From the NCBI GenBank assembly GCA_027315105.1, contig DAHUYP010000082.1, positions 1 to 64,000 of the forward strand: DNA of 64,000 bases, written 5' to 3'. Origin of the DNA: Gammaproteobacteria bacterium (GTDB taxonomy: Bacteria; Pseudomonadota; Gammaproteobacteria; Steroidobacterales; Steroidobacteraceae). Made by a program: the position numbers and the translations under genes. Positions 1 through 64,000 of the stretch are shown here, in pieces; positions within the stretch are counted from its first letter, which is position 1; each line of letters opens with the position of its first letter. Under the pieces are notes generated by a model. The model saw only the letters and a program-made list of their open reading frames with translations. It ran no database searches and was not told the origin of the DNA.

Positions 1-117
1 CGCGGGCGGCTGCCGGCCGCAGCCGGCCGCCAGCAGCAGCACGGCGGCGGCCGTCGCCGTGACGGCCGCCGCCGTGCCGGCCGGACGCTGGCCCGCCGGG
101 CGTTCGCGCAGATCCAT
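1..117 (-). CDS. N-terminus of a lipoprotein, truncated by the window edge
   Basis: Reverse complement from ATG at 117 reads MDLRERPAGQRPAGTAAAVTATAAAVLLLAAGCGRQPPA, a signal sequence with lipobox LAAGC; no stop before position 1, so absent from the ORF track. Confidence 0.6.
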   Translation of the reverse strand, partial: MDLRERPAGQRPAGTAAAVTATAAAVLLLAAGCGRQPPA

Positions 118-129
118 CGGCTACCTCCG

Positions 130-843
130 CTAGAAATGATAGCTCACGAAAGCGCGCCAGCTGGTGAAATCCTGCTCGAAGCCGGTGTAGTTGCGGTCGA
201 TGTATCCCGCATAGTCGATGCGCGCGCCGAGACTCACATGCGGAGTGACGTTGTAGCCGAGCGCGGCGTTGAACAGCGGCACCGCCAGACCGTCGAAGCC
301 GTCGTGCGCCGCCATGCTCAGATAGCCGCCGCCGAGGCTCGCGTACCACTGCTCGCCGAACGGCCACAGGAACCCAGCCTTGGCGCCGATGCCGTCGTGC
401 CGTTCCGTCGGGCAGGGACCGCCGCAGATGCTCGGGCTGTTGCCGTCGAACTGGACGCGGGCATAGACGGCCTCCACGTACCAGCTCGACCAGATGCCGA
501 TCGGTCCGCGATAGCCGACGCCGAGCTCCAGCTGCTGGCGCGTCAGGGCCAGGTCCTGGAGCGTCGCCTGATCGTGGTTGTAGTCGGCGTCGATGATGAG
601 GCCGGGCAGCGGGTTGAGCCGCCCCGAGACGCCGAAACTGCCGCCCACGGCGGCGCCCTGGTTGAAGAAGTTGCCGTAATAGTCCGAATAGTTGTCGGTC
701 ACGGTGACGCCGCCGCCGCTGAGCGTCAGGTGATTGTCCGGCGGCGGGTAAGCGATTGCCTGCGCCTGCGCCGCCGCCGGCACGCCCAGCAGGCAGGCCA
801 GTGCCGCCGAGGTCAATGTGACTGCATTCAGATTGGTTCGCAT
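130..843 (-). CDS. Outer-membrane beta-barrel protein
   Basis: Signal peptide (MRTNLNAVTLTSAALACLLGVPAAAQAQA), alternating aromatic strands, terminal ...FVSYHF typical of OM barrels. Confidence 0.75.
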   Translation of the reverse strand: MRTNLNAVTLTSAALACLLGVPAAAQAQAIAYPPPDNHLTLSGGGVTVTDNYSDYYGNFFNQGAAVGGSFGVSGRLNPLPGLIIDADYNHDQATLQDLALTRQQLELGVGYRGPIGIWSSWYVEAVYARVQFDGNSPSICGGPCPTERHDGIGAKAGFLWPFGEQWYASLGGGYLSMAAHDGFDGLAVPLFNAALGYNVTPHVSLGARIDYAGYIDRNYTGFEQDFTSWRAFVSYHF

Positions 844-852
844 ACGCTTCTC

Positions 853-2193
853 CTAGACGTTGAGCAGCAGGTGCTCCCGCTCCCACGAGCTGATCACCTG
901 CAGGAACACCTCATGCTCGGCCTGTTTGACGATCGTATAGGCCGCCACGAACGGCTCGCCGAGAATCTGCAGCAGCGGCTCGCATTCTCGCAGCCGCGCC
1001 AGCGCCTCGTCGAGCGAGCGCGGCAATGAGAACGGCAGGTCGTGCGCGCTGCCGGTCACCGGCTCGGTCGGTTGCAGCCCCTCGATCATGCCGAGGTAGC
1101 CGCACGCCAGTGAGGCGGCGATCGCAATGTAGGGGTTGGCATCGGCCCCGCCGACGCGGTTCTCGACGCGCCGCGCGTCGGGCGCGGACATCGGCACGCG
1201 CAGGCCGGCGGTGCGGTTGTCATAGCCCCACTGCACGTTGATCGGCGCCGACAGGTAGCGCGTCATGCGTCGATACGAGTTGACGTTCGAGCAGAACAGC
1301 GACATGGCGGCCGGCACGTAGCGCTGCAGGCCCGCGATGTGCGAGAAGAACAGCGCCGATGGCGTGCCATCCGGGTTGCTGAAGACGTTCGCGCGGCTCT
1401 TCTTGTCGAGAATGCTCTGGTGGATGTGCATGGCGCTGCCGGGCTCCTTGGCGTGCGGCTTGGCCATGAACGTGGCGTACATCTTGTGCCGCAACGCGGC
1501 CTCGCGCGCGGTGCGCTTGAACAGGAACGCCTGGTCGGCCAGATCCAGCGCCGCCCCGTGCAGCAGGTTGATCTCCATCTGCGCCGGGCCGTCCTCGTGG
1601 ATCAGGGTATCGATCGCGATGTCCTGCGCCTCGCAGAAGGCGTAGATGTCGTCGAACAGCGGATCGAATTCGTTCACCGCGGCAATGCTGTAGGACTGGC
1701 GCCCGGGCTCGGCGCGACCGGATCGGCCGACCGGCGGCTTGAGCTGGTAGTCCGCATCGGTATTGGGCTCGATCAGGTAGAACTCCAGTTCCGGCGCGAT
1801 CACGGGCTCCCAGCCGCGCTGGGCGTACAGCTCGAGCACATGGCGCAGCAGATGCCGCGGCGCCATCATCACGCGCCGCCCGTCGGAGTAAAAGCAGTCG
1901 TGGATCACCTGGGCGGTCGGTTCCGCGGCCCATGGCACCACGCGCACCGTCTTCGGATCGGCCTTCAGTACGATGTCGATCTCGGCCGGGCTCATCGCCT
2001 CGCTGGTGTCGGGCGGGTAGTCGCCGGTGACCGTCTGCAGGAAGATGCTCTCGGGCAGGCGCATGCCCTCGTCCTCGGCGAATTTCTCGGCCGGCATGAT
2101 CTTGCCGCGCGCGATGCCGGCCATATCGGGAATGATCGCCTCGACCTCCGAGATGCCATGATCACGAAAGAATTGTTGTATTTCAGTAGTCAT
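853..2193 (-). CDS. puuA: Glutamine synthetase family protein, probably gamma-glutamylputrescine synthetase
   Basis: GS catalytic motifs (APELEFYL, GSAMHIHQS, NRTAGLRVP, RVENRVGGADANPY) plus puuD/puuB/puuC neighbours. Confidence 0.85.
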   Translation of the reverse strand: MTTEIQQFFRDHGISEVEAIIPDMAGIARGKIMPAEKFAEDEGMRLPESIFLQTVTGDYPPDTSEAMSPAEIDIVLKADPKTVRVVPWAAEPTAQVIHDCFYSDGRRVMMAPRHLLRHVLELYAQRGWEPVIAPELEFYLIEPNTDADYQLKPPVGRSGRAEPGRQSYSIAAVNEFDPLFDDIYAFCEAQDIAIDTLIHEDGPAQMEINLLHGAALDLADQAFLFKRTAREAALRHKMYATFMAKPHAKEPGSAMHIHQSILDKKSRANVFSNPDGTPSALFFSHIAGLQRYVPAAMSLFCSNVNSYRRMTRYLSAPINVQWGYDNRTAGLRVPMSAPDARRVENRVGGADANPYIAIAASLACGYLGMIEGLQPTEPVTGSAHDLPFSLPRSLDEALARLRECEPLLQILGEPFVAAYTIVKQAEHEVFLQVISSWEREHLLLNV

Positions 2194-2272
2194 AGATCAC
2201 CTATTTTCGAGCGGCATGCAGATCCTCGTGCATGCCCAGACAGCGCCTCGTGTCCGTTCCTGGACGCGCGGC

Positions 2273-3019
2273 TCAACTTCGTGCGCGGCAGGCATCGCCG
2301 AAGGCGGCGAACAGTGCGCGCGAGAACGCATTGCCGCGCACACGCCATTCCGGGTGCCACTGCACCGCCAGCGCGAAGCTGCGCGCCTGCTCGACGCGAA
2401 ATGCCTCGATCACGCCGTCGCTCGCTCGTGCCTCGACCGCCAGACCGGCTCCGAGGTCGCGAATGCCCTGCCCGTGCAGCGAATTGACCTGGATGCGCTC
2501 GCTGCCGGCCAGGCGCCGCAGCCAGCCGTCGGGCGCGAGGATCACCTCGTGCGCCGCCGCGTACTGCTCCTCGATCGGCCGCTCCGGGTCCTCGCGATGG
2601 TCCATGTGCCCCGGCACTTCATGCAGCTTCTGCCAGAGCGTGCCGCCGAACGCGACGTTCATCTCCTGGAAGCCGCGGCAGATGCCCAGCACCGGCACCC
2701 CGGCCGCCACCGCCCTCGGAATCAGCGGCAGCGTGGTCTCGTCGCGGTGCGGGTCGTGCAAGGTGCCGCTGTCGCTCGGCTCGCCGCGGTAGTGGTGCGG
2801 CTCGACGTTCGACGGGCTGCCCATGAACAGCAGGCCATCCAGCGTCTCGAGCAGCTCCTCGAGGCCGAGCTCGCGGCCGATGGCCGGCACGATCAGCGGC
2901 ATCCCGCCGGCCGCGTCCAGCACGGCCGTCAGGTATTTCTCACCGACCAGATGGTACGGATGCGGACCCAGCACTCGCCGGTCCGCCGGAATGCCGATGA
3001 CAGGACGCTTCGAAGCCAT
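2273..3019 (-). CDS. puuD: Gamma-glutamyl-gamma-aminobutyrate hydrolase (class I glutamine amidotransferase-like)
   Basis: GVPVLGICRGFQEMNVAFGGTLWQ nucleophile region and VQWHPEW motif. Confidence 0.9.
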   Translation of the reverse strand: MASKRPVIGIPADRRVLGPHPYHLVGEKYLTAVLDAAGGMPLIVPAIGRELGLEELLETLDGLLFMGSPSNVEPHHYRGEPSDSGTLHDPHRDETTLPLIPRAVAAGVPVLGICRGFQEMNVAFGGTLWQKLHEVPGHMDHREDPERPIEEQYAAAHEVILAPDGWLRRLAGSERIQVNSLHGQGIRDLGAGLAVEARASDGVIEAFRVEQARSFALAVQWHPEWRVRGNAFSRALFAAFGDACRARS

Positions 3020-3216
3020 GGCTGCGTGGTGCGCCGGCGTGAGTCCTGTATGGACATACAGTCCCGCCGTCGCCTCGATTGCTCTGGGTGGCTGCCATTA
3101 GACCATAGGCAGCCGCTGAACGGCGCCGCACAGTGCGACCTGGCGACCATATCACACAACCGCTCGTCGAAATTCAACCTATTGATCCAACGCGGGATTT
3201 CTGGCATGAGAGATCG

Positions 3217-4509
3217 ATGAGCAGCGACCCTCTCCTGCAGCACACCGACAGCTATTATGCCGCCGCGGCGCCAACGTTGCCGGCCGCAGCGGCGCTCGCG
3301 GGCCGGGTCAGCTGCGACGTCTGCGTCGTCGGCGGCGGCATCGCCGGCTGCTCGGCCGCCCTGGCGCTGGCCGAGCGCGGCTACCGCGTCGTGCTGCTCG
3401 AGGCACAGCGGCTCGGCTGGGGCGCCTCGGGCCGCAGCGGCGGCCAGGTGATCTTCGGCACCGCGGTCGATCAGAGCGAGCTGGAAGGCATGCTCGGAGC
3501 CGACGATGCGCGCCGGATCTGGGATATCTCGCTCGCCGGACTGGCGCTGCTCAAGCAGCGCATCGAGCGCCACCGCATCGACTGCGACTGGGTGGACGGC
3601 CAGATGTTTGCGGCCATCAAGCCGCGGCAATGGCTGCAGCTGCGGGCCTGGCAGGCCGAGCTGGCGCAGCGCTACGGCTATGGCAGCACGCGTCTGATCG
3701 AGCGCGCCGAGCTGCGCGCGCTGCTCGCGACCGAGCGCTATCTCGGCGCCATGCACGATTCCAACGGCGGCCACCTGCACCCGCTGCGCTATACGCTCGG
3801 GCTGGCACGCGCGGCCGCGCTCGCCGGGGTCGAGATTCACGAGCACAGCCGCGCGCTGGGCTTCACCGCCGCGGGCGGCAAAGTGCGGGTGCGCACCGCT
3901 GCCGGCGCGGTCGAGTGCGCGCAGCTGGTGCTGGCCGGCAACGCCTGGCTCGGGGATACGGCGCCGGCGTTGCAGCGCAAGCTCATGGCCATCGCGAGCT
4001 ACGTGATCGCGACCGAGCCGCTGGGCGAGCAGCGGGCGCAGCGGCTGATCGCCAACAATGCCGCGGTGTGCGACACCAACTGGATCCTGGACTACTTCCG
4101 CCGCTCCAGCGATCACCGCCTGCTGTTCGGCGGACGCGTGAACTACTCACTGCTCGACATGCGCGCCGTCGCGCCGGCGACCCGGCGGCGCATGCTGGGC
4201 GTGTTTCCGCAGCTCGCCGGCGTGCGGATCGACTACGCCTGGGGCTGCCTGCTCGACATCACGCTCAGCCGCGCGCCGCATTTCGGCCGGCTCGAGCCGA
4301 ACGTGTACTTTCTACAGGGCTTCTCGGGCCATGGGGTGGCGCTGGCCGGCATCGCGGGGCAGCTCGCGGCCGAGGCGATCGCGGGCACGGCCGAGCGCTT
4401 CGACGTCTTCGCGCGCATCCCACACCGTGATTTCCCGGGCGGCATGTGGCTGCGCCGCCCGGCGCTCGCGCTCGCCATGCTCTGGTATCGGCTGCGCGAT
4501 CTGCTCTAA
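3217..4509 (+). CDS. puuB: FAD-dependent oxidoreductase, probable gamma-glutamylputrescine oxidase
   Basis: Rossmann motif VCVVGGGIAGCSAALALAERGYRVVLLEA, DAO fold, YFLQGFSGHGVALAGIAGQ; ATG at 3217 in the 3133-4509 ORF. Confidence 0.88.
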   Translation: MSSDPLLQHTDSYYAAAAPTLPAAAALAGRVSCDVCVVGGGIAGCSAALALAERGYRVVLLEAQRLGWGASGRSGGQVIFGTAVDQSELEGMLGADDARRIWDISLAGLALLKQRIERHRIDCDWVDGQMFAAIKPRQWLQLRAWQAELAQRYGYGSTRLIERAELRALLATERYLGAMHDSNGGHLHPLRYTLGLARAAALAGVEIHEHSRALGFTAAGGKVRVRTAAGAVECAQLVLAGNAWLGDTAPALQRKLMAIASYVIATEPLGEQRAQRLIANNAAVCDTNWILDYFRRSSDHRLLFGGRVNYSLLDMRAVAPATRRRMLGVFPQLAGVRIDYAWGCLLDITLSRAPHFGRLEPNVYFLQGFSGHGVALAGIAGQLAAEAIAGTAERFDVFARIPHRDFPGGMWLRRPALALAMLWYRLRDLL

Positions 4510-4518
4510 CATGCCGCC

Positions 4519-4752
4519 ATGACACCGACTGCGGTGCAACCGCCGCTCCTCCTGATCATCTGCGCCGCGACCGCCGGCCTCGCCGGCAGGGGCCTGGCGG
4601 GCACTGCGGCGAGCGGCGCCGCCGGCGCGGCCGCCGAGGCCCGGCAGGCGCAGGAAGCCAGGCAGACCGAGCAGCGCCTCGAGCAGCAGCTCGACGCCGC
4701 GCAGCAGCTCGACGCCGAGCGGCGCGCGCAGGCGGAGAAGGACGCGCAATAA
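4519..4752 (+). CDS. Small exported Ala/Gln/Glu-rich hypothetical protein
   Basis: 77 aa, hydrophobic N-terminus then RQAQEARQTEQRLEQQLDAAQQLDAERRAQAEKDAQ helix; 9 bp after puuB. Confidence 0.45.
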   Translation: MTPTAVQPPLLLIICAATAGLAGRGLAGTAASGAAGAAAEARQAQEARQTEQRLEQQLDAAQQLDAERRAQAEKDAQ

Positions 4753-4775
4753 CCCCGGCCGGCGCGATCCTCGCG

Positions 4776-7016
4776 TCAGCTCGCCCGGCGAATCTCGAAG
4801 CAGCGGTGAATGCGCGGATTGCGCACGAAATCGAACGGCAGCGTCCGCGCCGAGATGTCGCTGATGCGCCAGCGTTGCTCGAGCCCCTCGGCGAGGCGAA
4901 AGCGCTGCGCGTTGGTCGAGAACAGCAGCACGCCGTGCGCCGAGAGCAGCTGCATGCAGTGCTCGATCAGCTCGGGGTGATCGCGCTGGATGTCGAGCAC
5001 GCCCTGCATGCGCTTGGAATTGGAGAACGTCGGCGGATCGAGAAAGATCAGATCGAAGCGGCTCGCGCCGTCGGCGGCGCGCGGCGCTGCCGGCGCCGGC
5101 CCTGCCGGGCCCGCCGCCGCACGCAGCCACTCGCGGCAGTCCGCGCGCTCCAGCCGGTGCTGCGCCGGGTCCAGACCGTTGAGCCGCAGGTTCGCCGCCG
5201 CCCAATCGAGATAGCGGTTGGACAGATCGACGCTGAGCGTCGCGCGCGCACCGCCGGCGGCGGCATAGACCGTGGCGCTCGCCGTATAGCAGAACAGGTT
5301 CAGGAAATGCGCGCCGCGCGCGAGCTCGCGCAGGCGCGCGCGCGTCAGGCGATGATCGAGGAACAGCCCGGTATCGAGGTAATCATCCAGGTTCACGAGG
5401 AACTTGAGACCGCCCTCCTGGACCGCGAAGCCGTGCTCCCCCGGGCTCGGGCTCGAGTCGGGCCCCGCGCCGAGGCGCTGGTACTGCTCGCTGCCGCTCT
5501 GGCGCCTGCGCAACCGCAGATGAATGCGCTCGGGCGGCACCTGCAATACCTGCGGCAAGCTCGCCAGCGCCTCGCGCCGCCGCCGGCGCGCCGCCTGCGC
5601 ATCGATGCTCGCGGGCGGCGCGTACTCCTGCACGTGCAGGTGCACGACGCCCGAGCTTGCGTCCGCATAGCGGTCGACCGCAAAGGCATATTCCGGCATG
5701 TCCGCGTCATAGACCCGGTAGCAGCTCACACCCGCTCGCGCGGCCTGCCTGGCCAGGCGCTTTAGATTCTTCTCCAGGCGGTTGGCGAACATCTGCGCAC
5801 CGGGGCTGGCGGCGGCCTCGCTCGCCTGCTGTTGCCGCCGCTGCTCGACGTCCTCGGCGCCCGGAGCGGCGAGGTCGATGCGCAGCAATCGGCAGGGGAT
5901 GGCGCCATTCCAGAGCTCGTGCACCCGATAACTGCGCAGCCGCAGCTCGCGCGCCGTCTCGCTCGAGGCGCTCAGGATGGCGGCATCCCAGCCGGCGAAG
6001 TGGGCGCGCAGCGTGCGCCCGAGCTCGGCATAGAGAGCGCGCGCCTCGGTCTCATCGCCCAGCCGCGCACCGTACGGCGGATTGGTGCACAGCAGTCCGG
6101 GAGCGTCGCTGACAGCCCGCACGCTCGCGACCGCCTGCCGCTCGAAGCGCAGCAGCGGGGCGACCCCGGCGCGCTCGGCGTTGGCGGCGGCGATCGCCAG
6201 CGCCCGCTGGTCGATGTCGCTGCCGCGGATGATGCTCGCCACTGAATCCGCAGCGCGCTGCTCGGCCTCGCGCTTGAGGCGCTGCCAGAGGGCCGGATCG
6301 TGGCCCTTCCAGCCGAGGAAGCCGAAATAGTCGCGCTTGAGGCCCGGCGCGCGCCGGCCGGCGATCATGGCCGCCTCGATCACGAGCGTACCGGAGCCGC
6401 ACATCGGATCGAGAAACTCCGCGCCGCGCTCGGCCGCTTCGGGCCAGCGCGCGCGCAGCAGGATCCCGGCGGCGAGATTCTCGCGCAGCGGCGCCGCGAG
6501 CGCCTCCGTGCGGTAGCCGCGCCGGTGCAGGCCCTCGCCGGCCAGATCGAGCGCCAGCGTCACATGGCTGCCGTGAGCGTGCGCATGCAGACGCACCGCC
6601 GGGCGCGCCGGCTCGACGTCCGGCCGGGCGCCGGTGTCCGCGCGCAGGCGATCGCACACCGCGTCCTTCAGGCGCAAGGCGCCGAAATGCGTGTGCGTGA
6701 TGCCCGGATGCGCGCCGGTGAACGCGCAGGCGATGCTGCCCGCCGGGTCGATGTGCGCCGCCCAATCGATGGCGCGGACCTGGCGATAGAACTCGTCGGC
6801 CGTCGCCGCCTCGAAATCCGCGAGCTGCAGCAGCACGCGGCTGGCGACGCGCGACCACAGGCAGGCCCGATAGCCGGCCTCGAGCGGGCCGCTGAACGAC
6901 ACCCCGGCGCCGCGCTCGCGCACCCCGCCCGCTCCGAACGACTCGAGCTCGCGCGCCAGCAGATCGGCGAGGCCGCGCGGCGCCGTGGCGACGAAGGCAT
7001 GCTCGACCGCGCTCAA
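4776..7016 (-). CDS. rlmL: Bifunctional 23S rRNA methyltransferase RlmKL
   Basis: THUMP region, LDPMCGSGTLVIEAA and CTNPPYGARLGDE in the N-half; LNLFCYTASATVYAAAGGA and LDPPTFSNSKRM in the C-half. Confidence 0.95.
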   Translation of the reverse strand: MSAVEHAFVATAPRGLADLLARELESFGAGGVRERGAGVSFSGPLEAGYRACLWSRVASRVLLQLADFEAATADEFYRQVRAIDWAAHIDPAGSIACAFTGAHPGITHTHFGALRLKDAVCDRLRADTGARPDVEPARPAVRLHAHAHGSHVTLALDLAGEGLHRRGYRTEALAAPLRENLAAGILLRARWPEAAERGAEFLDPMCGSGTLVIEAAMIAGRRAPGLKRDYFGFLGWKGHDPALWQRLKREAEQRAADSVASIIRGSDIDQRALAIAAANAERAGVAPLLRFERQAVASVRAVSDAPGLLCTNPPYGARLGDETEARALYAELGRTLRAHFAGWDAAILSASSETARELRLRSYRVHELWNGAIPCRLLRIDLAAPGAEDVEQRRQQQASEAAASPGAQMFANRLEKNLKRLARQAARAGVSCYRVYDADMPEYAFAVDRYADASSGVVHLHVQEYAPPASIDAQAARRRRREALASLPQVLQVPPERIHLRLRRRQSGSEQYQRLGAGPDSSPSPGEHGFAVQEGGLKFLVNLDDYLDTGLFLDHRLTRARLRELARGAHFLNLFCYTASATVYAAAGGARATLSVDLSNRYLDWAAANLRLNGLDPAQHRLERADCREWLRAAAGPAGPAPAAPRAADGASRFDLIFLDPPTFSNSKRMQGVLDIQRDHPELIEHCMQLLSAHGVLLFSTNAQRFRLAEGLEQRWRISDISARTLPFDFVRNPRIHRCFEIRRAS

Positions 7017-8521
7017 GTCAGGTCGATCCAGGTCGTCTTCAGCTCGGTGTATTTGTCGAACGCGTGCAACGACTTGTCGCGGCCGAAGCCCGATTGCTTA
7101 TAGCCGCCGAAGGGCACGGTGATGTCGTCGGCATCGTAACAATTGACGTACACCACGCCGGCGCGCAGCGCGCGTGCCGCGCGGTGCGCGCTCGTCAGGT
7201 CGCGCGTCCAGATCGCCGCCGCGAGCCCGTAGCTGACGTCGTTGGCGATGCGCAGCGCCTCATCCAGGTCGCGAAAGCTCAGGGTGGCGAGTACCGGACC
7301 GAAGATCTCCTCGCGCGCGATGCGCATCTGCGGCGTGACCTCATCGAACACCGTGGGCTCGATGTAACAGCCGCCGCTGCCCTGGCGCACGCGCCGGCCG
7401 CCGAGCGCGAGCCGGGCGCCCGCGCTGCGGCCGCTATCGATGTATTCCAGTACGCGTTGCGTCTGGGTCTCATCGACCATCGCCCCGAGCAGCGTCTGCG
7501 GATCGAGCGGATCGCCGGGTGCCATGGCGCGGCCGATGCGGCTGATCTCCTGCAGCAGCGGCTCGCGCACCCCTTCCTGGACCAGCAGCCGCGAGCCCGC
7601 CGAGCACATCTCGCCCTGATTGAAGAAGATGGCGGCCGCGGCCGCCCTGGCGGCGCGCTGCAGATCCGGATAGTCGGCCATGATGATGTTGGGCGACTTG
7701 CCGCCGCACTCGAGCGACACGCGCTTGAGATTGGACTGCGCCGCGTACTGCATGACGAGCTTGCCGGTAGCCGTGGAGCCGGTGAAGGCGATCGCGTCCA
7801 CGTCCGCGTGCAGCGCCAGCGCCTTGCCGGCCGTGTGGCCATGGCCCGGCACGACGTTGAACACCCCGGGCGGCAGGCCGGCCGCCAGCGCGAGCTCGCC
7901 GAGCCGGATCGCGCTCAGCGGCGACTTCTCCGACGGCTTGAGCACCAGTGAATTGCCGCTCGCGAGCACCGGCGCGATCTTCCAGGCGGCCATGAGCATC
8001 GGAAAATTCCACGGCACGATCGCGCCGACCACTCCCACCGGCTCGCGCGTGACCAGCGCCAGCGCGCCCGGTCCGGTGGGCGCCACTTCATCGTAGATCT
8101 TGTCGATCGCCTCGGCGTACCAGCGCAGGCACCGCACCGTGGCCGGAACGTCGACCATGAGGCTGTCGCGGATCGGCTTGCCGACGTCGAGCGTCTCGAG
8201 CAGCGCCAGCTCGTGCGTCGCCGCCTCCACCAGCTCCGCGAAGCGCAGCAGCACGCGCTTGCGCTCGGCTGGCGGTCGCCCGGCCCAGTCGCCGCGCTCG
8301 AACGCGGCGCGCGCCGCGGCCACGGCGGCCTCGACGTCCGCCGCGTCGCAGGCCGCAACCGCTGCCAGCTTGCGGCCGTCGATCGGACTGATGCAGTCGA
8401 AGGTCGCACCGCTCGCTGCCGGCGCGGTCGCGCCGCCGATCAGCGCCAGGCAGTGCGGCCGCAGCGCGCGGGCACGCGCGTGCCAGTCCGATGCCGCGTC
8501 CGTATCGATTGCGTCGCCCAT
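7013..8521 (-). CDS. puuC: Aldehyde dehydrogenase, gamma-glutamyl-gamma-aminobutyraldehyde dehydrogenase-like
   Basis: ALDH motifs VPWNFPMLMAAWKIAPVLASGNS, FTGSTATGK, LECGGKSPNII, NQGEMCSAGSR; puu neighbours. Confidence 0.9.
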   Translation of the reverse strand: MGDAIDTDAASDWHARARALRPHCLALIGGATAPAASGATFDCISPIDGRKLAAVAACDAADVEAAVAAARAAFERGDWAGRPPAERKRVLLRFAELVEAATHELALLETLDVGKPIRDSLMVDVPATVRCLRWYAEAIDKIYDEVAPTGPGALALVTREPVGVVGAIVPWNFPMLMAAWKIAPVLASGNSLVLKPSEKSPLSAIRLGELALAAGLPPGVFNVVPGHGHTAGKALALHADVDAIAFTGSTATGKLVMQYAAQSNLKRVSLECGGKSPNIIMADYPDLQRAARAAAAAIFFNQGEMCSAGSRLLVQEGVREPLLQEISRIGRAMAPGDPLDPQTLLGAMVDETQTQRVLEYIDSGRSAGARLALGGRRVRQGSGGCYIEPTVFDEVTPQMRIAREEIFGPVLATLSFRDLDEALRIANDVSYGLAAAIWTRDLTSAHRAARALRAGVVYVNCYDADDITVPFGGYKQSGFGRDKSLHAFDKYTELKTTWIDLT

Positions 8522-8611
8522 GGGGTCACAATCTGGCGATGCACCCGGGCGCTGTCAAATCCAGGGCCGGCGCACAAGTCCCGGCAACGCGCGGCGGCCC
8601 GGCGCGGGCGA

Positions 8612-10102
8612 TTACCAGGCACCCTTCTTCTGACCGACCCACCACACCAGTCCCAGGCCGATCGTTGGCTGGGCTCTCTCCAGCACTCCGAGCGAGTCGC
8701 CCAGGAAGTAGCGTTTATCGGACTGGTCGCGACGCAGCTCACCCATCACCAGAAAGCCATCGGCGGGGCGATAGTCGAGCGTCAACGTACCTTCCTTGAG
8801 GTACTGGGTCGTGCCGCTGAAGAGTCCGCCGACATCGGCGAGGTACTCGGCCCGCGCCGCGAGCGTCAACTTTTGCGTCAGCTGATAGGCGCCGTAGAGC
8901 GCGCCGCCGCTGACATGCTCGGGGCTCGAGAAGGAATACAGGCGCTGCTGCACGTAGTCCGCTTCGGCCTGCAGCGTGAGGGCCGCCGATGCTTGCCAGC
9001 TCACGTAGGTATCGGCGATCTGCAGCTTGCCGTCCGGTGCGTTGGCGATCGGCAGCACGTAGCTGCCCTGCTGATTCGGCAGATTCGGCTGTCCGGCAGG
9101 GGCACTCTGCAGATAGGCCACGTCCGCATGCTCCTGGCCCCGGTAGTAGTTGAACGTCCAGGTGATCGACGCAGCGGGCGTCAGCACGAAGCCCAGGAGC
9201 TGATCCTTGTAATTGTTGTTGTCCTCGGTCTGCTGCACGCCGTTGACGATCCACAGATTGACCACGAGCTCGTCGTTGACCGCGTATTTGGTCCGCAGGC
9301 CCATGTGATAGAAGGGCAGGAAGTCGTACCAGAGGGAGCGTGAGTAGTTCAGCTGGTCCTTGGTGTAATTGCCCTCGATCCCGAGCGAGCTGGCCCATTT
9401 GCCGAAATCCACAGTGAGGCCGCCGCCGACCGGAGCGACGTACGTGCCGTAGGCCTGGTAGATCGACCGGTAGAGGTTCGGTCGCAGCTCGTTGGCGGGG
9501 TTGCCCTGCATGGCCGCCGCCGCCTGGCCGTACTGCAGATCGAGGCGCAGGCCCGTCCGCTTGTCGATCGTCGGATCCGGCGCACTCTCCACCACCAGAT
9601 CCGCCTGATTGAGGCTGAAGCTGTTGCTGCTCACGTCATAGGCGCGCAGCGAATTGACGCGCCCGACCGGTGAATTGGTGTTGTACTCGTAGTAGCCATC
9701 CAGCAGCGCGTTGATGGTCATGCCGCGCAGCATGTCCGCGGCGACAGTGGCGGGCGTCGTTGCCGGCTTGCTCTCGCCGGCACCGGCGGCCGGGGATTGT
9801 GCTGCGGAGGATGCCGCCGGCACCGGCGGGCTCGCCGCGGCCGGGGCCGGCGATCCGGCGCTCGCGCCTTGCCCCGAGAGCTCTTCAACGCGGCGCCTGA
9901 GCTGTTCGACTTCGCGCCTGAGCTCGTCCACGCGCGGATCGGCGTCTGGCGCCGCCGCGCCCTCCGGCGCCGCCGCCGCGTCCGACGTGGCGGCGCCTTG
10001 GCTTTGAGCGGCAGCGAGCGGCATGTAGAGCACGGCGCACGCGGCGCCGGCCGCCATCAAGCGGCCGGCTGCGGACTCGATGGCGCGCCTGCAGCGGTGC
10101 AT
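8612..10102 (-). CDS. Outer-membrane beta-barrel porin (BBP2-like) with N-terminal coiled coil
   Basis: Signal peptide at MHRCRRAIESAAGRLMAAGAACAVLYMPLAAAQ, DELRREVEQLRRRVEEL coiled coil, long barrel-like region. Confidence 0.8.
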   Translation of the reverse strand: MHRCRRAIESAAGRLMAAGAACAVLYMPLAAAQSQGAATSDAAAAPEGAAAPDADPRVDELRREVEQLRRRVEELSGQGASAGSPAPAAASPPVPAASSAAQSPAAGAGESKPATTPATVAADMLRGMTINALLDGYYEYNTNSPVGRVNSLRAYDVSSNSFSLNQADLVVESAPDPTIDKRTGLRLDLQYGQAAAAMQGNPANELRPNLYRSIYQAYGTYVAPVGGGLTVDFGKWASSLGIEGNYTKDQLNYSRSLWYDFLPFYHMGLRTKYAVNDELVVNLWIVNGVQQTEDNNNYKDQLLGFVLTPAASITWTFNYYRGQEHADVAYLQSAPAGQPNLPNQQGSYVLPIANAPDGKLQIADTYVSWQASAALTLQAEADYVQQRLYSFSSPEHVSGGALYGAYQLTQKLTLAARAEYLADVGGLFSGTTQYLKEGTLTLDYRPADGFLVMGELRRDQSDKRYFLGDSLGVLERAQPTIGLGLVWWVGQKKGAW

Positions 10103-10392
10103 ATCAGCGTCCCCTCGCCTCGCAGCGCGCACTGGCATTTCAGCATGAGTGTTCAGGGTTCGGAGCTCGTGACCCACGGTTCGTGGTTCGCATACCTTAG
10201 ACACGGACACGTAAAATCCTCGTATAGATAGCCGGGCGGCTGCCGGACGCCCGATGACCCGGCGTCGGCAGCGCGCAGCCGCCGATGGTGCGCATGGCAG
10301 GAGCCGTCATGGCCAATTCACCGGACTGCCACGGAAATGTCATCCCTCGCCTCGAGACTGTATACCCGGCTCCAAGGACTGCAGAGGCGCTC

Positions 10393-11199
10393 ATGGGCCC
10401 TGGCCCGCGACCGGCGATTCACGTACGCACGACATTTCTGTCGGACATTCATCTGGGCTCGCGCGACTGCCGCACGGACCTGGTGCTCGACTTCCTGCGC
10501 ACGGTGCACACCGATCAGCTGATTCTGGTCGGGGATATTATCGACGTCTGGAGCCTGCGCCGCAGCTTCTACTGGCCGCAGTCACATAGCGATGTCCTGC
10601 GTACGATCCTCGGCAAGACCAAGCACGGCACGCGCGTCATCTACGTGCCCGGCAACCACGACGAGCAATTCCGCCAGGTCTGCGGCATGAGCTTCGGCAA
10701 CCTGGAAGTGCAGCGCGAGTACGTGCATGAAACCCTGCGCGGGCTACGCTTGCTGGTCATGCACGGCGACGAATTCGACGGCGCCGTGCGCTGCAATCGC
10801 CGGCTCGCCGCCCTCGGTTCGGGGCTCTACGACCTCGTGCTCGGCCTGAACCGCGGCCTCAACGACCTGCGGCACCGGCTCGGCTACGGCTACTGGTCGC
10901 TCGCCGGCTACCTCAAGAGCCGGGTCGGCAACGCCATGGACTACGTGCGCAGCTTCGAGCAGGCGGCCGCGCACACCGCGCGCCGGCGCGGCCTGGACGG
11001 CATCGTCTGCGGCCACATCCATCGCCCGGAGATCAGCGAGCTCGCGGGCGTGCTCTACTGCAACGATGGCGACTGGGTCGATAGCTGCTCGGCGCTCATC
11101 GAAGATCGCACCGGCGAGCTCGAGCTCTGGCACTGGAGCGACGGCGGCGCGGCGCGGCCCGCGCTGCAGCGCGCCGAGATCCTGGCTCGCGCCGCCTGA
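10393..11199 (+). CDS. UDP-2,3-diacylglucosamine diphosphatase-like metallophosphoesterase
   Basis: FLSDIHLGSRD, LVGDIIDVW, VYVPGNHDEQFR, VMHGDEFD, GIVCGHIHRPEI; start uncertain (ORF opens at 10285). Confidence 0.85.
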   Translation: MGPGPRPAIHVRTTFLSDIHLGSRDCRTDLVLDFLRTVHTDQLILVGDIIDVWSLRRSFYWPQSHSDVLRTILGKTKHGTRVIYVPGNHDEQFRQVCGMSFGNLEVQREYVHETLRGLRLLVMHGDEFDGAVRCNRRLAALGSGLYDLVLGLNRGLNDLRHRLGYGYWSLAGYLKSRVGNAMDYVRSFEQAAAHTARRRGLDGIVCGHIHRPEISELAGVLYCNDGDWVDSCSALIEDRTGELELWHWSDGGAARPALQRAEILARAA

Positions 11200-11210
11200 T
11201 GAGCCCGCGC

Positions 11211-11681
11211 TCATGACCATCCCTGGGCCGCGAACACCGCGGCCACCAGGGCGCAGACCGGGTCCGCGTGGCACTCGATGCCGACGATCTCGCTTTGAAT
11301 CGGGCCGTAGGCCTCGCCGCGGTTGGCAACCATGGCGGCCAGCGATCGTTCGATGCCGCGCTCGACCACGCGCCGGCTGGTGCCACGCACCTCCACCAGC
11401 AGGCCCTTGCCGGTCGCTGGCGCCTGAACCCAGCCGAGCCCCGCCCACGCGGACTCGCCGTGGATGCGCGCGTCCTGGCGCGCCATGACGACGAACAGCC
11501 GGTGGCCGTATTGCCCGGGGGGCGCGACGAATGCCCGCCGCTCGATGACGCTGCCGGGCGGAATCACCGAGGACAGCAACAGCAGGTTGTAATCGGCGAT
11601 GCCGGCACCGATCAGGGCGTGGTCGAAGGCGGATATCGGCGTCGGTGCGCTTCCCGTGCCGCTCGTGATGACAATCTGCAT
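11211..11681 (-). CDS. Pyruvoyl-dependent arginine decarboxylase
   Basis: 156 aa; GTGSAPTPISAFDHALIGAGIADYNLLLLSSVIPPGSVIE contains the Ser-Ser self-cleavage/pyruvoyl motif of the PvlArgDC family. Confidence 0.85.
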   Translation of the reverse strand: MQIVITSGTGSAPTPISAFDHALIGAGIADYNLLLLSSVIPPGSVIERRAFVAPPGQYGHRLFVVMARQDARIHGESAWAGLGWVQAPATGKGLLVEVRGTSRRVVERGIERSLAAMVANRGEAYGPIQSEIVGIECHADPVCALVAAVFAAQGWS

Positions 11682-11718
11682 GGGCCGTTCCTCGCAGTGC
11701 TCGGGCGCGCCGACGGGA

Positions 11719-12351
11719 CTAGTCGAACTCTGTCATCAGCCCGGGGTTGCGCCAATGCTCGAACATGCGCGCGATCTGCGCCGGTGTCACGCGCCCGAGC
11801 GACAGCTTCGGCAGCTGCTCGAGCGCGAAGAAGCCGACCTCGCTGGTTTCGATGCTCGGCCGCGCAGCACCGCCAGTGAGCTCGCAGACGAAGAACAGCT
11901 TGTAGATATAGTAGGGGTGGCTGTAGACGTGGCCCTGCCGGCGGTAGTCCCAGACCGCCGCCAGCTTGAGCGCTCGGGCCTCGAACCCGGACTCCTCCTG
12001 GATCTCGCGCTCGACGCACTCCTTGGCGGACTGATTGACGTCGGCCCAGCCGCCCGGCAGTGTCCAGCCGCCGTCGCTGATCTCGCGCACCAGCAGGATC
12101 CTGCGGTCGCGAAACACGGCCCCGCGAACGTCCACCTTGGGTGTCGGATAGCCGAGGTCCTGCTCGAACAGCGCGCTGATGCGCTCGAGCGGCGCGCCGG
12201 ACCCGGCTGCGTACATCTCGGCCGCGATCGCCCGCAGCCGCTGATAGCGCAGCCGGTCGTGACTGTCGGTCGTGAAGGTCAGGCCCGTCTGCGCCAGTGC
12301 CTGCAGTTCGCGCGCCCACGACAGCCACTTCGGCTCCTCCATGGCGGCCAT
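11719..12351 (-). CDS. NUDIX hydrolase with extended N-terminal domain
   Basis: GGWADVNQSAKECVEREIQEESGFEA Nudix box. Confidence 0.9.
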   Translation of the reverse strand: MAAMEEPKWLSWARELQALAQTGLTFTTDSHDRLRYQRLRAIAAEMYAAGSGAPLERISALFEQDLGYPTPKVDVRGAVFRDRRILLVREISDGGWTLPGGWADVNQSAKECVEREIQEESGFEARALKLAAVWDYRRQGHVYSHPYYIYKLFFVCELTGGAARPSIETSEVGFFALEQLPKLSLGRVTPAQIARMFEHWRNPGLMTEFD

Positions 12352-12352
12352 T

Positions 12353-13834
12353 CTATGGCGTGACGGGCGGATCCCGCAGTTGCGTATCCGACCAGCCGCC
12401 GCCCAGATCGCCGATCAGCGCCACCGCGTCCACCAGGCGGCTCTGCTGCACGCTCAGGGCGCTGAGCTGATCGGCCAGCTGCACCTCCTGGGCCTGGGCC
12501 ACGGTGGTGTAATCGACGGTGCCGGCCTGGAATTCGGCCAGCGCGATCTGCGTGCCGCGCTCGGCGTCGCGCACCGCGACGTCGAGCGCCTGCGCCTGCT
12601 CGGCGAGGATCCGCAGTCCGGACAGATCGTTCTCGACCTGCTGGAACGCCGTCAGCACGGTAGCGCGATAATTCGCGACCGCCGCCTCGTAGGCGGCCTT
12701 GGCCGCCGCGACTTCGGCGCGGCGAGTGCCGAAGTCGAGCAGCGTCTCGGCGCCGCTCGCCCCGATCGACCAGACATGATTGGCGGCGTGCAGCAGACCG
12801 TCCAGCGGAGCTTGCGAGAAACCCGCCGCGGCCGATAACGACAGCGTCGGGTAGTACGCCGAGACGGCGATTCCGACCGCGGCGTTCTGCGCCGCCATGT
12901 TACGTTCGGCGGCGGCGATGTCGGGCCGGCGCTGCAACAGGGTCGAGGGCACGCCGACCGGGACCGCCGGCAGGATCGGCATGACGGTGCTGTGTGGAAT
13001 TTCGAGCTCCTCGGGATTCTTGCCGACCAGGACCGCGATGGCGTGCACGTACTGGGCGCGCGCGACACCGAGGCCGATCAGATTAGCACGCGCCGTTTCC
13101 AGGGCGACGCGCGCCGTGATCACCGCGGAAGGCGGGGCCGCGGTGATACCCGCCTCGCCCTGGTGCTCGGTGACGGCCAGCGATTCCCGATACGCATCGA
13201 CCGTTCTCTGCTGCAGGTCGATGCCCGCGTCGGCCAGCCGCAGCTCGATCACGCTGATGGCCAGCAAGGTCTGCTCGGACAAGGTGGCATTCGCCAGAAT
13301 CGCCGCGCCCGCTTGCGCCGATGCGACGTTCTGCTCGACCAGGCGGCGCACGGCGCCCCACAGATCGAGCGACCAGCTGGCCGTGCCCTCGAGCGAGGCC
13401 GCATTGATCACCGTACCGGTGCTTGCGGCACCGAAGCCGGTGCCGGGAGTGCCGACGATGGCGCTGCCCCCGCCGGAGCGGGTGGCCGAGCCGGCGACGC
13501 CGAAGACGGGAAACAGCTCGCTGCGCGCCAGGCTCACCTGCGCCAGCGCCTGCTGGTAGTTCGCCAGGTCCTGGCGCACGGTCTGGTTCGACACCGCCAC
13601 CATCGGTTCGAGCTGGTCGAGCAGGGGATCGTGGAAATCCGTCCACCAGTCGCCCTTGGGAGCGCTGTCCGCCGGCGTGGCCGCCGTCCAGCCGGTCAGT
13701 TCCTGGTAGTGCGCGGGCGTATTGACCGCCGGACGGCGATAGTCGGGACCGACCATGCAGGCGCCGAGCGCGCACCCCAGCGCGATGATCGCGCACAGCC
13801 TGATGCCGCTGATCTGGCTGCCGTCGGTTCTCAC
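12353..13834 (-). CDS. RND efflux outer-membrane lipoprotein (NodT family)
   Basis: Lipobox ALGACMVGPDYRRP, GDWWTDFHDPLLDQL, VPSTLLQRRPDIAAAERNMAAQNA. Confidence 0.93.
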   Translation of the reverse strand: MRTDGSQISGIRLCAIIALGCALGACMVGPDYRRPAVNTPAHYQELTGWTAATPADSAPKGDWWTDFHDPLLDQLEPMVAVSNQTVRQDLANYQQALAQVSLARSELFPVFGVAGSATRSGGGSAIVGTPGTGFGAASTGTVINAASLEGTASWSLDLWGAVRRLVEQNVASAQAGAAILANATLSEQTLLAISVIELRLADAGIDLQQRTVDAYRESLAVTEHQGEAGITAAPPSAVITARVALETARANLIGLGVARAQYVHAIAVLVGKNPEELEIPHSTVMPILPAVPVGVPSTLLQRRPDIAAAERNMAAQNAAVGIAVSAYYPTLSLSAAAGFSQAPLDGLLHAANHVWSIGASGAETLLDFGTRRAEVAAAKAAYEAAVANYRATVLTAFQQVENDLSGLRILAEQAQALDVAVRDAERGTQIALAEFQAGTVDYTTVAQAQEVQLADQLSALSVQQSRLVDAVALIGDLGGGWSDTQLRDPPVTP

Positions 13835-16800
13835 GTTTGCGCCCCCGCATCTTCGCGCCCGGTCAGTTGCGCAATGCCCTTGCGCAACCTGACCCGCAAC
13901 CGGTCGAGATACAGATAGATCACCGGCGTCGTATACAGCGTGAACACCTGGCTCAGGATCAGGCCGCCCATCACGGTGATGCCGAGCGGCTGGCGCAAAG
14001 CGGCGCCCTGGCCGATGCCGATCGCGAGCGGCAGGGCCCCGAGCACGGCGGCCGCCGTGGTCATCATGATCGGCCGCAGGCGCATCACCGCGGCCTCGTG
14101 AATCGCCCGTTGAGCCTCGATCTTGCGTTCGCGCTGCGTGTGAATGGCCACGTCGATCATCATGATGGCGTTCTTCTTGACGATGCCGATGAGCAGGATG
14201 ATGCCGATCAGCGCGATCACCGAGAACGGCGTGCCGAAGATCAGCAGCGCCAGGGTCGCGCCGATGCCGGCCGATGGCAGCGTGGACAGGATGGTCAGCG
14301 GATGGACGGTATTCTCATAGAGAATGCCAAGCACGATGTAGACCGCCGCCAGCGCCGCGAGCACCAGGATCGGCAGCGTGGACATCGAACTGGCATAGAT
14401 CTGACCGGCGCCGGCGAAACTGCCGCGAATCGACGCCGGCAAGCCCAGGTCGCGCATCGCCTTGTCGATCGCCGCCGCGGCCCGGCTCAACGAGCCGCCG
14501 GGGGGCAGGTTGAAGGAAATCGTCGCGGCGATCAGGCCGCCCTGGTGATTGACCTGGGTCGCCGTATGGTTGTTCACGTACGAGCCCAGTGCCGGCAGCG
14601 GCACCATGGTCTCGGCCGCGGTGCTGTCCGGGCTGCCGGTGGAGCTGCCGCCGCGGCTGTTGGCGATGCTGTTGGTGACCGCGTTGGCTTCCGGATTGGC
14701 ATTGAGCGCGCTGGTGGCGGACGATCTGGTCCTGGCGGCGGATATGGCGGCGAACGCCGCCACCGGGCTGACGGTGTTGCCCGGCGCCTGGGTCTGCTGG
14801 GTACCGCTCGGATTGCCCGCCGCCGTACTGAGGTAGATGCGCCCGAGCATCTGCGGGAACTGCCAGTATTTCGGTGCCACCTCCATCACCACGAAATATT
14901 GATTGTACGGATTGAAGATCGTCGACACGGTACGCTGCCCGAAGGCATCGTACAGCACATTGTCGATCTGGTTCGGCACGAAGCCGTAGCGCATCGCGGT
15001 CCCGCGATCGATCGTGACGTAGGTCTGCAGCCCGTTCTGCTGCATGTCCGAATTGACGTCCACGAGCTCACCGCGGTACTTGTCGAGCTCGTCGACGAGC
15101 TTGGGCGCCCAGGCGTACAACGCCGCGCTGTCATCGCTGGTCAGCGTGTACTGGTACTCGGCGGCCGACTGGCGCCCGCCGATATGCAGATCCTGCACCG
15201 CCTGCAGGAATAGCCGCCCGCCGGAGACGCGCATGAGCTTGGGGCGCAGGCGCTGGACCACCTGGTCGGCCGAGACGTGGCGTTGAGCGAGCGGCTTGAG
15301 CGCCACGTAGACGTTGGCGTTATTGATGGCGCGGGTGCCGGTGAAGCCGATCACCGAGGCGACCGCGCGATCGGCCTGTACGATCTGCTGCGCCTGCTGG
15401 AGCTTCTTGGCCATCGATTGGAAGGAGATGGCCTGGTCGGCCACGATCTGGCCCATCAGCAACCCGTTGTCCTGCTCCGGAAAGAACGTCGTCGGCACCA
15501 GCCGGAACAGCACCACATTGAGCACGATCAGCACGATCAGCGACGCGCCAACCAGCAGCGCATGCTCGAGCACGGCGCTGAGCGAGCGCGAGTACACGGC
15601 CTTGAAGCGCTCGAACTGCGCTTCGGCCCAGATCGCCCAGCGGCCGCGGGAGTGCAGCGCATCGCCGCGGCCCAGCAGGTAGGCGCACATCATCGGCGTG
15701 ACCGTGAGCGAGAGCAGCAGCGAGAACAGGATCGCAATCGACAGCGTCACCGCGAACTCGTGGAACAGCAGGCCGAAGATCCCCGGCATCAGCAGTATCG
15801 GTATGAATACCGCGATCAGCGACAGGCTCATCGATATCACGGTGAAGCTCACCTCCGCGCTGCCGCGCAGCGCCGCCGCGCGCGCCTCCATGCCCGAATC
15901 GAGGTGGCGCACGACGTTCTCCAGCACCACCACGGCGTCATCGACCACGAACCCGGTTGCGATCGTGAGCGCCATCAGCGAGAAGTTGTCGACGCTGTAG
16001 CCGAGCAGGTACATCGGCCCGAAAGTGCCGAGGATGGACAGCGGCAGCACCACCGCCGGTATCAGCGTGGCGCGCGGCGACTGCAGGAACACGTACACCA
16101 CGCCGACGACCAGCAATACGGCCAGCACCAGGCTGCGCTGGGTGTCGCCCACCGCCGCGGTCACCGACTGCGATCGATCGAGCGCGATGTGAACCTGCAT
16201 ATTGGGCGGCAAGGTCGCCTCGACCGCCGGCAGGACCTTCTTGATCTGCGCCACGGTCTTGATGATGTTGGCGCCCGGCAGCGCGAAGACGATCACCCCC
16301 GCCGTCGGCACATTGTTGTAGAGGCCGGCATTGCGGATGTTCTCGTTGGAATCCACGACCTCGGCGAGGTCGTGCAGGAACACCGGGGAGCCGCTGCGAT
16401 AGGCAATCACGAGATCGCGGTAATCCGCCGCCTTGGTCGCCTGGTCGTTGGAGACGACCTCGTAGCGCTGCTCGCCCTGATCGATGTAACCCTTGGCGCT
16501 GTTGGCGTTCGCGGCACTGACCGCGGCGCGCACATCCTCCAGGCCGATGCCGTAGCTGCTGAGCTTGTCGGGCTCGAGCTCGACCCGGACCGATGGCAGG
16601 GCGCTGCCGCCGAGCGTGATCTGGCCGACGCCGTCGATCTGCGAGAGCTGCTGCTGAATGATCGTATTGGCCGAGTCATACATCTGCGCCCGCGTCAGCG
16701 TGCTGGAGGTCAACGCCAGGATGAGGATCGGCGAATCCGCCGGGTTGTATTCCCGGTAGGACGGATTGTTGCGCAGCGTGGTCGGCAGGTCGGCGCGCGC

Positions 16801-17142
16801 CGCCTGGATCGCCGCTTGCACGTCGCGCGCGGCGCCGTTGATGTCGCGGTTCAGGTCGAACTGGATCACGACCATCGACATGCCGATGACGTTGGTCGAG
16901 GTGAGCTCGGTCACACCGGCGATCGTCGCCAGCCGCCGTTCGAGCGGCTCCGCCACGGTGGCGGCCATGATCGCCGGGCTGGCGCCGGCCATGTTCGCCT
17001 GCACCACGATCACCGGAAAGGTGACGTTCGGCAGCGGCGCGACCGGCAGATTGAAGTACGCCAGCAGGCCGGACAGCCCGATGGCGATCGCCAGCAGCGT
17101 GGTCGCCACCGGCCGCTCGATGAACAGCGCCGGGATGTTCAC
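13831..17142 (-). CDS. RND efflux inner-membrane permease (MdtC-like)
   Basis: 1103 aa; FIERPVATTLLAIAIGLSGLLAY, GFVVDDAVVVLEN, final VIYLYLDRLR; carries an extra Ser/Ala/Asn-rich segment. Confidence 0.93.
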   Translation of the reverse strand: MNIPALFIERPVATTLLAIAIGLSGLLAYFNLPVAPLPNVTFPVIVVQANMAGASPAIMAATVAEPLERRLATIAGVTELTSTNVIGMSMVVIQFDLNRDINGAARDVQAAIQAARADLPTTLRNNPSYREYNPADSPILILALTSSTLTRAQMYDSANTIIQQQLSQIDGVGQITLGGSALPSVRVELEPDKLSSYGIGLEDVRAAVSAANANSAKGYIDQGEQRYEVVSNDQATKAADYRDLVIAYRSGSPVFLHDLAEVVDSNENIRNAGLYNNVPTAGVIVFALPGANIIKTVAQIKKVLPAVEATLPPNMQVHIALDRSQSVTAAVGDTQRSLVLAVLLVVGVVYVFLQSPRATLIPAVVLPLSILGTFGPMYLLGYSVDNFSLMALTIATGFVVDDAVVVLENVVRHLDSGMEARAAALRGSAEVSFTVISMSLSLIAVFIPILLMPGIFGLLFHEFAVTLSIAILFSLLLSLTVTPMMCAYLLGRGDALHSRGRWAIWAEAQFERFKAVYSRSLSAVLEHALLVGASLIVLIVLNVVLFRLVPTTFFPEQDNGLLMGQIVADQAISFQSMAKKLQQAQQIVQADRAVASVIGFTGTRAINNANVYVALKPLAQRHVSADQVVQRLRPKLMRVSGGRLFLQAVQDLHIGGRQSAAEYQYTLTSDDSAALYAWAPKLVDELDKYRGELVDVNSDMQQNGLQTYVTIDRGTAMRYGFVPNQIDNVLYDAFGQRTVSTIFNPYNQYFVVMEVAPKYWQFPQMLGRIYLSTAAGNPSGTQQTQAPGNTVSPVAAFAAISAARTRSSATSALNANPEANAVTNSIANSRGGSSTGSPDSTAAETMVPLPALGSYVNNHTATQVNHQGGLIAATISFNLPPGGSLSRAAAAIDKAMRDLGLPASIRGSFAGAGQIYASSMSTLPILVLAALAAVYIVLGILYENTVHPLTILSTLPSAGIGATLALLIFGTPFSVIALIGIILLIGIVKKNAIMMIDVAIHTQRERKIEAQRAIHEAAVMRLRPIMMTTAAAVLGALPLAIGIGQGAALRQPLGITVMGGLILSQVFTLYTTPVIYLYLDRLRVRLRKGIAQLTGREDAGAQT

Positions 17143-20100
17143 GCCGCGCTCCCGGCCGCCGGCGAGGCAGGCCTCGGGCGCAACCGCCGCGACAGGCGGT
17201 CGAACAGCAGATAGATCACCGGCGTGGTGAACAAGGTGAGCATCTGGCTGAGCGCGAGGCCGCCGATGATGGCGAGACCGAGCGGCCGCCGCAGCTCCGA
17301 GCCGGTGCCGGCGCCGAGCAGCAGCGGCAGGGCGCCGAGCATCGCCGCCAGCGTGGTCATCAGGATCGGCCGGAAGCGCAGCAGCGACGCTTCGAATATC
17401 GCCTCCTGCGCCGCCTTGCCGTGCTTGCGCTCCGCTTCGAGCGCGAAGTCCACGATCATGATGCCGTTCTTCTTGACGATGCCGATCAGCAGCACGATGC
17501 CGATGATGCCGATCACATCCAGGTCCTTGCCGGCCAGCATGAGCGCCAGCAGCGCCCCGATCCCGGCCGACGGCAGCGTCGACAGGATCGTCACCGGATG
17601 GATATAGCTCTCGTACAGCACGCCCAGCACGATGTAGACGGTGACCAGCGCGGCAATCAGCAGGAACACCTCGCTCGACAGCGACTCCCGGAAGGCCTGC
17701 GCGGCGCCCTGAAACGAGCTGGTGATCGACGCCGGCAGCTGCACCGCGCGTTCAGCGCGCTCGATCTCGTCCACCGCCGTGCTGAGCGAGGCGCCCCGGG
17801 CGAGGTCGAACGACACGGTGACGGCCGGGAACTGCGCCAGGTGGCTGATCACGAGCGGGGCCCTGGTGGCCTTGATGTCGGCGATGCCGCTCAGGGGCAC
17901 CTGGCCGGTGCTGCCGGTCTGCGTCGGCAGGTACAGGGTGCCGAGCGCTTGCAGATTGGCAAGGCTTGCGGGCGTGGCGACCAGTATCACGCGATACTGA
18001 TTGGACTGATTGAAGATCGTCGACACGATGCGCTGGCCGAGCGCGTCGTAGAGCGCGTTGTCGATGCTCGCCGCGGTGATACCGAAGCGCGCGGCCAGCT
18101 GCCGATTGACCTCGACCATGACGCTCAGGCCGTCGTTGTTCAGATCACTGGTGACGTCGGTGATCGATCTGATCTGCTTCATGCGCGCGACCAGCTCGGG
18201 CACGTATTTCTGGAACGCCTGCTGATCCGGCCCCCTGAGCACGAACTGGTACTGGTTCGGCGACACCACGGTATCGAGCGTGAGGTCCTGCTCGGGCTGC
18301 AGATGCAGCTGGATTCCGGACACGCCGGCGACTTCCTCCTGCAGGCGTCGGGCGATCTGCCTGGCGCTCTGCGAGCGCTCATCGTGCGGCCGCAGATTGA
18401 TCAGGAAGCGGCCCTTGTTGAGGGTGGTGTTGGTACCGTCGATGCCGATGTACGAGGTCAGCGACGCCACGTCGGGATCCTTCAGTATCACGTCGGCCAG
18501 AGCCTGCTGGCGCAGCGCCATCGCCTTGTAGGACACCGAGTTGTCGGCGATGCTGATGCCCTGGAGCACGCCGACGTCCTGCACCGGAAACAGGCCCTTC
18601 GGGATGACCAGGTACAGGACCACGGTCAGCACCACGGTCAGCGTCGCGACCGCCAGCGTCAGGGCCTGGTGACGCATGACCCAGGCGAGGCCGCGCTCGT
18701 AGGCCGCGAGCGTCCGGTCGAACAGCTCTTCGCTGACGTGCTCGAAGCGGCTCGGACGCCGCTCGGCCTTGCGCCGCACGATGCGTGCGCACATCATCGG
18801 TACCAGCGTCAGGGACACCACGGCGGAGATCACGATGGTCACGGCGAGGGTGACCGCGAACTCGCTGAACAGCCGTCCGATCACCCCGCCCATGAACAGC
18901 AGTGGAATCAGCACCGCGATCAGCGACGCCGTCAGCGACAGGATGGTGAAGCCGATCTGCCCGGCGCCTTCGAGTGCCGCCTCCAGTGCACTCCTGCCTT
19001 CCTCCAGGTAGCGCACGATGTTCTCGATCATCACGATGGAGTCGTCGACCACGAAGCCGGTGGCGATGATCAGGGCCATCAGCGACAGATTATCGATCGA
19101 GTAATTGAGCTGGTACATGACCGCGAGCGTCCCGACCAGGGAGACCGGCACGGAGATGCTCGGGATGAGGGTCGCCGGCAGGTTGCGCAGGAACGCGAAG
19201 ATCACCAGCACCACCAGCACGATCGACAGCAGCAGCTCGAACGCGGCGTCGGACACCGAGGCGCGGATCACGCCGGTGCCGTCCGCGACCACCTGCACGT
19301 GCATCGCCTGCGGCAGGCTCGCCAGCAGCTGCGGCAGCTGCTTCTTGATCTGATTGACCGTGGCGATCACGTTCGCCCCCGGCTGGCGCATCACATCGAG
19401 CACGATCGCCGGCGCGTGGTCGTACCACGCGCCCTGTTCGACGTCCTGCGCAGCCTGCGTGACGCGGGCCACGTCGCGCATGAAGACCGGTGTCCCGTTC
19501 TGGTAGGCGATCACCGTGTCCAGGTAGTCCTGCGGGTCCTCGATCTGGTCGTTGGCGTTGATCGTGTAATTCAGATCCGGGCCATCGAAATTGCCCTTCG
19601 GCTGGCTGACATTGATGTCGGCCAGCAGGATGCGCAGATCGTCGATATTGAGCCCGTAGGCGGCGAGCTTGTGCGGATCCGCCTCGACGCGCACCGCCGG
19701 GACATTGCCGCCGGCGGGGATGACCTGCCCGACTCCGGGCACCTCGGAGATCTTCGAGGCCAGCCGGTTGTTGGCCAGGTCCTGCAGCGCCGTCAGCGAC
19801 AGCGATTCGGAGGTGACCGCGAGCGTCATGATCGGCCGGTCGGCGGGATTGACCTTTGCATAGACCGGCGGCGCCGGCAGCCCGATCGGCAGCAGACTGT
19901 TGGCCGCGTTGATGGCCTCCTGGACGTTCTGTTCCGCGACGTCGAGGTTGAGCGCGAGACTGAACTGCAGGGTGATCACCGAGGCACCGGCGGAGCTCGC
20001 GGAGGTCATCTGCGTCAGCCCGGGAATCTGCCCCAGCTGCACCTCGAGCGGCGCAGTCACGGTGGTCGCCATCACCTGCGGACTGGCACCGGGGTAGAAG

Positions 20101-20246
20101 GTCTGCACCTGGATGGTCGGGTAGTCCACCACCGGCAGCGAGGAGATCGGCAGGAACCGCACGGCCACCAGGCCGGCGAGCACCAGCGCGATCATCAGCA
20201 GCGAGGTCGCCACCGGCCGCAGGACGAACAGGCGGGAGATGTTCAT
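17139..20246 (-). CDS. RND efflux inner-membrane permease (MdtB-like)
   Basis: 1035 aa; FVLRPVATSLLMIALVLAGLVA, GFVVDDSIVMIENIVRY; ATGA overlap with the downstream RND gene. Confidence 0.94.
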   Translation of the reverse strand: MNISRLFVLRPVATSLLMIALVLAGLVAVRFLPISSLPVVDYPTIQVQTFYPGASPQVMATTVTAPLEVQLGQIPGLTQMTSASSAGASVITLQFSLALNLDVAEQNVQEAINAANSLLPIGLPAPPVYAKVNPADRPIMTLAVTSESLSLTALQDLANNRLASKISEVPGVGQVIPAGGNVPAVRVEADPHKLAAYGLNIDDLRILLADINVSQPKGNFDGPDLNYTINANDQIEDPQDYLDTVIAYQNGTPVFMRDVARVTQAAQDVEQGAWYDHAPAIVLDVMRQPGANVIATVNQIKKQLPQLLASLPQAMHVQVVADGTGVIRASVSDAAFELLLSIVLVVLVIFAFLRNLPATLIPSISVPVSLVGTLAVMYQLNYSIDNLSLMALIIATGFVVDDSIVMIENIVRYLEEGRSALEAALEGAGQIGFTILSLTASLIAVLIPLLFMGGVIGRLFSEFAVTLAVTIVISAVVSLTLVPMMCARIVRRKAERRPSRFEHVSEELFDRTLAAYERGLAWVMRHQALTLAVATLTVVLTVVLYLVIPKGLFPVQDVGVLQGISIADNSVSYKAMALRQQALADVILKDPDVASLTSYIGIDGTNTTLNKGRFLINLRPHDERSQSARQIARRLQEEVAGVSGIQLHLQPEQDLTLDTVVSPNQYQFVLRGPDQQAFQKYVPELVARMKQIRSITDVTSDLNNDGLSVMVEVNRQLAARFGITAASIDNALYDALGQRIVSTIFNQSNQYRVILVATPASLANLQALGTLYLPTQTGSTGQVPLSGIADIKATRAPLVISHLAQFPAVTVSFDLARGASLSTAVDEIERAERAVQLPASITSSFQGAAQAFRESLSSEVFLLIAALVTVYIVLGVLYESYIHPVTILSTLPSAGIGALLALMLAGKDLDVIGIIGIVLLIGIVKKNGIMIVDFALEAERKHGKAAQEAIFEASLLRFRPILMTTLAAMLGALPLLLGAGTGSELRRPLGLAIIGGLALSQMLTLFTTPVIYLLFDRLSRRLRPRPASPAAGSAA

Positions 20247-20263
20247 GCAGCCGGCATCGGCGA

Positions 20264-21487
20264 TTACTGCTTCTTCGCCGTACTTCTTTCCACCGTACGC
20301 GAATCCGGGCCGCCGATGCTGATCTTCGCACCGTCGCTGAGCCGGTCGGTGCCATCGATCACGACCATGTCGCTGGCCGCCAGTCCGGACAGGATGGCGG
20401 TGTTGGTGCCGTCGCTCGGACCGGCGGTGATCTTGCGCACCGAGACGGTGTCATCGGCGTTGGCCAGATAGACGTACTCGCCCGGCGCGCCGTTCAATAC
20501 CGCCGCCGTGGGAACGACCAGGGTCTGGCTCAGCGTGTCCACGAGCAGCTTGACGTTGACGAATTCGTTCGGGAACAGCGCCTCGTCATCGTTGCGAAAC
20601 AGCGCACGCAGCGTGACGGTGCCGGTGCTCGTGGTCATCTGGTTGCTGATTGCATACAGCATTCCAGTGGCGATCTCGCGGCTGTTGTCGCTCGTATAGG
20701 CCGTGACCGGCAGCTTGGCGCCGGAATTGACGCGCTGGACGACCTTGTCGAGGTCGTTCTGCGCCACGGTGAATTCCACCGTCGTCGGCTTCATGGTCGT
20801 GATCACGACGATGCCGGGGGAGCTCGAGGCCGTGACGAAATTGCCGGGGTCGACCAGGCGCAGGCCGACCCGGCCGGCGACCGGCGCCGTGATGCGGCAA
20901 TACACCAGGTCGAGCTGATACTGGGCAATACTGGCCTCGTCGGTCTTCACCTGGGCCACCTGCTGCTCGACCGTGAAGCGCTGGTCGATGACGATCTGCT
21001 CGGCGATGGCCTTCTGCTCATTCAATTGTTCGTAGCGCCCCAGGTCGGAGCGACCCTGGGCCAGCGCCGCCTGGTCCTTCAGCAGCTGCGCCTGCGCCTG
21101 CTGCAGATCGATCTGATACGGGCGCGGATCGATCTGCGCGAGGAACTGCCCCTGCGCCACGTCCCGCCCTTCCCGGTAGCCGACCTCGGTCAGATAGCCG
21201 CTCAACTCCGGCAGCACGGTCACTGTGGCAATCGGCGTGACCGTGCCGAGTTCCATCAGCGTCTCCGGCATGTCGCCGCGGGCCACCCGGGCGACCCTGA
21301 CGACCTGCGGCGCCGCACCACGTGCGGGCGGCTTGCGCGCGAACAGGTGTACGATCACCGGGACCAGCAGGATCACGGCCACCGTCACCAGCACCCATCG
21401 CGCTCGACGGGGTGGAGGATCCTTCCCTGCCTGCGCATCCAGCGTCGTGTCCATCCCGTCTCCCGATGCCGCGCCGCCCGAACTCAT
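20264..21487 (-). CDS. RND efflux periplasmic adaptor (MdtA/membrane fusion protein family)
   Basis: RVARVARGDMPETLMELGTVTPIATVTVLPELSGYLTEVGYREG lipoyl/hairpin motif; first gene of the operon. Confidence 0.93.
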   Translation of the reverse strand: MSSGGAASGDGMDTTLDAQAGKDPPPRRARWVLVTVAVILLVPVIVHLFARKPPARGAAPQVVRVARVARGDMPETLMELGTVTPIATVTVLPELSGYLTEVGYREGRDVAQGQFLAQIDPRPYQIDLQQAQAQLLKDQAALAQGRSDLGRYEQLNEQKAIAEQIVIDQRFTVEQQVAQVKTDEASIAQYQLDLVYCRITAPVAGRVGLRLVDPGNFVTASSSPGIVVITTMKPTTVEFTVAQNDLDKVVQRVNSGAKLPVTAYTSDNSREIATGMLYAISNQMTTSTGTVTLRALFRNDDEALFPNEFVNVKLLVDTLSQTLVVPTAAVLNGAPGEYVYLANADDTVSVRKITAGPSDGTNTAILSGLAASDMVVIDGTDRLSDGAKISIGGPDSRTVERSTAKKQ

Positions 21488-21595
21488 ATGGCCGCGCCCC
21501 AGCTGAGGAATGATAGGCGGCCGGGGATGGCTCCCTACCTTGTCAAACGATTAAAAAGGGTTAACGTGGCACTTCGGCCGCCACGGAGCAATGCC

Positions 21596-22033
21596 ATGAA
21601 GCGAACTGGGTCGGCGATTTGGACGGGCGACCTCAAGAGCGGGCACGGCGCGCTCGCGACCCATAGCGGCGTGCTCAAGGACACCCCTTATTCCTTCGCC
21701 ACCCGGTTCGAAGCCGCCCACGGCACCAATCCGGAAGAGCTGATCGCCGCGGCCCATGCCGGCTGCTTCACGATGGCGCTGTCGGCAGGTCTGGCGCAAG
21801 CCGGCTTCACGCCCAAGCGACTCGCGACCCAGGCCACCCTGTCACTGGAGCTCGTCAACGGCAACTGGAGCATCACCAGCGTGCACCTGGAGAACGAAGC
21901 CTGGGTGCCAGGCATCGACCGGCAGAAGTTCGCCCAGATCGCCGCCGACGCCAAGGCGAATTGCCCGGTGTCGCGGCTGCTGCGCGCGGACATCTCGCTT
22001 ACGGCCAAGCTCGAGGCCAGCGGCGCGACCTGA
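21596..22033 (+). CDS. OsmC-family peroxiredoxin
   Basis: MKRTGSAIWTGDLKSGHGALATHSG, TNPEELIAAAHAGCFTMALS, ANCPVSRLL. Confidence 0.93.
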   Translation: MKRTGSAIWTGDLKSGHGALATHSGVLKDTPYSFATRFEAAHGTNPEELIAAAHAGCFTMALSAGLAQAGFTPKRLATQATLSLELVNGNWSITSVHLENEAWVPGIDRQKFAQIAADAKANCPVSRLLRADISLTAKLEASGAT

Positions 22034-22052
22034 CGGGAGCGACCTGACGGGA
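22025..22052. repeat. Perfect 14-bp tandem duplication across the osmC stop codon
   Basis: gcgacctgacggga twice (22025-22038, 22039-22052). Confidence 0.85.
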
Positions 22053-22108
22053 GCGCTCCGATCCCGGGCGCGATGGTGGACGGAGCATGAGGCCCGGCGG
22101 GACCATCG

Positions 22109-22159
22109 GTCGCGCCCCCTTATGAGTCGCGCCGCCTTATGGGTGGCGCCGCCTGATCG
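22109..22159. repeat. Imperfect tandem repeat, three 17-bp units
   Basis: gtcgcgcccccttatga / gtcgcgccgccttatgg / gtggcgccgcctgatcg. Confidence 0.7.
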
Positions 22160-22308
22160 GTCGCACGCAGCTCGCCGCCAGGGTCGCCCACCCCGCGGTA
22201 CCGGCCGGGGCCGGCGCCCCGGGGCGCACGCCTCGCGCGGCGCTCCGCGCAACCAGGCGCCGCGGCCGTCGGCCGATCGAGCCGGCGACCGCGGCGGCAA
22301 CCAGTGGC

Positions 22309-22515
22309 TTATTTCGAGCTGCCGCCGGAGCTGCTGCTCGAGCTGCCCTTCTTGCTCTTCTTGCTGTGGTGATGCGCGGACTTCTTGCTCGTGGTTCCCG
22401 AGCTCGAAGCCGACGTGCCGGCGCCGGAGGACGAGGTATCCGCCGCCGAGGCAATCACGGGTGCGGCGCTCAAGGTGGCGGCCATGATGGTCAGAACTGC
22501 AAGGTTGAACTTCAT
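22309..22515 (-). CDS. Small exported Ser/Lys/His-rich low-complexity protein
   Basis: 68 aa: signal peptide then DTSSSGAGTSASSSGTTSKKSAHHHSKKSKKGSSSSSSGGSSK. Confidence 0.6.
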   Translation of the reverse strand: MKFNLAVLTIMAATLSAAPVIASAADTSSSGAGTSASSSGTTSKKSAHHHSKKSKKGSSSSSSGGSSK

Positions 22516-22676
22516 TTTTCGGTCCTTAAACGGGTTGATGACTGCCCGCGACGCGGGGCGGCAATCTTAACGCCATTTCAACGGTAAATCAGCGGCTGTG
22601 GGCCGGGCCGGCGGCGATTTTCGCCGCCCGCGGCGGCCGGTGCCACCGCTGCGGTGCGCCGTCGGTCGCCGGCTGC

Positions 22677-23678
22677 CTACCGCCGCAGCGCCTGCGCGTG
22701 AGATCGATACCAGTCGTAGGTCGACTCGATCCCGGCCTGGAGCGTGATGTTCGGTTGCCAGCCGAGCCGCGTCAGGCGTGACGTGTCGAGCAGCTTGCGC
22801 GGCGTGCCATCGGGCTTGGTGCCGTCGAAGCGCAGCTCGCCTTCGAATCCGACCGCGGCGGCGACCATGCGCGCCAATTCGGCAATGCTGACGTCCTTGC
22901 CCCAGCCGACGTTGATCGGCGCCTCATCGCTGTAGTGGCGCATCAGATGGACGCAGGCGTCGGCCAGGTCGTCCACGTGCAGGAATTCCCGCCGCGGCGT
23001 GCCGGTGCCCCATACCTCCACCGCCTCGGCGTGCTGCAGCTTCGCTTCGTGGCATTTGCGGATCAGCGCCGGCAGCACGTGCGAGCCGGTGAGGCTGAAG
23101 TTGTCGCCCGGCCCGTAGAGATTGGTCGGCATGGCGCAGATGGCGTCGAAACCGAACTCGCGCCGGTAGGCCTGGCACATCTTCAAACCGGCGATCTTGG
23201 CGATCGCGTACCATTCGTTGGTCGGCTCGAGCGGCCCGGTGAGCAGGCAGTCCTCGGTGAGCGGCTGCGGCGCCAGCCGCGGATAGATGCAGCTCGAGCC
23301 GAGGAACAGCAGCTTGCGCGTACCGTGGCGGTAGGCCGCGTCGATCACGTTGGTCTGGATCTGCAGGTTATCGCGCAGGAACTGCGCCGGCTGGCTGCGG
23401 TTGGCCTCGATGCCGCCGACCTTGGCCGCCGCCAGGAACACGTAGTGCGGCCGGTGCTCGGCGAAGAAGCGCTCGACTTCGGCCTGTCGGCACAGATCCA
23501 GCTCGCGCCGCGTGCGCAGCAGCAGTTGTCTTGCGCCGCCGGCCAGCAGGCGGCGCACGATCGCCGAGCCGACCAGGCCTTGATGGCCTGCAACCAGAAT
23601 CGGTGAGTCGTCCACGGTGCGGGCGCTATTCCCTGTACTTGTAGGTCTTGAACCCTTCGCGCGCCATGAGGCCGTCAC
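22677..23678 (-). CDS. fcl: GDP-L-fucose synthase
   Basis: [80 protein letters not shown]; true start probably near 23606. Confidence 0.93.
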
Positions 23679-24711
23679 GGCGCGCGAGTTCGAGGTCCTG
23701 CGCGATCATCTCGCCGACCAATGCGTCGAAGCCGATCTCCGGTTGCCAGCCGAGCTGCTGGCGTGCCTTGCTGGCGTCGCCGAGCAGCGTATCCACCTCG
23801 GTCGGACGGAAGTAGTGCGGATCGACCCGGATGATGGTGCGGCCGCTCCCGGCCTCTACACCGCGCTCTTCGACACCGTGTCCATGCCATTCCAGGCGCA
23901 TGTCCAGCAGCGTCGCGGCGCGCTCGCAGAACTCGCGCACCGAATGCTGCTCGCCGGTCGCGATGACGTAGTCCTCCGGCTGCTGCTGCTGCAGCATCAG
24001 CCACTGCGCGCGCACGAAATCGCGCGCATGACCCCAGTCGCGCCGCGAGTCCAGATTGCCCAGGTACAGGCACTCTTCGAGCCCTTGGTGCACGCGCGCC
24101 AGCCCGCGCGTGATCTTGCGCGTGACGAAGGTCTCGCCGCGGACCGGTGATTCGTGATTGAAGAGAATGCCGTTGCAGGCGTAGAGGCCATAAGCCTCGC
24201 GGTAATTGACCGTGATCCAGTACGCGTACACCTTCGCCACGCCGTACGGCGAGCGCGGATAGAACGGCGTGGTCTCGCGCTGCGGGGTCTCGCAGACCTT
24301 GCCGAACATCTCCGAGGTCGAGGCCTGGTAGAAGCGCGTCTTCGCGCCCAGGCCGAGGATCCGGATCGCCTCGAGCAGCCGCAGCGCCCCCAGCGCATCC
24401 GAGTTGGCCGTGTATTCCGGGGTCTCGAACGACACCGCGACGTGGCTCTGCGCCGCCAGATTGTAGATTTCGTCCGGCTGCACCTGCTGGATGATGCGGA
24501 TCAGATTGGTCGCATCGGTCAGGTCACCGTAGTGCAGATGCAGCCGCACGCCGCGCTCGTGCGGATCCTGGTAGAGGTGATCGATGCGATCGGTATTGAA
24601 CGAGGATGCGCGGCGCTTGATGCCGTGCACTTCGTAGCCTTTCTCGAGCAGCAGCTCGGCCAGATAGGCGCCGTCCTGTCCGGTCACGCCCGTGATCAAT
24701 GCGCGCTTCAT
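23626..24711 (-). CDS. gmd: GDP-mannose 4,6-dehydratase
   Basis: [55 protein letters not shown] at 24711. Confidence 0.96.
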
Positions 24712-25094
24712 ATCACCCGTGGGAACGTTGGGGGCTCGCACGCATTGTAGGGCCTCGGCCGCGAGCACGCACTACGCGCCGCCGCCGCAGGCGGCCGCCC
24801 CCGACGCGGGCGATCGAGGCCGCCGGGCCGATGGGCGCCGGCGGCGAGGCCGGCAATGGCTCGGGCGCGCCACCGCCTGCTCCTTGCTTGCGATCCGCGA
24901 GTCGCCGATCATTCCCGGCAGCCCCTTCAGCACGGCGGATCGAGGTCCGCAGGAGCGACGATGAGCGAATCCGGTGGCATCTCGAAGGCCTGGCTGCGCC
25001 GCAGCCCGGGGGAGCATGCGGCCGTCCGCCGGGTGCCCGGGCTGGCACGCGTCGGCGGCGCTGGTGCGCCGCGATCGGGCCCCAAGACACATTC

Positions 25095-26027
25095 ATGCTC
25101 CATCTAGACAAGAGCCGGCTCGAAGCCGCGCGCGTACTGGTCGTCGGCGACGCGATGCTGGATCGCTATCTGTTCGGCAATGTCGAGCGCATCTCGCCCG
25201 AGGCACCGGTGCCGGTCGTGCGCGTCACGCGCGAGGAGGATCGGCTCGGCGGCGCCGCCAACGTCGCTCTGAACGCCAAGGCCCTGGGCGCCCAGGTGAC
25301 GCTGGTGACGGTCGTCGGCGACGACGAGCCGGCAAGGCGGCTGCAGCAACTGCTGCAGGCGCAGGGCGTGGAATCGGTTCTCGGCCGCGACCCGAATCTC
25401 TACACCTGCGTCAAATTGCGCGTCATCGGGCGCGCACAGCAGCTGGTGCGGGTGGACTTCGAGAACCAGCCGGCACGCGAGGTCCTGGCCGACATGCTGC
25501 AGGAGTTCGAGGTCCACACACCGCGTCACGACGCGGTCCTGTTCTCCGACTACGGCAAGGGCGGCCTGGCGCACATCCCGCGCATGATCCAGATAGCGCG
25601 TTCCGCGCACAAGCCGGTGCTGATCGACCCCAAGGGCAGCGATTACGGCCGCTACGCGGGTGCCACGGTCATTACGCCCAATCGTGCCGAACTCGCGCAC
25701 GTGATCGGACAATGGAATAGCGAACAGCAGCTCGCCGAGCGCGCCCAGGCGCTGCGCGCCTCGCTCGATATCGACGCGCTGGTGCTCACGCGCAGCGAAG
25801 AGGGCATGTCGCTGTTCGACGCTCAGGGGCATCTGCAGGTTGCCGCGCAGTCGCGCGAAGTGTTCGACGTGACCGGCGCCGGCGACACGGTGATCGCCGC
25901 CATGGCGGCGTTGCTCGCCTGCGGCGCGACCGTGCGCGAGGCGCTGCCACTGGCCAATCGCGCCGCCGGCATCGTGGTCGGCAAGTTCGGTACCGCCAGC
26001 GTCAGTTACGAGGAGCTGTTCGCTTGA
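25095..26027 (+). CDS. rfaE1: D-glycero-beta-D-manno-heptose-7-phosphate kinase
   Basis: [71 protein letters not shown]. Confidence 0.93.
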
Positions 26028-27046
26028 GAATCGTCGTCACCGGCGCCGCCGGCATGATCGGCAGCAATCTGCTCCACGGCCTCAATGCCGCGGGCGTGGA
26101 TGATGTCATCGCCGTGGATGATCTGAGCGAGCCCGACAAGTACCGCAATCTGCTCGGCGCGCGCATCAGCGACTACTTCGATCGCAGCGAATTCTACGGT
26201 CGCTTCGGCCGCGGTGAACTGGGCCGCGTGGATGCCGTCTTCCACGAAGGCGCCTGCTCGGACACGATGCAGCACGACGGGCGCTACATGCTGGACAACA
26301 ACTACCGCTGTTCCAAGGATCTGCTCGACGCCTGCCAGTCCCAGGGAACCCGATTGCTGTATGCGTCCTCGGCCGCAGTCTATGGCGACAGCACGACGTT
26401 TCGCGAACAGCGGCCCTACGAGCGGCCGCTGAACGTCTACGGCTACTCGAAACTGCTGTTCGACGAGGTGGTGCGCCGCCGGCTGCCGCATGTCGGCCCG
26501 CAGGTCGTGGGGTTGCGCTATTTCAACGTCTATGGCCCGCGCGAGCAGCACAAGGGCCGCATGGCCTCCGTGGCCTTCCACCATTTCGGCGAGTTCGCGC
26601 ATGGCGGGCACGTCGATCTGTTCGGCGCCTACGGCGGCTATGCCGCCGGTGCGCAGCTGCGCGACTTCGTGTTCGTCGACGATGTGGTGGCGGTGAACCT
26701 GTGGTTTCTCGAGCATCCGGATCGCAGCGGCATCTTCAACCTCGGCACCGGCTGCGCGCAACCGTTCAACGACGTCGCGCACGCGGTCGTGAACGCCGTT
26801 CGGCGGCGGCGCGGCGAACCGGCGCTCACGCTCGCCGAGCAGGTCGCGCAGGATCTGGTGCGCTACATCCCGTTCCCTCAGGCCCTGGTGGGCAAGTATC
26901 AGTGCCATACGCAAGCCGACCTCGGCGCCCTGCGCGGCACAGGCTGTGCGCTGCCCTTCGTGGACGTCGCCACCGGCGTGCGGCGCTATGCCGAGTGGCT
27001 CGGCGCATCGACCGCGCCGCCCGCCGCGAGCCCCGGGGCCCCATGA
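26024..27046 (+). CDS. rfaD: ADP-L-glycero-D-manno-heptose-6-epimerase
   Basis: [80 protein letters not shown] start overlapping the kinase stop. Confidence 0.94.
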
Positions 27047-27534
27047 GCGAGCTGCCGGCATCCCTGGCGCGCAAGATTCTGCCGGTGCCGCCGGCGGCCG
27101 CGGATGCAGCACGCATCGAGCGGCCGCTGGTGTTCACGAACGGCGTGTTCGACGTTCTGCATCGCGGCCACGTCGTCTACCTGGCGGCCGCCCGGGAGCT
27201 CGGCGCGACCTTGCTGGTCGGGCTCAACAACGATCGGTCGGCGCGGCAACTGGGCAAGGGCCCCGGGCGACCGCTCAACGGCGAAGCCGATCGAGCCGTC
27301 GTGCTCGCGGCGCTGGCGAGCGTGTCGTTCGTCGTCTTGTTCGACGAGCAGACCCCGTGCGACTTGATACGGCGCTGCCGGCCCGACGTCTACGTCAAGG
27401 GCGGCGACTATGACGTCGATGGCCTGGAGGAGACCCGGCTGGTTCGCAGCTGGGGCGGCCGCGCGGTCGCAATTCCGTTCGTCGCCGGCTATTCGACCAG
27501 CGCTCTCGTGCGCCGCATTCGCGGCGCTCCGTGA
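27043..27534 (+). CDS. rfaE2: D-glycero-beta-D-manno-heptose 1-phosphate adenylyltransferase
   Basis: [68 protein letters not shown] at 27043. Confidence 0.93.
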
Positions 27535-28124
27535 TGCCGCCGTTGCAGCACTCCGGCGGCATGAACGTCGCGGCCGCTCGAAAGGCGGCCTTCATCGATC
27601 GCGATGGCGTCATCAACGCGGAGCGCGCCTACGTGTATCGGGTCGAGGACTTCGAGTTCCTGCCCGGAGCGGTGGCCGCGCTGCAGCGGCTGCAGGCCGA
27701 CGGCTATGCGCTCGTGGTCATCACCAATCAGTCCGGCATCGCCCGCGGCCTGTACACCGAAGCGGATTACCTGCAGCTCACGGCGCACATGCAGCGGGCG
27801 CTGCTGCAGGCCGGCGTGCGGCTGGCTGCGGTCGAGTATTGCCCGCACCTGCCGGATGCGCCGCTGGCTCGCTACCGCCTGGAGTGCGACTGCCGCAAAC
27901 CCCAGCCGGGAATGCTGACGCGCTCGATCGCGGCACTGCGCCTCGATGCGCCGCGCTCCATCCTGGTGGGAGACCGTGCGTCGGACATCGACGCGGGCCG
28001 CGCCGCGGCGATCGGTCGCTGCTTCCTGGTGCGCAGCGGCCATGCATTGAGCGATTGCGATCCCGCTGCGGCCGACGGCACCTACGACGATCTGGCCGCG
28101 TGCGTCGATGCCCTGCTGGGCTGA
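27531..28124 (+). CDS. gmhB: D-glycero-beta-D-manno-heptose 1,7-bisphosphate 7-phosphatase
   Basis: AAFIDRDGVINAERAYVYRVEDFEFLPGAV, VVITNQSGIARGLYTEADYLQL, DCRKPQPGML. Confidence 0.94.
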   Translation: MMPPLQHSGGMNVAAARKAAFIDRDGVINAERAYVYRVEDFEFLPGAVAALQRLQADGYALVVITNQSGIARGLYTEADYLQLTAHMQRALLQAGVRLAAVEYCPHLPDAPLARYRLECDCRKPQPGMLTRSIAALRLDAPRSILVGDRASDIDAGRAAAIGRCFLVRSGHALSDCDPAAADGTYDDLAACVDALLG

Positions 28125-28178
28125 GGCTCGACCCGCTCCCGCCCCGCATCCGGCAGCGCCGCGGCGCGCGCGCCGGCC

Positions 28179-29033
28179 CTATTCGATGCGGCTCTCACCC
28201 GAGCCGAGAAAGCTCGACAGCAGCCGCGCGATTATGCTCAGCAGCAACACGAACAGCGTGATCAGCAGCGCCCCCGTCCAGGCCAGGGACTGCCAGTTCT
28301 TGTACGGGCTCATCGCGAACTGGAAGATCACCACCGGCAGATTCGCCATCGGCTGATCGAGCGTATTGCTCCAATACTGGTTATTCAGCGCGGTGAACAG
28401 CAGTGGCGCAGTCTCGCCGCTGATGCGCGCCAGCGCGAGCAGCACGCCGGTCAGCAGGCCGCTGCGCGCCGCCGGATAGACCACATGCATGACGGTGCGC
28501 CAGGGCTGGGCGCCCAGGGCCGCCGACGCATGGCGCAGGCCGAGCGGGATCAGGTGCAGCATGTCCTCCGCCGTCCGCACCACCACCGGGATCACGATGA
28601 TGCTCAGGGCCACTGCACCCGCGAGCGCGGAAAAATGCCCCATCTTCACGACCATGAGCGTATACACGAACAGGCCCACGACGATCGAAGGCGCGCTCAG
28701 CAGCACGTCGTTGATGAAGCGGATCAGCACGCTCACGCGTTCGGTGCGGCCGTATTCGGCAAGAAAGGTTGCCGCCAGAATACCGACCGGCGTGCCGATC
28801 AGGATTCCGAGCACCGTCATCGTCACGCTGCCGACGATGGCGTTGAGCAATCCGCCGCTGCCGCCCGGCGGCGGCGTCATCTGCGTGAACACCCGCCACG
28901 ACAGGCCGCCGAAACCGCGCGACAGCAACGACCATAGGATGATCGCCAGGATCCCCAGGGCGATGAGCGTCGTGAGACCGGAGATACCCAGCCCCACCGC
29001 CGCGATGATCCTGCGTCGCCGGATATTGCTCAC
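28179..29033 (-). CDS. pstA: Phosphate ABC transporter permease PstA
   Basis: GTG start at 29033 ([16 protein letters not shown]), [47 protein letters not shown]. Confidence 0.93.
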
Positions 29034-29995
29034 AGCCTGGGTCCCCGCGCATTGAGGCGCAGCAGCATCAGGCGCGCCGCGGCGATGATCGAGAGCGTCA
29101 ACAGGAACAGGATCAACCCCAGGGCAATCAAGGCCGACAGGTACAGCGGGCCGACCGCTTCGGTGAATTCGTTGGCAATAGCAGCCGAGATCGTCGTTCC
29201 CGGCGCGAGCAGCGAGACGGAGATATTCTGCGCATTGCCGGCGACGAAGGTCACGGCCATGGTCTCGCCGAGCGCGCGGCCGAGCCCGAGCATGATGGCG
29301 CCGATGATGCCTGCGCGGGCGTTCGGCACCACGACGTGCCAGACCACCTCCCATTGGGTCGCACCGAGGCCGTAGGCCGCCTCCTTCAAGGAAGTGGGTG
29401 TGGCGCGGAACACCTCACGCATGACGGCCGTGATGAACGGCAGCACCATGATCGCCAGCACCAATCCCGCCGTCAACAAGCCGATCCCGAACGGCGGCCC
29501 GCGAAACAGCCTGCCGATGCCCGGAATCGGCCCGAGATGCGCGATCAACCACGGCTGCAATGTCTGCTGCAGCACGGGTGCGAACAGAAACAGGCCCCAC
29601 AGGCCATAGACGATGCTCGGCACTCCCGCCAGCAGTTCGATGCACGTGGCGATCGGCGTTCGCAGCCACATCGGACAGGTTTCGGTCAGAAAGATCGCGG
29701 CGCCGAAGGCAAACGGCACCGCGAGCAGCATCGCGATCAGCGAAGTGACCACGGTGCCATAGAGAGGTGCGAGCGCGCCGAACTGCCCGGCCACCGGGTC
29801 CCAGACTTCGCGCGTCAGGAACGCGAGCTTGAAGGTCTTGAGGGCCGGCCAGCTGCCGTAGATCAGCGTGAGCAGGACGCCGGCCAGCAACGCGAGCACC
29901 AGATAGGCGCACGAGCGCGTCAGCAGGCCGAACACGACCTCCACTCGCGCCTCGTGGCGCATCCGCAGCTGATAGGGCAGCACTCTTGCGACCAT
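29030..29995 (-). CDS. pstC: Phosphate ABC transporter permease PstC
   Basis: [57 protein letters not shown]. Confidence 0.94.
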
Positions 29996-30111
29996 GGACG
30001 CGATCCTAAACCAGATAACGCCCGCTGGCCTGGTTCCCGATCGAGATCCCGGCCACGATCCCGCGCGGCAGCCCGGGCCGGAAACCGCTCGTCAGGTGTC
30101 TTTGGCCGACC

Positions 30112-31146
30112 TCAGGTTCCGGTCTTGATATTGGCCTTCCAGGAGGCCTCGATGCTCTTGACCAGGGGGGGCGGCAGCGGCACATAGTCGAGTTCTTCGG
30201 CCTGCTTCTGGCCATCTTCCAGTGCCCATTTGAAGAAGTCGAGCGCCGCCTTGGTCTCGCCGGGAACCTTCGGCGTCTTGTACATGATCACGAACACGGT
30301 GGCGGAGATCGGATACGCATCCGCGCCCGGCGCATTGGTGATCACCAGATTGAAGTCGTTGGCATGGGCCCAGTCCGCCGTCGCGGCGGCGGCCTGGAAC
30401 GACTTGGCTTCCGGCGTGATGAAATTGCCGGCGCTGTTCTGTACCTGGACGAAATTCATCTTGTTCTGCTTCACGTAGGCGTATTCGACGTAGCCGATCG
30501 AGCCCTTGATCTGACCCACGTAGGCGGCGACGCCCTCGTTTCCCTTACCGCCGACGCCGCTCGGCCAGGATACCGATGTGCTCTCGCCGACCTTCGTCTT
30601 CCATTCCGGGCTGACCTTCGACAGGTAATCGACCCAGTTGAAGGTGGTGCCCGAGCCGTCCGACCGATGGACCACCGAGATGTCCATCGCCGGCAGCCTG
30701 ATGCCGGGGTTGAGCCGCACGATCGCCGGATCATTCCACTTCGTCACCTTGCCCAGATAGATGTCGGCCAGCAGCGGACCGGTGAATTTGAGCGAACCGG
30801 GTTGGACGCCGTCGAGATTGACGACCGGCACGACACCGCCGATCACCAGCGGAAACTGCGTGGCTCCGAAGGCAGCCAGATCAGCCGGTTCCAACGGCTT
30901 GTCGCTGGCGCCGAAAGTGACCGTTCCGGCCTTGATCTGCGCGATGCCACCGCCCGAGCCGATGGACTGGTAGTTGAGCTGCACACCGGTCCTGGCGTTA
31001 TAGTCGGCCGACCACTTCGATAGGATCGGATACACGAAGGTCGAGCCGGCACCGGTGACATTGACTGCGCCAGCCGGTGCGCAGACGGCGGAGCCGATGA
31101 AGGCGAGAGCGCCGGCGGCTGCGACTTGTTTGAAGAATCTTTTCAT
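30112..31146 (-). CDS. pstS: Phosphate ABC transporter substrate-binding protein PstS
   Basis: VNVTGAGSTFVYPILSKWSADYNARTGVQLNYQSIGSGGGIAQI, VHRSDGSGTTFNWVDYLS; ATG at 31146 after trimming the ORF. Confidence 0.95.
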   Translation of the reverse strand: MKRFFKQVAAAGALAFIGSAVCAPAGAVNVTGAGSTFVYPILSKWSADYNARTGVQLNYQSIGSGGGIAQIKAGTVTFGASDKPLEPADLAAFGATQFPLVIGGVVPVVNLDGVQPGSLKFTGPLLADIYLGKVTKWNDPAIVRLNPGIRLPAMDISVVHRSDGSGTTFNWVDYLSKVSPEWKTKVGESTSVSWPSGVGGKGNEGVAAYVGQIKGSIGYVEYAYVKQNKMNFVQVQNSAGNFITPEAKSFQAAAATADWAHANDFNLVITNAPGADAYPISATVFVIMYKTPKVPGETKAALDFFKWALEDGQKQAEELDYVPLPPPLVKSIEASWKANIKTGT

Positions 31147-31238
31147 GGCTCCACTATTGCATTGGATATGTGAATCGGATGCGAATTGCGTGCGGTTGGT
31201 GCCGGTCTCTGCCCGGTGCGTCATTGAGCCGTGCGCAT

Positions 31239-31256
31239 GTTACAGGCGTATGACAA
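31239..31256 (-). promoter_or_regulatory. Candidate Pho box upstream of pstS
   Basis: Reverse complement TTGTCAT-ACGC-CTGTAAC: two 7-mers with 4-bp spacer, about 93-110 bp upstream of the pstS ATG. Confidence 0.7.
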
Positions 31257-31342
31257 TGACGGCCGGGGGCGGCGAGGCCGCAGCAGGAGCGACCTGAAGT
31301 CTACCCAGCCGCCGGATGTTCGAATAGCGCGCGCAGCCGGAC

Positions 31343-31861
31343 TCAGCCCTCGCCGATCGGACCGATGAAATCGCTCTTGCCGAGCCTGACGCCGCAGTGC
31401 CGCAGGATGGCGTAGGCCGTGGTGCTGTGGAAGTACACGTTCGGCAGCACGAACCCGGTCAGGTAATCCCAGCCGTTCCTGAAGCTCATCGTGCGGTTCG
31501 GGAATTTCAGCACCACCTGGCGGCCGTCGGCGCCGTCGAACTGCCGCGGCTCGCAGCTCTTGACGTAGGTGGCGGTCTTGTCGATGCGCTCATTGAGCTC
31601 GCCGAAGCTCGCTTCGGAATCGGCATACCTGGGCGGCTCGACGCCGATCAGCCGCGCGACGCCGCCCTTGGCCTGATCGGACACGATCTGCACCTGGCGG
31701 CTCAAGGGGAACATGTCCGGGTAGAGCCGCGTGGCAAGCAGCACCGCCGGATCGATCTTCGCGCTCTCCGCATGCGCTCGGCCCTTGTCCAGCACCACGG
31801 CGAGATTGCTCAATGCACGCAGCAGTACCGGGACCGAAGCCTCATGGATAGACTGGCTCAT
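31343..31861 (-). CDS. DUF1993-type protein
   Basis: MSQSIHEASVPVLLRALSNLAVVLDKGRAHAESAKIDPAVLLATRLYPDMFPLSRQVQIVSDQAKGGVARL. Confidence 0.85.
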   Translation of the reverse strand: MSQSIHEASVPVLLRALSNLAVVLDKGRAHAESAKIDPAVLLATRLYPDMFPLSRQVQIVSDQAKGGVARLIGVEPPRYADSEASFGELNERIDKTATYVKSCEPRQFDGADGRQVVLKFPNRTMSFRNGWDYLTGFVLPNVYFHSTTAYAILRHCGVRLGKSDFIGPIGEG

Positions 31862-33278
31862 GGCGCAATGCTCCTCGTTCGTCCGCCGGATCGTCGCCAC
31901 GCGCGGCGCGCGTGATCTGCAGTGTATCTTGTGCCAGGAGGATGCGCGCCCGCAATCCGGGCCGATTGTCCTCCAGGACCAGCGAGCTGCCATGCAGACG
32001 CGCCACCGCCTCGACCAGGCTCAGGCCCAGGCCGACGCCCGGGGTGCCGCGACTGGCGTCGCCGCGATAGAAGCGCTCCACCACCTTCGGCTTGTCCGCG
32101 TCCGGGATGCCCGCCCCGCTGTCCGCCACCAGCACCTCGACGCCGCGCTCGACCTCGCCGCGCACCGCCACCGTGATTGCGCCGTTGTCGGGCGTGTACT
32201 TGAGCGCATTGTCGATCAGGTTGCCGAGTGCCTGGGCCAGTAGCACCGGGTCGCCGCGGATGCTCGCCGGACCGCCGCTCTCGAATGACAGCTGGATGTT
32301 CTTGAGCTCGGCGGCGGGCTGATAGAACTCGACCGCCGCTGCCGCGATATCGGCCATATCGATCGGCACGAAGCCCGATCGGCGCAGGCCGCTGTCGATC
32401 TCCGCCAGCCGCAACAGCGCGTTGAAGATGCTGATCACGCGATCGACGTCAGCCACTGCAGCGTCGATCTCGGCGAAGGTCTGCTGCGGCGACGGCCTGG
32501 TCAGCGCCAGCTCCTCGAGTCGCGATCGCAGCTCGGCGAGCGGCGTGCGCAGATCGTGCGCGATCGCGTTCGAGACGTTGCGGATGCCGTGCACCAGCTG
32601 CTCGGTCTGATCGAGCATGCCGTTGATGGTCTGCGAGAGCGTATTGAGTTCATCGGCGCTGCGATCGGTGTGCAGGCGCTGACTCAGGTCGCTCTGAATG
32701 ATGGTCGACACGGTTGCCCGGATGCCGTGAATGCGCGCCATCAGCAGTCGTCGGACCAGAATGCCCCCCGCCGTGCCCAGCACCGAGAGAATCGCGACCG
32801 CGCTCGCCAGCGCGTACCAGAAGCGTCGTTCGAGCGGCTCGAGCCGGGCCGTATCGCGGCCGACCAGCAGATGGTAGCCGCCGTTGAGCACGGAGTGCAC
32901 CAGCGCGACATCGGTGAGGCCGCGGCCCAGATCGGCCTTGATCGTGTAGGTCCCCGGCGTTGGCGGCACGCTGCTCGGCCAGGCGCGCAGATTGCCGGCC
33001 ATGGGCTGGAGCTGCGCGTCGGCCAGCAGCAGCAGCCGTTCGCCGGCGATCTGCATGCCGACGCGCGCATTCATGAAGCTGACCAGCCCGGCGGCGCCTT
33101 CGCGGCGGAACACCTCCGCCAGGCGCGTGGCATCGGCCCCCAGGATCTCGCGGCGCCCGTCCTGGATCGTGACGCGCCAGGCGAACCACAGCGGCGCGGC
33201 AAACAGCGCCAGCGCCGCCAGCCCCAGGCTGATGTAGCCCACGGCGAGCGTCAGCGCCGAGGCGCGCAGCACTCTCAT
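31842..33278 (-). CDS. Membrane sensor histidine kinase with HAMP domain
   Basis: NAIAHDLRTPLAELRSRLEEL H-box, NLIDNALKYTPDNG N-box, VADSGAGIPDADKPKVVERFYRGD. Confidence 0.93.
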   Translation of the reverse strand: MRVLRASALTLAVGYISLGLAALALFAAPLWFAWRVTIQDGRREILGADATRLAEVFRREGAAGLVSFMNARVGMQIAGERLLLLADAQLQPMAGNLRAWPSSVPPTPGTYTIKADLGRGLTDVALVHSVLNGGYHLLVGRDTARLEPLERRFWYALASAVAILSVLGTAGGILVRRLLMARIHGIRATVSTIIQSDLSQRLHTDRSADELNTLSQTINGMLDQTEQLVHGIRNVSNAIAHDLRTPLAELRSRLEELALTRPSPQQTFAEIDAAVADVDRVISIFNALLRLAEIDSGLRRSGFVPIDMADIAAAAVEFYQPAAELKNIQLSFESGGPASIRGDPVLLAQALGNLIDNALKYTPDNGAITVAVRGEVERGVEVLVADSGAGIPDADKPKVVERFYRGDASRGTPGVGLGLSLVEAVARLHGSSLVLEDNRPGLRARILLAQDTLQITRAARGDDPADERGALRHEPVYP

Positions 33279-33970
33279 CGCGCACCCCGGTCGTCGTGCG
33301 CGGTCAGCGTATAGCCGGCGTTGCGCACCGTGCGCAGCAACGGGCGCTCGAAGTCGGCGTCGATCTTCTGCCTGAGCTTGCTGATATGCACATCCACCAC
33401 GTTGGTCTGCGGGTCGAAATGATAGTCCCACACGTTCTCGAGCAGCATGGTGCGCGTCACTACCTGGTCGGCGTGGCGCATCAGATACTCCAGCAGCTTG
33501 AATTCCCGCGGCTGCAGCACGATGCTGCGACTGCCGCGCGTCACCTTGCGCGTCAGCAGATCGACCCGCAGATCCGCGACTTCCAGTTTCGTCTGCGCGC
33601 CCTCGCCCTGGGCACGCCGCGTGAGCGCGTCGAGGCGTGCCAGCAGCTCGCCGAACGCGAACGGCTTGGTCAGATAGTCGTCGCCGCCGGCACGCAGCCC
33701 GCGAATGCGCTCATCGACGTCGGATAGCGCGCTCAGGATCAGGATCGGGGTGCGCTTGCCGGACCTGCGCAATGCCTCCACGATCGCGAGGCCGTCGATG
33801 TCGCCCGGCAGCATGCGGTCCATGATGATCACATCATAGGGCTCGCTGGCGGCCAGGAACATGCCTTCGCGGCCGCTGGCGGCGTGATCGGCCGTATGGC
33901 CGGCTTCCTGCAGACCCTTGAGCACGAACTGCGTCACGCGCTCGTTGTCCTCGACCAGAAGTACCTTCAT
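33275..33970 (-). CDS. OmpR-family response regulator
   Basis: MKVLLVEDNERVTQFVLKGL, IIMDRMLPGDIDGL, winged-helix DNA-binding C-terminus; stop overlaps the kinase start. Confidence 0.95.
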   Translation of the reverse strand: MKVLLVEDNERVTQFVLKGLQEAGHTADHAASGREGMFLAASEPYDVIIMDRMLPGDIDGLAIVEALRRSGKRTPILILSALSDVDERIRGLRAGGDDYLTKPFAFGELLARLDALTRRAQGEGAQTKLEVADLRVDLLTRKVTRGSRSIVLQPREFKLLEYLMRHADQVVTRTMLLENVWDYHFDPQTNVVDVHISKLRQKIDADFERPLLRTVRNAGYTLTAHDDRGAR

Positions 33971-34110
33971 GCAGCTCCTTGCGCCACGGCACCGCCGGGC
34001 GCGGCCGATCGACGCTTGCCAGTACTGGTCATGCAAGCCGGCAACGTACTCTGCGGGCGATTAAATGCCCATGGCGCGGAGATTAAAAGGTATTAATGCT
34101 GCGCGCAGGG

Positions 34111-34758
34111 CTACTCCGCGTCGCTCTGCGCCGCGGGCGCCGCGCGCGCGAATGCCGGCATTCGCATGCAGTGCGCGTGAATGCGGCGGATCGTGGGATA
34201 GCTCGCCAGCGAACAGCCGGCCCGTTCGGCGTTGAAAACCTGGGGTATCAGGCAGCAGTCGGCCAGCGTCGGTGCATCTCCGTGGCAGCACGAGCCGGTC
34301 GCGCCGCCCTCGACCAGCACGCGCTCGATGGCACCGAATCCGAGCTCGATCCAGTGCCGCGACCATTCGGTGCGGCGTGGCTCATCGATCTGCAGCGCCG
34401 ACCTCAGGTACTGCAGCACCCGCAGGTTGTTGAGCGGATGAATGTCACAGGCCACGCTCAGTGCCAGTGCGCGCACCCGCGCGCGCGCATCGGCGCCCGA
34501 GGGCAGCAACGCCGGCGCTGGATGCGTCTCCTCCAGATACTCGATGATGGCGAGCGATTGCGACAGGGTCATGGTCCCGGCCTGCAGCACCGGCACCAGC
34601 CGCGCCGGATTGCGCCCCGCAAACGCCTCGCCGTGCTGCTCGCCGCCGCCGACCAGCAGGTGCACGGGTATCGCCTCGTAGGGCAGCGCCTTCAGATTGA
34701 GCGCGATGCGTACCCGGAAGGACGCCGAGCTGCGGAAATAGGTGTAAAGCCGCAACAC
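34111..34758 (-). CDS. maiA: Maleylacetoacetate isomerase / zeta-class glutathione S-transferase
   Basis: LRLYTYFRSSASFRVRIALNLKALPYE, QSLAIIEYLEETHPAPALLP, CDIHPLNNLRVLQYL. Confidence 0.92.
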   Translation of the reverse strand: MLRLYTYFRSSASFRVRIALNLKALPYEAIPVHLLVGGGEQHGEAFAGRNPARLVPVLQAGTMTLSQSLAIIEYLEETHPAPALLPSGADARARVRALALSVACDIHPLNNLRVLQYLRSALQIDEPRRTEWSRHWIELGFGAIERVLVEGGATGSCCHGDAPTLADCCLIPQVFNAERAGCSLASYPTIRRIHAHCMRMPAFARAAPAAQSDAE

Positions 34759-34793
34759 GGTTTCAAGCCTCCGCGCCCATTCGCGCCCGCTGG

Positions 34794-35258
34794 CTAGAGA
34801 TCGATCGGCAGGCCGGCATTCTTGACCACCGAGCGCAGCACGAAGCTCGAATCGACGCGTGCCACGCCGGGCAGCTTGGTGAGCACGGTGCTGTGCAGGC
34901 GTTCGAAATCGGCCGCGTCGCGCGCCACTACCCGCAGCACGTAATCCGACTCCCCGGTGGTCAGGTCGCATTCGGTGACCTCCGGCACGCCCTGCACCGC
35001 CTGCTCGAACGCGCTTAGATCCCGGTCGGTCTGGCCCTTGAGCGTGATTCGGATGATGAAGCCCACCGTCACCCCGATCTTCGGCGCATTCAGCATCGCC
35101 GTGTAGCGCTCGATCACCGCGGCCTGCTCGAGCAGGCGTACACGGCGCAGGCAGGCCGATTCGGACAGCCCGACACGCGCCGCCAGCGCGGCGTTGGACA
35201 GCCTGGCGTCCCGCTGCAGTTCGCGGAGAATCTTGCGGTCAGCGCGGTCGAGTTGCAT
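34794..35258 (-). CDS. Lrp/AsnC family transcriptional regulator
   Basis: MQLDRADRKILRELQRDARLSNAALAARVGLSESACLRRVRLLE plus RAM domain. Confidence 0.95.
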   Translation of the reverse strand: MQLDRADRKILRELQRDARLSNAALAARVGLSESACLRRVRLLEQAAVIERYTAMLNAPKIGVTVGFIIRITLKGQTDRDLSAFEQAVQGVPEVTECDLTTGESDYVLRVVARDAADFERLHSTVLTKLPGVARVDSSFVLRSVVKNAGLPIDL

Positions 35259-35281
35259 TAACAGTCAATATACCCCAGTTT

Positions 35282-35299
35282 GTCGCAAGAATCTGCGAC
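35282..35299. promoter_or_regulatory. Palindrome in the lrp/ald divergent region (candidate Lrp-type site)
   Basis: GTCGCA-agaatc-TGCGAC, perfect 6-bp arms, between divergent genes. Confidence 0.4.
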
Positions 35300-35404
35300 C
35301 ACACCCCCACTTTCGGCTCCAATTCGCAATCCTCTGCCAGCGGCGACGCTCACAATGATCGGCATCGAGCCTCTGCACGGCACCGTCAACCCTCGGAGCC
35401 CCCC

Positions 35405-36502
35405 ATGCGCATCGGCGTCCCCAAGGAAATCAAAGTCCACGAGTATCGGGTAGGCCTGGTCCCCGCCGCGGTACGCGAGCTCACCGCGCTCGCGCACGAG
35501 GTCCTGATTCAGACCGGTGCCGGCGCCGGCATCGGCTGCAGCGACGAGGACTACCGCAGCGCGGGCGCCAGGATCGCGCCGGACGCCGACAGCGTCTTCA
35601 GCGACTCGCAGCTCATCGTCAAGGTGAAGGAGCCGCAGCTCAACGAATGCGCGCGGCTGCGACCCGACCAGGTGCTGTTCACCTACTTGCATCTGGCGGC
35701 CGACCGCGCGCAGGCCGAGGCCTTGGTCCGCTCCCGATGCGTCGCCATCGCCTACGAGACCGTGACCGCGCCCGATGGCTCCTTGCCGCTGCTCACGCCG
35801 ATGAGCGAGGTCGCCGGTCGCATGTCGATCCAGATCGGCGCCCAATACCTGCAGCAAGCCAACGGCGGCCGCGGCATCCTGCTCGGCGGCGTCCCCGGCG
35901 TGCCGCCGGCGAGAGTCGTCGTGCTCGGTGCCGGCGTCGCGGGCACCAACGCCATCGAAATGGCGCATGGCCAGCGCGCCGAGGTCACCGCGATCGACCG
36001 CTCGATCCGGCGGCTGCGTGAATTGGACGTCCAGTTCCACGGCGCCGTGCGCACGCTGTACTCGACCGCCGACACCATCGAGCGTGCTCTCACGGAAGCC
36101 GACCTGGTCATCGGCGCGGTGCTGCTGCCGGGCGCCGCGGCACCGAAGCTCGTGACCGCCGCGATGGTCAAACGCATGCGGCCTGGCTCAGTCGTGGTGG
36201 ATATCGCGATCGACCAGGGCGGCTGCTTCCAGACCAGCCGTCCGACGACGCATGCTGCGCCCACCTATCTGGTCGACGGCGTCATCCATTACTGCGTCAC
36301 CAACATGCCCGGCGCTCTGCCGCGCACCTCCGCCTTCGCGCTCAACAACGCGACCCTGCCGTTCGTCAAGGCGCTGGCGGACAAGGGCTGGGAGCGCGCG
36401 ACCGCCGAGGACCGCGGACTGGCCGCCGGTTTGAACGTCGTTCGCGGTGCCGTCGTGCATCCCGCGGTTGCGCACGAATTGGGCCTGGCCGCGGCCGCCT
36501 GA
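35405..36502 (+). CDS. ald: Alanine dehydrogenase
   Basis: MRIGVPKEIKVHEYRVGLVPAAVREL, VVVLGAGVAGTNAIEMAHGQRAEVTAID. Confidence 0.96.
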   Translation: MRIGVPKEIKVHEYRVGLVPAAVRELTALAHEVLIQTGAGAGIGCSDEDYRSAGARIAPDADSVFSDSQLIVKVKEPQLNECARLRPDQVLFTYLHLAADRAQAEALVRSRCVAIAYETVTAPDGSLPLLTPMSEVAGRMSIQIGAQYLQQANGGRGILLGGVPGVPPARVVVLGAGVAGTNAIEMAHGQRAEVTAIDRSIRRLRELDVQFHGAVRTLYSTADTIERALTEADLVIGAVLLPGAAAPKLVTAAMVKRMRPGSVVVDIAIDQGGCFQTSRPTTHAAPTYLVDGVIHYCVTNMPGALPRTSAFALNNATLPFVKALADKGWERATAEDRGLAAGLNVVRGAVVHPAVAHELGLAAAA

Positions 36503-36748
36503 TCCGACGGGCGGGTGCGCCTGCGCGCGATCCGGCCCGATGATTGCAGCTCTCGAGAAAAATGGAGCGGCGGCCGCCTTGCAGGCCCGGCACCGTGGTA
36601 CGGGGGCTGCACCATCCGGCACCGACGGGAAAACAAATCAACAAGACCGTCGCCGCCGCTCCCCTGCAACCTGCCGCGCACCAGACTCGAGGCGTGGTCC
36701 CGAGTCGGTGGCGCGTCCGGAACGATTATAGCGCGCTGGCCGCGCCAT

Positions 36749-38203
36749 TCAGGCCGTTCCGCCCAAACAGAGATATTTCATGTCGAGATATTCATGGATG
36801 CCATGGCGTGAGCCCTCGCGCCCCATCCCGGACTGCTTGACGCCGCCGAAGGGCGCCACGGCCGTGCTGATGAGGCCGGTGTTGATGCCGACCATGCCGT
36901 ATTCGAGCGCGCCCGAGACGCGGAACACGCGAGCGAGATCGCGCGCATAGAGATAAGCCGCCAGGCCGAACTCTGTGTCGTTTGCCATACAAATCGCTTC
37001 CTGTTCGTCCTTGAAGCGAAACAGCGGCGCAACAGGCCCGAAGATCTCCTCGCGTGCCACCCGCATGCCGGCGCGCACGCCGACCAATACCGTGGGCTCG
37101 TAGTAGGTGCCGCCGAGCGCATGCCGGCGCCCGCCGACGACGGCGCGCGCACCCTGGCCGAGCGCATCGCCCACCATCGCCTCGACCTTGTCGAGCGCCG
37201 CGGCATCGATGAGCGGACCTTGCTCCACTCCAGGCTCGATGCCATTGCCGACCTTGAGCTTCGCCACCGCGGCACCGAGTTTGTGCGCGAACGCCTCATA
37301 GACACCGTCCTGGACCAGCAGGCGATTGGCGCACACGCAGGTCTGGCCGCTGTTGCGATACTTCGATGTCATGGCTCCATCGACGGCCGCGTCCAGGTCG
37401 GCATCGTCGAACACGATGAACGGCGCGTTGCCGCCGAGCTCGAGCGACATGCGCTTCAGGGTCGGAGCGCATTGGGCCGCCAGCAGACGGCCGGTCTGCG
37501 TCGAGCCGGTGAAGGTCAGCTTGCGGACCGCAGGATTGCCCGTGAGCTCACCGCCGATCGCGCGCGCCTCGCCCGTCACGACACTGAACGCGCCAGCGGG
37601 CACGCCGGCCCGCGCCGCCAGCTCCGCCATGGCCAATGCCGACAGCGGCGTCTGCAGCGCCGGTTTGACGACGATGGTGCAGCCCGCGGCCAGCGCGGGT
37701 GCCACTTTGCGCGTGATCATGGCAGCCGGAAAATTCCACGGCGTGATTGCCGCGCAGACCCCGACCGGCTCGCGCGTCACGACGATGCGCTTGTCGGGCC
37801 AGGGAGAGGGAATCGTATCGCCATAGACGCGGCGCGCCTCCTCGGCGAACCACTCGATGTAGGAGGCCGCGTAGGCGATCTCGCTGCGCGCCTCCGCCAG
37901 CGGCTTGCCCTGTTCGCTGGTCATCAGGCACGCCAGATCGTCCTGGTTGGCCAACATGAGATCGTACCAGCAGCGCAGCACGCGACCGCGCTCCTCGGCC
38001 GTCCGCGCGCGCCAGGAGCGCAGGGCGCGCGTGGCGGCCTCGATCGCCCGCCGCGTCTCGGCTGCGCCGGCGTCGGGCACCGAAGTCAGCGTTTCTCCGG
38101 TCGCGGGATTGTGCACTTCATGCACGGCGCCGCTGTCGGCGCCGACCCATTGACCATCGATGAGGCAATGGCTCTTGAGCAGGCTCGGGTCCTTCAGACG
38201 CAT
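36749..38203 (-). CDS. gabD: Succinate-semialdehyde dehydrogenase-type aldehyde dehydrogenase
   Basis: ITPWNFPAAMITRKVAPALAAGCTIVVKPA, LELGGNAPFIVFDDADLDAAVDGAM, NSGQTCVCANR. Confidence 0.9.
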   Translation of the reverse strand: MRLKDPSLLKSHCLIDGQWVGADSGAVHEVHNPATGETLTSVPDAGAAETRRAIEAATRALRSWRARTAEERGRVLRCWYDLMLANQDDLACLMTSEQGKPLAEARSEIAYAASYIEWFAEEARRVYGDTIPSPWPDKRIVVTREPVGVCAAITPWNFPAAMITRKVAPALAAGCTIVVKPALQTPLSALAMAELAARAGVPAGAFSVVTGEARAIGGELTGNPAVRKLTFTGSTQTGRLLAAQCAPTLKRMSLELGGNAPFIVFDDADLDAAVDGAMTSKYRNSGQTCVCANRLLVQDGVYEAFAHKLGAAVAKLKVGNGIEPGVEQGPLIDAAALDKVEAMVGDALGQGARAVVGGRRHALGGTYYEPTVLVGVRAGMRVAREEIFGPVAPLFRFKDEQEAICMANDTEFGLAAYLYARDLARVFRVSGALEYGMVGINTGLISTAVAPFGGVKQSGMGREGSRHGIHEYLDMKYLCLGGTA

Positions 38204-38308
38204 GGGCAGCCATCGCCGTGGCGCCAGCGTCGATGAGCTGGCGCGCCCTTATAAGGCAGAGCAGGGACGCGGCGCAAATCGCCCGCGCATGGCGCGCGAC
38301 GGCCGAGG

Positions 38309-39040
38309 TCAGTCCTCGCCCGCGAGCCGGAATCGGACCCAAACCGCGTAGTTGAGGGCCTGATGCAGCAGCTTGGGCGGCGGGTCGGGAAAGCGCGTAT
38401 CGCGGACCGTTGCCAGCGCCGCGGCATCGAGCAGCGGCAGTCCGCTCGATTGCAGCAGCCGGATATTGCTGATCGCGCCATCCAGGTAATCGAAGCTCAC
38501 CTGCACCTGGCCATGCTGATGCAGCATGCGCGCGGCCGCGGGATAGTGGGTATTCACCGCCGCCTGAACCGCCCTCAATATCCTGGCCTCGAAGGTCTCT
38601 TCGGTCTGCGGCGCGGGAGCTGCCGGCGGGGGCGTGTAGGTCGGCCGCGGCGCCGCCACCGGTTGCTGCGGTACGTCGGTCTCGAGGTGCAGATCCAGCA
38701 GCGCCGGCACCACGATCGGCTGTATCTGCTGCTTGAGCAACGGCTTGAACTGCTCGTGCGGCTCGCGCCTGGGTTCTGGTTTCGGCGCCGGGGGCGCCAC
38801 GATCGACACCTGCAGCGCCTTGCTCTCCATTCTCACGATCCTGGGGGTCAAGCCGATGATCAGCGCCGCGGCCACCAGTCCCTCGAGCAGCAGTGCGCCG
38901 CCGAGTGCGCCGAGGCGCGGCCGGCGGCACAGGCGGGGCGCGGGCAGCGCCACCGGTGGTGGCAGCGCGGCCGGTCCCAACTGCATGGCCGTCGCGTCCA
39001 CCAGTGACAGGTCCAACCGCTGCGCCGCCGCGCCGCCCAT
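38309..39040 (-). CDS. TonB-family energy transducer
   Basis: Single N-proximal TM segment, proline-rich linker, C-terminal GQVQVSFDYLDGAISNIRLLQSSGLPLLDAAALATVRDTRFPDPP TonB-like fold. Confidence 0.82.
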   Translation of the reverse strand: MGGAAAQRLDLSLVDATAMQLGPAALPPPVALPAPRLCRRPRLGALGGALLLEGLVAAALIIGLTPRIVRMESKALQVSIVAPPAPKPEPRREPHEQFKPLLKQQIQPIVVPALLDLHLETDVPQQPVAAPRPTYTPPPAAPAPQTEETFEARILRAVQAAVNTHYPAAARMLHQHGQVQVSFDYLDGAISNIRLLQSSGLPLLDAAALATVRDTRFPDPPPKLLHQALNYAVWVRFRLAGED

Positions 39041-39048
39041 GACCGCGC

Positions 39049-41271
39049 TCAAAACGGTACCGACACGCTCGCGAACACGCTGCGTTCCGGAATCGTCCAG
39101 TACAGCGGCGTCCCGAGAGCGCCGGTATAGCCGGCCAGCGCGTAGATCTTGTTGGAGTTCAGCAGATTGTTGAACGCCACTTTGACCGTGGGCTTGGACG
39201 AGCCCCACAGTCCGTTCTCGAACGTATAGTCGAGCGCCCCATCCAGCGTGCTGTAGCTGCTGAGCGGGACCGCGGCATTGACGTCCCCGTATCGGTCGCC
39301 GACCCACTTGTCCATCAGCGAGGCATACCAGCCCGCATGGTTGTAGATCACGCCGAGGGCCGCGGTGCCGGTCGGTGCGTTCGGCAGCATCATGCCGGTG
39401 GCCTTTTCGGTGGTCCGGTTCACCGAGCCGTTGGCGTACAGGCTCACGCCCGAACCGACGTACAAGGTGGCCTCGGTCTCGACGCCCTGGTAGGTCGAGC
39501 CGCCGAGGTTGGTGTAGGTCGTGATGCCACCGACCGTCACCGGATTGATCTCGTTGTTGAAGTCGATGTAGTAGACGTCGGCGCCGAGGGTGAGCCGCTG
39601 GCTTTGCCAGACGGTCCCGAGCTGATAGTTCCAGGTCGTTTGCGGCTGCAGCGTGCTGTTGGACGCATTGACCCCCGGCCCGCGGTTGAAGAAATTCTCG
39701 TTCGGTGCGAGGAACCCTTTCGCCACCTGTGCGTAGGCGCTCCAGTTGCCGGCGATCTGGTAATGCGCCAGCAACGACGGCAGCACCGAGTCGTAGTTAT
39801 TGGTGTAGTTCGCCCCGATGCCGCTCTTGACGTCGACCTGCGCATCGACGTGCCGGCTGAAGTAGTCGTAGCGCACGCCGGGCGAGAGCGTCAGCCCGGG
39901 CAGCGCTTTCCAGTCCAGCTGCACGAACGGCTGCACGGTCGTCAGGGTCTGATCGAGCTCGCGGTCGATGCCGAGCAGGGCGTTGCCGACGTTGATCGGG
40001 TTGAATGCGCCCCCGAGCGTGTCGTCGATCTCGGTCAGCCGCCGCGTGTTGGTCTGGTAATCGCCCCAGATGCCGGTCTGAACGTCGCCGAAGGAGAAAT
40101 CCTTCCTGAGCTTGAAGGTATCACCCCAGGAGCGGTAGTAGTTCACCAGGTGCTGGCCCGGCACATCGAGCCCGGCGGGATCGTTCGGATTCACGTAACC
40201 GATCGTATTGTAATAGGTGCCGTTGGGTGTCTCGCCGTTGACGTCCTCGCCGTTGAAGCCGTCGTGGTAATAGGCGTAGGTGTAGACCTTGTTGTCGATC
40301 GCCCAGCCGGAATCGAGCACTGACTTGAGCCCGACGTATTCGAAGTCGGTATGGATCTGGTCCTGGTTGTAGCCGTGGTAGGCCTGGCTGTCCGGATTGT
40401 TGTTCAGCCCGTAGCTCGGTCCATTGGCAGCGATCTGGGCCTGCGTTGCGCCGATCGGCACGCCCTGGAACACGTTGTTGAACATGCCGACGAAGGTCAG
40501 CACGGTGTTGTCGCCGATGGGCTGCTCGCCCTTGGCAAACAGGTTCTTGCGCTGTTGCGACGCGTAGCTCAGGTAGCCATCGCTCGACAGGCTCTCGCCG
40601 TCGATGAACAGCCGGCCGCCGCCATACTTCGACGATTCGCCGCTGTCGAACTGGGCGCCGTAGACCTGCGTGTTCCAGCTGCCGAAGCTCGCGTACGGCG
40701 TGATGGTCGTGGTCGCGAGCGGATCCTTGGAGGCGATGCTGATCGTGCCGCCGAAGGTCGCGTTGCCGATGGTCGCCGCGGTGCCCGGACCGCGATCGAG
40801 CGCCATCGGACCGAGATCGTGATCCATGAAATACGAAGTCGAATGATGAGTGAAGTCGTTCGAGTCGTTCCACGGGATGCCATCGAAGGTCACGTTGTAG
40901 AAACCGTCCTGAAAGCCGCGGATGCTCATGATCTGGTTCTCCATGAGCCCCGGGCCGTTGGGATTCACGGAATAAACGCTCGGTGCCATGGCCAGGACGT
41001 CGGTGTAATTGGAAGACAGCGGCGTATTGTGCTCGATGTATTGCTGGCTGATCACCGAGGTCGGCTGGATCGCATCGAGCGGCACCTTGGTCGGCGCCTG
41101 GTAGGGCGCGGACTCGGGATTCTGCGCGGATTCCTGCTGCTCGCCGGTACCCGTGGTCTGCACGGTGCCGAGATTGACCGGATCGGCGGCCTCGGCCGGC
41201 GGCCCGGCGAACATCGCAAGATTGGTTCCGAGAACCAGTATCAGGGCGTGCTTGACGTGGACTTTGGACAC
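39049..41271 (-). CDS. TonB-dependent outer-membrane receptor
   Basis: Plug motif ...MSIRGFQDGFYNVTFDGIPWND..., long barrel, C-terminal ERSVFASVSVPF. Confidence 0.92.
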   Translation of the reverse strand: MSKVHVKHALILVLGTNLAMFAGPPAEAADPVNLGTVQTTGTGEQQESAQNPESAPYQAPTKVPLDAIQPTSVISQQYIEHNTPLSSNYTDVLAMAPSVYSVNPNGPGLMENQIMSIRGFQDGFYNVTFDGIPWNDSNDFTHHSTSYFMDHDLGPMALDRGPGTAATIGNATFGGTISIASKDPLATTTITPYASFGSWNTQVYGAQFDSGESSKYGGGRLFIDGESLSSDGYLSYASQQRKNLFAKGEQPIGDNTVLTFVGMFNNVFQGVPIGATQAQIAANGPSYGLNNNPDSQAYHGYNQDQIHTDFEYVGLKSVLDSGWAIDNKVYTYAYYHDGFNGEDVNGETPNGTYYNTIGYVNPNDPAGLDVPGQHLVNYYRSWGDTFKLRKDFSFGDVQTGIWGDYQTNTRRLTEIDDTLGGAFNPINVGNALLGIDRELDQTLTTVQPFVQLDWKALPGLTLSPGVRYDYFSRHVDAQVDVKSGIGANYTNNYDSVLPSLLAHYQIAGNWSAYAQVAKGFLAPNENFFNRGPGVNASNSTLQPQTTWNYQLGTVWQSQRLTLGADVYYIDFNNEINPVTVGGITTYTNLGGSTYQGVETEATLYVGSGVSLYANGSVNRTTEKATGMMLPNAPTGTAALGVIYNHAGWYASLMDKWVGDRYGDVNAAVPLSSYSTLDGALDYTFENGLWGSSKPTVKVAFNNLLNSNKIYALAGYTGALGTPLYWTIPERSVFASVSVPF

Positions 41272-41445
41272 AGGACCGGCCTCCGCTCGTGCTATTCGTT
41301 GTTGATTCGCAGAATCGCGCGCCGCCCGGTGGGTGCGGTCGGCGCAGCGGCCCGCAGGCGGCTTGATTCAGCCGACGCTGCAGGGTCGGGGCACGTTAGC
41401 GACGCAATGTGTCAGCTGTATTGCAGAGGCGCAGCACGCCGTCTG

Positions 41446-43185
41446 CTACGGGTCTTTGCGCGCCGCCGCGCGCGCAATGCGCCCGAGGTGCCAGGCCAGC
41501 ACGATCCCGGTGACGCTGCCGAGCACGGCGATCGGCAGCAGATCCGTCAACAGTTGCGATGAGCTGTGGCCGGCCGCCTTGAGCGTGCCGCCGAGCTTCG
41601 GTCCGACGATCGAGCCGATGCGTCCGATGGCCACCGCCATGCCAACCCCCGCCCCGCGGATCGAGGTCGGATAGCACGCCGGCGCGACCGCATACAGGAA
41701 CGCCGGTGCGGCCAGGACCGAGCAGCCCAGCGCGGCGACGATCAGCACCACCCAGAGCAGCTGCGCGGGCGCCCGGCTCAGCAACAGCAGCGTCACCGGC
41801 ACGGCGATGAAGATCGTCAGCACGGTGGCGCGCCGCAGCCGGCCTTCGAGCAGACGGCCGACCAGCAGCGCCGCCAGGCCGCCGCCGACGTTGAACGCGA
41901 TCTGTGCCCCGGCGGCCTGCGCCTTTGTCAGGCCGTTGCCGGCCAGCAGAGTCGGCAGCCAGCTCAACAGCAGATAGATCATCACCAGGCTCAGAAAGAA
42001 GCTGCTCCAGAGCAGCAGCGTCGAGACCGCCCGGCCGCCCGAAAGCACCGCCTTGAAGCTGCCGGCCCTGGGAGTCGCGATCGGCCCGCCGCCCGCGATG
42101 CCGGGTGCGCTCACGAGCGAGCGAGCGCGCTCGAAGGCCGGTGATTCTCGCAGCACCGAAAGCATGATCGGCACGATCAGCAACGGTGCCACGCCACCGG
42201 CGATGAATATCCATCGCCAATGCGAGGACGCGATCGACATGCTGATCAGGCTGGCCAGCGCACCGCCGAAAGGCATGCCGGCGTAGACCAACGCGACGTT
42301 GGCGCTGCGGCGGTTGGCGGCACTGCATTCATTGACCAGCGCCACGAGGTTCGGCAGCGCGCCGCCGAGACCGAGTCCCGTCAGCAGCCGGGCCCAGGAC
42401 AGCGACCGGATGTCCCAGGCCAGCGGCGTGAGCAGCGAGAACGAGCCGAACAGGGCGATCGACGCGATCAGCACGCGCCTGCGGCCGATCAGGTCCGACC
42501 ATCGCCCCCCTGCCAGGGCGCCGAAGAACAGGCCGAGCGTGCTGGCACTGAAGAACGTGCCCAGCTGCTGCGCATCGGGCCTGAGCTCGGGCACGATGCC
42601 GCCTGCAGCCACGCCGGCGGCCTGCAGATCCATGCCCTCGCAGAACGCCGCCAGTACGCAACAGATGATCGTCGCCGCGCTGTGTGCCGCATGCTGGCGA
42701 TTCGGGAGCCGTCCACGATCCAACACCGCCGCCGCGAGCAGGTCGAGCACGGTGAATGCGATGACGGTGCCGCAGATCTCTGCGACGCTCAAGCCGAGCG
42801 GGGCCGCCAGCACGAGCATCGGCAGCAGGGCTTCGGGCAGTTGATCGATCAGCGGCGCGGACCGTCCGCTCGCTTGACCGAGACGTCGCTTCAGGAACGA
42901 GGACAGCAGATCGCCCAGCAGGGTCAGCAATCCGAAAGCCGCGCCCGTCAACACTCCGACCCGCAGCAGGGCGCCCGTCAGCGCCGCCGCAAGCGTACCC
43001 GCGATCAGGCCGCGCCAGGTCTTGTGGGCCCCGAACAGGGCTCGCCCGTCGGGCAATGTGACGCCGGCATCGATCGGTCGATCGAAGCGCCGGTGCAGCA
43101 GCCAGGCGCTGAGCACCGGGGCGGAATTGGCTGCGATCACCAGCAGCAGCGCGCGCGCGTCGATGAACGCAGACAGGTGCGTCAC
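41446..43185 (-). CDS. Fusion protein: N-terminal CarS-like (CDP-archaeol synthase family) membrane domain plus C-terminal AAHS-type MFS transporter
   Basis: One 579-aa ORF. N-half: NSAPVLSAWLL...GRALFGAHKTWRGLIAGTLAAALTGALL...GDLLSSFLKRRLG...DQLPEALLPML. C-half: CEGMDLQAAGVAAGGIVPEL, GGRWSDLIGRRRVLI, RLLTGLGLGGALPNLVAL. Confidence 0.8.
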   Translation of the reverse strand: MTHLSAFIDARALLLVIAANSAPVLSAWLLHRRFDRPIDAGVTLPDGRALFGAHKTWRGLIAGTLAAALTGALLRVGVLTGAAFGLLTLLGDLLSSFLKRRLGQASGRSAPLIDQLPEALLPMLVLAAPLGLSVAEICGTVIAFTVLDLLAAAVLDRGRLPNRQHAAHSAATIICCVLAAFCEGMDLQAAGVAAGGIVPELRPDAQQLGTFFSASTLGLFFGALAGGRWSDLIGRRRVLIASIALFGSFSLLTPLAWDIRSLSWARLLTGLGLGGALPNLVALVNECSAANRRSANVALVYAGMPFGGALASLISMSIASSHWRWIFIAGGVAPLLIVPIMLSVLRESPAFERARSLVSAPGIAGGGPIATPRAGSFKAVLSGGRAVSTLLLWSSFFLSLVMIYLLLSWLPTLLAGNGLTKAQAAGAQIAFNVGGGLAALLVGRLLEGRLRRATVLTIFIAVPVTLLLLSRAPAQLLWVVLIVAALGCSVLAAPAFLYAVAPACYPTSIRGAGVGMAVAIGRIGSIVGPKLGGTLKAAGHSSSQLLTDLLPIAVLGSVTGIVLAWHLGRIARAAARKDP

Positions 43186-43260
43186 CGCGGCAGTATAGCC
43201 GCGAGCGCATGCGCGTGAAGGCCGTAACCGGCGGACCGCGCCGACGCCGTCGCCCGCCGT

Positions 43261-44019
43261 TCAGCGCGAGAACAGATGCCGTCCGCCCTCTTCGCTGACC
43301 TTGTAGCGGCTGCCGAGGCTGTAGCGCGATCCGGGGTAGGTGAAGATGCTCCGGGTGACGGGCACGCCGCCGACCCAGGTGCGGCGCGTGAGCACCAGGC
43401 ACGGCTCGTCGGTGTCGATCTTGAGCAGTTTCTGCGCGCGTTTGTCGGGCAGCGTCGCGAACACCACGTGATCGACTTCGGTGGGCGGTCCGATGCCGAG
43501 CAGGTACTTGCCGGGGGCCTGCCGCGAGAAATCCTGCTCCAGATAGGCCGGGGCGAATGCCGGTGTCACATAGCGCTCCTCCAGCTGCACCGGCACGCCG
43601 TCCTCCTTGTGCACCACGATCGAGTGGAAGATCTTGGCGCCGGGCCGCAGCTCCAACAGCGAGGCCATGTCGGCGCTCGCGCGTACGGCCTCCAGGGCCA
43701 CGATCTTCGCTTGATGGGTGTGGCCCCGGGAGACGACGTCGTCGGTGATGTCGCGTACCTCGAGCAGCTCCGATCGGGTCTGCGGCGCGGCGACGAACGT
43801 GCCGACGCCCTGAACCCGCGACAGCAGCCCCTGCGTGGACAATTCGCGCAGCGCGCGATGCACGGTCATGCGCGACACGCCGAGCGTGCGTACCAGTTCG
43901 TTCTCCGACGGCAGGCGCATGCCGCTGGTCCACTCGCCGCCCCGAATGCGCGTCAGGATGTAGCGCTTCACTCTCTCGTAGAGTGCGGTCGGTCCCGTAT
44001 CGGCGCCGGCGATCGGCAT
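43261..44019 (-). CDS. hutC: GntR-family histidine utilisation repressor
   Basis: LYERVKRYILTRIRGGEWTSGMRLPSENELVRTLGVSRMTVHRALRELSTQGLLSRVQGVGTFVA plus UTRA domain; next to hutI. Confidence 0.93.
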   Translation of the reverse strand: MPIAGADTGPTALYERVKRYILTRIRGGEWTSGMRLPSENELVRTLGVSRMTVHRALRELSTQGLLSRVQGVGTFVAAPQTRSELLEVRDITDDVVSRGHTHQAKIVALEAVRASADMASLLELRPGAKIFHSIVVHKEDGVPVQLEERYVTPAFAPAYLEQDFSRQAPGKYLLGIGPPTEVDHVVFATLPDKRAQKLLKIDTDEPCLVLTRRTWVGGVPVTRSIFTYPGSRYSLGSRYKVSEEGGRHLFSR

Positions 44020-44068
44020 CAGACTCTCCCGACCTGGCATGGCGGGGCGCGGCGCCCGGCATCGAGGT

Positions 44069-45331
44069 TCATGTCGGCATCCGTGCCGCGGGCGAGGCCG
44101 CGGGCGAGGCCGCGGTCGGCTCGCCGCGAAAGACGCGGCCAAGCGGCGTGATGCCGTCGATCCAATAGCTGAGCTCGGCCGGTCCGCTGCAGTCCCAGAT
44201 GGCAAAATCGGCGCTCTTGCCCTGCTCGAGCGTGCCGATCTCGTGCAGCAGCCCGAGCGCGCGCGCCGCCTCGCGCGTGTAGCCGGCCAGCGCCTCGGCC
44301 GGCGTCAGGCGGAACAGCGTGCACGCCATGTTCATGATCGTTCCGGGGTTCAGGATCGGCGCCGTTCCCGGGTTGCAGTCGCTCGCGATCGCCATCCTGA
44401 CGCCGTTGGCGCGCAGCGCGTCGATGGGCGGTGGGTGCGTCTCGCGCAGGCAGTAGAACGCCGCGGGCAGCAGCAGCGCCACCGTGCCCGCCTGCGCCAG
44501 GCGCGCGATGCCGTCGGCGCTGGTGTATTCGACATGATCGGCGGACAGCGCGCGATACCGCGCCGCCAGCGCACCGCCGCCGCCGTCGCTCAGCTGGTCG
44601 GCGTGCAGCTTGACGGGCAGCCCGAGCGCGCGCGCGGCGTCGAACAGGATTGAGATTTCCGGCGCCGAGAAGGCAACGTGCTCGCAGTACGCATCCACGG
44701 CGTCGATCAGCCCCTCGGCGGCCAGCGCCGGCAGCAGCTCGCGCGCGACGTGCGACACATACTCGGCGCGGCTGGCGCCGAATTCCGGCGGCATGGCATG
44801 GGCGCCGAGAAAGGTCTTGCTGACACGCATGGACAGGCGCTCGCCGACCAGCTGCGCTGCACGCAATTGCTTGCGCTCGTCCGCCAGCGACAAGCCGTAG
44901 CCCGATTTGATTTCCACCGTGGTCACGCCCAGGGCGGCCAGGCGCGCGGCGCGCGCCAATGTCAGCTCGGCGAGTCGCTCCGGTGAGGCGGCCCGCACCG
45001 CGCGCACGGTCGACAGGATGCCGCCGCCGCGCTGCTGGATGTCCTGGTAGCTGGTGCCTGCCAGCCGCTGCTCGAACTCCGCGCTGCGCTCGCCGGCGAA
45101 TGCCAGATGCGTGTGGGCGTCGATGAGGCCGGGTGTCAGCCACGCGCCATGCAGGTCGATGCATTGCCTGGAGAGTTCCGATGGTTCCCCGGGCAGCTCG
45201 GCGCGCCGGCCGATCCATGCGATCCGGCCCGCGGCGGCCGCCACGGCGCCATCTTCAATGATCCCATAGGATCCATCGGCACCGGCCATGGTCGCCGCAC
45301 GGCAGTTGATCCATAAGCGATCCCAACGCAT
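44069..45331 (-). CDS. hutI: Imidazolonepropionase
   Basis: LTPGLIDAHTHLAFAGERSAEFEQRLAGTSYQDIQQRGGGILSTVRAVR, VKLHADQLSDGGGGALAA. Confidence 0.96.
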   Translation of the reverse strand: MRWDRLWINCRAATMAGADGSYGIIEDGAVAAAAGRIAWIGRRAELPGEPSELSRQCIDLHGAWLTPGLIDAHTHLAFAGERSAEFEQRLAGTSYQDIQQRGGGILSTVRAVRAASPERLAELTLARAARLAALGVTTVEIKSGYGLSLADERKQLRAAQLVGERLSMRVSKTFLGAHAMPPEFGASRAEYVSHVARELLPALAAEGLIDAVDAYCEHVAFSAPEISILFDAARALGLPVKLHADQLSDGGGGALAARYRALSADHVEYTSADGIARLAQAGTVALLLPAAFYCLRETHPPPIDALRANGVRMAIASDCNPGTAPILNPGTIMNMACTLFRLTPAEALAGYTREAARALGLLHEIGTLEQGKSADFAIWDCSGPAELSYWIDGITPLGRVFRGEPTAASPAASPAARMPT

Positions 45332-45360
45332 CGCGCTCCGGTGGCCCTGCGGACCTCAAG

Positions 45361-45374
45361 ACGTCTATACATGT
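45361..45374. promoter_or_regulatory. Candidate HutC operator upstream of hutI
   Basis: acgtctatacatgt (reverse complement acATGTATAGACgt) resembles the HutC half-site TGTATAGACA; about 30-45 bp upstream of the hutI start. Confidence 0.5.
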
Positions 45375-45532
45375 CGTGGCAGACGACGTGGGCCGCATTG
45401 TAGGAAACAAATGCCGCTGCTGACTAGAAGCCGCGTCCAGCGCTTGTTCCGGAATTCCGGACGGCCTGGAAGTGGGCTAAGCTAGCCTCGGAGGGCCCCT
45501 GGCGCCGAACCCTCCAGGAAATGGCGTGGAAC

Positions 45533-46522
45533 ATGTCGGCTGGCACCCGGAACCGCATTCTTTTTCTGCTCGTGTGGTCTTCCTCCGCCGTCGCGCTGGC
45601 GCAAGGAAGACTGGAGCTCACGTACCTGGGAACGGCCGGATGGGAGATCAGTGACGGCCAAACGGTAGTTCTCGTCGATCCGTACCTGACGCGACTGAAG
45701 AGCAACACGCCTAACGATCCGGCATTGGCGTCCGATCCGCGTCCGCTCGTGGGAGACGACGATTTCGTCACATCCGACCAGACGGTGATCGATGCGCATA
45801 TCAGAAAAGCGGATTACATTCTGATCACGCATACTCACGTCGATCATGTGCTCGATATGCCCTATATCGCGCGCAAGACCGGCGCGCTGGTCATCGGAAC
45901 GGAGAGCACGGCTAATTTCGCCCGCGACAGCGGGGTGTCCGGCAGCCGGATTCTGACCGTAAGGGGCGGCGAGGACCTGCAACTGCGCGATTGTTCCATC
46001 CGCGTCATCCCCAGTCTGCACGGCATCTTGCCGGGCAGCGCGCAGTTGCCGCCGCCGTCAACCATTTTTCCCGCCAACACGAAACCGCCGTTCCGGCTCG
46101 GGCAACTCTTCGTGGAAGGCGGAACGCTCGCCTTCCTGATTCGCATGGCTGGCCACCAGATCATTGCATTTGGATCGATGAACTACATCGAACGTGAGAT
46201 CGACGGCTTGCGGCCGGATGTGGCATTGATCGGTGCTATGCCGGAGCGGCAAAAGATCTATCACTACACGCAACGCCTGCTTCAGGCCATCGGCTACCCC
46301 CCTCTCGTGATGCCGACTCACTGGGACCGTTTCAATGTTCCGTACGATGTCTCACAACAGCCCGCCATCGACAGGCTTCAGTCCTTCGTTGCAGAAGTGC
46401 AGGCGGTATCCCCGCACACACAAGTGATCGTCCCGGAGTATTTCACTCCGATCATTGTTGAGTCCTCTCCTGCGGCTGGTAGAGAGAAAGCCTCGAATCC
46501 CGCCGATCGTCCGACACCGTAA
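45533..46522 (+). CDS. Exported metallo-beta-lactamase-fold hydrolase
   Basis: Signal peptide RNRILFLLVWSSSAVALAQG, then LELTYLGTAGWEISDGQTVVLVDPYLTR and HTHVDHVLDMPYIA metal-binding motif. Confidence 0.85.
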   Translation: MSAGTRNRILFLLVWSSSAVALAQGRLELTYLGTAGWEISDGQTVVLVDPYLTRLKSNTPNDPALASDPRPLVGDDDFVTSDQTVIDAHIRKADYILITHTHVDHVLDMPYIARKTGALVIGTESTANFARDSGVSGSRILTVRGGEDLQLRDCSIRVIPSLHGILPGSAQLPPPSTIFPANTKPPFRLGQLFVEGGTLAFLIRMAGHQIIAFGSMNYIEREIDGLRPDVALIGAMPERQKIYHYTQRLLQAIGYPPLVMPTHWDRFNVPYDVSQQPAIDRLQSFVAEVQAVSPHTQVIVPEYFTPIIVESSPAAGREKASNPADRPTP

Positions 46523-46585
46523 AGCGAACACGGCACCGGGACTTAATCCGATCACGACCCGACACTCGGTTTTCTGCCGCACTTG

Positions 46586-46601
46586 CCTATACAAGTATAG
46601 G
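46586..46601. promoter_or_regulatory. Candidate HutC operator upstream of hutF
   Basis: cctatacaagtatagg: palindromic 7-bp arms around AA; contains CTATACAAG/CTTGTATAG as in HutC sites. Confidence 0.6.
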
Positions 46602-46732
46602 TGTGATTAGCTTCCGGATCGGGGCCGACGGCACCGCAGGACCAGCCATGAACGATCGAGCCACGCTGCACGACCTCGGCGACGCCCGGGCGCCGGATCG
46701 GGGTTGCGTGCGGCGCTGCTGCGCGGCCCGCC

Positions 46733-48142
46733 GTGGCGCACGGCCGCGACACGGGAGGGGCGGTGCAGTTGCTGTTTGAGCGCGCGCTGCTTCCTTCCGG
46801 CATAGCCCGCAACATCGCCGTTTCGGTCGCTGCCGACGGCACCATCGATCGCGTGAGCGCCGATGCGCCGCCCGACGGCTGCATCCCCGTGCGGGGGCTG
46901 GCCCTCCCCGGCATGCCGAATCTGCACAGTCATGCCTTCCAGCGTGCGATCGCGGGCACCGCCGAGATCGCAGCCGGCGCCGACAACTCATTCTGGAGCT
47001 GGCGCGACGTGATGTATCGATTCGTCGAGCGCCTGCAGCCCGAGGACGTCGCCGCAATCGCGGCCTTCCTGTACGTCGAGATGCTCGAAGCCGGTTACAC
47101 GTCGGTGGCCGAGTTCCACTACCTGCATCATCTGACCGACGGTGGGCCATACCTGGACCCGGCCACCTTGTCGCATGCGGTCCGGGACGGCGCCCGCCAG
47201 GCCGGAATCCGCCAATTGTTGCTGCCCTGCCTCTACCAGCGATCCGGATTCGACGCCGCCGCGACGCGGCCGGAGCAACGCCGCTTCGCACTGCAGACCG
47301 ATGCCTTTCTGCGCCTGTTCGAGACGCTGCGCTGCCAGAGCGAACCGCTGCAGACGGCCGGCGTGGCACTGCACAGCCTGCGGGCCGTCCCGCCCGCAGC
47401 GATTGCAGACGTGGTCGCGGCCGCGCCGGCGCCGATACCCGTGCATGTGCACGTCTCGGAGCAGCGGCGCGAAGTCGATGAGTGCCGGCGGCGCTTCGGC
47501 CGACGGCCGATCGAGCTGCTGTTCGATTCGGCCCGCATCGATGCCCGCTGGTGTCTGGTGCACGCCACGCACGCCGCGCCAACCGAGCTCGAGGCGATCG
47601 TGCAGGCCGGAGCGGTGGTCGGCCTGTGCCCCACGACCGAGGGCAACCTGGGCGATGGCCGATTCCCGCTCGATGAGTTCGCGGCCTCCGGAGGCCGCTT
47701 CGGCATCGGCTCCGACAGTCACGTGTCGGTCGATCCGCGCGAGGAGTTGCGCACGGCCGAATATGCGCTGCGGGTCTGGCGAGAGCGCCGCGCGCTGGCT
47801 TCGAGCGCCTCGCGGCCGCATTGCGGCAGCTTTCTCTACGCCGCCGCGGCCGCCGGCGGCGCGCAGGCGCTGTCGCTCGGGCGCGGCGAGCTGGCCGCGG
47901 GCGAGCCGGCCGACATCGTCGTGCTCGACACCGATCGTGCCGAGTTCGCGGGCGTCCCGGCTGAGGCGCTGCTCGATGCCTACATCTTCGCGCCGCGCCC
48001 GGGCGCGCTGCGCGACGTGCTGGTCGGTGGGGCCTGGACCGTGCGCGACGGCCGCCATCCGCGACGCGACGCCATCGCGCAGTCGTATCGGCGCTGCCTG
48101 GCGCGCCTGCGCTCGGCCGAGCCGGGGGCAGGACAGCCATGA
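46733..48142 (+). CDS. hutF: Formimidoylglutamate deiminase
   Basis: [68 protein letters not shown]; start approximate. Confidence 0.95.
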
Positions 48143-48185
48143 TCGATATCGCCGCAGCACGGCCCTGCGATCGAGGACCTTAGCC

Positions 48186-49859
<1,674 letters not shown>

Positions 49860-51419
49860 ATGGCTGCGCGCGGCACCAGGCCCGGCAAACCGCAGGCGCG
49901 CATGCACCTGCGGCTCGGCGAATTGGACCTCGCGACGCTGCGGCGGGTCACCCGGCAGCCGGTCTCGGTCGCGCTCGGCCGCGATCAATTGCAGAAGCTC
50001 AAGGCCGGCGCCGCGGTGGTCGGCAGGCTGGTGGCGCAGGAGCAGATCGCCTACGGCATCAACACCGGGTTCGGGCTGCTCGCCCAGACCCGCATCGCAC
50101 GCGATCAGATCGAAGCGCTGCAGCGCAATCTCGTGCTGTCGCATGCAGCCGGCACCGGTGAGCTGCTGGCGGACGAGATCGTGCGCCTGATTCTGCTGCT
50201 GAAGGTCGCGAGTCTCGCGCAGGGCTACTCCGGCGTGCGGCCCCGGACCGTGCGTGCGTTGTGCGCCTTGCTGGAACACGGCGTCTATCCCTGCATACCC
50301 TGCCAGGGTTCGGTCGGTGCTTCGGGCGATCTGGCGCCGCTGGCCCACCTCGCGGCGGCGCTGATCGGCGTCGGCGAGGTGCGGATCGGCGGCGAGATCA
50401 TGCCGGCGCTCGCCGGCCTGCAGCGCGTGGGCCTTGCGCCCGTGGCGCTCGGACCCAAGGAAGGGTTGGCGCTTCTGAATGGAACCCAGGTGTCGACGGC
50501 GCTGGCGCTGTGCGGATTGTTTCGCATCGAGGACGTCATGGCCGCGGCGCTGCTGGCCGGCGCGCTGTCGGTGGACGCCGTCAAGGGCAGCGACGTGCCG
50601 TTCGAAGCGCGCATCCACGCCATTCGGCGCCAGCAGGGCCAGCAGGACGTCGCCGCCGCCTTTCGCCGGCTGCTTGCCGGCAGCGCCATCCGCGCATCGC
50701 ACCTGAACTGCGAACGCGTGCAGGATCCGTACTCGATCCGCTGCCAGCCGCAGGTCATGGGAGCCTGCCTCGATCTGTGGCGCGCCGCGGCCGCGACCCT
50801 GGCACGCGAGGCCAACGCCGTGACCGACAATCCACTGGTATTTCCGGACGACGGCGCGGTCTGTTCCGGCGGCAACTTCCACGCCGAGCCGGTCGGCTTC
50901 GCGGCCGACCAGCTGGCGCTCGCGATCGCCGAGATCGGCTCCATCGCCGAGCGGCGCATCGCCATTCTGGTCGACCCGAAGATGAGCGGCCTGCCGCCGT
51001 TCCTGGTCGACAACAGCGGCGTGAATTCGGGCTTCATGGTGCCGCAGGTGACCGCGGCCGCACTGGTGGCCGAGAACAAGGCCCTGGCCCATCCGTGCAG
51101 CGTCGACAGCATCCCGACGTCCGCCAATCAGGAAGATCACGTGTCGATGGCGACCTACGGCGCACGCCGGCTCGCGAGCATGGCGGACAATGCCGCCGTG
51201 ATCGTCGCGATCGAGCTGCTCGCCGCCGTGCAGGGCATCGAGTTCCATCGGCCCCTCAGAAGCTCGCCGATCCTCGAGCGCACCGTGGCGCTGGTGCGCG
51301 CGCGAGTCGCGCATTACGCCGCGGACCGCTTCTTTGCGCCCGACATCGCCGCGGCGAAGGCACTGGTGGTGTCCGGGGTGTTTCGGTCCTATCTGCGGGA
51401 GGCGGGACTTGAGTCATGA
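49860..51419 (+). CDS. hutH: Histidine ammonia-lyase
   Basis: [15 protein letters not shown] and [16 protein letters not shown] (Ala-Ser-Gly MIO prosthetic group motif). Confidence 0.97.
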
Positions 51420-52221
51420 GGACGGCAGCGTGGCCGTGCTGCAGCGGGGCAGCACGCCGCTGATCGTGAGCCTGCCGCACGTCGGCACGCAGCTGCCGGC
51501 AGACGTCGCCGCGCCGCTGAACGCGGCGGCACGACGCCTGAGCGACACCGACTGGCACGTCGATCGTCTGTATGCGTTCGCGCGCGAGGCGGGCGCCTCC
51601 TGGCTGCAGGCGCGCTTGTCGCGCTACGTGATCGACCTCAACCGTCCGCCCGACGACCAGTCGCTGTATCCCGGCCAGGCGACCACCGGGCTGTGCCCGA
51701 GCTCGAGCTTTTCCGGCGAGCCGCTCTATGACGGGGCCGCACCTTCGGCGCAGGAGATCGATCGGCGCCGGCAGCGCTACTGGCTGCCGTACCACACTGC
51801 ATTGCAGGAACTGATCGCCGCCACCCGCGCACGGTTCGGCTACGCGCTGCTGCTCGACGCGCACTCGATACGCAGCCAGTTGCCGCGCCTGTTCGCGGGC
51901 CGGCTGCCGGATGTGAACGTCGGTACCCATGGCGGCCGCTCCTGCGCCACCGCGTTCGCCGCTCACGTCGTCGGCGTGCTCGCACGCCAGACGCGGTTCA
52001 GCCACGTGCTGAACGGCCGCTTCCAGGGCGGCTACATCACGCGCGCCTACGGCGATCCGGCCGCGAATGTGCATGCCATTCAGATCGAGCTGGCGCAGGC
52101 GGCCTACATGGATGAATCCGGCACCGACTATGATCCGCACCTCGCGCTGCCGTTGCAGTCGCTGCTGCGCCAGGTGCTGGCGGCCATGCTGAGCTTCGCA
52201 CCGTCCGTGCCGAACGGCTGA
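51409..52221 (+). CDS. hutG: N-formylglutamate deformylase
   Basis: [68 protein letters not shown]; likely TTG start at 51409. Confidence 0.94.
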
Positions 52222-52246
52222 CGGGCTGCGCGCGGCTTCGATTCGC

Positions 52247-53020
52247 TCAGCCGCCGCGCCGATCGAGATAGGCACGTGCCAGCGCGCGCAGCCGCCGGCC
52301 GTCGAAGCTGGGGTCGTGGCCGGCATGAACCACCTCTGCCGGCAGCCTCAGCAGCCGGCGCATGGTCTGCCGATAGACGGCGATGTCGCTGCCGGGCAGC
52401 TCATCGAGCAGCGGCCCGTCGTAGATCGCATCGCCGGAAAACAGCGTGCCGGTCGCGGCTTCCCATAGGCCGATGCTGCCCGGTGAATGCCCCGGCAGGT
52501 GCAGCACCTCGAACACCCGGTTGCCGAGATCGATGACGTCTCCCTCGCCCACGGTACGAGTCGCGGGCGCCGCCCGGCGCGTGAATTCGCGCAGCTTGAA
52601 ATCAGCGTGCGGCAGCGCCGTGATGAAGGTCGGTCCGACTTCGTAGCCGGCCCGCTCGATGGACGCGATGAAATCGGCCGGGTGATCGGCGCGCTGGAGG
52701 CTGAAGTTCCCGGATGCCGCGGCGATGTCATCGGCCTCCGCCCGGTGGACGATGCGGTCGCCGAATTCGTGCAGCGAGCCCACGTGGTCCAGGTGCGCGT
52801 GCGTCGCGACGGCGCTCAGCGGCTTGTCGAACAGGTGCCGCGCGGCGTCTTGCAGACTCGCCACCCCGAAGCCGGTATCGATCAGCAGGTCCCGGTCGCG
52901 CCCGCGAACGTGCCAGATATTGCACTGCATGAGCCGGATGGCATGCGGCTCCCAGATGCGCGTGATGTCGTCGGACACGCGCTCGAAGGCGAACCAGCGG
53001 TCGGCAATCTGCAACCCCAT
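52247..53020 (-). CDS. MBL-fold metallo-hydrolase
   Basis: LLIDTGFGVASLQDAARHL, VATHAHLDHVGSLHEF, LHLPGHSPGSIGLWEAATGTLFSGDAIYDG. Confidence 0.92.
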   Translation of the reverse strand: MGLQIADRWFAFERVSDDITRIWEPHAIRLMQCNIWHVRGRDRDLLIDTGFGVASLQDAARHLFDKPLSAVATHAHLDHVGSLHEFGDRIVHRAEADDIAAASGNFSLQRADHPADFIASIERAGYEVGPTFITALPHADFKLREFTRRAAPATRTVGEGDVIDLGNRVFEVLHLPGHSPGSIGLWEAATGTLFSGDAIYDGPLLDELPGSDIAVYRQTMRRLLRLPAEVVHAGHDPSFDGRRLRALARAYLDRRGG

Positions 53021-53190
53021 GCTCAGGCCGCGGCGCGCCGCGCGGCGTTCGGCGGCGACGTCCTCATGGGCTCCCTCGCGCTGTGCGCTCGATGGCTATC
53101 ATTATCACACTCGGGACGTGCGCGCCCGGCGGCGGCACCGCCTCGATACCTGGTGCGCCGACACGGCCCGGCCGCCTCCCCGTGACTTTT

Positions 53191-53216
53191 GATATTTCGA
53201 TAAACATCGTAATATC
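53191..53216. promoter_or_regulatory. Candidate ArsR operator
   Basis: GATATTTCGAT-aaac-ATCGTAATATC inverted repeat (10/11 matching arms), 10 bp before the arsR ATG. Confidence 0.65.
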
Positions 53217-53225
53217 GTAAGTGCG

Positions 53226-53585
53226 ATGAAGACCCCGCAAGTCGTGGCGGCCCTGGCGGCCCTGGCGCATGCGCACCGGCTTGCGGTGTACCGGTTGCTG
53301 GTCGAACGCGGACCCGACGGGCTGCCGGCGGGCACGATCGCGCAGCGCGTCAGGCTCGTCCCCTCGTCACTGACGTTCCACGTCCAGGCGCTGCAGCGGG
53401 CCGGGCTCATCAGGTCGCGGCGCGTGAGCCGGCAGGTGTTCTACGCCGCGGACTTCGGCGTCATGAACGCCCTGGTGGGCTATCTGACCGAGAATTGCTG
53501 CGGCCGGAGCGGCGCATGCGCCGCGGCCTGCAAGACCGATCGCACGGCCGGCAAGGGCAGCGCGAAAAGCAGCCGCGCCGCATGA
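53226..53585 (+). CDS. arsR: ArsR-family arsenic-responsive repressor
   Basis: ALAALAHAHRLAVYRLLVERGPDGLPAGTIAQRV winged helix; C-terminal NCCGRSGACAAAC. Confidence 0.92.
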   Translation: MKTPQVVAALAALAHAHRLAVYRLLVERGPDGLPAGTIAQRVRLVPSSLTFHVQALQRAGLIRSRRVSRQVFYAADFGVMNALVGYLTENCCGRSGACAAACKTDRTAGKGSAKSSRAA

Positions 53586-54088
53586 CCGAGCGCATCTACA
53601 ACACCCTGTTCGTCTGCACCGGCAATTCCGCGCGCAGCATCATGGCCGAGGCGCTGCTGAATCGTCTCGGCAAGCAGCGCTTTCGCGCCTACAGCGCCGG
53701 CAGCCAGCCGGCCGCTCGGGTCCACCCGCTGGCCATCGAGCAATTGAGTCTGGCCGGATTGCCGACCCAGGAGCTGAGAAGCAAGAACTGGGAGGAGTTC
53801 GCGCGCCCCGATGCGCCACCGCTCGATTTCGTCTTCACGGTGTGCGACCGGGCGGCCGGGGAGATCTGTCCGGTATGGCCAGGCCGGCCGATCACGGCTC
53901 ATTGGGGCATCGAGGACCCGGCCGCGGTACCGGGCGGCGAGCATCGGCAGCGGCGCGCCTTCGCGTTGGCGTTCTCGCTGCTGCAGCGGCGGATCTCCCT
54001 GTTCCTCAGCCTGCCGCTCTCCAAGCTCGATGCGATGGCTCTCGAGCGCGAGCTCGATACGATCGGCCGCCTGCGCGAGCCGGATTGA
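53582..54088 (+). CDS. arsC: Arsenate reductase (LMW-PTP fold), first copy
   Basis: FVCTGNSARSIMAEALLNRLG and VFTVCDRAAGEICPVWPGRP. Confidence 0.92.
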   Translation: MTERIYNTLFVCTGNSARSIMAEALLNRLGKQRFRAYSAGSQPAARVHPLAIEQLSLAGLPTQELRSKNWEEFARPDAPPLDFVFTVCDRAAGEICPVWPGRPITAHWGIEDPAAVPGGEHRQRRAFALAFSLLQRRISLFLSLPLSKLDAMALERELDTIGRLREPD

Positions 54089-54114
54089 GAGCTCCCGCTC
54101 GAGCAGCGCTCACC

Positions 54115-54528
54115 ATGAGAACGCCCCGAACGGTACTCGTGCTCTGCACCGGCAATTCATGCCGCTCGCAGATGGCCGAGGCCATTCTCAGACACGATCT
54201 TCGGGGGCAGGTTCACGTCTTGTCCGCCGGTATCCGCCCCCAGCCTGCCGTCGCCGCAGGAGCCCTGGAGGCCCTGCGCCTGGCACGGATACCTACTGAA
54301 GGACTGTTTCCCAAAGATCTGGACTCAGTGTTGAGCAAGGCCATCGATCTGGTCGTGACAGTCTGCGACGACGCGAAGGAGGCGTGCCCGGTGTTCCCGC
54401 GGCCGGTGCCGAGCATCCACCTGCCGTTCCACGATCCGCACGGCGAGCCGCTCGAGAGCTTCGTGCGCGTACGCGACGACATCCGCGCCAGAATGGTCCC
54501 GGCCGTGCGCGCAGCCCTCGGGCTCTGA
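54115..54528 (+). CDS. arsC: Arsenate reductase / LMW protein phosphatase, second and different copy
   Basis: VLCTGNSCRSQMAEAILRHDL and VTVCDDAKEACPVFPRPVPSIHLPFHDP. Confidence 0.9.
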   Translation: MRTPRTVLVLCTGNSCRSQMAEAILRHDLRGQVHVLSAGIRPQPAVAAGALEALRLARIPTEGLFPKDLDSVLSKAIDLVVTVCDDAKEACPVFPRPVPSIHLPFHDPHGEPLESFVRVRDDIRARMVPAVRAALGL

Positions 54529-54536
54529 GGCAGACC

Positions 54537-55676
54537 ATGGGCACCCGACGCGAAGTCGCCGCCGTTCGTGGATCGGCCGCCACACGCGGATCGGCGGCGC
54601 CGCTGAGCCGATTCGAGCGCTACCTGAGCGTCTGGGTGCTGCTGTGCATCGGCGTCGGCATTGCACTCGGCCAGGCCGCGTCACCGGAAATCCAGGCGAT
54701 CGCCCGCATCCAGATCGCACAGGTCAACCTGCCGGTCGGCCTTCTGATCTGGGTGATGATCATCCCCATGCTGATCAAAGTCGACTTCGCCGCCCTGCAT
54801 GAGGTGCGCCGGCACGTGCGCGGCATCGGCGTGACGCTGTTCGTCAACTGGCTGGTGAAACCCTTCTCGATGGCGCTGCTCGGCTGGCTGTTCATACGCC
54901 ATCTGTTCGCGCCGTGGCTGCCGGCGGCACAGCTCGACAGCTACGTTGCAGGGCTGATCCTGCTCGCGGCCGCACCCTGCACGGCCATGGTATTCGTCTG
55001 GAGCCGGCTGTCGAACGGCGATCCGCTGTTCACGCTCTCGCAGGTGGCGCTCAACGACACCATCATGGTATTCGCGTTCGCACCGATCGTCGGCCTGTTG
55101 CTCGGCATCTCCAGTATCCGGGTACCGTGGGACACGCTGTTCACCTCGGTGGTGCTCTACATCGTGATCCCGGTCATTCTGGCGCAGCTCTGGCGCCGGT
55201 ATCTTCTGCGCCGGAGCCGCGAGCACTTCGATGCCACGATGCAACGCATTGCTCCGTGGTCGACCGCGGCATTGCTGCTGACCCTGGTGTTGCTGTTCGC
55301 GTTCCAGGGCCAGGCCATCATCGGACAGCCGCTGGTGATCGTACTGCTGGCCGTGCCGATCCTGATACAGGTGCTGTTCAATTCCGCGCTCGCCTACGGG
55401 CTCAATCGACTCGCCGGCGAGAGCCACGACATCGCCTGTCCGTCGGCGCTGATCGGCGCCTCCAATTTCTTCGAGCTGGCGGTGGCCACCGCCATCAGCC
55501 TGTTCGGCTTCCGGTCTGGCGCGGCCCTGGCAACCGTGGTCGGCGTACTGATCGAGGTGCCGGTGATGCTGCTGGTGGTCAGAGCCGTCAACGCCAGTCG
55601 CGACTGGTACCAGCGCAAGCCGGCGGTACAGGACCGCCGTAGTTGCGACCGCCCTAGTTGCGACCGCCGTAGTTGA
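54537..55676 (+). CDS. acr3: ACR3-type arsenite efflux permease
   Basis: LPVGLLIWVMIIPMLIKVDFAAL, APCTAMVFVWSRLSNGDPLFTLSQVALND; ATG at 54537. Confidence 0.96.
   Translation: MGTRREVAAVRGSAATRGSAAPLSRFERYLSVWVLLCIGVGIALGQAASPEIQAIARIQIAQVNLPVGLLIWVMIIPMLIKVDFAALHEVRRHVRGIGVTLFVNWLVKPFSMALLGWLFIRHLFAPWLPAAQLDSYVAGLILLAAAPCTAMVFVWSRLSNGDPLFTLSQVALNDTIMVFAFAPIVGLLLGISSIRVPWDTLFTSVVLYIVIPVILAQLWRRYLLRRSREHFDATMQRIAPWSTAALLLTLVLLFAFQGQAIIGQPLVIVLLAVPILIQVLFNSALAYGLNRLAGESHDIACPSALIGASNFFELAVATAISLFGFRSGAALATVVGVLIEVPVMLLVVRAVNASRDWYQRKPAVQDRRSCDRPSCDRRS
55632..55676. repeat. Three tandem 15-bp units forming the acr3 3' end
   Basis: gaccgccgtagttgc / gaccgccctagttgc / gaccgccgtagttga, encoding DRRSC-DRPSC-DRRS*. 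Confidence 0.9.
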
Positions 55677-55709
55677 GCGGCAGCGTCGGGTCCGCTATGT
55701 TCGCCGCGA

Positions 55710-56978
55710 ATGCGGGCGCGATGCGTTCGGCTCGAAACGTTCGATCGTCGCGCCGCGAAGTCCGCTCGTTCGAAGAACTCGAGCTCATCCGGGAGAAAGC
55801 ACGTGGAACGAGACACCGACGGCGCCGGCCGCCACAACGCCGACGCCAGGACCGCGCACTTCCCCTGGCGGTGGTCCGGCAGGCCGAGCCCACGCGCGGC
55901 GCGGCCGTGGATGGCACCGCTTTCGGCCGGGATGCTGGTGTCGCTGATCACCTCGGCGCCCGCCGCGAATGCCTCCCCGAATGTCTGCCGTCTGCAGCTG
56001 GACGCAGAGCTGCCCGTGACCATGCAGGGCAATGCGCCGTTGGTCCCCGCATCGATCAACGGCCACGCCGTCATGATGCTGCTGGATACCGGCGCCGCGA
56101 GGAGCACCATCTGGCGCTCCTCGGCAGCGGAATTGAAGCTGGACATCCATTCGACCAACACCAGGTTTTTCGGCGTGGGCGGCGGGGAAAGCGCCGGCAT
56201 GGTCTGGATCGATGATTTCGCGCTCGCGGGAGCGACGGTTCACAAGCTGCAGCTCTACGCAGTCGGACACGGACAATGGCCGGGGAGCGCCGGCATACTG
56301 GGTGAGGATCTGCTGTCCAACTTTGACCTCGAGATCGATCTGTCGGCCGGCAAGGTTCGCCTGTTCACCCCCAAGCATTGCACCGGCGATCAGGTGGTGT
56401 ACTGGTCGCCCACCTATTCCATGCTCAAGCTCATTCCTGCCCCCAACGGCTCCAATTGGCTGGAAGCCCTCGTGCGCCTCAATGACCGCGAGATTCTGGC
56501 GATGTTTGACAGCGGTGCCTCGCTATCGGTGGTCGCCACCCAGGCCCTGAAGCACATCGGCGTCAATCCCGAAACACCCGTCGTGGCGGCGGGTTCGAGC
56601 CGTGGCATAGCTGCGAAACCAGTCGATACCGCCATCGCCGTGTTTCCGAGCATCAGCATTGGCCAGGAGAGCGTTCAGAACGCCAAGCTGCGCATTGCCG
56701 ATCTGTTCAGCAGAGACGCTGAGACCCACACGGGTTCGTTGATTTCGCAGGATATGATGCAAGGGCCCGACATGCTCATCGGCGCGGATTTCTTTCTGTC
56801 GCACCGCGTCTACGTGGCCAGAAGCCAGGGGCGCCTGTACTTCACCTACAAGGGCGGGCCCGTGTTCCAGCACATCCAGCCCGCGTCCAGCGCCCCGCCG
56901 GCGGCGGGCGCCGCATCCGGAGAACCGGCCGGTGCGGCCAGCGCAGATCCGAACGGCAGCGATCCGGAGCAGAAATGA
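55710..56978 (+). CDS. Exported tandem retropepsin-like aspartic protease
   Basis: Two Asp-Ser/Thr-Gly motifs: AVMMLLDTGAARSTIW and ILAMFDSGASLSVVAT; each half followed by an LG/IGxDFF-like element; start uncertain. Confidence 0.8.
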   Translation: MRARCVRLETFDRRAAKSARSKNSSSSGRKHVERDTDGAGRHNADARTAHFPWRWSGRPSPRAARPWMAPLSAGMLVSLITSAPAANASPNVCRLQLDAELPVTMQGNAPLVPASINGHAVMMLLDTGAARSTIWRSSAAELKLDIHSTNTRFFGVGGGESAGMVWIDDFALAGATVHKLQLYAVGHGQWPGSAGILGEDLLSNFDLEIDLSAGKVRLFTPKHCTGDQVVYWSPTYSMLKLIPAPNGSNWLEALVRLNDREILAMFDSGASLSVVATQALKHIGVNPETPVVAAGSSRGIAAKPVDTAIAVFPSISIGQESVQNAKLRIADLFSRDAETHTGSLISQDMMQGPDMLIGADFFLSHRVYVARSQGRLYFTYKGGPVFQHIQPASSAPPAAGAASGEPAGAASADPNGSDPEQK

Positions 56979-57021
56979 CGGCGGGAAGCGATCCCCCCTC
57001 GGCGAACGCTGTCGCGTCGCC

Positions 57022-57867
57022 TCAGGCGCGCGGCTCCGCCAGCAATTGAACCCAGTACAAGCCGCGCCGCGATAGCTTGCCAGGTGCATCGGCGATGCCC
57101 ATCTGGGCGAATCTCGGGTCCATGATGTTTTCGCAGTGACCGGGGCTGTCGAGCCAGCCTTGAACCACCTCGTCGATCGACTTGGGGCCGTAGGCGATGT
57201 TTTCGCCCACCAGCTTTTCCTGATAGCCCGCGGCACGGACTCGTTGCGCTGGCGAGCCGCCGGTCAGATCCTCGTGCTCGAAGTAGTCGTGCTCGGCCAT
57301 GTCAGTTGCATGCAGGAAGGCGACCTTCGCCAACGTCGAAGAAAGCGTGACCGGCGGCGCCGGGGCAAACGATCGCTGGCCGCAGCGGGTACCGTCGGCA
57401 CGCACTTGATTGACCAGCTGCAGCGCGCGCGCCGCAAGCGCAGAGGCGGTCGAGGGACTCGGCGGCGAGTGGCGAGCGGCCAGCACGAGCCAGTTATCGG
57501 CACCACGATGATAGACCCCGATCTCCTGCAGATCAGGGCTCATCACGGAGCGGCAACTCGATCGCCGAAGCACGCCGATCAGATCGGTGTCGGCGCCGCG
57601 AACGCGCAGGCCCCCGGTCGCATCCGGGGAATAACCGTCCCGCTGGGCCGCTGCCGACAAGGCGAGTCCGTCGGCCCACTGCTCGGCGGCCCGATCGAGC
57701 GCGACGCTGTGATGCAACGGCGCCGCGGCGGGCATCAGACCGCCGCAGCCGCCCTCCCGGAGCACCTGGACTGCCGAGAGTGCGTCCGCCCGCGTGTTCG
57801 AGGTCATCGCCGAGGCTGCGATCAGGACCCAGGCGGCGTGCAGGCTGGCCCGCGGCAGGCGACTCAT
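57022..57867 (-). CDS. Exported CAP/SCP-domain protein
   Basis: Signal peptide at 57867; VAFLHATDMAEHDYFEHEDLTGGSPAQRVRAAGYQEKLVGENIAYG and WLDSPGHCENIMDPRFAQMGI. Confidence 0.9.
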   Translation of the reverse strand: MSRLPRASLHAAWVLIAASAMTSNTRADALSAVQVLREGGCGGLMPAAAPLHHSVALDRAAEQWADGLALSAAAQRDGYSPDATGGLRVRGADTDLIGVLRRSSCRSVMSPDLQEIGVYHRGADNWLVLAARHSPPSPSTASALAARALQLVNQVRADGTRCGQRSFAPAPPVTLSSTLAKVAFLHATDMAEHDYFEHEDLTGGSPAQRVRAAGYQEKLVGENIAYGPKSIDEVVQGWLDSPGHCENIMDPRFAQMGIADAPGKLSRRGLYWVQLLAEPRA

Positions 57868-58478
57868 GGTGAGGACTCCTGTGCATGGTGCTCCATGACA
57901 CAGAACGGCTGCATCCCGCGGCGGATGACGTCCGTGCGCCAGCGGCACGCTCCGGCGGCCGCGCAGATGACTGATTCAATTGATAGCTATGGCGACTCGG
58001 GGAAGAAGCGGCGCGAATGCGGCCTCCCCGTGCGCATTCGACGCTGAAATGTCGTTTTCAGCGCTGTGCTGCAGCAAGGCGGCTTCACCTGAAGAGTAGC
58101 GTGATCGCGTCCCGGTCATTGCCGGCAGCAGAACATGCTGGCGCGGCACGTCCCATTCGGCTGGCTGGATCCGGCTGGGATGCACTCAGGCGCGGGCGCA
58201 ACCTCTCGGACGCGGGCTCAATTGATTCCAATTCGGGACGCGCTCCTACCGGTGGGGTCTGTAGGCGCGGCTGACATGACTGTGCCACAACTGACGCTCG
58301 CGGCTGTCGGCGAAGATTGGGTATATGCTCGTCTCGCGCTCAACAATAGCCTCCGGATCGAGGCGCTGGTGATCGAGCCGTTGCTACAGGATGCGCGCGA
58401 TGTGTGAGCCCTATTTGGGTCCACGCGTTGAGTGGTAGACCTCAATCGATCATAAGCAAAACACTAGGGGAACTCGCT

Positions 58479-59009
58479 ATGAAACAGTTGACCGCTCTAT
58501 CCTTAAGCATTGCAATCCTCGGCGCCATATGGGCATTTCTCGCGCTCGGCCCATTGAGTGGTTTCGTATTGGTCTGGGTTGGCTTTATCGCCTGGGGAAG
58601 CTTCTTTCATTCCGGCGCCGATAACGACGCCCTCACAAAGACGATCGCGGGCACCGCCTATGGTGCGCTCATTGGCTGGATTGCGTTACTGATCATCGTC
58701 AAAGTCTCTATGCCCGCACTCGGCGTGGCTTGGCCCGCAATCGTCGTTGGAGTCACGGTGTTCTTTCTCGTGATCGTAGCGTCGATAAAGCAGTTGTCAG
58801 CGGTTCCCGCAAACGTCTACGGCTATGCCGCGATCGTCGGCTACTCGTTGCATCAGCCCTCGTCGCCGCCGGCCACCGGACCGCTTCAAAATCTGACGGC
58901 TGCATCGTTTGCCAATCCGCTCGTGCTGGTCGTCGTCTCGCTGGTGATCGGAGCATTGCTCGGCCTTGTCTCCAATAAGCTTTCGGGGGCACTGACCAAG
59001 CAGGCGTGA
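58479..59009 (+). CDS. DUF1097-like small membrane protein
   Basis: MKQLTALSLSIAILGAIWAFLALGPLSGFVLVWVGFIAWGSFFHSGADNDAL, several TM segments. Confidence 0.75.
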   Translation: MKQLTALSLSIAILGAIWAFLALGPLSGFVLVWVGFIAWGSFFHSGADNDALTKTIAGTAYGALIGWIALLIIVKVSMPALGVAWPAIVVGVTVFFLVIVASIKQLSAVPANVYGYAAIVGYSLHQPSSPPATGPLQNLTAASFANPLVLVVVSLVIGALLGLVSNKLSGALTKQA

Positions 59010-59077
59010 AGCCCACGATGCTGGTGGCGGCGCGCGATCCAGGCCCCATCTTCGCGCGCGTGCCGCCATCAGCTCGG

Positions 59078-59110
59078 TTGGACTTGCCTTGGACTTGCCT
59101 TGGACTTGCT
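59078..59110. repeat. Three tandem 11-bp units
   Basis: ttggacttgcc ttggacttgcc ttggacttgct. Confidence 0.85.
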
Positions 59111-59701
59111 GAATGTCTACGCGATCCGATCACGCACTGGATTCGTACGATCAGATTGGTGGCTAGGGTGGCTACCCCATAGCGGGGCCAACCCATTGGT
59201 GCACCAAGAGTATTCGTGAGCTTCTCACGGATTATGCCCCCAGCAATGCCCCTTTTCGTTCTGGCTGCAGCCGGACGTCTGTGGACACAGCCGATCGCGA
59301 CCGAACGACGACAATTGCCACGCCGACGTGGAGCGGCGGGGGCAGTGAGGCGGCGCGAGCGCCCCTCATCGGGGCTATCTCTACTTCTGTATCCTGGGTC
59401 AGATCCTCCTTGCAAAGGGCCTAATTCACACGGCTCCTCAATCAGGAGCACTCGCAGAATGACCGTAATGCTAGATATTGCGCTCTAACCGGCCTCGCGG
59501 GAAGCGATGGGCTTCGATGTGGCCATCGCGTCGGCGCCGGTCCTGCCGGCCCTGTTACGGCCGTTCGCTTGAAGCAAACTGCTGCCGCACGCGAGGGCTC
59601 GCGGATGGCGTCGCGACCCTATTCTTTCCCGATGCCGAGCTTGTCAACTTGAGTCCCATCAGATAGCTCGCCCATGAAACCATCAAAAAGCGTGAGCACG
59701 C

Positions 59702-59905
59702 TCACAGCTCGATCTCGCCATTGACGACATGGGTAAGCTGGACGGCGCCAATCTGCAGCGTCATTTTTGCAGCGAGTTTCTCGTCTCCCCGCAGATGGCC
59801 TGCCCGTATCGCTTCTCGCACGGCGGTTTCGATTTGGTGCTGCCCGGTGATGCCGACTTCTTTCAGGAATTTCCGGATGGTTCTGTTGAACTTCTCTTCG
59901 TCCAT
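59702..59905 (-). CDS. DUF6494-like small protein
   Basis: MDEEKFNRTIRKFLKEVGITGQHQIETAVREAIRAGHLRGDEKLAAKMTLQIGAVQLTHVVNGEIEL. Confidence 0.65.
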   Translation of the reverse strand: MDEEKFNRTIRKFLKEVGITGQHQIETAVREAIRAGHLRGDEKLAAKMTLQIGAVQLTHVVNGEIEL

Positions 59906-60007
59906 GGCTCGCTTACTCCAGTTCTAATGCCCCAATTCCAAACTCAGTCATTTCGGCGAATGGCGTCCCCCACATACTGCGATGAGCAGGCATTGAGAAT
60001 TCCCTCC

Positions 60008-60583
60008 TCACGCCGTGTTGGACGGCGGGCTCTTCGGATTGAGGTTCCTAAGATGACCGCTTTCGGCACCTGCCATCGGATCCATAAGACAATTGATGAG
60101 CGCAGGTTTTCCTGCTGCGAGGGCGTCGATCAGCGCTTTGGTAAGACTCGGTGTATCGGTCACGTGATACCCAGCGCCGCCGAATGCCTCAATGATTCTG
60201 CCGTAGCGTGCGTTCCGGATAGGGCCGGTCGGTGAGGGAGCGCTACCGATCTCGTCGCCCCTGTAAATACCACTGTTGTCGAAGATCAGAGCGACGACCA
60301 GTAGCTGGTAACGGCAGATGGCCTCGATTTCCATTCCACAGAAGCAAAAGGCGCTGTCGCCTACAATTGCGAGGACGCGCTTTCCGCTCACGGCAGCTGC
60401 ACCAATGGTGTATCCCATGCTTATACCCATCACCCCCCACGTTCCGCTGTCAAGACGCATCCGAAGTCCGTACATGTCGATGATATTACGGGCAACATCG
60501 AGCGTATTCGCACCATTGTTGACGACATAGACGTCGGGCATGCCATCGAGAGCAGCGTCAGCGTCCGGTATCGGGCAGTCCAA
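60008..60583 (-). pseudogene. 5'-truncated TPP enzyme, C-terminal third of an oxalyl-CoA decarboxylase-like protein
   Basis: VNNGANTLDVARNIIDMYGLRMRLDSGTWGVMGISMGYTIGAAA...GDSAFCFCGMEIEAICRYQL...NSGIYRGDE...ESGHLRNLNPKS; N-terminal two thirds absent, in-frame stop just upstream. Confidence 0.75.
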
Positions 60584-60753
60584 GGCGATCTGCGGTCTTG
60601 TGTCGGCGAAGGGGCTTGCCAGTTCGCCGCCGCGCGTTTTCCCCGCAGACCCTCAGGTAAGCCGTTCGGAAGCGACACAGCGAGTACCAGAATTGACCGC
60701 GTGCGATACGGACTGTTGGCGAAAACGCCGGAATTCCCGCACGCAATCGGCAG

Positions 60754-61212
60754 CTAGCCGAGGTCACCAGTGATGTAGTGTTGGAGCTGTTCAATTGCAA
60801 ATCTCTGCTCGGATACGACGTCCTTGACGAGGTCGCCGATGGAAATGAGGCCGATCAGCTTCCCATTGTCGATCACGGGGAGGTGCCGGAGCCGATGTTC
60901 TGTCATCAGTGCCATGCATTCCTCGCTCGTCTGATCGGAATGCACATATATCACTGGGGTTGTCATGATGTCGCGCACGGCCGTTGTTTTCGACGACCGC
61001 GCCATTAGCACGATGGCCCGCGCGTAGTCGCGCTCGGTGATCAGCCCGACGACTTTTTCACCTTCCAGGACTACCACTGAGCCAATATTCTTTTCTGCCA
61101 TCAGCTTGACGGCCTCGAACACTGACGCCGTCGGCGTTATCGTATACACGGTGCGGTCAGGCTTGGACTTCAGGATATGAGCTAGCATTGACATCATGCC
61201 CAGTGCCAACAA
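60754..61212 (-). CDS. Tandem CBS-domain protein
   Basis: SVFEAVKLMAEKNIGSVVVLEGEKVVGLITERDYAR and TPVIYVHSDQTSEECMALMTEHRLRHLPVIDNGKLIGLISIGDLVK. Confidence 0.92.
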   Translation of the reverse strand: MLALGMMSMLAHILKSKPDRTVYTITPTASVFEAVKLMAEKNIGSVVVLEGEKVVGLITERDYARAIVLMARSSKTTAVRDIMTTPVIYVHSDQTSEECMALMTEHRLRHLPVIDNGKLIGLISIGDLVKDVVSEQRFAIEQLQHYITGDLG

Positions 61213-61461
61213 GACACTCCTCCGTGCACGCTCTTTTGATGACTACCCTTCCCTATAGCGCTTATAGGCCGTTGGCGCGCGCCCGCAATCCGTGGTTGCA
61301 TATCGAGGTCTGTGGAAAATACGTAGCGCAGGGATTGAATGAGGTTTGATCCCCGCCGCTCTTAACTGCATTAGTGCAAAAATGGGTGTTTAGGGGCGCC
61401 GTTCCGGCACCGTCGGGTGATCAATCTAGGCTGCAACCTGCCGTTGGCCAAGCGTAGAGTT

Positions 61462-61477
61462 GCACGGAATTCCGTGC
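61462..61477. repeat. Perfect 16-bp palindrome
   Basis: gcacggaattccgtgc. Confidence 0.85.
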
Positions 61478-61515
61478 GATTCGGCGGAAAGAAGGATTGA
61501 GGGCAGGCCATTTAA

Positions 61516-62495
61516 CTAGTTGATTTGGAAAGTGCGTAAAGTAAGCAATGGGATGGACGCCCCCACCCGATAACGGCATCGATGTGCCAGAGTGGAAGCG
61601 ACCTCTTGGCTCAATGGGAGCCGGGTCTGCCGTCGACCCTTGCCGGCGACGTGTAACCATGCACCCTTCCAGTCGATATCCTGCAATCGCATGTGCACGA
61701 TATTGCTGGCTCGCAATCCCAGGCGGGCGAGCAAAAGCGGGATCGTCCGCTCGCGCTTGCCTGTCGGCGAGGACGGTTTGCAGGAATCAATGAGGCGCTC
61801 GATATCTCCTGGCGGCAGATATCTTGGCAGAGCTGCGAGGCGCCAATGTGCGACTACCGGTACGGCGCCCAAGAGGCCGGCACGGCAGCGACCGTTGGCA
61901 ATGAGAAATCGCAGAAACATCCGAAGTGCCGTCGCGCACCGCTGGGCCACCCAACGGCTGGTGCCGCGACTTTGCTTGAGGACGAACCGGCGGAGGCGTC
62001 GAGCATCCAACCGTTGGGGTTGCCCACAAGCTCGCAGCAAACCCCGAATCGGGATGCGATAGTTCTTGAGTGTCAGCTCATTAGTGCCGCGCTGAACTCG
62101 CATCCACTGGCAGAACTCATCCGACAGCGGCGGATCAGATACAGTCGCCGCCCGCTCCTTGATCGCCGGCTCGTTGATCGCCTGCAGATGCCGAAGGAAC
62201 AATCGGGCTCCCCCACAACCTCGCGGCGGCCTGCACAGGCATAACGGCCGCACTGACACCGACCAAGATGGCGAGCAAAGTGAGCGAGGGCCTCATCGTC
62301 CAGATCGGAGATGGAAAGAGCTCGACGGCCAGCCCAGCGGACGATGTGCTCGGCGGATCGTATGTGCTTGCGAGCGGCGATCTCAGCTTAGCCGCGATGA
62401 AACAGCGCTTCCGCGAATCCCTCGATGAATGTTCCTGCCGGACTGCTGCGGATCTCTCGGACGCGTGCCGCAGCGTGAAGATACTTTGACAGCAT
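61516..62495 (-). pseudogene. Tyrosine recombinase (site-specific integrase) pseudogene
   Basis: N-terminus MLSKYLHAAARVREIRSSPAGTFIEGFAEALFHRG* from ATG at 62495 with TAA at 62388-62390; reading resumes AEIAARKHIRSAEHIVRWAGRR, then a frameshift into GGARLFLRHLQ...LLLARLGLRASNIVHMRLQDIDW; C-terminal HxxR/Tyr region lost. Confidence 0.8.
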
Positions 62496-62538
62496 GACGA
62501 TCTCCCTCGGAATGCCCGTTCCCAGGCGGAAGGAGGTC

Positions 62539-62636
62539 ATTGTTATGCGGAGCTCGACTCCTCAGTTAATGTGCACGCGGCTGCCGGAAGGCCGCCGTGA
62601 CGTCAGGGCGCGAGCATGCCGACTCTGCATAACAAT
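62539..62636. repeat. Inverted repeat pair (14 bp, 13/14) flanking about 70 bp
   Basis: attgttatgcggag (62539-62552) and ctctgcataacaat (62623-62636). Confidence 0.75.
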
Positions 62637-62639
62637 ACT

Positions 62640-62874
62640 CGCCGCATTAAACCAGCCCTTCGGCGAATGGGGCACAATCTTCACCGATCCCGCCATGACG
62701 CTGGCCGCCGTCGACCGGCTCGTGCACCACGCGACGATCTTCGAGATGAACGTGGAGAGCTACCGCCGTCGCACCGCCATCGATCGCAAGCGCGGGCCAG
62801 GAAGGCCTGCGCATTACGCCACACCGAAGAACGTCGGGCCCGTGTCGCCGCGCGACAATCAATCGAAGGTATAG
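62640..62874 (+). pseudogene. istB: C-terminal remnant of an IS21-type IstB ATPase
   Basis: [58 protein letters not shown], without the upstream ATPase domain. Confidence 0.8.
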
Positions 62875-62947
62875 CCCTTGCCAGCGACAATCACCCACGG
62901 CATGATCGTCCTGCCGCGACCACTCCTCTCACCTTGATTGTCGCGCG
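62849..62947. repeat. Perfect 14-bp inverted repeat between the two istB segments
   Basis: cgcgcgacaatcaa (62849-62862) and ttgattgtcgcgcg (62934-62947); extra gcgacaatca-like copies near 62884 and 62957. Confidence 0.8.
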
Positions 62948-63695
62948 CTATCACCCTGATCGTCGCGCCACACTCAAGAGCCTGAAGCTGCACGGCATGA
63001 TCGAGGCCCTCGAGCAGCAGCAGCAAACCCCGGCGATCCAGGCGCTGTCCTTCGAGGAGCGCATCGCGCTCATCGTGGCTCGCGAGCGGCTCTACCGCGA
63101 CAACCAGCGGCGCACGCGACTACTGCGCGGCGCGCACCTGAAGGTCGCCGAAGCGTGTGTCGAAGACATCAACTACAAAGCTGCCCGCGGCCTCGACAAA
63201 CGTCAGATCGCCACTCTCGCCACGGGCGAGTGGATCCGTCGCGCGCAGAATCTGCTGATCACCGGGGCGACCGGCTCGGGCAAGACCTGGCTCGCCTGCG
63301 CCCTCGCGCAGCAGAACTGTCGCCAGGGTGCATCCGTCCTCTACTGGCGAGTACCCCGTCTGATCGAGGAGCTGCGCATCGCGCACGGCGACGGCAGCTA
63401 CATCAAGTTCCTCAAGACCGCTGCAAAAGCCTCGCTCGTCGTCCTGGACGACTGGGGCCTGAGCGCGCTGTCGACGCAGGATCGAGCCGATCTGCTCGAG
63501 ATCCTCGATGACCGCGTCAGCACCGGCTCGACGCTCATTGCCAGCCAGCTGCCCGTGGACACCTGGCATGCGTATCTGGGCGAGCCCACCCTGGCCGACG
63601 CCATCCTCGACCGCCTGGTGCATCACAGTCATCGCATCGAGCTGAAGATCCCCGGCGAATCGATGCGCAAGTCCCGTGAGCAGGTGGCGGTATGA
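62935..63695 (+). mobile_element. istB: IS21-family helper ATPase IstB, near full length, no istA
   Basis: [37 protein letters not shown], Walker [32 protein letters not shown], ending GESMRK; exact start uncertain. Confidence 0.85.
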
Positions 63696-63868
63696 GGCCG
63701 AATCCGCGGTCCCTATCTGCCGCCTTCGGCGTCAGACTGCGCTGCGGTTGAACCGATATATGACATCCGATCGGAATCGAGCACGATGGCCGCGGCCTGC
63801 CTCGAGCTTGACCGATCGCGAACACTTGCCGTACAAGGTCGATGTCCAGCAGCCCACACTACAGCACT

Positions 63869-63914
63869 GTTCACCATCGTGTGGAAACAGCGTTCACGAT
63901 CGCTGGAATACGCA
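63869..63914. repeat. Possible right end of the second IS21-type element
   Basis: Two related direct repeats gttcaccatcgtgtggaa and gttcacgatcgctggaat about 23 bp apart, ending ...tacgca. Confidence 0.4.
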
Positions 63915-64000
63915 CTGAAGCGCTACTGCAGGACCGGGGTCTCGGCATTTGGGGCCCAGGTTCGTGCGCGACAAGGTCTCACGGACAGACCTGACTCGTC

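Follow-up and report, generated by a model that had tools for sequence, protein, structure and literature searches.

The archaeal CarS enzyme is described in a review as a protein of five helices with two cytoplasmic loops (PMC9385802). Standalone bacterial CarS-like proteins, which comprise ~165 amino acids, share their length, motifs, and predicted five-helix fold with the N-terminal half of the protein analyzed here, but in them the chain stops immediately behind the last helix, and none continues in frame into an MFS domain. Fusion of an MFS transporter to an enzyme of lipid metabolism has been reported for LplT and Aas, an MFS lipid transporter and an acyltransferase that are encoded by a single ORF in some bacteria (PMC11416262). 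The gene described here is likewise a single ORF for an MFS transporter and an enzyme of lipid metabolism, but the MFS family and the enzyme are different and their order is opposite. It does not belong to the LplT-Aas type of fusion, since its partners are CarS-like and MhpT-like.

This gene is located in the window, i.e., the whole stretch of 64,000 nucleotides of DNA that was analyzed, which originates from a fragmented MAG (G000; 2.79 Mb, 91 contigs, completeness of 86.7%). Search of the open-access literature retrieved no description of a CarS-MFS fusion, in agreement with the initial annotation, which did not recognize such a fusion as described.

A CarS-like domain and an MFS transporter in one reading frame

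The uninterrupted ORF of 579 codons claimed by the initial annotation was present exactly at the position indicated in Table 1, with a GTG start and no internal stop. This start codon fits the family, since CarS homologues begin at the same place (e.g., MSDWISLRGLALLVAANSAPV). The upstream promoter-like site was identified by consensus match only, one such site being found versus 0.2 expected. Pfam analysis of the complete ORF assigned residues 36 to 150 to PF01864 (E value of 5.7e-15, or 2.5e-17 for a query restricted to residues 1 to 171) and residues 177 to 529 to MFS_1 (E value of 3.7e-34). Searching the two halves separately led to the same domain result. Both of the domains that had been claimed to share one frame are complete, with Pfam matches far above the curated cut-offs.

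Table 1. Coordinates of the fused ORF, its parts, and its neighbors in the window
Feature	Position	Strand	Size, evidence, or remark
Fused ORF, CarS-like domain + MhpT/AAHS-like MFS transporter	41446..43185	(-)	579 aa
CarS-like domain of CDP-lipid synthase type (residues 1-165; five helices predicted)	42691..43185	(-)	PF01864, alignment, model
MFS transporter domain (MhpT/AAHS-like), residues 163-579	41449..42699	(-)	MFS_1, MhpT model, congener orthologues
Junction, codons 158-166, where homologies to the CarS C terminus and the MFS N terminus overlap; short linker, predicted to be cytoplasmic	42688..42714	(-)	Homologue ends, frame, topology
Out-of-frame GTG, codon position 157.3	42714..42716	(-)	Sole candidate for a separate MFS start at the position expected
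Promoter-like site TTCACG-16-TATACT	43192..43219	(-)	Shortly before the GTG start; consensus match only
HutC, histidine-utilization repressor, upstream neighbor	43261..44016	(-)	TIGR02018, 287 bits (cut-off, 220)
HutI imidazolonepropionase	44069..45331	(-)	TIGR01224, 422 bits (cut-off, 298)
TonB-dependent receptor, downstream neighbor	39049..41271	(-)	PF00593/PF07715

The CarS half belongs to the PF01864 family, with scores of 56 to 64 bits for a gathering score of 22. Unlike archaeal CarS, it scored below the curated NCBIfam cut-off of the archaeal CDP-archaeol synthase equivalog NF003114 (69 to 74 bits versus 148). Every column that was invariant in an alignment of 17 sequences (the window and 16 relatives from the same family) was retained in the CarS half, and its conserved residues include D39, G47, KTWRG (55 to 59), D92, S96, KRR (99 to 101), D114, E118, and P122. 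The best CarS relative displayed 58% identity with this half. In the AlphaFold model, the block pLDDT was 92 to 98 over residues 11 to 150. The only PDB match of the model below an E value of 0.001 in a Foldseek search was the CDP-archaeol synthase CarS from Aeropyrum pernix (5GUF; E value of 4.7e-05, TM score of 0.72 of the target), which was also retrieved by the sequence profile of the CarS half and which shares with it the fold and the conserved KT..G, GD..SF.KRR, and LDQL motifs. The CarS half is a full-length bacterial CarS-like domain, and its predicted activity is most likely the formation of a CDP-lipid from CTP and a lipid phosphate. Among the relatives, the closest one (L086 in G035) carries an 80-residue C-terminal tail that resembles out-of-frame sequence.

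The MFS half matched PF07690 with 118.6 bits (gathering score, 33.4) over positions 2 to 347 of the 347-position profile. The best NCBIfam model was that of MhpT (NF008586), which covered the whole domain with 389.4 bits, a little short of its equivalog cut-off (410); that of AAHS (TIGR00895) ranked next, with 256.6 bits for a cut-off of 418.55. Unlike the MhpT/AAHS aromatic-acid symporters, the domain is preceded by a CarS domain and lacks a separate in-frame start codon where one would be expected. Its standalone orthologues in the congeners G004 and G009 (72% and 70% identity, respectively) have their start codons, ATG and GTG, at the position of window codon 158, where the window itself has GGA. 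Judging from these alignments, the MFS half is complete except for its first few residues, and its predicted function is most likely the proton-coupled uptake of an aromatic or related acid. An aromatic-acid substrate would suit the transporter, since the G004 orthologue lies near genes of the homogentisate pathway (4-hydroxyphenylpyruvate dioxygenase and fumarylacetoacetase). Unlike in G004, the neighbors of the fused gene in the window are histidine-degradation genes.

The AlphaFold model of the fused protein, which was based on alignment A6, was confident for the CarS half and of low confidence for the MFS half. In that model, the last CarS helix ends at residue 157 and the first MFS helix starts at residue 164, the latter within the low-confidence half. 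Alignments A2 and A4, in which full-length MFS proteins were aligned with the entire fusion, were discarded, as they misplaced the first MFS helices onto CarS. The linker is rich in Lys and Arg residues and is therefore predicted to be cytoplasmic by the positive-inside rule. A CarS C terminus and an MFS N terminus that are both located inside imply that the predicted topologies of the two halves fit. The fused protein is probably composed of ~17 helices, with two tethered and independent predicted activities.

Reading frame and sequence accuracy at the junction

The ends of the CarS homologues mapped to window residues 158 to 173 for 79 of the 80 GTDB homologues, mostly exactly after residue 165. 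Endings such as NRPY, KRPY, and RQPH are common; the window contains NRQH at residues 162 to 165 and then continues. On the MFS side, the frame was conserved back to codon 162 (NRQHAAHSAATIICC in the window, NRDRPGLAVATIVCC and GRDHVGHAATTIVCC in the congeners). The in-frame fusion proposed by the initial annotation was retained, but its boundary was not: MFS homology begins at residues 162 to 163 rather than at ~172, and CarS homologues end at residue 165. Similarity to the CarS C terminus extended in frame to residue 163, with a score only ~3 bits above those of truncated or frame-shifted versions, a difference that weighs little.

The next stops in the two other frames are located at codons 232 and 285, far past the ends of the CarS homologues. 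A missing or extra base near position 42675 is disfavored because neither of these frames has a stop near the joint and because the MFS frame is conserved to codon 162. This frameshift, which had been put forward as an alternative to fusion, was rejected, since codons 170 and 171 lie within MFS homology that is already in frame from codon 162 and since CarS would gain no stop. An indel ~25 bases upstream of 42675 is possible but not favored. We tried every single-base change in codons 150 to 175 for the restoration of two ordinary genes. Four insertions had this effect, versus no deletion and no substitution, and loss of the CarS stop by a single substitution was therefore rejected. One of the edits was located in the allowed interval, defined as compatible with both homologies and with a start near codon 158: a base inserted before codon 162 creates a stop there and places the GTG at 42716 in the MFS frame. 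In a control performed with 2,000 joints made of randomly drawn codons, 49% had at least one repairing edit, with a mean of 4.2 edits versus 1 here. Since about half of the randomized joints offer such an edit, its existence is weak evidence of an error, and it was not accepted as proof of one, the randomized joints having more of them.

This single edit defines the main alternative to fusion, a consensus or assembly artifact in which two adjacent and slightly overlapping genes have been joined by a missing base (codons 161/162) or by a chimeric join, implying a CarS protein of ~161 amino acids and a transporter starting at the GTG at 42716. That GTG is located within one codon of the start of the congeners' transporters, and the insertion before codon 162 is sufficient to restore two ordinary genes, but the site lies outside any homopolymer, similarity to CarS runs on in frame past codon 161, and about half of the randomized joints can be repaired as well (see above). 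A chimeric join, for its part, would have to fall in frame exactly at a domain boundary, which would be a coincidence.

The accuracy of the MAG bears on the same question. A frameshift survey, in which ~0.94 Mb of the MAG was compared to ~1.2 Mb of relatives (mostly G004), aligned 199 genes and 63,000 residues, corresponding to ~190 kb of testable coding DNA. Inspection showed that most of the 11 raw candidates corresponded to antisense ORFs or to boundaries between genes. A phosphoglycerate-kinase-like gene, so named from a recognized motif rather than a family search, was broken by an additional G in a homopolymer in comparison to G004 (L223, ~9919 to 10055, G000:C30), and comparison of the sequences suggests that this G is probably an assembly error. 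A likely frameshift, with a 4-base difference from G004, was detected in a conserved gene encoding 721 amino acids in G004 (L262, ~5477 to 5567, G000:C49). Consensus errors thus occur in the MAG, at roughly one per 100 kb, with at least one clear indel in the ~190 kb that could be tested. The fusion was seen in one genome only, with no second genome supporting it, and this genome is a fragmented MAG that is not free of errors; both facts count against a real fusion. Balancing these observations, we consider the artifact unlikely, if clearly not negligible.

A contiguous ORF might also give rise to two products, the full-length fusion and a transporter initiated internally at the in-frame GTG or TTG of codons 154 and 155. 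These codons are located a few codons upstream of the congeners' start position, but no clear ribosome-binding site was found there by inspection and, in the model, they belong to the last CarS helix, making internal initiation the least probable of the explanations considered.

Distribution and genomic context of the fusion

Surveying homologues for the same architecture, as the initial annotation had suggested, we found the CarS-MFS combination in none of the CarS homologues surveyed. It was absent from more than 100 other CarS homologues, for which the ORF ends were read directly, and no such ORF was present in the 38 matching genomes of the family, in 50 in the order sample, in 97 in the class sample, or in 80 GTDB loci; there is overlap between these sets, and CdsA-type proteins probably account for some of the weak CarS matches. 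None of the other matches in the order and class samples lay in an open frame exceeding 535 codons, a length that cannot accommodate CarS together with a complete MFS protein. Long open frames containing CarS in G228, G320, G178, and G109 were rejected, the extra length being an upstream open frame. As the initial annotation had stated for such proteins in general, CarS and AAHS-type proteins are separate in the relatives. Within the genus, a CarS-like gene was found only in the window genome and in G007, in which the copy is separate and 41% identical. Relatives encoding two separate genes had been named as an observation that would speak against fusion; half of this observation applies to the congeners G004 and G009, in which the transporter is a gene by itself and has a start codon, but CarS is absent there.

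CarS-like domains were found in frame with other partners in Gammaproteobacteria. In four ORFs of 475 to 530 codons, a CarS-like domain precedes a calcineurin-like metallophosphoesterase (L307 in G783, L310 in G576, L311 in G673, and L312 in G688), as determined by Pfam for the G783 protein and by eye for the other three. A further ORF encodes a CDP-alcohol phosphatidyltransferase followed by a CarS-like domain (L308 in G680; PF01066 and PF01864), which from its domain content is a plausible two-step lipid enzyme. As in the window, the CarS-like domain is fused in frame, but the partner is an enzyme rather than a transporter, and fusion to the metallophosphoesterase is found repeatedly, in several genomes. 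These fusions indicate that the CarS family tolerates fusion.

A block comprising the transporter, an aldehyde dehydrogenase, an alanine dehydrogenase, and an Lrp regulator is common to the window, G004, and G009, with 70 to 93% identity. In the window, the genes for CarS, HutC, and HutI are located upstream of the transporter, with urocanase and a HutH-like aromatic amino acid lyase farther on. CarS had no match in G004 or G009, and none of the congeners searched yielded a close match to HutC, the one in G011 being at 34%. The joint therefore coincides with a break in synteny, since CarS and HutC are absent beside the syntenic transporter locus of G004 and G009. This break is compatible with a rearrangement giving rise to the fusion, and also with a chimeric contig. 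CarS adjoining hut genes was found in no other genome. Based on gene comparison, the hut segment (43261 to 51419) appears to have been acquired or differentially lost. The hut cluster (HutC, HutI, urocanase, and HutH-like lyase) also contains a metallo-beta-lactamase-fold gene in its middle. On the other side of the fused gene, a TonB protein and a TonB-dependent receptor (38309 to 41271) separate the transporter from the aldehyde dehydrogenase; the corresponding gap in G004, of ~0.9 kb, is too short for both.

Proposed origin and significance of the fused protein

Together, these results lead us to favor, with some reserve, a real, young, and species-restricted in-frame gene fusion. In such a scenario, a segment carrying a CarS-like gene beside hut genes would have come to lie directly upstream of an ancestral gene for an MhpT/AAHS-type transporter, and the joint would have removed the CarS stop codon together with the start codon and the first residues of the transporter. 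The product would be one inner-membrane protein of ~17 helices, in which a five-helix CarS-like domain with a cytoplasmic C terminus would be connected by a linker of ~6 to 10 residues to a 12-helix MFS symporter with a cytoplasmic N terminus. We infer that the DNA is correct as assembled and that the protein is produced. Each half would keep its own activity, and the tether would most likely be incidental. We hold it slightly more probable than its opposite that the gene represents a genuine new architecture, associating a CarS-like CDP-lipid synthase and an aromatic-acid-type MFS symporter in one 17-helix polypeptide and created at the border of a hut/CarS segment that was acquired or rearranged.

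Tethering might instead be functional. By analogy with the lipid transporter LplT and its partner Aas, an acyltransferase, the MFS half could, for example, deliver a substrate or lipid to the CarS-like enzyme or take one away from it. The existence of fused LplT-Aas ORFs (PMC11416262) and the integrity and predicted topological compatibility of both halves are consistent with this proposal, but the MFS half resembles aromatic-acid symporters rather than LplT, its G004 orthologue lies near homogentisate-pathway genes, and restriction of the fusion to one genome gives no sign of long selection. A functional tether thus appears very improbable, and the coupling of a CDP-lipid enzyme to transport envisaged by the initial annotation was not supported, as nothing found bears on coupling.

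Fusion is the likelier reading of the locus, and its meaning is, at present, modest. If the locus were an artifact, it would illustrate how one base in a MAG can create the appearance of a new architecture. If real, the fusion would show that a rearrangement can join two unrelated multihelix membrane proteins with preservation of topology. It would also draw attention to bacterial CarS-like proteins, which are also fused to metallophosphoesterase and CDP-alcohol phosphatidyltransferase domains. The recurrent CarS-metallophosphoesterase fusion may say more on the function of bacterial CarS-like proteins than the fusion found in the window.
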